Below are positions 1 through 43,409 of a DNA stretch of 43,409 nt, piece after piece (within the stretch, counting starts at the first letter, position 1; the number at the start of each line of letters is the position of its first letter). The stretch is taken from NCBI GenBank assembly GCA_030830695.1, contig JAURML010000043.1, forward strand, positions 1 to 43,409, given 5' to 3'. The notes beneath the pieces were generated by a model that did not search any database, was not told the DNA's origin, and was given only the letters and a program-made list of their open reading frames with translations. Source of the stretch: Caenibius sp. (lineage in GTDB: Bacteria; Pseudomonadota; Alphaproteobacteria; Sphingomonadales; Sphingomonadaceae). A program made the translations under genes and the position numbers.

Positions 1-840
1 CCCGGCACGGTGACGGCGGGCGATGGCAAGATCACCGTCGATGGCAAGGATATCGCGGTCACCTCCGAACGCGACCCTGCCAGGCTGCCGCATGGAGCGA
101 TGGGAATCGATATCGTTCTGGAATGCACCGGTTTCTTCCAGTCCGACGAGGCGAGCCGCCCCCATCTGGCCGCCGGCGCGAAACGGGTCATCATCTCGGC
201 CCCGGCCAATGGTGTGTCCAAGACCATCGTTTTCGGCGTCAATCATCAGACTCTGGCGGCAGCGGACGACATCATCTCCAACGCCAGTTGCACCACCAAC
301 TGCCTCGCTCCGGTGGCCAAGGTGCTGCAGGATACGGTCGGCATCGAACGCGGTTTCATGACCACGATTCACAGCTACACCAATGACCAGCGCATGCTGG
401 ACCAGATGCATTCGGACCTGCGCCGCGCGCGGGCCGGTGCCGCCAACATGATCCCGACCACCACGGGCGCTGCCCGCGCGGTCGGTCTGGTGCTGCCCGA
501 ACTGAAGGGCAAGCTCGACGGTTCATCCGTGCGCGTGCCGACCCCCAACGTCAGCCTGGTCGACCTGACCTTCGTTCCGGGCCGCGATACCAGCGCTGAA
601 GAAATCAACGCCGCGCTGAAAGCGGCGGCCGAAGGCCCCATGAAGGGCGTGCTGGATTACACTGATCAGCCGCTGGTTTCGTCGGACTTCAATCATTATC
701 CGGCGTCGTCCACAGTCGACAGCCTGGAAACCGCCGTGCTCGAAGGCAAGCTGGGCCGCGTGGTCAGCTGGTATGACAATGAATGGGGCTTCTCCAACCG
801 GATGATCGACACCGCCGGGGTGATGGCGAGCTTCCTCTGA
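1..840 (+). CDS. gap: Glyceraldehyde-3-phosphate dehydrogenase, 5'-truncated by window edge
   Basis: This is the C-terminal 279 residues of type I GAPDH, which oxidises glyceraldehyde 3-phosphate to 1,3-bisphosphoglycerate with NAD(P) in the cytosol. The frame is open from base 1, so the true start lies outside the window; the GTG at 10 is internal. The catalytic segment [17 protein letters not shown] with the active-site Cys is present, followed by [10 protein letters not shown] and the substrate-binding segment [18 protein letters not shown]. The C-terminal [12 protein letters not shown] motif is intact. It stops one base before the next gene and sits upstream of pgk and an aldolase, a normal alphaproteobacterial glycolytic arrangement. 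Identification is secure; cofactor preference cannot be judged because the Rossmann N-terminus is missing. Confidence 0.97.
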
Positions 841-841
841 G

Positions 842-1297
842 ATGACCGGGCGCCTTGCGGGGATCGCCCGCCATGACCGGCCGCATGGCGAGATCGAGAC
901 TGTAGATACAGTCTCGGTCACCTGCGCAGCGGGCGTGGCAGGCGATTATCGCGGCGGGCTTAAACCCGGCCACAACCGCCGCCAGATTTCGCTGATCGAG
1001 GCGGAGAGCTGGCAGGCGGCCATGGCGGAACTTGGCGCTGATATCGAATGGTGGCAGCGCCGCGCCAATCTGCTGGTCTCCGGGATGCGCCTGCCGCGGC
1101 TTGAAGGCGCGAAGATCCGGGTCGGTTCGTCGCTCGTGATCGAAGTGACCATGGAGTGCGACCCGTGCAGCCGGATGGAAGCAATCCGGCCTGGGTTGAA
1201 AGCGGCGCTGATGCCGGACTGGCGCGGCGGAGTGCTGGGCCGGGTGCTGAAAGACGGCGATATCGCTGTCGGGGACGACATAAGGATCGAGGAATGA
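842..1297 (+). CDS. MOSC domain protein
   Basis: This 151-residue protein has the features of a stand-alone MOSC (molybdenum cofactor sulfurase C-terminal) domain: an N-terminal [12 protein letters not shown] segment, a [20 protein letters not shown] segment and the conserved cysteine region [24 protein letters not shown] proteins are thought to bind sulfur or Moco-like ligands through that cysteine; the physiological substrate here is unknown. The ATG lies one base after the gap stop, and the TGA overlaps the pgk ATG as ATGA, so it is translationally coupled inside the glycolytic operon. No other molybdenum gene is nearby, so a direct link to Moco is not supported by context. Confidence 0.85.
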
Positions 1298-2493
1298 CCG
1301 CTTTTCGCACGCTGGACGATCTGGGCGATGTTCGCGGCAAGGTCGCGTTGCTGCGGGTCGACCTGAACCTGCCAATGCAGGATGGCCATGTCACGGATGT
1401 GACGCGGGTGACGGCGGCGATGCCAAGTATTCTGGAACTGGCGGATGCGGGCGCAAAAGTGTTGCTCCTGGCGCATTTCGGACGGCCCAAGGGGCAACGC
1501 CATTCGACCATGTCGCTCAGCCTGGTGCAGGGCGCGGTAGAACAGGTGATCGGCCGCGAGATCATGTTCATCCCCGAAGTGGCGGGGGAAGTGGCGGCAC
1601 AGGCCATCGGCATTCTGCGTCCAGGCGATATTGGCATGCTTGAAAACACCCGGTTCTGGCCGGGCGAGGAAAAGAACGACCCCGATTTCGTCCGCGCCAT
1701 CGCCGCCAACGCCGATTTCTATGTGAACGATGCCTTTTCCGCCGCACATCGCGCGCATGCCACAACCGAAGGTCTGGCCCATGTCCTGCCTGCCTATGCC
1801 GGGCGCGCCATGCAGGCTGAGCTGGAAGCGCTGGAAAAGGCGCTGGGCACGCCGGAAAAGCCGGTGGCTGCGGTGGTCGGCGGGGCCAAGGTATCGAGCA
1901 AGCTGGACGTGCTGCGACATCTGGTCGGCAAGGTCGATCATCTCATCATCGGCGGCGGTATGGCCAATACTTTCCTTGCCGCGCGTGGGGTGGATGTCGG
2001 CAAGAGCCTGTGCGAGCATGAGCTGGCAGATACCGCTTCGGCCATCATGGACGCCGCCGATGCGGCGGGCTGTACGATTCGCCTGCCCTATGACGTCGTC
2101 GTGGCGAAGGAATTTGCCGCCAACCCGCCCAGCATGCGGGTCTGCAACGTGCATGAGGTGGCTCCCGACGAAATGATTCTGGACGTCGGGCCGCAAGCGG
2201 TCGAAGCGCTGGGCGATGTCCTCAAGACTTGCCGCACCCTGGTGTGGAACGGACCGCTGGGTGCGTTCGAAACGGTGCCCTTCGATGCCGCTACGGTCGC
2301 GCTTGCGCGCATGGCGGCGGCGCTTAGCAAGGAAGGCTCGCTGATCTCCGTCGCGGGCGGGGGCGATACGGTTGCCGCGCTCAATCATGCCGGCGCGGCG
2401 AGTGATTTTTCCTATATTTCAACTGCTGGTGGCGCTTTCCTCGAATGGATGGAAGGTAAGGAACTGCCGGGCGTCGCTGCGCTGGAAAAATGA
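1294..2493 (+). CDS. pgk: Phosphoglycerate kinase
   Basis: The product is a 399-residue phosphoglycerate kinase, the usual bacterial length, which transfers phosphate from 1,3-bisphosphoglycerate to ADP. The N-terminal substrate-binding segment [15 protein letters not shown], the central [14 protein letters not shown] and the C-terminal nucleotide-binding [12 protein letters not shown] are all visible. The open frame extends upstream to 1156, but the ATG at 1294 gives the canonical N-terminus ([10 protein letters not shown]) and overlaps the preceding MOSC stop by four bases. The 3' end overlaps the next start the same way, so pgk is coupled on both sides. Start and function are both well supported. 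Confidence 0.97.
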
Positions 2494-2915
2494 TCCGGTT
2501 GGCGGCCATTGACCATGTCGTGCTGCGGGTGCGCGACATGGATCGAATGATCCGCTTCTATGGCGATGTGCTGGGCGCGCATGAGGAACGGCGCATTGCA
2601 GAACTGGGTCTGGTCCAGCTGCGGGCGGGCGGTTCGCTTCTCGATCTGGTCGATGTGAATGGCGCGCTGGGGCGTCAGGGCGGCGCGGCGCCCGGTGCAG
2701 AAGGGCGTAATCTCGATCATCTCTGCTTCCGTCTGGAAGAGTGGGACGAAGCCGCGATCATCCGCCAGCTGGGCGAGCACGGGCTGACCGGGATCGAGGT
2801 TGGTCGCCGTTATGGCGCGCAAGGCTTTGGCCCCAGCATTTACATCAGCGATCCAGAAGGCAACCAGCTGGAACTGAAAGGTCCGCCCGAAGCGGGCGGG
2901 AAAGAGAATGGTTGA
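2490..2915 (+). CDS. VOC (glyoxalase/bleomycin resistance-type) family protein
   Basis: This 141-residue protein has the vicinal oxygen chelate fold signature: it starts [20 protein letters not shown], has a second half beginning [18 protein letters not shown] and ends with [14 protein letters not shown]. His and Glu residues at the usual metal-ligand places ([23 protein letters not shown]) suggest a metal site. Relatives include glyoxalase I-like enzymes and dioxygenases, and the substrate cannot be told from sequence. It overlaps the pgk stop by four bases. A role in clearing methylglyoxal leaking from triose phosphates would fit the operon, but that is inference from position only. Confidence 0.85.
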
Positions 2916-2999
2916 CGCGGTTGCGAGCGCGCGCCTTGCTGGCTAAGGCGCCGCCAGAAATTTCCACGGGAACACTCAAGCACAGAGGCAGGCAGGAAC

Positions 3000-3896
3000 A
3001 TGCAGCATCAGGATATGCTCAAGAAATTCGCGGATGGTAACGGCTTTGTGGCCGCACTGGACCAGAGCGGCGGTTCGACCCCCAAGGCACTGAAAGGCTA
3101 CGGGGTCGAGGAAGCCGCATGGACCAGTGAAGAGGAGATGTTCGGCCTCATTCACCAGATGCGCAGCCGGATCATTTCCTCCACCGCTTTCTCTGGCGAC
3201 AAGGTGATCGGTGCGATCCTGTTTGAACGCACGATGGATGGTCAGGTGAACGGCAAGCCGACCCCGGCGGCGCTGATCGAAAAGGGCATCGTGCCCTTCA
3301 TCAAGATCGACAAGGGTCTGGAAGATGAGGTGAACGGTGTCCAGCTGATGAAGCCGATGCCCGAACTTGACGCATTGCTGACCCGCGCCAGCGCGCTGGG
3401 CGTATTCGGCACGAAGGAGCGTTCCGTCATCAACTCGGCCAATCGCGAAGGCATTGCCGCGATCGTGAAGCAGCAGTTTGAAGTGGGCAAGCAGGTGCTG
3501 GCGCATGGCATGATGCCGATGCTGGAGCCGGAAATTAACATCAAGAGCGCGACGCGCGCCGAATGTGACACAATCATGCTTGAGGAAATCCTCAAGAATC
3601 TGGACGAGCTGCCCGGAGGCCAGCAGGTCATGCTCAAGCTCTCCCTCCCTGTCGTGCCCGGCACTTTCGATCCGCTGGTCGACCATCCCAAGGTGCTGCG
3701 TGTGGTCGCGCTGTCGGGCGGTTACAACCGGCCGGAAGCCTGCGTGGAACTGTCGAAGAACCGCGGCATCATCGCCAGCTTCAGCCGTGCCCTGCTTGAG
3801 GATCTGCGCGTGCAGATGAGCGATGCCGAATTCGACGCTTCGCTGGGCGGTGCGATTGACGATATCTACAGGGGTTCGACTCAAAAAGCAGGCTGA
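3000..3896 (+). CDS. Class I fructose-bisphosphate aldolase
   Basis: The product is a 298-residue class I (Schiff-base, metal-independent) fructose-1,6-bisphosphate aldolase of the bacterial type. Recognisable segments are GFVAALDQSGGSTPKALKGY near the N-terminus, VPFIKIDKGLE, GTKERSVINSANREG, LAHGMMPMLEPEINIKS and LKLSLPVVPGTFDPLVDHP. The lysines in the FIKIDKG and LKLSLP segments are the candidates for substrate binding and Schiff-base formation. It lies 84 bases after the VOC gene and completes gap-pgk-aldolase. The start is preceded by a weak GGCAGGAAC ribosome site. The 3' end overlaps a convergent lipoprotein gene by 16 bases. It is often annotated fda or fbaB. Confidence 0.95.
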   Translation: MQHQDMLKKFADGNGFVAALDQSGGSTPKALKGYGVEEAAWTSEEEMFGLIHQMRSRIISSTAFSGDKVIGAILFERTMDGQVNGKPTPAALIEKGIVPFIKIDKGLEDEVNGVQLMKPMPELDALLTRASALGVFGTKERSVINSANREGIAAIVKQQFEVGKQVLAHGMMPMLEPEINIKSATRAECDTIMLEEILKNLDELPGGQQVMLKLSLPVVPGTFDPLVDHPKVLRVVALSGGYNRPEACVELSKNRGIIASFSRALLEDLRVQMSDAEFDASLGGAIDDIYRGSTQKAG

Positions 3897-4267
3897 TCGC
3901 CCCGCCTGAATCTGAAACCGAAGCGATAGTCTTCTGGATAGATTGTCCGGTCGGGCTTCGCTTCGCGTTCGACTTCTACCAGTTCCAGAGTGCCGCCGGA
4001 CAGGGGCAGCGGTTGTCCGCTGGTCAGTTCGTGCAACTGCGGTCCCGCGTCAGTGGCCAGGCGGATCTCAATCCTGACGCGGCCAGCCCAGACACATTGG
4101 ACAGTGGCGGGGCAGCGGCTGTCTTCGAACAGTTTCTGTGGAACGACCGTCACATCGCCGAACGTCGCCGCCTCGCCCAGCCGGGCGCGGACGATGCCGT
4201 CACTCTTCGCCTGATAGGTGACGCAGGCCGAGAGGGCGAGTGGGAGCAGGAAGACGAGGCGTTGCAT
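3881..4267 (-). CDS. Small predicted lipoprotein, function unknown
   Basis: This 128-residue protein begins MQRLVFLLPLALSACVTYQ, a typical lipoprotein signal peptide with lipobox LSAC and Cys15 as the acylation site. The mature part is a short, probably beta-rich domain (FGDVTVVPQKLFEDSRC, VQCVWAGRVRIEIRL, GGTLELVEVE, YRFGFRFRRG). Two cysteines flank CPATVQCVWAG and could form a disulfide, which suits an envelope location. I do not recognise a named family. It converges on the aldolase gene, overlapping its last 16 bases, and is divergent from thiE. The signal peptide and lipobox are clear; the function is not. Confidence 0.75.
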   Translation of the reverse strand: MQRLVFLLPLALSACVTYQAKSDGIVRARLGEAATFGDVTVVPQKLFEDSRCPATVQCVWAGRVRIEIRLATDAGPQLHELTSGQPLPLSGGTLELVEVEREAKPDRTIYPEDYRFGFRFRRGDQPAF

Positions 4268-4366
4268 TGCCCGATAATGTCAGCCCCGGCAAAATCGTCC
4301 AGTCCTGACGAAACAATTGGCCGGAAACATTTGGAATGTGCGCCGCCGCAGATTAGGAGCGCTGCC

Positions 4367-4978
4367 GTGACCGATTGCCAGCTCTATCTGATTTCGCCGC
4401 TCGATGTCGGTGGGGATTTTCCCGACCGTCTGGCCCGTGCGCTGGACGCGGGGCCGGTGGCCGCCTTCCAGTTTCGGGTTAAGGGCGTGAACGAACATGA
4501 AGCGGCACGGCTGGCCGAACCGCTCCAGGCGATCTGCGCCCGGCATGATTTGGCCTTTATCGTCAATGACAGCATCTCGCTGGCGAAGCGGCTGGGCGCG
4601 GATGGCGTGCATCTGGGCCAGTCGGATGGCAGCGTGCAGGAAGCGCGCGAGCGGCTGGGGCGCGAGGCGCAGATCGGGGTCACCTGTCACAACAGCCGCC
4701 ATCTGGCGATGGAAGCGGGCGAAGCGGGCGCGGATTATGTGGCTTTCGGGGCCTTCTTCCCGAGCGATACCAAGGAAGTTCAAGATCGCGCGGAGCCAGA
4801 ACTGCTGGGCTGGTGGCAGGCGCTGTTCGAATTGCCCTGCGTGGCGATCGGCGGCATCACGCCCGGCAATTGTGCTCCGCTGGTGCAGGCTGGCGCGGAT
4901 TTCCTGGCTGTGTCAGGCGCGGTCTGGAGCGGGGACGAGGCGGCCAATATCCGCGCCTTTGCGGAAAAACTGGGCTGA
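4367..4978 (+). CDS. thiE: Thiamine phosphate synthase
   Basis: The product is a 203-residue thiamine-phosphate synthase, which joins hydroxymethylpyrimidine diphosphate and thiazole phosphate. Motifs are the FQFRVKG strand, FIVNDSISLAKRLGADGVHL followed by GQSDGS, GVTCHNSRHLAMEAGEAGAD, the YVAFGAFFPSDTK loop and the C-terminal VAIGGITPGN plus AGADFLAVSGAVW phosphate-binding strands. The open frame reaches back to 4013, but that part is antisense to the lipoprotein gene. The GTG at 4367 has an AGGAG ribosome site seven bases upstream (4355-4359) and gives the family N-terminus. No thi-box riboswitch is apparent in the 100 bases upstream. The start is well supported. Confidence 0.92.
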   Translation: MTDCQLYLISPLDVGGDFPDRLARALDAGPVAAFQFRVKGVNEHEAARLAEPLQAICARHDLAFIVNDSISLAKRLGADGVHLGQSDGSVQEARERLGREAQIGVTCHNSRHLAMEAGEAGADYVAFGAFFPSDTKEVQDRAEPELLGWWQALFELPCVAIGGITPGNCAPLVQAGADFLAVSGAVWSGDEAANIRAFAEKLG

Positions 4979-5085
4979 GGCCCCGCGCTTGCCCGTGGGC
5001 ACCTTGCCGTTGGCGCTGGCAGCGGCTAAGGCGCGGCGCTTACCGAGTCCGATGACCGAAACCTAGCAGCCGAAAGCGCAAGTTC

Positions 5086-5649
5086 ATGAAAATCAGCGGC
5101 GTTGACATTCGCCCCGGCAATATCCTCGAATATGAGGGTGGCATCTGGAAAGTCGCCAAGACCCAGCATACCCAACCGGGCAAGGGCGGGGCCTTCATGC
5201 AGGTTGAAATGAAGAACCTGATCGATGGCCGCAAGACCAACGTGCGCTTCCGCAGTGCCGATACGGTGGAACGGGTGCGCCTGGATACCAAGGAATTCCA
5301 ATACCTCTACGCCGAAGGCGATCAGCTGGTATTCATGGACAAGGAAACATACGAGCAAATACAGCTGCCGACCGACCTTCTGGGCGATGCGGCGGCCTTT
5401 TTGCAGGATGGCATGGACGTCACGCTCGAACTCTATGATGAGAGGCCGATCAGCGTCGAATTGCCGGAACAGGTCGAGGCCACGATCGTCGAAGCCGATG
5501 CCGTGGTGAAGGGGCAGACCGCCAGCTCCAGTTACAAGCCGGCGGTTCTCGATAACGGGGTACGTGTGATGGTCCCGCCGCATATCGAAAGCGGCACCAG
5601 GATCATCGTTGATGTCTATGCACGCGAATATGTCAGAAAGGCAGATTGA
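5086..5649 (+). CDS. efp: Elongation factor P
   Basis: The product is a 187-residue translation elongation factor P, which binds between the P and E sites and relieves ribosome stalling at polyproline stretches. All three OB-like domains are present at normal length. The loop carrying the modifiable residue reads TQPGKGGAF, so the tip residue is lysine, as in lysine-type EF-Ps. Domain III ends with [18 protein letters not shown]. The 107 bases between thiE and efp hold no recognised gene, so efp may have its own promoter. A small secreted-looking gene starts two bases after its stop, suggesting cotranscription. Confidence 0.96.
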
Positions 5650-5651
5650 AT

Positions 5652-6038
5652 ATGCGTAAATCCGTGCTCCTCGCCGCCCCCGCCGCCAGTTTCGCCAAGG
5701 ACAAGGATGCGGCGAAGCCTGCCGCGGACAAGGCCGGGGCCAAAGCCGCTGCCACGCCGGGTGCCACGCCTGAAGATATCCAGCGCGGCGTGATCATCGT
5801 CCGCAGCTTTTCCGGGGCGCTCAACTCCAACAAGGTCACCAAGGAACAGAAGGGCGCGATCATCGCCTGCCTTTACAACAATCCCGTCCGCCGCCTGAGC
5901 GTGGCCACGGGCGAAGTCATTGCCAAGAATGACAAGCTCGACGGCAAGAACCCGGCTCATGTTTATGGCGTGGCCGCCGCGATCTGCAAGGTCCCGCGCA
6001 ACGCGCCAGACGCCGCCGGTGGCGACGGCGGCCGCTGA
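5652..6038 (+). CDS. Small hypothetical protein with short signal-like N-terminus
   Basis: This 128-residue protein begins MRKSVLLAAPAASFAKDKDA, followed by an Ala/Lys/Pro-rich linker (to about residue 40) and a compact domain containing ATPEDIQRGVIIVRSFSGAL, KEQKGAIIACLYNNPVRRLS and HVYGVAAAICKVP. The N-terminus resembles a Sec signal peptide, but its hydrophobic core is only about eight residues, shorter than usual, which may reflect a small internal deletion. The two Cys residues in the domain could pair in the periplasm. The ATG is two bases after the efp stop, with AAAGG at 5637-5641. A TTG at 5646 is in frame but overlaps the efp stop. I recognise no named family. Confidence 0.65.
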   Translation: MRKSVLLAAPAASFAKDKDAAKPAADKAGAKAAATPGATPEDIQRGVIIVRSFSGALNSNKVTKEQKGAIIACLYNNPVRRLSVATGEVIAKNDKLDGKNPAHVYGVAAAICKVPRNAPDAAGGDGGR

Positions 6039-6078
6039 GGCCTGACCGCTCCGCCGCAAACCTGGACATAGTGAACTG

Positions 6079-6900
6079 ATGGCCTTTTCCGGACTGATCC
6101 GCGTGATGGAACGCGCCGCGCGCCGCGCAGGCGGGCGGTTGCGCCGCGATTTCGGCGAGGTTGAACATCTGCAGGTCAGCCGCAAGGGGCCTGCCGATTT
6201 CGTGTCCAAGGCGGATCAGGCGGCGGAGCGGACCATTTATGACGAGCTGCTACAGGCGCGCCCCGACTGGGGGTTCGTGCTTGAAGAAGCCGGCGTGATC
6301 GAAGGCGATCCAACGAAGCCGCGCTGGATTGTCGATCCGCTCGACGGGACCAGCAATTTCCTGCACGGCATCCCGCATTTTGCGGTTTCCATCGCCGCGC
6401 AGGAACCGAAACTGGATGGTTCCGGCTGGGGCGATGTGGTCGCTGGCGTCGTCTATCAACCGATTACGGACGAGACCTTCTGGGCCGAAAAGACGCGGGG
6501 GGCGTGGTTGCAGGATGCACGGTTGCGCGTTTCGGCGCGCCGCCATCTCGACGAGGCGCTGATCGCCACCGGCATTCCCTTTGCCGGTGCCGGTGATTCC
6601 GCCCAATGGAGCGCGATTTACGCGGCGATCGGCCCGAAGGTGGCGGGCATTCGCCGCTTCGGTTCGGCGGCGCTCGATCTCGCCTGGGTTGCGGCAGGTC
6701 GCTATGACGGTTTCTGGGAAAGCGGCCTCAGCCCCTGGGATACGGCGGCGGGCTGCCTGCTGGTGCGCGAAGCGGGCGGGTTCGTGACTGACTGGCGCGG
6801 TCGGTCGTTGCCGGTGTGCGACCGCGAAGTGCTGGCCGGGAATGATCCGCTGCATTCGCGCCTGCACAAGCTGGTGGCGACGGCGATCAAGGGCGACTAA
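6079..6900 (+). CDS. suhB: Inositol monophosphatase family protein
   Basis: This 273-residue protein is a Mg-dependent, Li-sensitive-type phosphatase of the inositol monophosphatase/SuhB family. The metal-binding motifs are in order: FVSKADQAAERTIYDEL, FVLEEAG (motif I Glu), WIVDPLDGTSNFLHGIPHF (motif A) and GFWESGLSPWDTAAGCLLVREAGG (motif B, WDxAAG). Substrates in the family include inositol phosphates, histidinol phosphate and PAP, and sequence alone does not separate them. SuhB proteins also influence rRNA antitermination in E. coli; whether that holds here is unknown. It lies 40 bases after the small secreted gene and just upstream of tRNA-Leu. Confidence 0.9.
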   Translation: MAFSGLIRVMERAARRAGGRLRRDFGEVEHLQVSRKGPADFVSKADQAAERTIYDELLQARPDWGFVLEEAGVIEGDPTKPRWIVDPLDGTSNFLHGIPHFAVSIAAQEPKLDGSGWGDVVAGVVYQPITDETFWAEKTRGAWLQDARLRVSARRHLDEALIATGIPFAGAGDSAQWSAIYAAIGPKVAGIRRFGSAALDLAWVAAGRYDGFWESGLSPWDTAAGCLLVREAGGFVTDWRGRSLPVCDREVLAGNDPLHSRLHKLVATAIKGD

Positions 6901-6913
6901 GGGTTTTGGCAGC

Positions 6914-6941
6914 TTGAAGAGCGGGCGCGGCGCGGCTAGAG
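6914..6941 (+). promoter_or_regulatory. Candidate tRNA-Leu promoter
   Basis: TTGAAG at 6914-6919 and CTAGAG at 6936-6941 are separated by 16 bases and lie 17 bases before the tRNA-Leu 5' end, the right place for a sigma-70-like promoter of a short tRNA transcript. The match to the -10 consensus is modest, so this is a position-supported guess. Confidence 0.4.
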
Positions 6942-6958
6942 GCGTCGCTCTGCGCGGG

Positions 6959-7043
6959 GCCCCTGTGGCGGAATTGGTAGACGCGAACGACTCAAAATCG
7001 TTTGTCGCAAGACGTGCCCGTTCGAGTCGGGCCAGGGGCACCA
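6959..7043 (+). tRNA. tRNA-Leu (anticodon CAA)
   Basis: This 85-base type II tRNA has acceptor strands GCCCCTG and CAGGGGC, discriminator A and an encoded CCA at 7041-7043. The anticodon stem is AACGA/TCGTT with loop CTCAAAA, which places CAA at 34-36 and assigns the tRNA to UUG codons. A long variable arm and the TTCGAGT T-loop are present. The loop carries A36-A37-A38, the recognition element for the isopentenyl transferase MiaA, whose gene at the other end of this window is interrupted. Confidence 0.97.
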
Positions 7044-7121
7044 TCGCAAACGCACCTCCCGGCCCGCCAGCGGCGCAGATGCGCTTCGCATCGGCGACAA
7101 AGCCGTGCTAGGACGTTAACA

Positions 7122-8915
7122 ATGCCGGGCATTCCTTCCTTCCATGCAATCGCCGCAATCGTGGTGACGATCGGCATGTTTGTCGGATTTGCGCGTGGGC
7201 GCATGTCGGTCGAAATTGTTTCGCTGCTGACTATCGCGGTCATTGCGGTGGGCCTCTATTTCTCTCCCCTGCCGCACACAGAACCGACCGATGGCTTCCG
7301 GCTCGCCTTCGGAGGCTTCGGTCATTACGCGCTCATCACCATCTGTTCGCTGATGATCATGGGCCGGGCACTGGTCGTCACTGGAGCGCTGGATCCTGCC
7401 GCCCGGCTGCTGGAGCGGGTGTGGAAACTCAACAAGCAACTTGGCCTGCTGGTGTCACTGGTGATGGCGCTCTGCCTCTCGATGATCGTCAATGACACGC
7501 CGGTGCTTGTGCTGTTGCTGCCGATCTTTGTGCAACTCGCCGCGCGTGGGGCCATGCCTGCCTCCAAGACGCTGATCCCGCTTAACGCGGCAGTGCTGAT
7601 CGGAGGCATGGCGACGACTATCGGCACCTCTACCAATCTGCTGGTGGTCTCGATTGCGCGCGACCTGGGCATGCCGCCGATGAACGTGTTTCACTTCACG
7701 CCCATCGTGCTCACCGCCGCGCTGGTCGCGCTACCCTATCTCTGGCTGGTGATGCCGCGCCTGCTGCCCGATAACAGCGTTGATGCAACGCATGAGGCGC
7801 GCCGTTTTCAGGCGCTGCTGCGTGTGCCGGCGGGCAGCGAGCTGGTTGGCAAGACCCTGGCCGCGATAGGCGGGCGCCTGCCCGAGGCATTCGCCTTTGA
7901 CGAAGCGCTGTCCGGCCCGATCGAACCGCGTCAGCGCATCCGCATTTCGGGTACACATGAGGCGTTGGAAGAAGCGACGCGAACGCTCAAGGGGGATATC
8001 GCCCCGGCCTGGGTGATGGACAAGATTCGCAAGAAGTCGTCCATCAAGGGCGAGGATGTCGTCGTCGTCGAAATGGCGGTGACCGCGGATTCGCGCCTCA
8101 TCAACCGGACTCTGGCGACCTCGGGTATCGCCGATCTTTACAACACCGCGGTGCTCGGCATTCACAAGCCCAAACGTCTGATCGGACCGGAGCAGGACGC
8201 CAGTGAAGAAACCCGCATTGCCGAAGGCGACGTATTGCTGGTGATCGGGCTGATTGACGATCTGCAGGAATTCGCCCGGGGTGACAGCCTGCTGATCCTC
8301 GACGGGGCGAAGGAAATTCCGCGCCGGTCCAAGGCGCTGCTGGCGCTGGCAATCATGGTGTTTTCAGTGGCGACCGCGTCGGTTGGCATTTTCCCCATCG
8401 CCATCGCGGCACTGGTCGGCGCGATCCTGATGTTCGTTACCGGTTGCGTCAAATTCGACCGGGTGGGCCGGGCGTTGTCTGGCAAGGTCATCGTGCTGGT
8501 CGCGGCCAGCATCGCCATCGGCAGCCTGGTGCTGGAAACCGGCGCGGCTGCCTGGCTGGGCGATGTCATGGCGCTGTTCCTGCAGTTCCTGCCGCCTGCG
8601 GCAATTCTGGCCGCGATCATGCTGTTCGTCACGCTGCTCACCAATTTTGCGTCCAACGCGACTGCCGCCACCATCGGCACGCCGATCGCCTTCAATATCG
8701 CCAACACGCTGAACCTGCCGGAAGAGCCGCTGATCCTGGCGGTGCTGTTCGGGTGCAACCTGTGCTACGCGACGCCCATCGCTTATCAGACCAATATGCT
8801 CATCATGGGCGAGGGCGGGTACAAGTTCGGAGATTATATCCGCACCGGGGTGCCGCTCGTTTTGCTCATGGTCACTACGCTCTCGATCCTGCTGGTTACG
8901 AAGTACGGAATGTGA
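7122..8915 (+). CDS. SLC13-type permease with two RCK_C (TrkA-C) domains
   Basis: This is a 597-residue inner-membrane transporter of the DASS/SLC13 (ArsB/NhaD) superfamily. The N-terminal half has about six membrane spans with MIVNDTPVLVLLLPIFVQLA and the hairpin-loop segment GGMATTIGTSTNLLVVSIAR, typical of the first substrate-binding SNT/P motif. Residues about 220-410 form two soluble TrkA-C-like domains (EVVPAGSELVGKTLAAIG-type start; VVEMAVTADSRLINRTL). The C-terminal half repeats the fold, including FVTLLTNFASNATAATIGTP. Relatives carry sulfate, dicarboxylates or other anions; the substrate is not readable here. The frame extends back into the tRNA, but the ATG at 7122 is the first sensible start. 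Confidence 0.88.
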   Translation: MPGIPSFHAIAAIVVTIGMFVGFARGRMSVEIVSLLTIAVIAVGLYFSPLPHTEPTDGFRLAFGGFGHYALITICSLMIMGRALVVTGALDPAARLLERVWKLNKQLGLLVSLVMALCLSMIVNDTPVLVLLLPIFVQLAARGAMPASKTLIPLNAAVLIGGMATTIGTSTNLLVVSIARDLGMPPMNVFHFTPIVLTAALVALPYLWLVMPRLLPDNSVDATHEARRFQALLRVPAGSELVGKTLAAIGGRLPEAFAFDEALSGPIEPRQRIRISGTHEALEEATRTLKGDIAPAWVMDKIRKKSSIKGEDVVVVEMAVTADSRLINRTLATSGIADLYNTAVLGIHKPKRLIGPEQDASEETRIAEGDVLLVIGLIDDLQEFARGDSLLILDGAKEIPRRSKALLALAIMVFSVATASVGIFPIAIAALVGAILMFVTGCVKFDRVGRALSGKVIVLVAASIAIGSLVLETGAAAWLGDVMALFLQFLPPAAILAAIMLFVTLLTNFASNATAATIGTPIAFNIANTLNLPEEPLILAVLFGCNLCYATPIAYQTNMLIMGEGGYKFGDYIRTGVPLVLLMVTTLSILLVTKYGM

Positions 8916-9005
8916 GCGATTTTTCTCACGCTTGACCCGGCGCAAAGACATGGCGCTGCCGGCTCGTTTATGGTCACTGCCATGAAAACACCCGGAGGAG
9001 ACGAC

Positions 9006-9320
9006 ATGGCCGAAGATCAGCAGGTAAGGGCAAGGCTTGAAGGAAAGCTGGCGGAGTTGCTCCGCCGTTCCGGCGCGATCGAGGATGATCTGCGCGGCCC
9101 GCTTGAAGCAGATTCGGAAGAGCAGGCGGTCAACCTCGCCGATGATGAGGCGCTGGCGGGTGTCGATGACGTTTTGCAGCACGAAATTGGCGAAATCCGT
9201 CAGGCTTTGCTGCGGCTTGAAAGCGGCACATATGGCATTTGCGCAGCCTGCGGCGGCACGATTCAGGCCGCCCGGCTTGAGGCGTTGCCCTATGCCACGC
9301 GCTGCATCCAATGCGCCTGA
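9006..9320 (+). CDS. DksA/TraR-type zinc-finger protein
   Basis: This 104-residue protein has a coiled-coil N-terminal part (about residues 5-70, rich in Leu, Glu and Arg, with the acidic ADDEALAGVDDVL turn) and a C-terminal four-cysteine finger, YGICAACGG...RCIQCA. This is the DksA/TraR layout, but shorter than the 150-residue E. coli DksA. Such proteins enter the RNA polymerase secondary channel and modulate initiation. The ATG at 9006 follows a strong GGAGGAG at 8994-9000; the in-frame GTG/ATG codons from 8970 lack this. It precedes rubrerythrin by 103 bases, separated by a perfect inverted repeat. Confidence 0.88.
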   Translation: MAEDQQVRARLEGKLAELLRRSGAIEDDLRGPLEADSEEQAVNLADDEALAGVDDVLQHEIGEIRQALLRLESGTYGICAACGGTIQAARLEALPYATRCIQCA

Positions 9321-9332
9321 ACAGTGATCGAT

Positions 9333-9366
9333 CCAGTCGATTTGGAAAGTTGGAAAAATCGACTGG
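9333..9366. repeat. Perfect 11-bp inverted repeat between dksA-like gene and rubrerythrin
   Basis: CCAGTCGATTT at 9333-9343 is exactly mirrored by AAATCGACTGG at 9356-9366, with a 12-base loop. It begins 12 bases after the zinc-finger gene and is not followed by a T tract. It could be a terminator lacking a strong U run, a regulator site for the rubrerythrin operon, or an mRNA-stabilising hairpin. Confidence 0.7.
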
Positions 9367-9423
9367 CTCAATTGTCTCCATTAGCTAAGAAAGCGGTTCA
9401 TCATCCAGTAGAGGAGTATTGTC

Positions 9424-9843
9424 ATGGGTTTGAAGGGTTCGAAAACGGAAGAAAATCTGAAAGCGGCCTTTGCCGGCGAAAGCCAGGCCAACCGCCGCTA
9501 TCTCTATTTCGCGCAGAAGGCTGACGTCGAAGGTTACAATGACGTTGCGGCCGTGTTCCGTTCCACCGCTGAAGGTGAAACCGGTCACGCGCATGGCCAC
9601 CTCGAATATCTTGAAGAATGCGGCGATCCGGCCACCGGTGAACCGATCGGCGATACGGCGTCCAACCTCAAGGCCTCAATCGCGGGCGAAACGCACGAAT
9701 ATACCGACATGTATCCGGGCATGGCCAAGACGGCGCGCGACGAAGGCTTTGACGAGATTGCTGACTGGTTCGAAACGCTGGCCAAGGCGGAAAAGAGCCA
9801 CGCCGGCAAGTTCCAGAAGACGCTGGACACGCTCGACGCCTGA
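9424..9843 (+). CDS. Rubrerythrin (erythrin-type, no rubredoxin domain)
   Basis: This 139-residue protein is a ferritin-like diiron rubrerythrin. The helix-bundle iron ligands are visible as [52 protein letters not shown] and [12 protein letters not shown], giving the two ExxH-type pairs and extra Glu ligands. The C-terminal rubredoxin-like Cys4 domain of classical rubrerythrins is absent, so electrons for peroxide reduction must come from another protein. An AGAGGAG ribosome site lies just upstream. The next genes encode a two-cluster Fe-S protein and a DUF3501 protein, and the former is a plausible electron donor. The family assignment is firm; the partner is inference. Confidence 0.94.
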
Positions 9844-9860
9844 CCGGCTCATTTCACTCC

Positions 9861-9964
9861 TCGTCATTGCGGGGAGCGAAGCGACGAAGCAATCCGGGCG
9901 CGTGCCAGTCGCTCTGGCCTGTCGCCCCGGGTTGCCGCGCCGCCTTCGGCGGCTCGCAATGATG
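9861..9964. repeat. Dispersed palindromic repeat (REP-like), about 104 bp
   Basis: The element starts TCGTCATTGCGGGGAGCGAA and ends GGCTCGCAATGATGA, so its ends are near-perfect inverted repeats, with a further internal CGCCGCCTTCGGCGG-type hairpin. This sequence style is familiar from many sphingomonad intergenic regions. It sits between rubrerythrin and the Fe-S gene and could affect mRNA decay or termination inside the operon. Confidence 0.75.
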
Positions 9965-9980
9965 AAGGAATGAAACCGCA

Positions 9981-11306
9981 ATGGAAGGCAGCCTCGAAGC
10001 ACCGAAACGGCACACCATCGCGTGGCGTGACGAAGCCTTTTACGATGAACCCCAGCTTGAGGCGGAACTGCGTAGGGTGTTCGACATCTGCCATGGCTGC
10101 CGCCGCTGCTTCAATCTGTGCGACAGTTTCCCGATTCTGTTCGACGCGATTGACGACAGCCCGAATGAAGAGGTCGACGACCTGACTGCGGGCGATCTCA
10201 AGGCGGTCGTGGACGCATGCACCCTGTGCGACATGTGCTTCATGACCAAGTGTCCCTATGTCCCGCCGCATGAATTCGACCTTGATTTTCCGCATCTCAT
10301 GTTGCGCCACCGTGCGGTTGAACATCGCAAGGGCGAAACCTCGCTGGTGGACCGGCAACTGGCCGAGATGGACCGTAATGGCGCGCTGGGCACGGTGCTG
10401 TCAGGGGCGGCCAACTGGGCGACGAAGGAAGGCAACGGCCTGACCCGTCCGTTGCTGGAGACGGTGCTGGGCATTGACCGGCGCGCGCATATCCCGCCGT
10501 TCGAGGATACGCCGCTGACGAAGAAGGGGCCGGCAATTCTGCCCCGGCCCAACCCGGACGGCCCGGCCTTTGGCCGCAAGGTGGCGATCTATGCCGGCTG
10601 CCATGACGAATTCAATGACAACACACCGGGCTATGCCGCGATCAAGGTCTTTGCGCATCAGGGGCTCGAGGTCCGGATCGAACATCCCGACTGCTGCGGC
10701 ATGCCCAAGTTCGAAAATGGCGATCTGCCTGCCGTAGCCAGTGCGGCTGAGCGTATTTCCGGGCATTTCGCGCCTCTGATCGAAGACGGCTATGATATCG
10801 TGGCGCTGACCACGAGCTGTGCGCTGATGCTCAAATTCGAATGGCCGTTGATTGAACCTGATAGTGGCCAGGTGGAATTGCTCAGCCGCCACACCTTCGA
10901 CGTTTCCGAATATGTGGTGCGCCTGGCCAAGGATGTCGGGCTGGCCCCGATTGAAGCCATGCCGCGCTCCATCGCCGTGCATTTCGCCTGCCATGCCCGC
11001 GCGCAGAACATGGGGCCCAAGGCGATAGAAATGCTCAAGCTGATTCCTGAAGCCAAACCGAAACTGACCGAACGCTGTTCGGGCCACGGCGGCAAATGGG
11101 GCCTGTACAAGGAAAATTTCGACCGGGCGCTGAAAGTGGGGCGGCCGACCGGGCGGGCGCTGGTCAAGGATGAACCCGATATCATCGTATCGGAATGCCC
11201 GCTGGCTGGCCCGCATCTACGCCAGGTGATTGAAGCGAATGGCGGCGAACCGCCGGAACGCATCGGACACCCCATCGAAGTCATCGCCGCTGCATACGGC
11301 CTGTAA
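9981..11306 (+). CDS. Two-[4Fe-4S] ferredoxin / CCG-domain oxidoreductase subunit (GlpC/HdrD-like)
   Basis: This 441-residue protein has two N-terminal cluster motifs, ICHGCRRCFNLC (CxxCxxCxxxC, about residues 36-47) and ACTLCDMCFMTKCP (CxxCxxCxxxxCP, about residues 79-92). Two cysteine-rich CCG-type domains follow: YAGCHDEFND with HPDCCGMP, then HFACHARAQNMG with RCSGHGGKWG. The second CCG motif reads CSG rather than CCG, a deviation worth noting. The layout matches GlpC, GlcF and the heterodisulfide reductase HdrD subunit, proteins that pass electrons between quinone-linked or thiol substrates and partners. It follows rubrerythrin and precedes DUF3501 by 16 bases. The substrate is unknown; electron supply to rubrerythrin is my inference. 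Confidence 0.88.
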   Translation: MEGSLEAPKRHTIAWRDEAFYDEPQLEAELRRVFDICHGCRRCFNLCDSFPILFDAIDDSPNEEVDDLTAGDLKAVVDACTLCDMCFMTKCPYVPPHEFDLDFPHLMLRHRAVEHRKGETSLVDRQLAEMDRNGALGTVLSGAANWATKEGNGLTRPLLETVLGIDRRAHIPPFEDTPLTKKGPAILPRPNPDGPAFGRKVAIYAGCHDEFNDNTPGYAAIKVFAHQGLEVRIEHPDCCGMPKFENGDLPAVASAAERISGHFAPLIEDGYDIVALTTSCALMLKFEWPLIEPDSGQVELLSRHTFDVSEYVVRLAKDVGLAPIEAMPRSIAVHFACHARAQNMGPKAIEMLKLIPEAKPKLTERCSGHGGKWGLYKENFDRALKVGRPTGRALVKDEPDIIVSECPLAGPHLRQVIEANGGEPPERIGHPIEVIAAAYGL

Positions 11307-11322
11307 ATCGGATCAATCAGAA

Positions 11323-11919
11323 ATGCCTCGCGACCTCAGAACCATTACCGCTGACGATATTTTGCCGCTGGACCAGTATGAATCGATCCGGCGCGACAAG
11401 AAGCAGGAAGCGATCCTGCGCAAGAAGCTGACCCGCGTATCCATCGGGCCGAACGCTACGGCAATGTTCGAAACCTGGGACAGCATGTGGTTGCAGATCC
11501 AGGAAATGCTGCGGATCGAAAAGGGCGGTGCGGAACAACTGGCAGACGAACTGGCAGCTTACGATCCGATGGTGCCCAAGGGGCACGAGCTGACCATTAC
11601 GCTGCTGTTCGAGGTGGAAGACCCGGTGCGGCGCGATGCTTTTCTGCGCACGATCGGCGGCGTCGAAGATCACGTCTGGCTGCAGATTGGCGATGATCGC
11701 ATCGCCGCGCGGCCCGAAGGCGATGTGGTCCGCACGCGGGAGAGCGACAACAAGGCCAGCGCGGTGCATTTCCTGCATTTTGATCTGACGCAGTCTCAGG
11801 TGGAAGCGTGGAAGAGCGGGCAGGGCCAGCTCATGATCCTGATCGATCACCCCAATTACGGTCATGCTGCGCTGATTGGTGAGGAGGGACGCGCCTTTCT
11901 GGCCCGCGACTGTTTTTGA
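11323..11919 (+). CDS. DUF3501 family protein
   Basis: This 198-residue soluble protein has the DUF3501 pattern: ITADDILPLDQYESIRRDKK near the start, then VSIGPNATAMFETWDSMWLQ, a KGHELTITLLFEVEDPVRRD segment and a C-terminal LMILIDHPNYGHAALIG. No catalytic motif is evident. I know the family as one that recurs next to rubrerythrin and CCG-domain Fe-S proteins; no function is established to my knowledge. The frame extends upstream into the Fe-S gene, but the ATG at 11323, 16 bases after that stop, gives the family-like N-terminus MPRDLRTITADD. The three genes probably form one transcript. Confidence 0.85.
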   Translation: MPRDLRTITADDILPLDQYESIRRDKKQEAILRKKLTRVSIGPNATAMFETWDSMWLQIQEMLRIEKGGAEQLADELAAYDPMVPKGHELTITLLFEVEDPVRRDAFLRTIGGVEDHVWLQIGDDRIAARPEGDVVRTRESDNKASAVHFLHFDLTQSQVEAWKSGQGQLMILIDHPNYGHAALIGEEGRAFLARDCF

Positions 11920-11930
11920 GGCAAGTTGGG

Positions 11931-12455
11931 TTATTCGACGATCGAACCGGATCGGCGCGCCGAAGCGGCGATCAGCTTGGCTAGTTGAGCCTCGCGAATC
12001 CCGGGATCGGTGGGCAGCCCCCCACCGTTCATTTCCGCGATCAGCTTGGCGCGCTCTTCCTCGGACAGCGAATCCCATTCCGCCTTCGAAATGCCGAACT
12101 GCCGGTAAGCACCGGGAACGAATTGCGGCGCGGCCCCACCCTTGAATACATCGGGATTATAATCCGCCTGGCTGCCTACCGTGTCCATCGGCGCTCCGAA
12201 CTCGCCGCTGTCCTTGCCGAATCCGCCGCCTTTCCTTTCCAGACCGGATGATTTGATCAGTTTTGCCGTGCCATATTTGGCAGCTGATGCAGCTTTCATC
12301 TCGGCATTCTGCTCACGGCTGCGAATTTCGTCAGCCATCGCCTCGCGATTTTCACCATCGGCAAACATCGCTACCAGCAGCGTGACCACAAGAGTGACAA
12401 CCGCGAAATGGTGGTAAATCTTTGGAACGGATGCTACGTCGATCTTGCTCAGCAT
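11931..12455 (-). CDS. Hypothetical single-span membrane protein
   Basis: This 174-residue protein has one N-terminal hydrophobic span (about residues 14-30, AVVTLVVTLLVAMFADG) after a short basic/polar tail and then a long charged, Gly/Ala-rich region. A C-terminal segment, FGISKAEWDSLSEEERAKLI followed by AEMNGGG, suggests a short helical motif. The topology is likely N-in with the bulk outside, or a signal anchor. An in-frame GTG at 12461 is an alternative start; the ribosome site is weak for both. It converges on the DUF3501 gene, 11 bases apart. I recognise no family. Confidence 0.6.
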   Translation of the reverse strand: MLSKIDVASVPKIYHHFAVVTLVVTLLVAMFADGENREAMADEIRSREQNAEMKAASAAKYGTAKLIKSSGLERKGGGFGKDSGEFGAPMDTVGSQADYNPDVFKGGAAPQFVPGAYRQFGISKAEWDSLSEEERAKLIAEMNGGGLPTDPGIREAQLAKLIAASARRSGSIVE

Positions 12456-12561
12456 GGCCACCTGCGCCTAGCAGGCGAGGGTTAACGGCCCCCCGTTCCC
12501 ATTGGTTAGCAGCCGGATACCGGTTCAAATTGCCTGATCCCATGCTCAGTGGTGGCGAACT

Positions 12562-12738
12562 TCAGAAATAATTGCCGAGGCGGTGAAACAAGGCGTTGAT
12601 CTGGGCCAGTTCTTGCGGATCGTCAGTGGTCTTCGCATGGCTGGCGAGCGCAGCGCGCAGCAACTTGAAATCCGCGGTGGAGAACAAGGCGCGGGCTCGT
12701 GAAGGTTCGCGGCCCTGTGGCTGGTTCTCATCCGACAT
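12562..12738 (-). CDS. Small hypothetical protein (58 residues)
   Basis: The small protein MSDENQPQGREPSRARALFS... has a polar, probably disordered N-terminus and an amphipathic helical C-terminal half (DFKLLRAALASHAKTTDDP, ELAQINALFHRLGNYF). A good ribosome site, AAGGAG, lies four to seven bases upstream of twin ATG codons at 12741 and 12738, so either could start translation. The open frame continues upstream to 12819, but that extension has no ribosome site. I do not recognise the family; the strong ribosome site is the main support for its being real. Confidence 0.55.
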   Translation of the reverse strand: MSDENQPQGREPSRARALFSTADFKLLRAALASHAKTTDDPQELAQINALFHRLGNYF

Positions 12739-12861
12739 CATTGCACTCCTTGAAAGACTTTCGTGTTCCTTGGTCCGCTTCGCCCGATTCGGCAAGTGCG
12801 CGCGCGGCCAATTCGCCATGTGGCCAGATACCCGCTAGCTGACGAAGTCGGAGGCCAGCCA

Positions 12862-12954
12862 TCAAGGGTAAACGGGCCGGATACCATTAGGACGGTAACC
12901 GTCGCCCCTTGCAATCACGAGGTTTTTCATCATCGCTGTAAAATTTACCGACAT
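12862..12954 (-). CDS. Possible 30-residue small protein
   Basis: A 31-codon frame starts at an ATG preceded by AAGGA with a five-base spacer, an almost ideal ribosome site. The peptide begins MSVNFTAMMKNLVIARGDG and ends GIRPVYP before TGA. It has no signal peptide or membrane span. The 120 bases upstream of the 58-residue gene hold only this frame. It may be a real small gene, a leader peptide or chance. Confidence 0.3.
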   Translation of the reverse strand: MSVNFTAMMKNLVIARGDGYRPNGIRPVYP

Positions 12955-13169
12955 TTCATTCCTTGGCCTATTCCCTGCTGGCGCTTTCGCAGGTCGAACT
13001 GGGCGATCCGGGAGGTGGCCTGGAAGATGCCCGCGCGGCTTACCGTCTGCAACGCTGGGGTATGGCGCCAACCATGGCGCTGAGCGAAGCGATGGGTGCG
13101 ATCAAGGGACAAGAAGTAGGCGCGGCCAGCCTGCGCAACAAGCTGCAGCATTTTCCAGTGCTGCGATAG
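12942..13169 (+). pseudogene. Probable relic: C-terminal fragment of a TPR-type protein
   Basis: The frame is open from 12942, after a TAA at 12939, and encodes AYSLLALSQVELGDPGGGLE followed by DARAAYRLQRW, which reads like one tetratricopeptide helix pair, then a tail ending LRNKLQHFPVLR. There is no ATG and no ribosome site; TTG at 12963 is the only nearby start. It ends 35 bases before a strong terminator hairpin, as a real gene's 3' end would. I read it as the surviving end of a deleted gene. It could instead be chance coding in GC-rich DNA. Confidence 0.35.
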
Positions 13170-13204
13170 GCGTACTGTGTCCCCCGTAGGCACGCACCAA
13201 TAAG

Positions 13205-13232
13205 AAAGGGCAGCCCTTGCAGGCTGCCCTTT
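13205..13232 (+). terminator. Strong bidirectional intrinsic terminator
   Basis: AAAGGGCAGCC (13205-13215) pairs perfectly over 11 bp with GGCTGCCCTTT (13222-13232) across a six-base loop, flanked by A on the left and T on the right. A second, smaller hairpin, CTCCC/GGGAG, follows at about 13239-13253. Together they isolate the gene relic from the transporter gene. Confidence 0.8.
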
Positions 13233-13381
13233 CCCTCCTCTCCCAAACTGGGAGCCCTCTTTTGGCGGGAGTTGCGAAGATCGCAAGCAGTCCTGCAAAA
13301 ATTGCATGAGATAGCTCCTGAACTGTTGCTGCGGGGACACAGAGTCTGGACAGTTGGCGTGCGTTTCGCCACTGGCGGCGG

Positions 13382-14341
13382 ATGCTGCGCCGCCTGCTTT
13401 CCCGAACCGATCCACTGGCAAGGCTGCTGCTTGTCGCGATTGCGCTGGCGGCACTGCTTCCCGCCACGGGCCAGGCGCGGATGATCGGCCAGTATGTGTC
13501 GAACTGTGCGGTCTTCATTCTCTTCTTCCTGAACGGTGTCCGCCTGCCACGCGCGGAGATTATCCGCGGGCTGGCGCATCTGCGGTTCCTCGTGCCGCTC
13601 GCGCTTTGGGTGTTCGGAGCAATGGCGCTTACCGGATGGGCGCTCGCGCATCTTCTGGCGGGCATCCTGCCGGCCGCAGTCGCTCTGGGTTTTCTCTATC
13701 TGGGAGTTCTGCCGACAACTGTGCAGTCTGCTACCGCCTATTGTTCCCTGGCGCGGGGCAATGTCGCCAATTCGGTCGTTGCGGCGGCATCGCTCAACAT
13801 TCTTGGTGTTTTCGTCAGCGCGCCGTTCTTCGCCCTGCTTTCCGGGACCAGCCGAGCCGATGTTGGCGGAGAAAGCCTGATCAAGGTGCTGCTGCTGTTG
13901 CTGCTGCCCTTTGTGCTGGGACAGATCGCGCAGCGCTGGACCCGCGAATGGGTGAGCGATCACCGCCAACTGGTAGCCGTGATGGACCGGATGACCATCG
14001 GCATCGCGGTTTACATCGCGTTTTCAGGGGCGGTCGAGCAGGGCATCTGGCGGATGCTGGGCATGGCGGACTGGGCCGCGCTGCTCGCTGCGGTCGGCAT
14101 CATGCTGCTAATCGGTTTCGGCGGAGCCTGGCTGCTGAGCGGTGCGCTGCGTCTGGCGCATGCAGATCGCATCGCCTTTCTGTTCGCGGGCGGGCAGAAA
14201 AGCATCGCCATGGGGGCGCCGCTCGCCGCTGTGCTGTTCTCCCCTGCCATGGCCGGGCTGCTGCTGATCCCGCTGCTGACCTATCATTTGATCCAGCTGC
14301 TGCTGTCCGCGCCGCTTGCCGCGCGGCTCAGGCCTGATTGA
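13382..14341 (+). CDS. Bile acid:sodium symporter family (YfeH-like) transporter
   Basis: This 319-residue inner-membrane protein has about nine to ten hydrophobic spans and the SBF/BASS fold features: an early FILFFLNGVRLPRAEI segment, the unwound-helix region LGVLPTTVQSATAYCSLARG with NVANSVVAAASLNILGVFVS, and a late FLFAGGQKSIAMGAPLAAVL crossing region. Family members move organic anions with Na+; the YfeH/Rch1 branch is not well characterised. The ATG at 13382 is preceded by a GGCGG-type site. The gene converges on the DUF475 gene with a 14-base 3' overlap. The substrate cannot be told. Confidence 0.85.
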   Translation: MLRRLLSRTDPLARLLLVAIALAALLPATGQARMIGQYVSNCAVFILFFLNGVRLPRAEIIRGLAHLRFLVPLALWVFGAMALTGWALAHLLAGILPAAVALGFLYLGVLPTTVQSATAYCSLARGNVANSVVAAASLNILGVFVSAPFFALLSGTSRADVGGESLIKVLLLLLLPFVLGQIAQRWTREWVSDHRQLVAVMDRMTIGIAVYIAFSGAVEQGIWRMLGMADWAALLAAVGIMLLIGFGGAWLLSGALRLAHADRIAFLFAGGQKSIAMGAPLAAVLFSPAMAGLLLIPLLTYHLIQLLLSAPLAARLRPD

Positions 14342-15380
14342 CGGCTGCAGACTCGCGCTGGTTATGGCGCACCGACCACCACAGCGACAGGCCGATCAGC
14401 GTTGCGCCAATCAGGCCGGTGATGGCTTCGGGAATGTGGAAACGGGCCGACAGCAACATGATGGCCCCGAGCGCGATGATCGCCCAGAAAGCACCATGTT
14501 CGAGGTAGCGATATTCTCCCAGTGTCCCCTTGCGCACCAGCATGATCGTCATCGATCGCACGAACATGGCACCGATTGACAGGCCCAGCGCGATCACCGC
14601 CATATTGTTTGACAGCGCAAAGGCGCCGATGACCCCGTCGAAGCTGAAGCTGGCGTCGAGCACGTTGAGGTATAGAAACCCGCCCAGGCCCGATCTGATT
14701 ACCGCGCCCTGAGCCCGCAAGGCCTCTTCGCGCAGTTCCAGCACGGTCCCGATTGCCTCCACGCAAATGAAGGTGACGATGCCCAGCACGCCGGAAATCA
14801 TGAAAGTCAGTGCCTCGTCCGGCGAAAGCAGCGCGGAAACGCCCCACAGGCCAAGCAGGAGCAGGGCAATTTCGGCCGCATATACCGCAGAGACCCGCGC
14901 CAGCTGCTCTTCCAGCCAGGCGATCCAGTGCACTTCCTTGTCCGCGTCGAAGAAGAATTTGAGACCGACCATGGCAAGGAACGCGCCGCCAAAACCGGCA
15001 ATCCCGACATGTGCTGACGAGACGATCCGTTCATATTCCTGCGGATCGTTGAGCGAGAGGTGCAGGGCATCCATGGGGCCAAGCCCGGCCGCGATGGCCA
15101 CGATGCCAAGCGGGAACAGCACCCGCATGCCGAATACGGCAATCGCCATGCCCCAGGTCAGGAAGCGTCGCTGCCAGATTTCGTCCATCTCTTCCAGAAC
15201 CGTGGCGTTGACCACGGCATTGTCGAAGGAAAGGGAGATTTCGAGGATGGACAGGACAATGACAATCCACAGCACCTGCGCCATGCCTTCGACAGAGCCG
15301 GACTGGCCCCAGCCATACCAGGCGGCGAGCGCCAGGCAGACGATCGTGAACAGCATGGAAGCGCGATAATATTCGAGCAA
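14328..15380 (-). CDS. DUF475 / TerC-like integral membrane protein
   Basis: This 350-residue protein has about eight to nine membrane spans and the TerC/DUF475 signature acidic helices: ILEISLSFDNAVVNATVLEE near the N-terminus and LYLNVLDASFSFDGVIGAFA in the second half. These two SFD motifs resemble the paired metal-binding repeats of TerC proteins, some of which export or insert metals such as Mn into secreted enzymes. DUF475 members are little studied. The 3' end overlaps the convergent transporter gene. No tellurite-resistance (ter) genes are nearby, so a tellurite role is not supported. Confidence 0.85.
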   Translation of the reverse strand: MLEYYRASMLFTIVCLALAAWYGWGQSGSVEGMAQVLWIVIVLSILEISLSFDNAVVNATVLEEMDEIWQRRFLTWGMAIAVFGMRVLFPLGIVAIAAGLGPMDALHLSLNDPQEYERIVSSAHVGIAGFGGAFLAMVGLKFFFDADKEVHWIAWLEEQLARVSAVYAAEIALLLLGLWGVSALLSPDEALTFMISGVLGIVTFICVEAIGTVLELREEALRAQGAVIRSGLGGFLYLNVLDASFSFDGVIGAFALSNNMAVIALGLSIGAMFVRSMTIMLVRKGTLGEYRYLEHGAFWAIIALGAIMLLSARFHIPEAITGLIGATLIGLSLWWSVRHNQRESAAVNQA

Positions 15381-15419
15381 AGACGTGATCCTGAAGCTGT
15401 CGGGTTGGTGAGGCCTGGC

Positions 15420-16292
15420 TTAATCCCTGGGCTGATAAGTCTGGTCGGGGCCGGGGAAGGCGCGCGTGCGGACCTCTTCGGCGTATTTTTCAGCCGCGCC
15501 CTGAATGGTCGATGCAATATCCTCATACCGTTTCACGAAGCGTGGCACCCGTTCGAACATGCCCAGCATGTCTTCGGTGACCAGTACCTGTCCGTCGCAA
15601 TGCGCGGAAGCGCCGATACCGATGGTCGGGCAGGAGACAGCCCTGGTCGCGGCGATGGCGATTGGTTCGACCACCCCTTCCACGACCACGGCGAAGGCGC
15701 CCGCTTCATCCAGCGCGACCGCGTCACTCACGATCTTGTCAGCCTCGGCTTCGCTGCGCCCGCGCGCCATATAGCCGCCCAGCACGTTGACTGCCTGCGG
15801 GGTGAGGCCGACATGGCCCATGACCGGGATGCCGCGCGTATTGAGGAAGGATACGGTTTCGGCCATCGCCGCGCCGCCTTCCAGCTTAACGGCTGCCGCG
15901 CCGCTGGCCTTCAGAAGATAGGCCGCGCTCTCGAACGCCTGCTGCGGGGATTGTTCATAGCTGCCAAACGGCATGTCCACAATCACGGCGGCGTGATAGC
16001 TGCCGCGCACCACAGCGGCGGCGTGATTGGCCATCATCTCCAGCGTGACCGGGATGGTGGAGGGCAGGCCGTAAATCACCTGGCCCAGCGAATCTCCGAC
16101 CAGCAGCAAGTCGCAGGCCGCATCCAGCAGCTGCGCCTGCCGTGCGGTATAAGCGGTCAGCATCACGATGGGTTCGGCGGTCACCCCGTCCTGCTTGCGC
16201 GCCCTGATTTTGGGTACGGTAAGCCGCTTCATCGGCGCGGGCGTAGGGGTGGCGCGGCTGGTCGAGGTGTCGAGCTGGAAGGTCGTGGACAT
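15420..16292 (-). CDS. panB: 3-methyl-2-oxobutanoate hydroxymethyltransferase
   Basis: The product is a 290-residue PanB, the first committed enzyme of pantothenate synthesis, which adds a hydroxymethyl group from 5,10-methylene-THF to 2-oxoisovalerate. Signature segments are [40 protein letters not shown] (Mg ligand Asp), [36 protein letters not shown] and [17 protein letters not shown]. The frame reads upstream to 16475, but the ATG at 16292 gives the expected N-terminus [10 protein letters not shown] and leaves 120 bases for divergent promoters with the APC permease. Its substrate is made by the ilv genes elsewhere in the window. Confidence 0.95.
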
Positions 16293-16412
16293 GCGCTGGC
16301 TTCTAGACCGACTTCTATGACTGGGGAAGTATTCTGATTGCCTCTTGTGAATCCGTGCCTCGCCGCTAGCTTCGCCGGAAATTTTCTTGAGGCGCATCGC
16401 GGGGAGATGTCC

Positions 16413-18020
16413 ATGTTCGGTCGCGTAAAACCACTCGATGCCATTCTGGCGACAGCGGAAAAGAAGAGCCTGCATCGCAGCCTTGGCGCTTTCCAGCTGA
16501 CGATGCTCGGCGTCGGTGCGGTGATCGGCACGGGGATTTTCGTTCTGACCGCAGAGGCGGCCCAGAAGGCCGGGCCAGGCATGATGCTGAGCTTTGTCAT
16601 CGCTGGCGTGGTCTGTGCGGTGGCGGCGCTGTGCTATTCAGAAATGGCTTCGATGGTGCCGGTTTCAGGTTCGGCCTATACTTACAGCTATGCCGTAATG
16701 GGCGAGACGCTGGCCTGGATGGTGGGCTGGGCGCTGGTGCTGGAATATGCGGTGGCGGCGGGTGCGGTGTCCGTTGGATGGTCCGGCTATTTCGTGGGCC
16801 TGTTGCGGGAGTATCTGGGGCTTGCGATTCCGCCAGAGCTGGTCAACGCCAATGCGCTTATTGCACATATCAAGCTGGCGTTCGGAGCGCCGATGTCCGA
16901 CGAACTGGTCACCGCAATCGATGTGGGTGGCTATATCAATTTGCCGGCCTTCCTGATCGCCCTGCTTGTGACCTGGCTGCTCGTGATCGGGACACGCGAA
17001 AGCGCGATGGTCAATGCGGTGCTGGTGGTCGTCAAGATCACCGCGCTTACGGCCTTCATCGCACTCGCCATTCCGGTTATGAATTCCGACAATTTCGAGC
17101 CGTTTGCTCCGCTCGGCTTCGCGGGGATATCGGCTGCGGCTGCTTCGATCTTCTTCGCTTATGTCGGCTTCGATGCCGTCTCCACGGCAGCAGAAGAAAC
17201 GAAGAATCCGCAGCGCAACATGCCAATCGGGCTGATTGGCAGCCTGGGTATCTGCACGATCTTCTACCTGCTGGTGGCCTGGGGCGTTATCGGTTCGGTC
17301 GGGGCGCAGCCACTGTTAGACAGTGCAGGCAAGGGTATCGAACCGGGTAATGCAACCGCCATGGCGGCTGCTTGCGCGGATGTTGCCGGTCAGGCGGTGG
17401 TCTGTTCGAAAGAGGCACTGGCATGGACGCTGCGCGAGATTGGCTGGAAACAGATCGGCAATCTGGTCGGACTTGCGGCGGGCATCGCTCTGCCTTCCGT
17501 GGTGCTGATGATGATGTTTGGCCAGACCCGCATTTTCTTTGTGATGAGCCGTGACGGGCTGCTGCCCGAAGTCCTGAGCCGTGTGCATCCCAAATATCAC
17601 ACGCCGCATGTTGTCACGATCATTACCGGCATTGCGGTCGCCTGCTTCGCGGCGCTGTTCCCGGTCGGCCTGCTGGCTGATATTTCCAATTCCGGCACCC
17701 TGTTCGCCTTTGCCATGGTGGCCATCGCCGTGATGGTCCTGCGCCGGACCGATCCATCCCGTCACCGCCCCTTCCGGACCCCGGCGGTGAATCTTGTTGC
17801 GCCGCTGGCCATTGCTGGCTGCGTCTATCTGTTCTTCAGCCTGTCAGGATACACGCTCTCCTTGTTTGCGGGCTGGGCTGTGTTCGGCCTGTTCGTCTAT
17901 TTCTTCTATGGGCGCAGGCACAGCCATGTCGGACGCGGTCATGTCGAAGTGCATGAGGGCGATCCCGAAACACCGCCGCGGCCGGTGCCGCCGCTGCCCG
18001 GAGGGGTCGAACTAGACTGA
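16413..18020 (+). CDS. APC superfamily amino acid permease
   Basis: This 535-residue permease has about twelve to fourteen membrane spans. The conserved TM1 glycine motif [18 protein letters not shown] is present, followed by [18 protein letters not shown] and, in TM6, [19 protein letters not shown] followed by TKNPQRNMP, typical of the cationic amino acid transporter (CAT) branch. The C-terminal tail is polar and Pro-rich ([14 protein letters not shown]). GGGGAG at 16401-16406 is correctly spaced for the ATG at 16413 and too close for the ATG at 16407. A terminator hairpin follows. Substrate specificity is not readable. Confidence 0.9.
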
Positions 18021-18039
18021 ACTCTGTTCGTTTGACTGG

Positions 18040-18071
18040 AAAGGGGCCGTTCCGACCAGAGCGGCCCTTTT
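18040..18071 (+). terminator. Intrinsic terminator after APC permease
   Basis: AAAGGGGCCG (18040-18049) pairs with CGGCCCTTTT (18062-18071) with one G-U pair and ends in a T run. It separates the permease from the SOS promoter that starts 13 bases later. Confidence 0.8.
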
Positions 18072-18083
18072 CATTTGTATCTC

Positions 18084-18118
18084 TTGCGAATCGCTCTGCT
18101 TGAGAACATAATAAGAAC
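18084..18118 (+). promoter_or_regulatory. SOS promoter with LexA box for imuA-imuB-dnaE2
   Basis: TTGCGA (18084-18089) and CATAAT (18107-18112) are spaced by 17 bases, a good sigma-70-type promoter. The alphaproteobacterial LexA box GAAC-N7-GAAC occupies 18104-18118 exactly (GAAC at 18104 and at 18115) and overlaps the -10 element, so bound LexA would block polymerase. Expected transcript start is near 18119, giving a roughly 14-base leader before imuA. Confidence 0.88.
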
Positions 18119-18132
18119 ATGGAGCGATTCTC

Positions 18133-18876
18133 ATGACCTGTTTGCCTGCCCTTCCGGCTGGCTGTTCCGGCGCCTCGTGGCGGCCGAGGCTGGCGGTGCC
18201 AGCGCGGAAGGAAGAAATATTTGCATCCGGGCGCGAAGCTTGCGGCGCGGCCCTGGCCTTGGCACTGGCCTGTGATCGGTTGCTGAACCCGTCAGACGAA
18301 GCGAGCGCCCCGCAGCGGGATGAACGAAGCTGGCTGTGGGTGCAGGACAGGGCGGCGATGCGCCTTGGCGGACGGCCCTATGTGCCGGGTCTTCCGGTGC
18401 GGCTGCGTCACCGGCTGATTCATGTTGCTGCGGAAAAACCGCAGGATGCGCTGTTCGCTCTTGAAGAGGGGCTGCGCTGCCTTGGCCTGGCTTTCGTCAT
18501 CGGGGAGATCGCCGGTAATCCCCGCGCGCTCAATTTCACCGCCTCGCGCCGTCTGGCCGTGGCAGCGGAACGGCACGGGGTGCCTCTGTTCCTGGTCCGG
18601 ATCGATGCGGAGCGCGATCCTGGCGCGGCACGGATGCGCTGGGCCGTGCAGTCAGCCGCTTCGCCACCACCGCGCTGGAACCTGCAGGCACCCGGCGTGC
18701 CCAGTTGGCGGGCAGAACTGTTTCGCGCCCGCGTTCACAGACCCGGAGAATGGATATTGCGTGATGATGGAGGGAGCCTCATCGCCAGCGTCAGGCCTGC
18801 CGCCGCGCCGGATCATGACGTTGTGGCTGGCCAATCTGGCGATCGATCGCTGGCGGGGCAGGCTGGCGCCAAATGA
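18133..18876 (+). CDS. imuA: ImuA family mutagenesis protein
   Basis: This 247-residue protein is the RecA/SulA-like first member of the inducible mutagenesis cassette. A degenerate RecA-like core is visible (AACGAALALALACDRLL-type helix, DERSWLWVQDRAAMRLGGRP, DALFALEEGLRCLGLAFVIG, SRRLAVAAERHGVPLFLVRI). No intact Walker A box is present, as is usual for ImuA. It is thought to modulate RecA and to be needed with ImuB for damage-induced mutagenesis. GGAG at 18121-18124 sits eight bases before the ATG. Its 3' end overlaps the probable imuB start by about 110 bases, which is longer than usual and makes the imuB start uncertain. Confidence 0.85.
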   Translation: MTCLPALPAGCSGASWRPRLAVPARKEEIFASGREACGAALALALACDRLLNPSDEASAPQRDERSWLWVQDRAAMRLGGRPYVPGLPVRLRHRLIHVAAEKPQDALFALEEGLRCLGLAFVIGEIAGNPRALNFTASRRLAVAAERHGVPLFLVRIDAERDPGAARMRWAVQSAASPPPRWNLQAPGVPSWRAELFRARVHRPGEWILRDDGGSLIASVRPAAAPDHDVVAGQSGDRSLAGQAGAK

Positions 18877-20362
18877 ACGGCATGGGGCCGATGCCACGCC
18901 GCTCGCCCTGATCGGCGAAACGGCGCATGGCCCGCGCATAGAAGCAGTCAACGCAGCAGGGCTTGGCGCAGGCGCAGAGGCGGGCATGATGCTGGCCGAT
19001 GCGCGAGCGCTGTGCCCGCAGATTGCCACGGCCCCTGCCGATCCGGCGGGCGACCTTGCCTTTCTGGAAACATTCGCACTGTGGGCGCAGCGCTGGGGGC
19101 CGTGGAGCGCGCTGGACCCGCCCGATGGCGTGCTGGTGGATGTAACCGGGGTAGCGCATCTGTTCGGCGGGGAAGCGACCCTTCTGGCCGAGGCACGCCG
19201 CCTGCTGGCTGGACGCGGGCTGGCCGTGCGCGCGGCCATTGCCCCCACTGCCGGGGCTGCCTGGGCGCTGGCGCATTTCGGCACATGTTCAGGGCGGGAA
19301 CAGGCGATCCTGCCAGCGGATGAGGATGCGGCCATGCGGTTGGCCGATCTGCCGGTGGCGGCGCTGCGGCTTGATGGGGATGTGCTGCTGGTGCTGCGCC
19401 GCCTCGGGCTGAGGCGGATTGGCGACCTGACCAGGATTGGCCGGGATGCATTGCAACGCCGGTTCCGCAGCCGTCATTCCCCCGCCGCCAATCCGCTTGT
19501 CCGGCTTGACCAGTTGCTGGGCCGCGTGCCCGAACCATTGCTGCCGGTAATGGCGGTGGAGGCGCCGCTGGTCTTGCGCCGCCTGCTGGAACCGCTCCGC
19601 CATCGGGGGCTGCTGGACCGGGTCGTGACGGAGCTTGCAAGCGACATGGCGCGCGAACTGGAAGGCCGGGGGCAGGGCGCCCGCAGGCTGGAACTCGGCC
19701 TCTGGCGGGTCGACGGAGATGTGCTGCTGCGCCGGCTGGAACTGGCCGCTGCCACGCGCGACCCGGCGCATATGACGCGGCTGCTTGCCGAAAAGCTGGG
19801 CGATGTGGAAGCTGGTTTCGGTATAGAGCTGGTCCGGCTGCGCGCCAGCTGGACGCAACCCCTGCCGCTCACCCAGTCCGGTTTTGAGGCGACTGGTGAA
19901 GATCATGGCACATCGCTTGCTGCCTGTATGGACCGGCTGATCGTGCGGCTGGGGGAACAGGCGGTGCGCCGCCCCCTGCCGCATGCCAGCCACCTGCCTG
20001 AACGGGCCCAGCGCTGGCACCCTCCGTTTGAGGCGGCGTGTGCTGTGCAGGACGAACTGGCCTTTCACGCCCGCCCGCTCAAGCTGCTCGACCGGGCAGA
20101 ACCGATTACCGTGCTTTATGCCACGCCTGATGGTTTGCCGCGCCGTTTCCGCTGGCGCGGGCAGTTGCACGAAGTGGTCCGCGCCGAAGGGCCGGAACGG
20201 ATCGCACCGGAATGGTGGCGCGAACGCTCGACTGCGCGGCTACGCGATTATTACCGGGTCGAGGATGAGGCGGGGCGGCGTTACTGGCTCTATCGCCTGG
20301 GTCTGGCCGGGGACGGGCGCGGCGGCATGCCGCAGTGGTTTCTGCACGGGCTGTGCGCCTGA
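18767..20362 (+). CDS. imuB: ImuB, Y-family polymerase-like accessory protein
   Basis: The product is a 531-residue ImuB, a catalytically inactive Y-family polymerase relative that bridges ImuA, the beta clamp and DnaE2. The family N-terminus PPRRIMTLWLANLAIDR is present, and the palm segment reads VLVDVTGVAHLFGGEATLL, without the Asp-Glu catalytic pair of true DinB. An HhH-type region (LRRLGLRRIGDLTRIGRDAL) and the typical C-terminus RLRDYYRVEDEAGRRYWLYR follow. The frame extends to 18422; I choose the ATG at 18767 (18764 is equivalent) so that the RR-x-LWL motif is inside the protein, while ATG 18815 would remove it. The stop overlaps the dnaE2 start (TGATG). Confidence 0.87.
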   Translation: MEGASSPASGLPPRRIMTLWLANLAIDRWRGRLAPNERHGADATPLALIGETAHGPRIEAVNAAGLGAGAEAGMMLADARALCPQIATAPADPAGDLAFLETFALWAQRWGPWSALDPPDGVLVDVTGVAHLFGGEATLLAEARRLLAGRGLAVRAAIAPTAGAAWALAHFGTCSGREQAILPADEDAAMRLADLPVAALRLDGDVLLVLRRLGLRRIGDLTRIGRDALQRRFRSRHSPAANPLVRLDQLLGRVPEPLLPVMAVEAPLVLRRLLEPLRHRGLLDRVVTELASDMARELEGRGQGARRLELGLWRVDGDVLLRRLELAAATRDPAHMTRLLAEKLGDVEAGFGIELVRLRASWTQPLPLTQSGFEATGEDHGTSLAACMDRLIVRLGEQAVRRPLPHASHLPERAQRWHPPFEAACAVQDELAFHARPLKLLDRAEPITVLYATPDGLPRRFRWRGQLHEVVRAEGPERIAPEWWRERSTARLRDYYRVEDEAGRRYWLYRLGLAGDGRGGMPQWFLHGLCA

Positions 20363-23121
20363 TGCCCGACAGGCCGCCCGCCTCGCCGCGTTTCCGTGTC
20401 ACGCCTGATCCGGAGCATGCCCTGCCACCGACCCGGGCGTCTTTCATCGAACTGGGCGTTGCCAGCTGCTTTTCCTTCCTGCGCGGGGCGTCCGATGCGG
20501 CGGATCTGGCCACCACCGCCCGTGCGCTTGGTTACGATGCCATCGGGATTGCTGATGCCAATTCTATGGCCGGGGTGGTGCGCATGCATATCGCCGCGAA
20601 GGAATTGAAGCTGCGCCCGGTGATCGGTTGCCGGATCGAGACGGTGGAGGGGCTGGTTTTTCTCGCCTATCCGCGCGACCGTGCCGCCTATGGGCAGCTG
20701 TGCCAGCTCGTTTCCGCCGGGCGCATGACAACGCCGGACGGTGCATGGCAGGACAAGGGCATGTGCCAGATTACGCTTTCCATGCTGGCCGGGCATGCGG
20801 AAGGAGTCCAGCTGATCCTGTTGCCACCGGACGATCTGGCCAGGCGCTTCACCATTGGCGAACAGACCGGGAAAGTGGTCAGGCTGGATGGGGCAGCGCT
20901 GGATGCAGAGGTCTGCGGTCGCCTGGAAACAATCCTTCCTCAACTGACCGCTCAACTGCCCGGTTTGCGCCATGTCGCGGCCAGCTATCTTTACCGGGGT
21001 GACGATGTCACCCGGATCGAGCGGCTTGATGCGCTGGCCAGGGCCAATGGCCTGTCCATTCTTGCGACCAATGATGTTCATTATCACGCGCCCGAACGCC
21101 GCCCGCTTCAGGACGTGATGACGGCCATCCGTCACAAGCTGCCAGTGGTGCGGGCCGGCCATCTGCTGCACGCCAATGCCGAACGCCACCTGAAAGACCC
21201 GGCAGAGATGGAACGGCTGTTCGCGCGCTGGCCGCATGCAATCAAGGCCGCGCGCGAGGTGGCCGATGCCTGCCGGTTCAGCCTGGACGAACTGCGTTAT
21301 GAATATCCGCAGGAACGCTATCCCGGCGGCATGACGTCACAACAATGGCTGGAGAAGCTGACGTGGGACGGAGCTAAAACGCGTTACCCCAATGGTTTGC
21401 CAGAATCTGTTGAGGAGACTTTGGAACGTGAACTGGCGCTGATCGGCAAGCTGGAACTGGCCCGCTATTTTCTGACGATCAAGGATATTGTCGATTTCGC
21501 GCGGGCGCAAAATCCGCCGATCCTGTGCCAGGGGCGGGGATCAGCGGCCAATTCGGCGGTGTGTTATTGTCTGGAAATCACCTCTGTCGATCCTGCTCGC
21601 CACCAGTTGCTGTTTGACCGTTTCATCTCTGAAGAACGCAAGGAGCCGCCCGATATCGACGTTGATTTCGAGCATGAGCGGCGTGAGGAGGTGATCCAGT
21701 ATATTTACCGGAAATACGGCCGCCACCGCGCCGGGCTATGCGCCACGGTGATTCATTACCGGCCGCGCATGGCAATCCGCGAAGTGGGCAAGGCAATGGG
21801 GCTTTCGGAAGATGTCACCTCGGCCCTGGCCCGCACCGTATGGGGCAGCTGGGGCAAGGAAATCGGTGAGCGCCATGTGGCGGAAACGGGCATGAATCTG
21901 AATGACCCGCATCTGCGGCGTGTTCTCAGACTGACCGAACAGATGATTGGAATGCCACGTCATTTGTCCCAGCATGTGGGTGGCTTCATTCTGACCGAGG
22001 GTGCCCTGACGCAAACCGTGCCGATCGGCAATGGCGCCATGCCGGATCGCAGCTTCATCGAATGGGACAAGGACGATATTGATGCGCTGGGCATACTGAA
22101 GATCGATATCCTCGCGCTGGGCATGCTGACCTGCATCAGGAAAGCCCTCGATCTGATCGAAAATCATCATGAAAGGCATCTGGCTCTGGCCACTGTCCCG
22201 CGTGAGGACCGGGCGGTTTATGCCATGTTGTGCAAGGGCGATTCGCTGGGGGTTTTCCAGGTGGAGAGCCGGGCGCAGATGAACATGCTGCCCCGGTTGC
22301 GCCCGCGTGAATTCTATGACCTGGTGATCCAGGTGGCGATCGTGCGCCCCGGCCCGATCCAGGGTGACATGGTCCACCCTTATCTCAAACGGCGACGCGG
22401 GGCGGAACCGGTTTCAATCCCTGCGCCCGCGCCTGAGCACGGCCCGCCGGACGAACTTTCCAGCATTCTTGCCCGGACGCTGGGCGTGCCCATCTTTCAG
22501 GAACAGGCGATGAAGATCGCGCTGGATGCGGCCAGATTTTCTTCCGCGGAAGCCAACCGGCTGAGGAAGGCGATGGCCACGTTCCGCAGCCGGGGGAAAG
22601 TGGACGAGCTGGAAGAGATGATGGTCGAACGGATGGTGGCGCGCGGTTACGATCGCGACTTCGCTCAACGCTGCTTCAACCAGATCCGGGGGTTTGGCGA
22701 ATATGGCTTCCCGGAAAGCCATGCTGCCAGCTTCGCGCATCTTGTCTATGTTTCGAGCTGGCTGAAATGCCACTTTCCGGCGGCTTTTGCCTGTGCGCTG
22801 CTCAATTCCCAGCCGATGGGTTTCTATGCCCCGGCCCAGATCGTGCGCGATGCCCGCGAACATGGGGTGGAGGTGCGCCCCGCAGATGTGAATCATTCAC
22901 TGTGGGATTGCACGCTGGAACCGGTGAGCGGCGGCGTGGTCGCTCTGCGCCTCGGCCTGAGGCAGGTGGACGGGTTGCCTGAACATGTTGCAGCCAGGCT
23001 GGTGGCCGCGCGCGAAAGCGGTTCGTTTGACAGCGTCGGCGCATTGCAGGACCGGGCGGGGCTTTCTCCCGCGCATCTCGAAAGGCTGGCCAGCGCCGAT
23101 TGCTTCACATCGCTGGCCTGA
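20362..23121 (+). CDS. dnaE2: Error-prone DNA polymerase DnaE2 (ImuC), 5' part before a frameshift
   Basis: This frame encodes 919 residues of ImuC/DnaE2, the translesion polymerase of the SOS cassette. The PHP domain begins IELGVASCFSFLRGASDAAD, and the palm catalytic aspartates lie in PPDIDVDFEHERREEVIQYI. The fingers and the beta-binding/HhH region (GFGEYGFPESHAASFAHLVY) are intact. The frame ends prematurely at a TGA (23119-23121) inside the segment ERLASADCFTSLA. The rest of the protein continues in another frame from about 23115, and one extra G in the GG at 23115-23116 would restore SLGLTRRQALW. As read, the product lacks the C-terminal OB fold. A sequencing error is an alternative to true mutation. 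Confidence 0.9.
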   Translation: MPDRPPASPRFRVTPDPEHALPPTRASFIELGVASCFSFLRGASDAADLATTARALGYDAIGIADANSMAGVVRMHIAAKELKLRPVIGCRIETVEGLVFLAYPRDRAAYGQLCQLVSAGRMTTPDGAWQDKGMCQITLSMLAGHAEGVQLILLPPDDLARRFTIGEQTGKVVRLDGAALDAEVCGRLETILPQLTAQLPGLRHVAASYLYRGDDVTRIERLDALARANGLSILATNDVHYHAPERRPLQDVMTAIRHKLPVVRAGHLLHANAERHLKDPAEMERLFARWPHAIKAAREVADACRFSLDELRYEYPQERYPGGMTSQQWLEKLTWDGAKTRYPNGLPESVEETLERELALIGKLELARYFLTIKDIVDFARAQNPPILCQGRGSAANSAVCYCLEITSVDPARHQLLFDRFISEERKEPPDIDVDFEHERREEVIQYIYRKYGRHRAGLCATVIHYRPRMAIREVGKAMGLSEDVTSALARTVWGSWGKEIGERHVAETGMNLNDPHLRRVLRLTEQMIGMPRHLSQHVGGFILTEGALTQTVPIGNGAMPDRSFIEWDKDDIDALGILKIDILALGMLTCIRKALDLIENHHERHLALATVPREDRAVYAMLCKGDSLGVFQVESRAQMNMLPRLRPREFYDLVIQVAIVRPGPIQGDMVHPYLKRRRGAEPVSIPAPAPEHGPPDELSSILARTLGVPIFQEQAMKIALDAARFSSAEANRLRKAMATFRSRGKVDELEEMMVERMVARGYDRDFAQRCFNQIRGFGEYGFPESHAASFAHLVYVSSWLKCHFPAAFACALLNSQPMGFYAPAQIVRDAREHGVEVRPADVNHSLWDCTLEPVSGGVVALRLGLRQVDGLPEHVAARLVAARESGSFDSVGALQDRAGLSPAHLERLASADCFTSLA

Positions 23122-23723
23122 CGCGGCGGCAGGCGCTGTGGGATGCGCGCAGCCTGGTCACGGCACCCGAACTGCCGTTGTTTGCGGCCGCCCGGGCGCA
23201 TGCCGAAGGGGCGGAGCGGATCATGACCCGCCTGCCGGCCATGCCGCTTTGCGAGGAAGTGGTGGCCGATTACCAGACCATGCGCCTTTCGCTGAAAGCG
23301 CATCCTCTGGCATTCCTGCGTGCCGGACTGGCCGAGCGCGGTTTTACGCGGGCGAGCGAGCTGCGCGATCGGAAATTCCGGTCCATGGTCAGTGTCGCCG
23401 GGGTGGTGTTGATCCGTCAGCGGCCGGGCTCGGCCAAGGGGGTCTGCTTCATCACGCTGGAGGATGAGACCGGGGTGGTCAATCTGGTGGTCTGGCCGGA
23501 CATGATGGAAAGATATCGCAAGGTGGTGATGGGCGCGCGGCTGATAGAGGTGCGCGGACGCGTCGAATATGATGACGAGGTGCTGCATGTGATCGCAGCG
23601 CATCTTGAGGATGCGACCGGCCAGTTGCAGCGCCTTGCCAGCGATCCGCTGCCGCCATCCGCCCGGCGCACCGGCCATCCGCGCGATGTACGAATTATAC
23701 CAAAATCACGCGATTTCCAATAA
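23100..23723 (+). pseudogene. dnaE2: DnaE2 C-terminal part, detached by the frameshift
   Basis: This frame, shifted by one base from the upstream part, carries the missing end of DnaE2. It reads GLTRRQALWDARSL, then the linker to an OB-fold domain (SVAGVVLIRQRPGSAKGVCF, ITLEDETGVVNLVVWPDMME) and the family's diagnostic C-terminus HPRDVRIIPKSRDF. The first in-frame start is TTG at 23100, with no ribosome site, so independent translation is doubtful. With one base inserted at the junction the whole gene (20362-23723) would encode 1120 residues, the normal DnaE2 size. Confidence 0.88.
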
Positions 23724-23734
23724 TTGCATGCAAT
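23723..23734. terminator. Weak palindrome between dnaE2 and phoB
   Basis: ATTGCATGCAAT is a perfect 12-base palindrome followed by TTTTC, located in the 14-base gap between the convergent dnaE2 and phoB stops. It is AT-rich and has no loop of its own, so it would be a weak terminator at best; calling it one rests on position. Confidence 0.3.
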
Positions 23735-23737
23735 TTT

Positions 23738-24427
23738 TCAGACAGGTTCGAGTGAATATCCTGCCGAACGCACAGTGCGGACCGGATCGGCGGCCCCGTC
23801 CATCTCGATCCCCTTGCGCAGGCGGCGGATGTGGACGTCAACCGTGCGTTCCTCGATCTCGCTGCCCGTTCCCCACACCGCATCCAGCAGTTGTCCGCGC
23901 GAAAAGACCCGGCCGGGATGTTCCATCAGGAATTGCAGCAAGCGGTATTCGGTCGGGCCAAGCGCCAGCTTCTGCCCTTTGCGCTCCACCCGGTGCGCCA
24001 CCGGGTCCAGCGTCAGATCGCCGACGGTCAGCGTTTCCCCGGCCAGTGCGGGACGGACGCGGCGCAGCACGGCAGACACGCGCGCCTGCAGTTCGCGCGG
24101 TGAGAACGGCTTGGTCAGATAATCGTCAGCCCCGGTATCGAGGCCACGAATCCGGTCATCCTCGGCGCCGCGTGCGGTCAGCATGATGATCGGAACATTG
24201 GCCGTGGCCGGATCACGCCGCAGGCGGCGGCAAACCTCGATCCCGCTGGTTCCTTCGATCATCCAGTCCAGAATGATGAGGTCAGGGATATCTTCCGCCG
24301 CCAGCAGCAGCGCCTCATCGCCATCGCCCGTCGCGCGGACATGATAGCCTTCGCGCCGGAAGCGGAACTCTAGCAATTCGGCCAACGCCTTGTCATCTTC
24401 GACCAGCAGAAGCTTGGGCGTGCTCAT
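23738..24427 (-). CDS. phoB: Phosphate regulon response regulator PhoB
   Basis: The product is a 229-residue OmpR/PhoB-class response regulator. The receiver domain has the acidic pair VEDD near residue 9, the phospho-acceptor Asp in DLIILDWMIEG, the Thr in IIMLTARG and Lys in YLTKPFSP. The C-terminal winged helix includes LGPTEYRLLQFLMEHPGRVF and RTVDVHIRRLRKGIE. Phosphorylated by PhoR under phosphate starvation, it binds Pho boxes such as the one at 28666-28683. Its ATG overlaps the phoU stop (ATGA), so it is the last gene of the pst operon. Confidence 0.96.
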   Translation of the reverse strand: MSTPKLLLVEDDKALAELLEFRFRREGYHVRATGDGDEALLLAAEDIPDLIILDWMIEGTSGIEVCRRLRRDPATANVPIIMLTARGAEDDRIRGLDTGADDYLTKPFSPRELQARVSAVLRRVRPALAGETLTVGDLTLDPVAHRVERKGQKLALGPTEYRLLQFLMEHPGRVFSRGQLLDAVWGTGSEIEERTVDVHIRRLRKGIEMDGAADPVRTVRSAGYSLEPV

Positions 24428-25089
24428 TCTTCGACGGGATAAGTGCCGAGCGCGGCGAAATGCACCATCTCCGCCACATTGGTGGCATGGTCGCCGATCC
24501 GCTCCAGATTGCGCGTGATGAACAGCAACTGGGCCGCGCTGCTGATGGTCGAGGGGTTTTCGATCATATGCGAGACGAGGTTGCGGAAAATGCTGTTGTA
24601 GAAGGCATCGACCTTTGCATCCCGCTCAATCACGTCAAGCGCCAGCGCCGCATCGCGCGCGGCATAGGCGGTCATCACATCGTGGACCATGTCAGTCGCC
24701 ACCTCGGCCATGGCCGGAAGCAGGGTGAGAGGTTCGAATGCCTTGCTGACCTCGATCCGTTCGACCCGCTTGGCGATATTCTTGGCATAGTCGCCAATGC
24801 GTTCGAGCATCCCCGCAATTTTCAGCGCAGCGACAACTTCGCGCAGATCGTCAGCCATCGGAGCCCGCAGCGCGATCACACGCACAGCAAGCCGGTCCAC
24901 TTCCGCTTCCAGCGCATCGAGTTTCTTGTCGCGCATCACCACCGCATCGGCCAGTTCGAGATTGCGATGAATCAGGGCGTGCACCGCTTCCTGGGCCGAC
25001 AGTTCGGCAAGCCCGCCCATCTCGGCGATCAGGCCGCGCAGGCGGGCGATTTCCTCGTCAAATGATCTGACAGTGTGTTCCGTACCCAT
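24424..25089 (-). CDS. phoU: Phosphate signalling protein PhoU
   Basis: The product is a 221-residue PhoU, a two-repeat three-helix-bundle protein that links the PstSCAB transporter to PhoR and keeps the regulon off when phosphate is plentiful. Both halves carry the metal-binding-type motif: IGDYAKNIAKRVERIE in the first and RIGDHATNVAEMVHF in the second. Length is normal. It overlaps pstB by one base (TGATG) upstream and phoB by four bases downstream, so its dose is tied to both. Confidence 0.96.
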   Translation of the reverse strand: MGTEHTVRSFDEEIARLRGLIAEMGGLAELSAQEAVHALIHRNLELADAVVMRDKKLDALEAEVDRLAVRVIALRAPMADDLREVVAALKIAGMLERIGDYAKNIAKRVERIEVSKAFEPLTLLPAMAEVATDMVHDVMTAYAARDAALALDVIERDAKVDAFYNSIFRNLVSHMIENPSTISSAAQLLFITRNLERIGDHATNVAEMVHFAALGTYPVEE

Positions 25090-25907
25090 CAGCCATAACG
25101 CCCCGTAATGTAATCCTTGGTCCGTTCCTTGACCGGATTGGTGAAGATATCGGAGGTCGAGCCGTATTCGACCATCTCGCCAAGATGGAAGAACGCCGTC
25201 CGCTGCGAAACGCGTGCGGCCTGCTGCATCGAGTGAGTGACGATGATGATTGCGTAACGCCCGCGCAATTCGTCAATCAGCTCCTCGATCTTGGCGGTGG
25301 CGATGGGGTCGAGTGCGGAGCACGGTTCATCCATCAGAATGACCTCGGGATCGACGGCGATGGCGCGCGCGATGCACAACCGCTGCTGCTGGCCACCGGA
25401 CAGGGCCGTGCCGCTGTCTATCAGCCGGTCCTTCACCTCGTTCCACAGGCCGGCCCGTTCCAGCGATCGCTGCACGATCTCGTCAAGATCAGCCTTGTTT
25501 TCAGCCAGCCCGTGAATGCGCGGCCCATAAGCGATGTTCTCGTAAATCGACTTGGGGAAGGGGTTGGGCTTCTGGAACACCATGCCCACCCGCGCGCGCA
25601 GCTGGACCACGTCCATCGTGCCGATATCCACGCCATCAAGCCTGATTTCGCCGGTAACACGGGCCGAAGGGATGGTATCGTTCATCCGGTTCAACGCGCG
25701 CAGGAAGGTCGATTTCCCGCAGCCTGACGGCCCGATGAAGGCCGTGACATATCTGGTTTCAATATCGATCGAGACGCTGTCGATCGCACGCTTCTCGCCA
25801 TAAAAGACCGAAACGTCGCGCGCGCTCATCTTCGGGGTGAGATCGCTGGGCAAGGCTGATGCCTCCTTCACGGGAACCATGGTTTCGGTTGGCTGATTGC
25901 TCACCAT
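25089..25907 (-). CDS. pstB: Phosphate ABC transporter ATP-binding protein PstB
   Basis: This 272-residue ABC ATPase energises phosphate uptake through PstA/PstC. Walker A is [19 protein letters not shown], the Q-loop lies in [20 protein letters not shown], the signature is [17 protein letters not shown], Walker B is [16 protein letters not shown] and the switch His follows in [15 protein letters not shown]. These are PstB-specific variants. About 25 residues precede the conserved start. The ATG overlaps the pstA stop by seven bases. Confidence 0.97.
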
Positions 25908-27151
25908 TTCTTCTCAAATCGGTTGCGCAGGTAAATTGCGAAGCCGTTCATCACCAGGAGGAACAGCAGAAGCACGATAATAGCCGCAGAGGTGCGTTCG
26001 ACAAATCCGCGGTCGATTTCGTCCGACCAGAGGAAGATCTGGACCGGCAGGACCGTGGCTGGCGAAGTGAAATTGTCAGGCGGGGTGGCCACGAAGGCGC
26101 GCATCCCGATCATCAGCAGCGGGGCCGTTTCGCCCAACGCGCGGGCCATGCCGATGATGGTTCCGGTCAGCATGCCGGGCAGGGCCAGCGGCAGGACATG
26201 GTGGAAGACGACCTGCACCGGCGAAGCACCGATGGCCAGCGCCCCGTCCCTGATCGATGGCGGCACCGCCTTGATTGCATTGCGGCTGGAAATGACGATT
26301 ACCGGCATGGTCATCAGCGCCAGCGTCATCCCGCCGATCAGCGGAGCCGAGCGCATGTTGGGAAACATCCACAGGAATACCGCCAGACCGAGCAGGCCGA
26401 AGATGATCGATGGAACCGCAGCGAGATTGTTGATCGACACCTCGATCAGGTCAGTCCAGCGGTTTCGTGCCGCATATTCCTCCAGATAGAGCGCCGCAAG
26501 AACGCCGATCGGGAAAGCCAGGGCCAATGTCACCACCATGGTCAGGAAGGAGCCTTTGAGCGCCCCCCAGATACCCACGAGCTGCGGATCGGTGGCGTCC
26601 GATCGCGTCAGAAATCCTGCGTCGAAGTTGCGGCTGAGTTTGCCATCGGCAGCCAGGCTCGATGCCAGCTCGCGGATATCCTCAGGGCCGGTGCCGCGCA
26701 GGCCAGAGGCCAGATCGTCACTCGCGGGCAGGGTGAGCACTACGCTCCGGTCAAGCAGGGCCGGATCGGCGATGATCCGGTCAGCCACCTCGCGCCAGGC
26801 TTCGCTGCCCAGTTGCGCAGCCCCCTGCGATCCCAGCGCCTGTTCTGCCGCGAAGGAAACCGCGGTCGCAAGCCCGGCCTGCTCCAGCGCCTGGACCGCA
26901 TCGGGATCGGTCAGTCGCGAACGCTCGATCGTCAGCCCGCTTTGCGCGAAATTGACCGGAACCCTGAGTTCGGCCCGCTGGAATCCGCCGATCCCGTTCA
27001 TTGTCATCGAGACCAGCAGGAACGCCAGAATCAGGACCGACGATGCCACAGCAGCAAAACCGAGCAGGCGAAAGCGACGCTCTGCCGCGTAACGCTGCTT
27101 GAGGCGCTTCTGGAAGCGCTCCGTCGTGGTGGAATAGGCGGCGTCAGTCAT
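25901..27151 (-). CDS. pstA: Phosphate ABC transporter permease PstA with N-terminal DUF3333-type extension
   Basis: This 416-residue inner-membrane permease is longer than E. coli PstA (about 296). The extra length is an N-terminal span (about residues 28-50) followed by a roughly 130-residue periplasmic-type domain, the DUF3333 arrangement common in alphaproteobacteria. The permease core has the EAA-type loop [20 protein letters not shown] and [18 protein letters not shown]-like coupling segments. I use the ATG at 27151 ([10 protein letters not shown]), eight bases into pstC; an in-frame GTG at 27178 is the alternative. The role of the extension is unknown. Confidence 0.92.
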
Positions 27152-28526
27152 AGGCTTCACGGAATCGCTTGACGACACGCAGGGCGATGAAATTCAGCGC
27201 CAGTGTGACGAGGAACAGCACGAAGCCAAGCGCAAAGGCGCTGAGCGTGGCCGGGTGGTCGAAACTGCCTTCGCCGGTCAGCATGGCAACGATCTGGAAG
27301 GTCACGGTCGTCATTGCCTCTAGCGGATTGGCGGATAGATTTGCGGCAGCGCCTGCTGCCATCACCACGATCATGGTTTCACCGATAGCGCGGCTGATCG
27401 CCAGCATAACCCCGGCGACGATGCCGGGCAGCGCCGCCGGAACCAGCACCCGCTTGATCGTTTCCGCCGTGGTTGCGCCCATGGCGAGGCTGCCGTCCCG
27501 CATTGCCTGAGGAACAGCGGCGATCGAATCGTCGGCCATGGAGGATACGAAGGGAATGATCATCACCCCCATCACCACGCCCGCCGCCAGCGCGCTTTCG
27601 CTTGATGCGTTGGAAATGCCGATCGCGGTCGCCCAGTCACGAATGGCGGGGGCGACTGTCAATGCGGCAAAATATCCGTAAACCACGGTAGGCACGCCCG
27701 CGAGGATTTCGAGCATGGGCTTGAGCCAGGTGCGCCAGCGTGGCGCCGCATATTGCGTGAGATAGATCGCGCTCATCAGGCCGAGCGGTATGGCCACGAT
27801 CATCGCGATGATGGCGCCGATGAAGATCGTTCCCCAGAACAGCGGTATCGCGCCATAGCGGGTGGGATCGGCATGAGCAGGATCGCTCATCGGATCAGGC
27901 CCCCAATGCGTGCCGAACAGGAAATCGACCGGGGACACCATACCAAAGAAGCGGATCGTCTCGAAGGTCAGCGACACCAGAATGCCGAGCGTCGTCAGGA
28001 TAGCGACGAGCGATGCGCACAGCAGGATGACCATGACAGTGCGTTCCACCCTGGTTCGGGCAGAAAAATCGGGTCTGAGCCGCAGAAACGACCATGCCCC
28101 TCCGGCAAGGCCGATGATCAGTGCGATGGCGATGCCGGTCATCCGCGTCTGGCTGATCGCTTCACGGAAGGGTTCGGCGAGCGCGCGCGCTTCGGCATTA
28201 TAGGCGGTGGCCGAGCGCCCCGTGGCCAAGGCCGCCGCTTCGTTGAGGATTGTGCGGCGCTGAAAATCGAATTGCGGCAAATCCGCTGCGGCCGGGCTGG
28301 AGAGGACCGACTGGAGCACCAGTTGCGGTGCAAGATTGCTCCAGATCACGATAAAGATGGCGAGCGGGATTATGATCCACAGCGCAACGTACCAGGCATG
28401 GTATTGCGGCAGGGATTTCATCGCGCGCACGCCATGCGCGCTGCGGAATGCGACGGCGCGCGCGCGCGCGGCCAGCCAGCCTGCCAGCCCCAGCCCCATG
28501 GCCAGTAGAATCAGGGTTACGGTCAT
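27144..28526 (-). CDS. pstC: Phosphate ABC transporter permease PstC, long form
   Basis: This 460-residue permease is about 140 residues longer than E. coli PstC. The N-terminal part has two or three spans around a soluble insert, and the C-terminal core carries the inner-membrane permease signature with GVPTVVYGYFAALTVAPAIR, SMADDSIAAVPQAMRDGSLA and ISRAIGETMIVVMAAGAAAN. It is the first gene after the Pho box at 28666-28683 and starts about 140 bases downstream of it. No pstS lies beside it, so the phosphate-binding protein must be encoded elsewhere, as in Caulobacter. Confidence 0.94.
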   Translation of the reverse strand: MTVTLILLAMGLGLAGWLAARARAVAFRSAHGVRAMKSLPQYHAWYVALWIIIPLAIFIVIWSNLAPQLVLQSVLSSPAAADLPQFDFQRRTILNEAAALATGRSATAYNAEARALAEPFREAISQTRMTGIAIALIIGLAGGAWSFLRLRPDFSARTRVERTVMVILLCASLVAILTTLGILVSLTFETIRFFGMVSPVDFLFGTHWGPDPMSDPAHADPTRYGAIPLFWGTIFIGAIIAMIVAIPLGLMSAIYLTQYAAPRWRTWLKPMLEILAGVPTVVYGYFAALTVAPAIRDWATAIGISNASSESALAAGVVMGVMIIPFVSSMADDSIAAVPQAMRDGSLAMGATTAETIKRVLVPAALPGIVAGVMLAISRAIGETMIVVMAAGAAANLSANPLEAMTTVTFQIVAMLTGEGSFDHPATLSAFALGFVLFLVTLALNFIALRVVKRFREAYD

Positions 28527-28665
28527 CCTGCGTTACCTCGCCGGTCAGGGCGCGAAATGGCCGGAATACCAGCGGCTGTGAGGGACAAACTCCCGATCAC
28601 TGAAAATGAATCCCCTTGTTCCGGACCGGGCAGGTGGCCTTCGCAATCCGCGATGTTGGAACAAC

Positions 28666-28683
28666 GTGACAGTATCATGACAG
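28666..28683 (-). promoter_or_regulatory. Pho box upstream of pstC
   Basis: Read on the minus strand, the site is CTGTCATGATACTGTCAC, two direct CTGTCA repeats spaced 11 bases apart, matching the PhoB consensus CTGTCATAWAWCTGTCAY in 16 of 18 positions or better. It overlaps the last two sense codons and the stop of phoR, so pstCAB-phoU-phoB can be induced separately from phoR. Confidence 0.9.
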
Positions 28684-29877
28684 AGTGCCCGCTTCTTTGG
28701 CGAGAATTGGAAATCGAACGGTTACGATGGTGCCTTCACCCTTGACGCTCGCGATGTCCAGTACGCCACGATGACGTTCCACGATATGTTTGACAATGGC
28801 CAGACCAAGGCCGGTTCCGCCGCTGGCCTGACTGCGTCCGGGGTCAGTACGATAGAAGCGCCGGGTGAGGTGTGGAATATGTTCCGCATCAATGCCTTCA
28901 CCGCGATCCGCGACTCGCAGAATTACTCGCTGATGTTCCTCGTCTGGTTCCAGCGACACATCGACCGGCGTGTCCGAAAAGCCGTATTTCAGTGCATTGT
29001 CGACCAGATTGCGCACGAGCTGTTCAAGCTGCTGTTCGTCACCGAGGATCAGCAGCGGTCCGGATGCGGGATTGACCATGATGCGTGCCCTATCGTCAGG
29101 CGAACCCGCATCATGCGAGGCGCGGGTGACCAGGCCGGCCAGGTCGACCGGCTCGTTCGGACGATCGTGCTTTTCCGCCTCAACCCGCGACAGCGACATG
29201 AGGTCATCGACCAGCAATTGCAGGCGATTGGCCTGCTTGAGCACGACCCGCAGGAAATGTTCAACCTCTTCCCGATCCATGTCAGTGCCGGAATCCAGCA
29301 GCGTTTCGACATAACCGATGATCGAGGCCAGCGGCGTGCGCAGTTCATGGCTAGCGTTTGCCACGAAATCGGTATGAGCGCGGCTGATATCCGCTTCTGC
29401 GGTGCGGTTCACGAGTTCAACAATCCAATAGCGCTCGTCAATCGGAAAGCGGCTCATCTGCCAGATGCTGCGCGGCCCGGTCAGCCCCGGAATAGCCGCA
29501 GTGCCGCCATCCGGGCTGTCGAGCAGTTCGACCGCGGCTGGCTGGCGCAACGGCACGCGCGCATCCTGCCCGGCGATATGCTCGCCCAGCGCCTCGCTCG
29601 CTGCCGTATTGGCGACAAGAATGCGGTTTCTGTCCAGCAGCAGCATTGGCAGGCCGGAATGCTGGATCAGCTTGCTCATCGTGTCGCGGCTGATCTGCAT
29701 GCCGCGCTCGCGCCGTTCGACCGGAACGACCTCGGGCCTGCTTATCCAAAGCGTGGCGATCCACAGCACCAGTATCCCGCCGCATATCGCCGCGTCGACA
29801 CCGGCCAGCAGGATCATCGTGCAAGCTACCAGGGCAAGTGCCATGCCGGGCAGGGGGAAGGAGCGTTGCAGCTTCAT
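28675..29877 (-). CDS. phoR: Phosphate regulon sensor histidine kinase PhoR
   Basis: This 400-residue membrane histidine kinase begins with two spans (about residues 8-43) and a PAS-like region (SKLIQHSGLPMLLLDRNRIL). The HisKA H-box is NASHELRTPLASIIGYVETL, and the ATPase domain has RNLVDNALKYG (N box), RVADRGEGID (G1) and GGTGLGLAIVKHIVERH (G2). It phosphorylates or dephosphorylates PhoB according to the Pst/PhoU state. The frame extends to 29949, almost to the tRNA; the ATG at 29877 gives the canonical short N-terminus MKLQRSFPLPG. Operon order phoR-pstCAB-phoU-phoB supports the assignment. Confidence 0.93.
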   Translation of the reverse strand: MKLQRSFPLPGMALALVACTMILLAGVDAAICGGILVLWIATLWISRPEVVPVERRERGMQISRDTMSKLIQHSGLPMLLLDRNRILVANTAASEALGEHIAGQDARVPLRQPAAVELLDSPDGGTAAIPGLTGPRSIWQMSRFPIDERYWIVELVNRTAEADISRAHTDFVANASHELRTPLASIIGYVETLLDSGTDMDREEVEHFLRVVLKQANRLQLLVDDLMSLSRVEAEKHDRPNEPVDLAGLVTRASHDAGSPDDRARIMVNPASGPLLILGDEQQLEQLVRNLVDNALKYGFSDTPVDVSLEPDEEHQRVILRVADRGEGIDAEHIPHLTRRFYRTDPGRSQASGGTGLGLAIVKHIVERHRGVLDIASVKGEGTIVTVRFPILAKEAGTLS

Positions 29878-29960
29878 GGCGTGGCTCGCTTTAACGGTGC
29901 GGGATAGGGCGGGCCAGCCCAAAATCGGCACACCCGCCATTTGCAGCAAAATTTCGCGGG

Positions 29961-30035
29961 TGGTGCCCTCAACGGGAATCGAACCCGTGCTTCAGCCATG
30001 AAAGGGCCGCGCCCTGACTGCCGGACGAAGGGTTC
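29961..30035 (-). tRNA. Degenerate tandem copy of tRNA-Glu (pseudo-tRNA)
   Basis: This 75-base stretch has an intact Glu anticodon arm (loop CTTTCAT, anticodon TTC), an intact T arm and an encoded CCA. It aligns over its whole length with the true tRNA-Glu next to it. The acceptor stem is broken: 5' GAACCCT faces 3' TGAGGGC with about four mismatches, and the D-loop GG is altered. It is probably a decaying duplicate. Confidence 0.7.
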
Positions 30036-30066
30036 GGGGACTGGCTTGGCGGGGAGATCGGCACCG

Positions 30067-30141
30067 TGGTGACCCCTACGGGAATCGAACCCGTGTTTCA
30101 GCCGTGAAAGGGCCGCGTCCTAACCGCTAGACGAAGGGGCC
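30067..30141 (-). tRNA. tRNA-Glu (anticodon TTC)
   Basis: This 75-base tRNA reads, on the minus strand, GGCCCCTTCGTCTAGCGG at its 5' end, has anticodon loop CTTTCAC (TTC) and T arm ACGGGTTCGATTCCCGT, and ends AGGGGTC-A-CCA. The acceptor stem pairs with one G-U. It lies between recJ and the degenerate copy. Confidence 0.96.
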
Positions 30142-30197
30142 ACGCCGGTGCAGGCCGCGCGTTTAGGGGCGCATGTCAGCGCGGTCAAGCCCCGTCG

Positions 30198-31991
30198 TCA
30201 CTCCGCCCAGGCAGCGTCTTCCACATGCAGTTCGGCCTGCCGACGACTCGACCAGTCGTCGATGCGCGCGCGGCCCGCCAGCCACAGCCGCCGCCCCTTT
30301 GCGCCGTGCAGCAGCGATTGGCCCAGCTCGCTCTCGGCGGCGCGAAAGGCGATGGCCTTGAAGCTGCCGCCGTCGGTGCCGCTGGCAATCAGGCGAACAT
30401 GATTCTGGCCGACAATATCAGCCTTCACCAGCCCTACCGGCCCCACCGCAACCCGTGGCCCGGGCCAGCCCACGCCGAACGGCCCCACGCTTTCCAATGT
30501 TTCCACAAGTTCCGGCGTCAGCCCGCGCGGCGCGATACCGAGGTCGAGCAGGGTCGCCTGATGCTCTCTCGCCCGGGCCACCAGCGCACCCAGCCGCGAA
30601 TCGAGAAATTCGGTGAATTCGCCCAGCCGTTCCGGGGCGATGGTCAACCCGGCGGCCATGGCGTGCCCGCCGCCTGCAAGCAGCAGGCCGTGTTCGCGCG
30701 CTGCGATAATCGCCGCGCCCAGATCGACACCGGAAATCGAGCGCCCGGAACCCTTGCCGGGCTCATCCACCTGCGAATCGCCGAGCGCGATGACGATGGC
30801 GGGTTTGCCCGTCCGTTCCTTGATTCGCCCGGCGACGATGCCGATCACGCCCGGATGCCACCCTGCGCCTGCCAGCACATGAACAGCGCGATTGTGCTGC
30901 CCTTCCAGTTGCGCTTCGGCAGCGGCCTGAACTTCCGCTTCGATCGCGCGGCGCTCCTCGTTCAACACGGACAGCCTGGCCGCGATTTGCGCCGCCTCGT
31001 CCGGATCCGCAGTGGTGAGCAACCGTACGCCCAGGGTCGATTCGCCAACCCTGCCACCGGCATTGATGCGCGGGCCCAGGGCGAAACCCAGATCACTGCA
31101 AGCCGGCGCGCGAGTCAGGCGGCTGGCATCGATTAATGCCGCCATCCCGATGTTTTCGCGCCGGGCCATCACCTTGAGCCCTTGCGTTACCAGCGCCCGG
31201 TTCAGGCCGTGCAGCGCAGCGACATCGGCCACGGTGCCAAGCGCGACCAGATCGAGCAGGCCGAACAGGTCCGGCTCTGCGCGCCCGCTGAAATATTCGC
31301 GCTGGCGCAGCGTCCGGACCAGCGCGGTGCCGAGGAGGAAGGCCACACCGACCGCCGCCAGATGGCCATGTGCGTGACCCAGGTCGCTCTCATCCAGACG
31401 GTTCGGATTGACCAGGGCGGTCGCGAGCGGAAGTTCAGCCGAACATTTGTGATGATCGACGACGATCACATCCACACCGGCGGCATGAGCCTGGGACAGC
31501 GCGTCATGGGCCATCGCGCCGCAATCGACAGTCACGATCAGGCTGCTGCCTTCGGCGCCGAGCCGGACCAGAGCTTCGCCGCTGGGGCCATAGCCTTCCA
31601 GCAGCCGGTCAGGGATGTAATAGCCTGCTTCGAGCTCCAGCATGGCCAGCAGACGGATCATCAGCGCTGCGCTGGTCGCCCCGTCAACGTCATAATCGCC
31701 GTAAATCGTGACTTTCTCGCCGCTCAGCACGGCCTGGGCCAGCCGTTCGGCGGCCGCGTCCATATCGCGAAAGGCGGATGGATCGGGCAGGAAATCACGC
31801 AGCGTAGGGTTCAGCTGGCGCGCCAGATCATCGCGCGAGACGCCGCGTGCCAGCAGCAATTGCGCGGCCAGTCCGTTGCCGTCAGCGAAACCGCTATCGC
31901 CAAGATCCATGTTGCCGGCGCGCCAGCGCCAAGCCTTGCCCGAAAGCGAGCGTTCGATTCCGTAAACTGCCATGCTGCGTTCGGTCGTCAT
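30198..31991 (-). CDS. recJ: Single-stranded-DNA-specific exonuclease RecJ
   Basis: This 597-residue RecJ is a 5'-3' single-strand exonuclease of recombination and mismatch repair. The DHH-family metal motifs are in order: TIYGDYDVDGATSAAL (motif I), LIVTVDCGAMAHDAL (II), VDVIVVDHHKC (III) and LVALGTVADVAAL (IV). The DHHA1 domain follows with AGAGWHPGVIGIVAGRIKER and the LLLAGGGHAMAAGLTI glycine loop, then the OB domain. Length fits alphaproteobacterial RecJ. The ATG at 31991 is weakly supported by a GAAG-type site; ATG at 31973 (MAVYGIERSL) is the alternative. Confidence 0.96.
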   Translation of the reverse strand: MTTERSMAVYGIERSLSGKAWRWRAGNMDLGDSGFADGNGLAAQLLLARGVSRDDLARQLNPTLRDFLPDPSAFRDMDAAAERLAQAVLSGEKVTIYGDYDVDGATSAALMIRLLAMLELEAGYYIPDRLLEGYGPSGEALVRLGAEGSSLIVTVDCGAMAHDALSQAHAAGVDVIVVDHHKCSAELPLATALVNPNRLDESDLGHAHGHLAAVGVAFLLGTALVRTLRQREYFSGRAEPDLFGLLDLVALGTVADVAALHGLNRALVTQGLKVMARRENIGMAALIDASRLTRAPACSDLGFALGPRINAGGRVGESTLGVRLLTTADPDEAAQIAARLSVLNEERRAIEAEVQAAAEAQLEGQHNRAVHVLAGAGWHPGVIGIVAGRIKERTGKPAIVIALGDSQVDEPGKGSGRSISGVDLGAAIIAAREHGLLLAGGGHAMAAGLTIAPERLGEFTEFLDSRLGALVARAREHQATLLDLGIAPRGLTPELVETLESVGPFGVGWPGPRVAVGPVGLVKADIVGQNHVRLIASGTDGGSFKAIAFRAAESELGQSLLHGAKGRRLWLAGRARIDDWSSRRQAELHVEDAAWAE

Positions 31992-32106
31992 GCCGCTTCG
32001 CTATCGCCTCAATCGAGTGGGACGCAAGTACATGGTGTGATTATCTATGCTGCTCATCACCCGGTTGCATTCTATTGTGGTGAGCGAGCGGCAATGGAGT
32101 CGGCAT

Positions 32107-33321
32107 ATGAAATATCGGCGAACTGCATTTTTCGGACTGGGTGCCTTTGTGGCGGCGACGCTCGCCATTCCGCTGTTTGCCGATGCAGGGCCAGCCAGCG
32201 GTCCGGTCGCCCGTTATGACATCAGGGCAGGGACCATTTCGGGCATGGGCGCGATGGGTCGCGGGATGGGCGCCGCGATGGACATGATGTTCGGTGGCGG
32301 CGGGGGCAATGCCGCGCAGCATGAATTGCTGCTGCGGCTGGGTTCGTCACAGGCGCCGGTCAAGGGCGGGCCGAAGGCGGAGCATTTCATGCCCGCCGGC
32401 GCGAAGCTCGGCAAATCAGTGATCCTGACCACACCGAAGGAAGAAGCCGCGCCGGTTGACGAGCTTCCGCAGAAGCCGAAAGGGCGGATGCTGGTGTTCT
32501 GGGGATGCGGCGAACACGCGCCCAAGGGACAGCCCGTGGTGCTTGATTTTGCGAAAATGGCGGCCGGACAGATGCCACCCGGGTTGTGGACCACCACCAT
32601 CACCCGCGACTGGGGGCCAACGCTTGCTAACAGCCGTACTTTCGGGCGCTGGCCTTCCGAAGATGGCAAATATGTGAAGGCAGACAGTTCTCTGCTGGGG
32701 CCGCATCGCATTGCCGCCAATTACGCGCCGGAAATCAGCTTTACTGCGAACCAGGATTTCATGGCCCCGCTGCGGTCTTCGGCGCGCAAGCAGGCGACTG
32801 GATCGACCCTGATCAGCTGGGCCAAGCTGACCGATGCGACCGGTTATCTCGCCTTCCTGACCGGCGGCAAGCAGGGCCCCGATGGCGAAATGGGGGACAT
32901 GGTGGTCTGGACCAGCAGCGCATCGCGCCAGTTTGGCGGCGGTCTGTCGGACTGGCTATCGCCCGGTCAGGTCGCAAAGCTGGTGACTGACAAGACCGTG
33001 CTGCCGCCAAGCGCAACGAGTTGTGTCGTACCGGTAGAAGTGGTGCGCGCGGCGCCGGATTTCCAGTTCGGCATGTTGACGGCGTTCGGGCCGGAGGAGA
33101 ATTTTTCCTACCCCCCGCGCCCGGCGAGCGCCAGCCAGCCCTGGAACCTCGAATGGACGGCGCGCATCCGGCACCGTTCGATGACCAGCTGGATGGAGGC
33201 CCAGGGGATGGTAATGGGCGGTGCCCAGGATCAGCAGCAGTCGTCGCAAGGGCGCTGCAAGCCCAAAGGCGGCTTTGGCGGTATGCTGGGCGGGGTTCTG
33301 GGCGGCGGTTCGGGCTGCTGA
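32107..33321 (+). CDS. Secreted hypothetical protein with glycine-rich C-terminus
   Basis: This 404-residue protein has a clear Sec signal peptide (KYRRTAFFGLGAFVAATLAI, cleavage probably after FADA). A Gly/Met-rich segment (GMGAMGRGMGAAMDMMFGGG) follows, then a beta-rich body with FMPAGAKLGKSVILTTP, MLVFWGCGEHAPKGQP and WNLEWTARIRHR, and it ends KGGFGGMLGGVLGGGSGC. Gly-rich stretches at both ends could favour membrane or self-association. GGAG at 32096-32099 is seven bases before the ATG. I know similar unnamed proteins from sphingomonads but no function. A flavodoxin-like gene starts three bases downstream. Confidence 0.75.
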   Translation: MKYRRTAFFGLGAFVAATLAIPLFADAGPASGPVARYDIRAGTISGMGAMGRGMGAAMDMMFGGGGGNAAQHELLLRLGSSQAPVKGGPKAEHFMPAGAKLGKSVILTTPKEEAAPVDELPQKPKGRMLVFWGCGEHAPKGQPVVLDFAKMAAGQMPPGLWTTTITRDWGPTLANSRTFGRWPSEDGKYVKADSSLLGPHRIAANYAPEISFTANQDFMAPLRSSARKQATGSTLISWAKLTDATGYLAFLTGGKQGPDGEMGDMVVWTSSASRQFGGGLSDWLSPGQVAKLVTDKTVLPPSATSCVVPVEVVRAAPDFQFGMLTAFGPEENFSYPPRPASASQPWNLEWTARIRHRSMTSWMEAQGMVMGGAQDQQQSSQGRCKPKGGFGGMLGGVLGGGSGC

Positions 33322-33324
33322 TTC

Positions 33325-33798
33325 TTGCTTGCGATCATCTGGCATAGCCGGACCGGCGCCGCCGAGCAGATGGCATCTGCCGCGCTCAGCGGCGCCGGAA
33401 CGCGCGGCAGGCTGCTTCGGGCTGCCGATGTCTCGCCGGACGATCTGCTGGCAGCGCGTGCTTATCTGTTCGTCTGTCCGGAAAATCTGGCCAGCATGAC
33501 TGGCATGATGAAGGACATGTTCGACCGGCTGTATTACCCGCTTTTGGGCCGTATCGAAGGGCGTGCCTATGCCACTGCGATCGCCGCGGGATCGGATGGC
33601 AGCAACGCACAGGCGCAGATTGACAGGATCGTCACCGGGTGGCGGTTGCGGCGAGTGGCGGACCCGCTGATCGTCAACCTTCAGGCCCAGACCCCGGAGG
33701 CGATCCTCGCTCCGAAGCAGGTTCCCGCCGAACAGCTTTCCCTGTGCACGGATCTTGGCGCAGCGCTCGGCGAAGGAGTTGGACTGGGCATCTTCTGA
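33325..33798 (+). CDS. Flavodoxin-fold / NAD(P)H-dependent oxidoreductase-like protein
   Basis: This 157-residue protein starts at TTG (33325), three bases after the preceding stop, with LAIIWHSRTGAAEQMASAAL, a flavodoxin-type phosphate loop (SRTG) for FMN. The next strand, AYLFVCPENLASMTGMMKDM, matches the second flavin-contact region of small FMN reductases. No other domain is present. It is probably a cytosolic FMN protein moving electrons from NAD(P)H; the partner is unknown. Tight spacing to the secreted protein suggests cotranscription, though the two act in different compartments. Confidence 0.75.
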   Translation: MLAIIWHSRTGAAEQMASAALSGAGTRGRLLRAADVSPDDLLAARAYLFVCPENLASMTGMMKDMFDRLYYPLLGRIEGRAYATAIAAGSDGSNAQAQIDRIVTGWRLRRVADPLIVNLQAQTPEAILAPKQVPAEQLSLCTDLGAALGEGVGLGIF

Positions 33799-33963
33799 TC
33801 TGCCGTTCGGGTTCGCGCAGCGGCAAGATTGTGACGCCCTTCGGAAATAAAGAATCCGGTTTGGACACAATGTCTTTGACAGGACTCGACGTGCGCATTC
33901 TTTGCCGCCACAACCCCTCCTCAGGGCGCGAACGAGGGAGAATTAAGCGCGAGCCGGAGGGAA

Positions 33964-34749
33964 ATGGGCGGAGTCGAAATTTCATATGGTATATCGTTCC
34001 TGTTCGGGCCGGGATCGCGGCCGGATGCAGGCGCGATCCGCAAACTTATCGACGAGGTTGGCGGGTTTGACATCGCAGGCTGTCCCGCAGGATCGGCTGA
34101 CGGGATCGCGCAAGTTGCGCTTGCGGGCAATGGCACATCTCCCGATGGCTGGGTTGAGCTGATCTGCAGCGGTCTGAGCTTCGACTTGCGGGGGCTTTCG
34201 CCGTGGGCGGGTCGCCCCCTGCCGGATTGCGCCTATCCATTCGATCTGTCGGCTGATCTGGAACCGACGTCGCTCGAAGCGGTCGAGTTGCGGCCTGGTC
34301 CGCATCTTGCAGGCGGTGAACGGATGACGCCGGTTGTCCGGGTGATGATGGACCTGGCGACGCGGCTTTGTGCGCTGGATGGTCTGGCTGCGGTCGCCTG
34401 GCACCCGGCGCGCAGCTGGATCGGCCCCCGCTATTTCGCGTCTATCGTCACCAACTGGCTCGACGGGGGCGTATTCCCCGGGCTGGGGCTGGTCGGGCTG
34501 GGCATGGTGGCGGATGGCGGCATGCAAAGCGAAGGCGTCGCCTTCTTCACCGGGCAGGAAATCCGGATCGAACCCGAACTGGCTGAAGACCGGGTCTCCG
34601 CCGCAAAGATCGCGGTCCGTCTGATCGATCATCTGGTCGAAGCCGGCCCGCTGGCCGAACGGGCCGAGTTCATGGGGCCGGACGGGCGTATGCTGCGCAT
34701 CGAACCCTCATCCAACGCGCGCTTTGTGCGGGTGTGGGGCGCGGTTTGA
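33964..34749 (+). CDS. Conserved hypothetical protein, possibly DUF4261-like
   Basis: This 261-residue soluble protein has a polar N-terminal alpha/beta half and a C-terminal part (VAWHPARSWIGPRYFASIV, GMVADGGMQSEGVAFFTGQE, then a helix to HLVEAGPL) that resembles the DUF4261 pattern of a WHP-type strand followed by a G-E-I motif; this is a recollection-level resemblance, not a search result. The ATG at 33964 follows CGGAGG closely. Its TGA overlaps the ATG of the AHH nuclease candidate (TGATG), so the two are translationally coupled. It could be a partner or immunity-type protein, or an unrelated passenger. Confidence 0.55.
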   Translation: MGGVEISYGISFLFGPGSRPDAGAIRKLIDEVGGFDIAGCPAGSADGIAQVALAGNGTSPDGWVELICSGLSFDLRGLSPWAGRPLPDCAYPFDLSADLEPTSLEAVELRPGPHLAGGERMTPVVRVMMDLATRLCALDGLAAVAWHPARSWIGPRYFASIVTNWLDGGVFPGLGLVGLGMVADGGMQSEGVAFFTGQEIRIEPELAEDRVSAAKIAVRLIDHLVEAGPLAERAEFMGPDGRMLRIEPSSNARFVRVWGAV

Positions 34750-35255
34750 TGCGTCATTCGTGCGCAGCGCGGCGCGCGCGCCTGTCTTTCGCTTCAGTCA
34801 ATCGCCCGGGCAGCCCCGATTACCGGGCGGGGTTGCAGCGCCACCACCTGTTGCCGCGCCAGTTGCTGGCACAGGGATGTTTTGCCGCGATGTTCGAACA
34901 TCTCGACCCGCGGGCGATCGGCGTTGACGATTTTCGCAGCAATGGTCTGCTTCTGCCCGCCGAAGAGGAGGCATCCGCCCGCATGGGCCTGCCGCTGCAT
35001 CGCGGGCCGCATCCGGTATATAATGAACTGGTGAGCGAGCGGGTCGGCCAGATCGAGGCGGGGTGGTCATCTGCTGTGGGGCGGGACGGCCGCGGCGCGT
35101 TGGAAGAAGCCTTGGTGCGCCTCGCCTTGCTACAGCGCGCCTTGCGCAGGCGTTTGCTGCAAGGGCATGCCAATCCGATGCGCCTGAATCGCCACGATCC
35201 GCTGGGCGTGGGGCGCGACTTCAGCCAGCTGGATGCTATGGCAGAACGCCTCTGA
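34749..35255 (+). CDS. Stand-alone AHH-type (HNH/Endo VII superfamily) nuclease candidate
   Basis: This 168-residue protein carries the residues of the AHH nuclease fold: the paired histidines in GLQRHHLLPRQLL (His32-His33), an Asn-containing strand FRSNGLLLPAEEE and the trailing LPLHRGPHPVYNELV with two more His and a Tyr. AHH domains usually occur as the toxic tip of large polymorphic toxins, but here there is no delivery module or repeat domain, only a short basic N-terminus and a helical C-terminus (ALVRLALLQRALRRRLLQ). Its start overlaps the upstream gene's stop. The target (DNA, RNA or none) is unknown; catalytic His residues appear intact. Confidence 0.7.
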   Translation: MRHSCAARRARLSFASVNRPGSPDYRAGLQRHHLLPRQLLAQGCFAAMFEHLDPRAIGVDDFRSNGLLLPAEEEASARMGLPLHRGPHPVYNELVSERVGQIEAGWSSAVGRDGRGALEEALVRLALLQRALRRRLLQGHANPMRLNRHDPLGVGRDFSQLDAMAERL

Positions 35256-35340
35256 TCAGCGACCGAACGGTTCGGGGCCCCAGCGCTTTCCTTCCAGTCG
35301 GACGGAGAAGGGGATTTCGCCCCTCCCGCCGCAGAACTGG

Positions 35341-37011
35341 TCAGGCGCTGTTAGCCGCGCTGACGATGGCGCGCACGCTGGCGGTGGCCACATCGGGATC
35401 AATGCCCACACCCCACACAATGCGGCCATCGGGAAGCGCGCATTCGACATAGGCCGCCGCCCGCGCCTCAGTACCGCTGGCAAGGGCATGCTCACTGTAA
35501 TCGAGTACTTCCATTTCAAGCCCGAAGCTGTCCTTCAATGTGGCCAGCACGGATGAAATCAGGCCGCTGCCGCGTCCGCTGACGCGTTGTTCCGTTCCAT
35601 CAACCTCGATCGTGCCGGTAAACAGGCGCGTTCCATCGCTGGCGCGCGTCTCATCGTAATCGACCAGCCGGAAACGGCGGTTGGGGGTTTGCATGTGATA
35701 GGCGCTGCGGAACACTTCCCAGATATCGGCGGCATTCAGTTCGCGGCTGACTTCGTCAGCCTTTTGCTGCACATATCGCGAGAAGTGCGCCTGCATGCGC
35801 TTGGGTAGTTTCAGACCCTGATCCTGCTCAAGGACCCACGCGAAGCCGCCCTTGCCGCTTTGCGAGTTGACGCGGATCACCGCTTCGTAATTGCGGCCGA
35901 GGTCAGCCGGATCGATCGGCAGATAGGGCACACGCCACAGTTCGTCATTTTGCTGATCATGCGCGGCAAAGCCTTTCTTGATCGCATCCTGATGGCTGCC
36001 GGAAAAGGCGGTGAAGACCAGTTCGCCGCCATAGGGGTGGCGTTGGTGCACCGGGATCTGGTTGCAATATTCGACTGTCTCGATCACCTTGTCGATGTCC
36101 GAGAAATTCAGTCCCGGATCAACCCCTTGCGTGTACATGTTGAGCGCAACTGTCACCAGGCAGCAATTGCCCGTGCGTTCACCATTGCCGAACAGGCAGC
36201 CTTCGACGCGGTCTGCGCCAGCCATCATGCCCAGTTCTGCCGCGGCCACGCCAGTTCCGCGATCGTTGTGCGTGTGGAGCGAAATCACCACGCTGTCCCG
36301 GTTGGGAATGTTGCGATGGAAATATTCAATCTGGTCAGCATAGATGTTCGGCGTTGCCGCTTCCACCGTTGCAGGCAGATTGAAGATGATTGGATGTTCG
36401 GGCGTCGGTTGCAGCACTTCCATCACCGCTTCGCAGCATTCCAGGCTGAAATCGAGTTCGGCGGTGGAGAAGGTTTCCGGGCTGTACTGGAAATGCCAGT
36501 CGGCGCCGGGGCGCTTCGCCGCCTCGTCGCGCAGCACTTTCGCGCCCAGAACCGCAATCTGCCTCACCTCGTCGCGGCTCATGTTGAACACGATCTGGCG
36601 CCAGGCGGGCGAAACGGCGTTGTAGAGGTGGACAATGGCCGCGCGTACGCCGTCCAGGCTTTCGAAGCTGGTGCGGATCAGATCCTCGCGCGATTGAGTG
36701 AGCACCTGAACGATTACGTCGTCGGGAATCCGCCCCGACCGGACCAGGCCCTGGATGAAATCGAAGTCCGTCGCACCGGCCGCAGGGAAACCGACCTCGA
36801 TCTCTTTCAGCCCGACCTCCACCAGCGTGTCGAAGAATCGATTCTTCTTCACCGCATCCATCGGATCGATGATTGACTGGTTGCCATCGCGCAGATCGGT
36901 TGAAAGCCAGCGCGGCGGGGCGCTGATGACGCGGTTCGGCCACTGCCGGTCAGGCAGTTCGATCTGGGGGAAGGGCCGGTATTTTCGGCCTGGTTCTTTC
37001 AACATGGACAT
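35341..37011 (-). CDS. leuA: 2-isopropylmalate synthase
   Basis: This 556-residue protein is the first committed enzyme of leucine synthesis and condenses acetyl-CoA with 2-oxoisovalerate. It is of the long (about 550-570) fungal/actinobacterial-like type, with a divalent-metal DRE-TIM barrel: WLSTDLRDGNQSIIDPMD (catalytic RDGNQ), VVISLHTHNDRGTGVAAAEL and GCLFGNGERTGNCCLVTVAL. The C-terminal regulatory domain ends DPDVATASVRAIVSAANSA. The frame extends to 37047 by a TTG, but ATG 37011 (MSMLKEPGRK) has AAGG nine bases upstream; ATG 37005 is also possible. A leucine-rich leader peptide and hairpins precede it. Confidence 0.95.
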   Translation of the reverse strand: MSMLKEPGRKYRPFPQIELPDRQWPNRVISAPPRWLSTDLRDGNQSIIDPMDAVKKNRFFDTLVEVGLKEIEVGFPAAGATDFDFIQGLVRSGRIPDDVIVQVLTQSREDLIRTSFESLDGVRAAIVHLYNAVSPAWRQIVFNMSRDEVRQIAVLGAKVLRDEAAKRPGADWHFQYSPETFSTAELDFSLECCEAVMEVLQPTPEHPIIFNLPATVEAATPNIYADQIEYFHRNIPNRDSVVISLHTHNDRGTGVAAAELGMMAGADRVEGCLFGNGERTGNCCLVTVALNMYTQGVDPGLNFSDIDKVIETVEYCNQIPVHQRHPYGGELVFTAFSGSHQDAIKKGFAAHDQQNDELWRVPYLPIDPADLGRNYEAVIRVNSQSGKGGFAWVLEQDQGLKLPKRMQAHFSRYVQQKADEVSRELNAADIWEVFRSAYHMQTPNRRFRLVDYDETRASDGTRLFTGTIEVDGTEQRVSGRGSGLISSVLATLKDSFGLEMEVLDYSEHALASGTEARAAAYVECALPDGRIVWGVGIDPDVATASVRAIVSAANSA

Positions 37012-37034
37012 GGGATTTTGCCTTATCGCCTGTT

Positions 37035-37137
37035 GCGCGCACGGCAAGGGGTGCGCGCCATTTCCGACTGTCAGATTTCAAGAAGCCCTTAGGCGGGCGC
37101 CGTGCACCGGGCACGGCAGGGGGACACGCCTAAGGGC
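37035..37137 (-). promoter_or_regulatory. Leucine attenuator region upstream of leuA
   Basis: On the minus strand, GCCCTTAGGCG (37137-37127), which includes the leader stop TAG, pairs perfectly with CGCCTAAGGGC (37095-37085), followed by TTCTT. Inside this loop is a second hairpin, GCCGTGC (37117-37111)/GCACGGC (37105-37099). Downstream is a third, GCGCGCAC (37058-37051)/GTGCGCGC (37042-37035). The GCCGTGC sequence recurs at the third hairpin (37045-37039) and could pair with the GCACGGC arm instead. These exclusive pairings, after a Leu-rich leader, are the layout of ribosome-mediated attenuation. Confidence 0.7.
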
Positions 37138-37177
37138 GTGTAAGTCGAAGCAGCGAAAGGAGCGTGCGGTTCGTCAT
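37130..37177 (-). CDS. leuL: leu operon leader peptide (15 residues)
   Basis: The frame reads MTNRTLLSLLRLTRP and then TAG, with five leucines among 15 residues, two of them as adjacent pairs (CTC CTT and CTG CTT). An in-frame ATG at 37189 would add MLAV. GGCGGT lies just before the shorter start. It ends 118 bases before leuA and its stop codon is inside the first attenuator stem. Ribosome stalling at the Leu codons when leucyl-tRNA is scarce would change which hairpin forms. Length, Leu content and hairpins together make it convincing. Confidence 0.75.
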   Translation of the reverse strand: MTNRTLLSLLRLTRP

Positions 37178-37253
37178 TACCGCCAGCATATGGGGGTTTG
37201 GTAAAGATTTGTCCACCCGCATCGGGGTTGATGCATTTTTCGGGCGAGGGTCC

Positions 37254-37898
37254 CTACTGCTTCTCGAAAGCTGCCGTTATCTGCAGTTCGACCTCATCGG
37301 ACACCAGCGGCACGAAATTGCCAAGGCCGAATTCGGAACGTTTCAACTTGGCGGTTCCCTCGAACCCGACCGTCTGCTTGCCCGACAGCGGATTGGTGCC
37401 CGCACCGGTGAACTGCGCTGCGATGGTCACGGGGCGGGTGACGCCATTCAACGTCAGATCGCCCGTGATCTGTGCCTGATCCGGCGCGCTATCGACGGTT
37501 ACGGTGGTGGAAACGAAGGTAGCTGCCGCTGCATCAGGGCCAAAGAAATCGGGTGCCGCGCCATCCTTGCCGGGCCGCATCAGATGTTCTTCCAGCTCGT
37601 CACTGGCGGTCGTTATCCGGGCGACCGGGATAGTCGCCGCCAGCGTTGCGTCTTCAGGATGTGCGGGATCAATCGCCAATGTGCCTTCGATACTGCCAAA
37701 CAGGCCGAAATAATCATTGAAGCCCAGATGATTGAGCCGCCACCCGACCAGCGTATGCGCCGGATCGGCGCTATAGGTTCCGGCGGCTACCAGTGACGCA
37801 TCCATCTGCCCGGGCGTTAGTGCGGGCTGCTGGTCCGCAAGGAGCGGCGCGGCAGCAACGGCCAGGGCTGCGGCTGAAACAAGAGTGCGTCTACGCAT
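37254..37898 (-). CDS. YceI family periplasmic protein
   Basis: This 214-residue secreted lipocalin-like protein has a signal peptide (MRRRTLVSAAALAVAAAPLL, cleaved near ADQQ). The YceI barrel is indicated by YSADPAHTLVGWRLNHLGFN, GLFGSIEGTLAIDPAHPED, ITGDLTLNGVTRPVTIAAQF and the closing RSEFGLGNFVPLVSDEVELQ. YceI proteins bind polyisoprenoid-type amphiphiles. AAGGAG lies six bases before the ATG at 37898; the longer frame to 37970 lacks this. It lies between ilvC and leuA but has no evident link to amino acid synthesis. Confidence 0.92.
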   Translation of the reverse strand: MRRRTLVSAAALAVAAAPLLADQQPALTPGQMDASLVAAGTYSADPAHTLVGWRLNHLGFNDYFGLFGSIEGTLAIDPAHPEDATLAATIPVARITTASDELEEHLMRPGKDGAAPDFFGPDAAAATFVSTTVTVDSAPDQAQITGDLTLNGVTRPVTIAAQFTGAGTNPLSGKQTVGFEGTAKLKRSEFGLGNFVPLVSDEVELQITAAFEKQ

Positions 37899-37955
37899 CG
37901 GATGCTCCTTTGGATGGCTGCATCGACAGCACAGGAACAGGGAGCATAAGCAATC

Positions 37956-37984
37956 GCCCGCGTATCGCAAGGCGATACGCGGGC
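37956..37984 (-). terminator. Strong hairpin downstream of ilvC
   Basis: GCCCGCGTATCGC (37956-37968) and GCGATACGCGGGC (37972-37984) form a perfect 13-bp stem with a three-base loop, 33 bases past the ilvC stop. Reading from ilvC, it is followed by GATTGCTTAT, only moderately T-rich. It probably terminates or protects the ilv transcript. Confidence 0.7.
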
Positions 37985-38016
37985 GTGGCAGGTTACCGGT
38001 CCGACAGGGCCAGTGA

Positions 38017-39150
<1,134 letters not shown>

Positions 39151-39173
39151 TGCGGCGTGGGAGGTATGAAAAC

Positions 39174-39689
39174 CTATGCCCCTTCGGACCCGCGCATCAT
39201 GCCGACAATCCCGGTCCGCCCGACTTCGACCAGGCCCAGTTCGCGCATCAGGGCCACGAAACTGTCGATCTTGTCAGGCGCGCCGGTCAGCTCGAAAATG
39301 AAGCTGGCGGTAGTTGTATCGACCACCTTGGCCCGGAAGACATCGGCAACGCGCAGCGCCTCTACGCGCTTTTCACCCGTTCCCGCAACCTTAACCAGCG
39401 CCAGTTCGCGTTCGACGTGCGGACCGAGTTCGGTGAGGTCCGTAACGCGGTGTACCGGCACCAGCCGTTCGAGCTGCGCGTGAATCTGGTCAATCACGGC
39501 TGGCGGGCCATGCGTGACAATGGTGATCCGGCTGACCGAGTGGTTTTCGCTGATGTCAGCCACGGTCAGGCTGTCGATATTGTAACCGCGGGCGGTGAAC
39601 AACCCGGCGATCTTGGCCAGGATGCCCGCTTCATTATCGACCGTTATCGTCAGGACGTGACGTTCGGCTGCATCTTGCTTGATTTTCAT
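39174..39689 (-). CDS. ilvN: Acetolactate synthase small (regulatory) subunit
   Basis: This 171-residue regulatory subunit has an N-terminal ACT domain (HVLTITVDNEAGILAKIAGL, FTARGYNIDSLTVADISENH) that binds valine for feedback inhibition, and the C-terminal ALS_ss domain (ALRVADVFRAKVVDTTTASF, then FELTG and RTGIVGMMRGSEGA). It activates and confers feedback control on IlvB. The ATG at 39689 is 13 bases after the ilvB stop; the frame extends back to 39755 into ilvB, but without a better start. It is of the usual IlvH/IlvN length. Confidence 0.95.
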   Translation of the reverse strand: MKIKQDAAERHVLTITVDNEAGILAKIAGLFTARGYNIDSLTVADISENHSVSRITIVTHGPPAVIDQIHAQLERLVPVHRVTDLTELGPHVERELALVKVAGTGEKRVEALRVADVFRAKVVDTTTASFIFELTGAPDKIDSFVALMRELGLVEVGRTGIVGMMRGSEGA

Positions 39690-39702
39690 CACATCCGCTT
39701 CC

Positions 39703-41445
39703 TTAAACGAGAGCCTTGGCTTCATCTTCCATGGTGCCGGCGACCTGATCGCCATACAGCAACATTTCGGTATGCGCCGCCCCGCTGGGGATCATCGGGA
39801 AGCAGTTGGCCTCCTTCGACACCAGGCAATCGACGATCACCGGCCCGTCATGGTCGATCATCGCCTGAATGCCTGCATCCAGCTCGCTCTCGTTGTGAAT
39901 GCGAATACCCTTCCAGCCATAGGCTTCGCCCAGTTTCACGAAATCGGGCAGGCTATCGGAATAGGAATTGGAATAGCGGCTTTCATAGGTCAGTTCCTGC
40001 CACTGGCGGACCATTCCCATATATTCATTGTTGAGAATGAAGATCTTCACCGGCAGCCGATACTGGCTGGCCGTGCCCAGTTCCTGGATATTCATCTGGA
40101 TCGAGGCTTCGCCCGCAATGTCGATCACCAGCCTGCCGGGGTGGCCAAGCTGCCCGCCGATGGCGGCGGGCAGGCCATAGCCCATGGTGCCCAGCCCGCC
40201 TGAGGTCAGCCAGCGGTTGGGGCCGAAGAAATGGAAATATTGGGCGGCCCACATCTGGTGCTGGCCGACTTCCGTGCTGATGATCGGATCGCGATCCCGG
40301 GTCAGCGCGAACAGCCGTTCCACCGCCAGTTGCGGCATCAGTTCCGTGTCGCTTTTGGGATAGGCCAGGCTTTCGCGCGCGCGCCACCCGTCGATCCGCG
40401 CCTTCCATTCCGTCAGATCATTGGGCTTGCGATTCCCCCATGCCGTAATCAGCTGCTCCAGCACCTGTGCGCAATCGCCGATGATCGGCAGGTCCACTGG
40501 CACCGTCTTATTGATGGATGAACGGTCAATATCAATGTGGATCTTCTTCGAATGCGGCGCGAATGCATCAAGGCGACCTGTCACCCGGTCATCGAACCGT
40601 GCGCCCACGCAGATGATGAGGTCCGCGCGATTCATCGCCATGTTGGATTCATAGGTGCCGTGCATCCCCAGCATGCCGAGCCAGTCGGCATGATCGGCGG
40701 GGAAGGCGCCAAGGCCCATCAGGGTCGAGGTGACGGGCGCGTCGATCATCGTCTGGAACTGGCGCAGCAGTTCAGTCGCGCGCGGACCGGCGTTGATGAT
40801 CCCGCCGCCGGTATAGAGGATCGGGGCCTCGGCCTGCTCGATCATCGCGATCGCCTGCGCGATCTCGCCGTCGCCGCCCAGCGTGCGCGGGGCATAGCGC
40901 AGCGGGCGCTGTACGGGCGCATCGCTCATCGCGGCGGTGGCGACCTGCACATTCTTCGGAATGTCGATCAGCACCGGGCCGGGGCGGCCAGTCGTGGCGA
41001 TCTCGAATGCTTCCTCAATGGTCGCGGCTAGGTCGGCCGGGTCTTTCACCAGGTAATTATGCTTGGTGCAGTGGCGAGTAATGCCGATAGTGTCAGCTTC
41101 CTGGAAAGCGTCGGAGCCGATTAGATTGGTTGCCACCTGCCCGGTGATGACGACCATCGGGATTGAATCCATGAAGGCGTCCGTGATGCCCGTAACCGCG
41201 TTGGTTGCGCCGGGGCCGGAGGTGACCAGCACCACGCCCGGCTTGCCGGTGGCACGGGCATAGCCTTCGGCGGCATGTGCAGCGGCCTGTTCGTGGCGCA
41301 CCAGTATATGCCGGATCCGCTCGTCAGCGAAGATTTCGTCATAGATCGGCAGCACGGCGCCGCCGGGATAGCCGAAGACGAACTCCACGCCCTGGCGAAC
41401 CAGGCTTTCGATCAGGATGCTTGCGCCGCTGCGCTCTTCACTCAC
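39703..41445 (-). CDS. ilvB: Acetolactate synthase large (catalytic) subunit
   Basis: This 580-residue ThDP enzyme makes acetolactate for valine/leucine and acetohydroxybutyrate for isoleucine. It shows the N-terminal [20 protein letters not shown], the catalytic Glu in [20 protein letters not shown], the FAD-region segment [13 protein letters not shown] and a ThDP-binding segment [20 protein letters not shown], where the usual GDGSF is [18 protein letters not shown] follows. GTG at 41445 has AAGGAA six bases upstream; the frame extends to 41607 but without support. A terminator-like hairpin lies in the 158-base leader. The enzyme feeds leuA and panB substrates. Confidence 0.95.
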
Positions 41446-41512
41446 GTCATTTTCCTTGTTTGCGCCTCGACGCGGGCTGCGCCGAATGCGGAGAAACCGA
41501 GGTTGGGCGGAC

Positions 41513-41548
41513 AAAAATCGAGCCGGCGCAGGGACTGCGTCGGGCCGG
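41513..41548 (-). promoter_or_regulatory. Terminator-like hairpin in the ilvB leader (possible attenuator)
   Basis: On the minus strand, CCGG and CGCAG (41548-41536) pair with CTGCGCCGG (41531-41523) around a TCC loop with a four-base internal bulge. CTCGATTTTT follows, ending in a five-T run. It lies 68 bases before the ilvB GTG. A TTGACA sits just after the miaA stop. No Ile/Val/Leu-rich leader peptide with a normal start is apparent, so the mechanism is open. Confidence 0.45.
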
Positions 41549-41603
41549 TTAAGCTCGCTGTGTTCGCAATCGCGGTAAGAGACAGGATATGACCTGTCAA
41601 CCC

Positions 41604-42152
41604 TCAAAACTGTAATAATATTTCAAAGTAAGTCATGGAATCGCAATTTAAAGCATTCGTGCGTGGCCAGGCATCGTCCGATTGCCTGCGAAACCACGTA
41701 TATTGCCGTTTCGCGTAATTTCGTGTCGCCTGCGCGCCGCGCGCCAGTACCTCATCGCGGGTCAGTTCCCCGCGAATCAGCGCGGAAATCTCGCTCACCC
41801 CGATGGCACGCATGACCGGCAGATCGGGGTCGAGCCTGCGCGCCAGCAATGCTTCCACTTCTGCCACCGCGCCATGGTCCAGCATCGCCGCAAAGCGCCG
41901 GTCGCACCGCTCATAAAGCCATGGCCTGTCCGGCAGCAGGATCAGGGGATGAAGCTGGATCAGATCAGCGATCCCGCCGACACGTTGCAGTTGCCAATCG
42001 CTCAGCGGCCGCCCGGTGGAACGGATGACTTCCAGTGCCCGCGCCACCCGGGTGCTGTCCTGCGGGTTCAGCCGGGCAGCGCGCGCCGGATCTTCCTGCG
42101 CCAGCGCGCGATGTGCCTGATCAACAGGCAACGCGCGGACGGCTGCGCGGAT
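41604..42152 (-). pseudogene. miaA: miaA 3' part, downstream of an in-frame stop
   Basis: This stretch continues miaA in the same frame after the TAA at 42153-42155. It encodes [40 protein letters not shown], the [20 protein letters not shown] segment and the C-terminal tRNA-binding [17 protein letters not shown]. Apart from the stop it looks undamaged, so the interruption is recent or artificial. TTG at 42131 (LPVDQ) is the first possible restart. The 3' end is unusually AT-rich and may contain the ilvB promoter. Confidence 0.85.
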
Positions 42153-42554
42153 TTAAGGATCAATTGCGGGGACCGGTGCGATACCGTCGAGCAGGGTGCG
42201 CAGGTACAGCCCGGTTCCGCCGACAAGGATGGGCAGGGCTCCTTCGGCATGCAGGGCGGCGATCTCCTGCCGCGCGGCTTTTGCCCAGTCAGCAGCGGAA
42301 CAAGGCACTGCTCCGTCCCATGCGCCGAACAGGCGATGTTCGATCCCCTGCATCTCGGCCGGGGTTGGCCGCGCGCTGAGCACGGCGAGATCGGCATAGA
42401 CCTGCGCGCTGTCCGCATTGAGAATGACTGCGCGCCTTCCGCGTTCGGCCATGGCCACGGCAAGGCGGACTGCCAGATCGCTCTTGCCGCTGGCCGTCGG
42501 CCCTGCAATGAGCGCGACCGGCGGCAAACCGGTGCTGGTGCCGTCCCGTGTCAC
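42153..42554 (-). CDS. miaA: tRNA dimethylallyltransferase MiaA, 5' part ending at a premature TAA
   Basis: The 133-residue product is the N-terminal half of MiaA, which isopentenylates A37 of tRNAs reading UNN codons. The P-loop [20 protein letters not shown], the [20 protein letters not shown] segment (canonical DSMQVY) and [20 protein letters not shown] are intact. The reading stops at ...PAIDP-TAA, where family members continue with Glu (GAA), so one substitution at 42155 explains it. The start is GTG at 42554; the frame extends to 42704 but antisense to serB. The full reading (41604-42554) is 316 codons before the stop, normal for MiaA. Confidence 0.88.
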
Positions 42555-42569
42555 GATCTGGAGATTCCC

Positions 42570-43409
42570 TTGTTCATCGCGCGACTGATAGCAGACCCGG
42601 ACAGCTATTCCGCAAGTGTCGATGCGATGCGCGCGACATTGTCCGAACTGGCCATGCGCCTGACGCACGCCGAAACGCTCAGCACTGACGATGGCGTGCT
42701 GCATCTCGAACTGTCAGGGGGCGATGCGGTCACGCTGCGCCGTCTGCTCGACCGGTACTTTCCAGGCTCCGACGCGATTGTCGCAGAGCGTGAGATCCGG
42801 GTGCCACAACTGTTCGTGTCGGATATGGATTCGACCATGATCGGGCAGGAATGCATTGACGAACTGGCTGATTTCGCTGGCCTCAAGCCGCAGATCGCGG
42901 TCATCACCGAACGAGCGATGCAAGGCGAACTGGATTTCGAAAGCGCCCTGCGCGAACGCGTGATGCTGCTGCGTGACCTGTCCGAAGATACGATCCAGCA
43001 ATGCCTCAAGACGCGGATCGAACCTATGCCGGGCGGACGCACGCTGGTCGAGTCGCTGAAGGCGCTGGGCTGCCGCACGGTGCTCGTGACGGGCGGTTTC
43101 CATCATTTTGCCGATCCGGTGGCCGAGCAGCTTGGTTTCGAGCGCGTCGTGGGCAATCGCCTGGAAGTCGCGAACGGGCGGGTGACCGGCGGCTTGGTCG
43201 GCGCGATCACGGACAGCGGCGTCAAGAAGGCGGTGCTACTGGATGAGGCGCGCGAACTGGGTGCAGATGTGGTGACAATGGCGACCGGCGATGGCGCAAA
43301 TGATATCCCGATGCTTGAGGCGGCGACTTACGGCATTGCCTATCGCGCGAAGCCCAAGGCGCGCGCGGCGGCCAATGGGTGGGTCGAGCGGGGCGACCTG
43401 ACCAGCATC
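42570..43409 (+). CDS. serB: Phosphoserine phosphatase SerB, 3'-truncated by window edge
   Basis: The first 280 residues of SerB, the last enzyme of serine synthesis, are in frame to the last base. The HAD motif I is [18 protein letters not shown] (Asp nucleophile in DxDxT), motif II is [20 protein letters not shown], and motif III/IV is [21 protein letters not shown] degenerate ACT-like N-terminal domain precedes it (about residues 1-75). The TTG start at 42570 has GGAG six bases upstream (42560-42563). The start lies only 15 bases from the divergent miaA start, so each promoter must lie within the other gene. Confidence 0.93.

Follow-up and report, generated by a model that had tools for sequence, protein, structure and literature searches.

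The leuA gene for 2-isopropylmalate synthase in the window, that is, the whole 43,409-nucleotide stretch of Caenibius sp. DNA analysed here, is preceded by a short reading frame rich in leucine codons that ends inside a strong RNA stem. The original prediction took this region for a leuA leader peptide and attenuator in which the stem is a terminator. The locus raises the question of how such a leader might act on leuA, whether by stopping transcription at the stem or in some other way.

Architecture of the leuA leader

The leader lies on the minus strand, which the original prediction had left unstated, and its features are collected in Table 1. The predicted 15-residue leader was confirmed upstream of leuA, with its five Leu codons arranged as CTC CTT .. 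CTG CTT .. CTT and with TAG (37132-37130) as the stop codon. As had been described, this ORF ends in the first arm of a stem, here called P3 (stem B), which is perfect over 11 bp in the window and is followed by TTCTT (37084-37080); the motif GCCGTGC, said to occur twice, was located at 37117-37111 and 37045-37039. The 189-nt leader folds more stably than its dinucleotide shuffles (z -3.1), and, if the transcript in the window is leaderless as predicted, its minimum free energy (MFE) structure consists of P1, P2 and P3. The mutually exclusive folds that had been proposed are supported as well, stem A and P3 being alternatives to each other. Within the sub-clade of the window, named TAG below, the stem A pair m+8:m+21 is GC in 15, AU in 8, GU in 2 and mismatched in 1 of the 26 sequences; stem A is not conserved class-wide, and its covariation is seen only within this sub-clade. 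Stem A sets the leader stop codon at its tetraloop and junction and may add a further switching state in the TAG sub-clade.

The predicted leader promoter of the window was not picked up by a scan with a strict sigma-70 consensus. Among the Erythrobacteraceae, the -35-like box starts 35-37 nt upstream of the leader ATG in nearly all sequences, and the WA set (see below) keeps an A at -12 and a C at -1 in this promoter region. Since the promoter position is locked to the leader ATG, at a spacing that predicts a leaderless mRNA, the leader ORF in Erythrobacteraceae is probably read from a leaderless transcript with its 5' end at or near the ATG. A documented leaderless, dual-function RNA is the trp leader of S. 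meliloti, rnTrpL (PMC10117765).

Table 1. Coordinates of the leuA leader, its predicted promoter and its RNA stems in the window.
Feature	Position	Strand	Remarks and basis
Intergenic setting of leader	between YceI-like gene (37970-37254) and leuA (ATG 37011)	(-)	
-35-like box TGGACA of predicted leader promoter	37210..37215	(-)	sequence and relatives
-10-like box CATATG	37187..37192	(-)	17 nt from -35; ends 9 nt before leader ATG
Leader ORF	37130..37177	(-)	MTNRTLLSLLRLTRP and stop, 15 residues; sequence and relatives
P1 5' strand CCTTTCGCTG (Leu-Ser-Leu codons)	37151..37160	(-)	complementary to leuA SD region; MFE and own-versus-permuted tests in relatives
P2 5' strand TTCGACT (core CGACTTA)	37143..37149	(-)	MFE; class-wide complementarity
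Stem A ACACGCC-CTTA-GGCGTGT	37124..37141	(-)	excludes P3; lineage-specific
P3 (stem B) 5' arm GCCCTTAGGCG, holds leader stop codon	37127..37137	(-)	covariation
P3 inner hairpin GCCGTGC-CCGGT-GCACGGC	37099..37117	(-)	MFE; variable among relatives
P3 3' arm CGCCTAAGGGC	37085..37095	(-)	covariation
P2 3' strand AGTCGGAA	37062..37069	(-)	MFE; supported in TAG sub-clade (p=0.0024)
Hairpin GCGCGCAC-CCCTTGCC-GTGCGCGC, between P2 and SD	37035..37058	(-)	MFE; sub-clade feature, similar hairpins in TAG-class relatives
P1 3' strand CAGGCGATAAGG, contains leuA SD AAGG	37021..37032	(-)	sequence, fold, duplex tests in relatives
leuA Shine-Dalgarno (SD) AAGG	37024-37021	(-)	sequence
leuA, 2-isopropylmalate synthase, TIGR00970 type	35341..37011	(-)	NCBIfam PRK03739.1 861 bits, TIGR00970 809 bits; ATG at 37011

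Conservation of the leader and of the stop-codon stem

The conservation in relatives on which the original prediction had been staked was found. A leuA protein scan yielded 80 loci, nearly all from Erythrobacteraceae or sphingomonads by title, and the leader and stem were present in 80/80 (L011 is partly masked as N there), which, together with the stem covariation, lies far above chance. Erythrobacter sp. NAP1 (L033) is among the carriers. The relatives fall into two sub-classes: TAG (25 relatives plus the window), ending in RLTRP with the stop codon in the stem, and WA (n=55), ending in RLxRPWA, in which the TAG stop has turned into TGG. This A-to-G substitution in the stop codon is offset by a T-to-C change in the P3 3' arm (CCTAAGGG versus CCCAAGGG), and in three Croceicoccus sequences the pairing is preserved as CCCCCGG:CCGGGGG at the price of a Trp-to-Arg change. 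Elsewhere in the order, families with a different leuA type, one that scores under the TIGR00970 cut-off, carry the same element upstream of the gene; the element is thus order-wide and precedes two types of leuA.

A covariance model built from 45 sequences (R1) has 97% of its cells paired, a percentage reached by 0/500 shuffles, and shows covariation of P3 as double changes at 6/10 pairs; in a second model (R2), 96% of cells are paired and double changes occur at 7/10 pairs. R1 matched in 59/240 genomes of the class, 57/59 of the matches, the window counted, lying directly upstream of leuA. R2 matched in at least 125/387 Alphaproteobacteria genomes sampled at >=90% completeness, nearly always once per genome, and 86/88 new loci have leuA downstream. 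These genome counts are lower bounds, since only a few candidates were scored in each genome. In a sample of the phylum, 38 matches fell inside the Alphaproteobacteria and one weak match outside, the latter not at leuA. The two R2 matches without leuA downstream, L302 (in G552, outside the class) and L307 (in G393), have low scores and are probably due to chance.

The element has an invariant core, (CGA/CTN)-CTT-Ann-NGC-CCY-TRR, encoding RLxxP-stop or LLxxP-stop. Across 213 members, a C at position m, CT at m+3/4, T/A at m+5, A at m+6 and G at m+10 are near-invariant, and the 3' end of the core reads CC, a pyrimidine-rich pair and then a stop codon or TGG. The Arg codon CGA is swapped for a Leu codon in about one quarter of members, giving CTYCTTA, which is itself an anti-SD sequence. 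A search of Rfam 15 returned no family match, the Leu leader included, in the window or in 12 loci of the class, and a mir-2820 match in that search was rejected as chance. Our literature search found no description of the element, although an earlier prediction in some alphaproteobacteria may exist. We are nearly certain that the leuA leader element is real, unannotated and conserved across Alphaproteobacteria.

Two variations on the core were observed. CTYCTTA is found in several families of the class (L245, L258, L286, L288 and other hold-out loci), where it is complementary to an SD of the form TAAGGAG; at these loci the core has apparently taken over from P1 as the partner of the SD. In L256, L272, L287-L289, L291, L292 and L298, the leaders end in LLSRL-stop or LLSSL-stop, with the Pro gone and the stop-codon stem retained.

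The stem as a proposed terminator

The strong stem with its TTCTT in the window suggests classic intrinsic-terminator attenuation, in which the 11-bp stem and the following tract would stop transcription, as the original prediction held. However, five or more U within 8 nt after the stem occur in just 6/213 members, and the 10 nt past the P3 3' arm contain 12-32% U (mean per set). TTCTT is neither conserved nor a U-tract, and a pattern scan of the minus strand in the window found no U-tract terminator. Classic termination at P3 is thus largely refuted, and we consider it very unlikely. The idea of a leuA leader and attenuator survives in its Leu-codon leader and its folds and fails in its terminator, the data favouring control of leuA translation through the SD region. 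The departure from the geometry of the textbook enteric leu attenuator, which had also been claimed, is upheld by the stop codon lying inside a conserved stem.

Apparent translation of the leader

Every close relative (80/80) has an in-frame ATG that opens a reading frame, and the other frames have few. Among distant genomes it is present in 36/49 and 63/84, against 7/6 and 16/6, respectively, in the other two frames, and about one quarter of these genomes have no in-frame leader ATG. As their final leader Leu codon, 212/213 members use CTT or CTA, while these two make up only ~7-15% of the Leu codons of leuA itself, which are mostly CTG and CTC. From its sequence, the Leu-rich leader ORF appears to be translated.

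Predicted pairing between the leader and the leuA SD region

P1 and P2 were first spotted by eye and tested afterwards. In the P1 test, the Leu-codon region was paired with the 28 nt before leuA, using own or permuted partners. Own duplexes were more stable both in the WA set (-12.9 versus -10.3 kcal/mol, 0/5000) and in the class (-15.7 versus -13.7 kcal/mol, 0/5000). In the P2 test, the leader segment CGACTTAnnnG was paired with the spacer after the stem and before the leuA SD, and the first class set gave -8.9 for own versus -7.3 kcal/mol for permuted partners (0/2000). In a hold-out of 84 genomes that were unused in forming the P1/P2 idea, both pairings lay below every permutation, but a control of the leader against leuA coding sequence was also significant (p=0.0012). 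This pointed to a base-composition confound, so dinucleotide-shuffled targets were used. With these, P1 (p=4.7e-4) and P2 (p=5.2e-5) held in the hold-out and both controls were null (p=0.41 and 0.50); the first class set agreed for P1 and P2, again with null controls.

The two sub-classes of the Erythrobacteraceae differ in these tests. With shuffled targets, P1 is strongly supported in WA (p=1.7e-8) and P2 is unsupported (p=0.31). In TAG, the sub-clade of the window, P2 is supported (p=0.0024) and P1 is weak, with permutation values of p=0.006 for a narrow and 0.09 for a wide test window and 0.2 on shuffling. The first P2 test had been nearly flat in this family. In the Erythrobacteraceae sets, where the sequences are related, one control, the upstream region against the SD, likewise reached significance (p=0.003 and 0.04). 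In general, the P1/P2 effects are modest, 1.4-2.6 kcal/mol, and absent from some genomes. A pairing of the WA-type GTTACGAG with CTACGAC was dropped; GTTACGAG pairs with the CGTAACG codons further upstream.

Exposure of the leuA SD was modelled by folding constrained by a ribosome footprint. In the model, the SD is little exposed when no ribosome is present; exposure rises when the ribosome is on the Leu codons, where the curve has its maximum (m-15 to m-3), and falls again towards the stop. The rise on the Leu codons was significant in four sets (p=5e-7, 4e-4, 0.016 and 0.009). For the window, with leuA coding sequence included, modelled exposure goes from 0.62 to 0.63 on the Leu codons and is 0.50 at the stop; this leaves the modelled exposure ambiguous for the window, and the mechanism is argued from the family and not from the single sequence.

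Proposed mechanism and alternative explanations

Sequence comparison and fold modelling together point to a leucine-responsive translational attenuator of leuA, a reading to which we assign a probability of about 0.6. When charged tRNA-Leu is plentiful, ribosomes would reach the stop codon and leave the leader, after which P1 and P2 would close and the leuA SD would be hidden. Under a shortage of Leu-tRNA, a ribosome would wait on the Leu codons and cover the P1 and P2 5' strands, leaving P3 intact and freeing the SD, and LeuA would be made. P3 would hold the remainder of the leader folded and bring P1 together fast after termination. SD release alone leaves the role of P3 and the conserved Pro-stop unaccounted for; the latter may simply come with P3, or may act as a second signal.

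The main rival holds that the stems gate the loading of Rho between P3 and leuA, transcription being stopped when leucine is plentiful. It fits a Leu-codon leader peptide with mutually exclusive stems and no intrinsic terminator, the P3-leuA stretches of some clades are C-rich and G-poor by eye, and Rho-dependent attenuation has been proposed for other leaders that have no terminator (PMC1262725). However, gating of Rho predicts neither the complementarity of the leader to the leuA SD region nor the maximum of SD exposure with a ribosome at the Leu codons, and we judge it unlikely. A two-input arrangement also seems rather unlikely to us: here the Leu codons would act as the anti-Shine-Dalgarno of leuA, and Arg/Leu-Leu-x-x-Pro-stop would be a second sensor, through slow termination or nascent-chain arrest in the stem, all in a leaderless uORF of a class-wide family that Rfam 15 does not name and that would have arisen independently of the actinobacterial LEU element described below.

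The Pro-then-stop, which the WA sub-clade lacks and almost every other member has, and the strong conservation of R/L-L-x-x-P would also agree with a peptide sensor, whereby leuA translation is set by a ribosome stalled in the stem, either by its nascent RLxxP chain or because termination at Pro-stop is slow. Yet the CTT, NGC, CCY and stop bases are also explained by P2/P3 pairing, and residues shift while pairing stays, as in the Trp-to-Arg change of L032, L035 and L046 and the stop-to-Trp change of WA; a sensor of this kind is improbable. That the leader RNA works mainly as an sRNA like rnTrpL, or determines RNA stability rather than SD access, has a precedent in the leaderless dual-function trp leader of S. 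meliloti (PMC10117765), but the leader is located directly before leuA and is complementary to its SD in cis, which makes a role in trans highly improbable.

If translational attenuation by the leader is correct, leuA in much of the Alphaproteobacteria is controlled at translation, not transcription, by a leader that the ribosome reads, and the RNA element responsible is missing from Rfam. It would also account for the persistence of the rare Leu codons CTT and CTA in leuA leaders, and would add another likely leaderless uORF in a class with a known leaderless trp leader. The question of terminator-less leuA leaders, which dates from the actinobacterial LEU element, would become testable by simple reporter fusions. 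The element supplies a short, searchable signature.

Comparison with known systems

Translational attenuation of the ermC/cat type relies on a ribosome that stalls in the leader and so releases the sequestered SD of the next gene. SD release is proposed alike for the leuA leader; however, the signal here would be amino acid supply and not an antibiotic. The enteric leu attenuator (leuL; Rfam Leu leader) shares the Leu-codon leader peptide, the alternative stems and, on the proposed reading, the use of ribosome position as signal, whereas the present element has no intrinsic terminator, carries its stop codon within a conserved stem, has the SD as its likely target and gives no Rfam match. The S. 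meliloti trpL/rnTrpL (PMC10117765, PMC7298713) is likewise an alphaproteobacterial amino acid leader peptide, read from a leaderless RNA as is probable for the leuA leader in Erythrobacteraceae, but it is a Trp-specific transcription attenuator with another sequence and gene.

Among published designs, the actinobacterial LEU element comes closest: it has a leader with a Leu run, its Leu codons form a base stem with the leuA SD, and it lacks a terminator (Seliverstov et al. 2005, PMC1262725). A pseudoknot has been proposed for it, and Leu-codon mutants deviated from classical attenuation (PMC1262725). The alphaproteobacterial element similarly has a Leu-run leader peptide before leuA and lacks a terminator, and a base stem of its Leu codons with the leuA SD box is supported for the class, more weakly in the sub-clade of the window. 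In contrast to the LEU element, it has a stop-codon stem with a CGACTTA/GCCCCTGA core, and its matches are alphaproteobacterial, the relatives of the window being Erythrobacteraceae and not Actinobacteria. We regard this as a likeness of design and claim neither membership nor homology.

Other observations in the window

Upstream of ilvB (41442-41770, minus strand), no Leu/Ile/Val leader ORF of the leuA-leader kind was seen in the window. The genes leuA, ilvC, ilvN and ilvB lie close together. In addition, two tRNA-Glu (TTC) genes stand in tandem at 29961-30032 and 30067-30141 (minus strand); one of them, barely over the Rfam threshold, is possibly a copy in decay.
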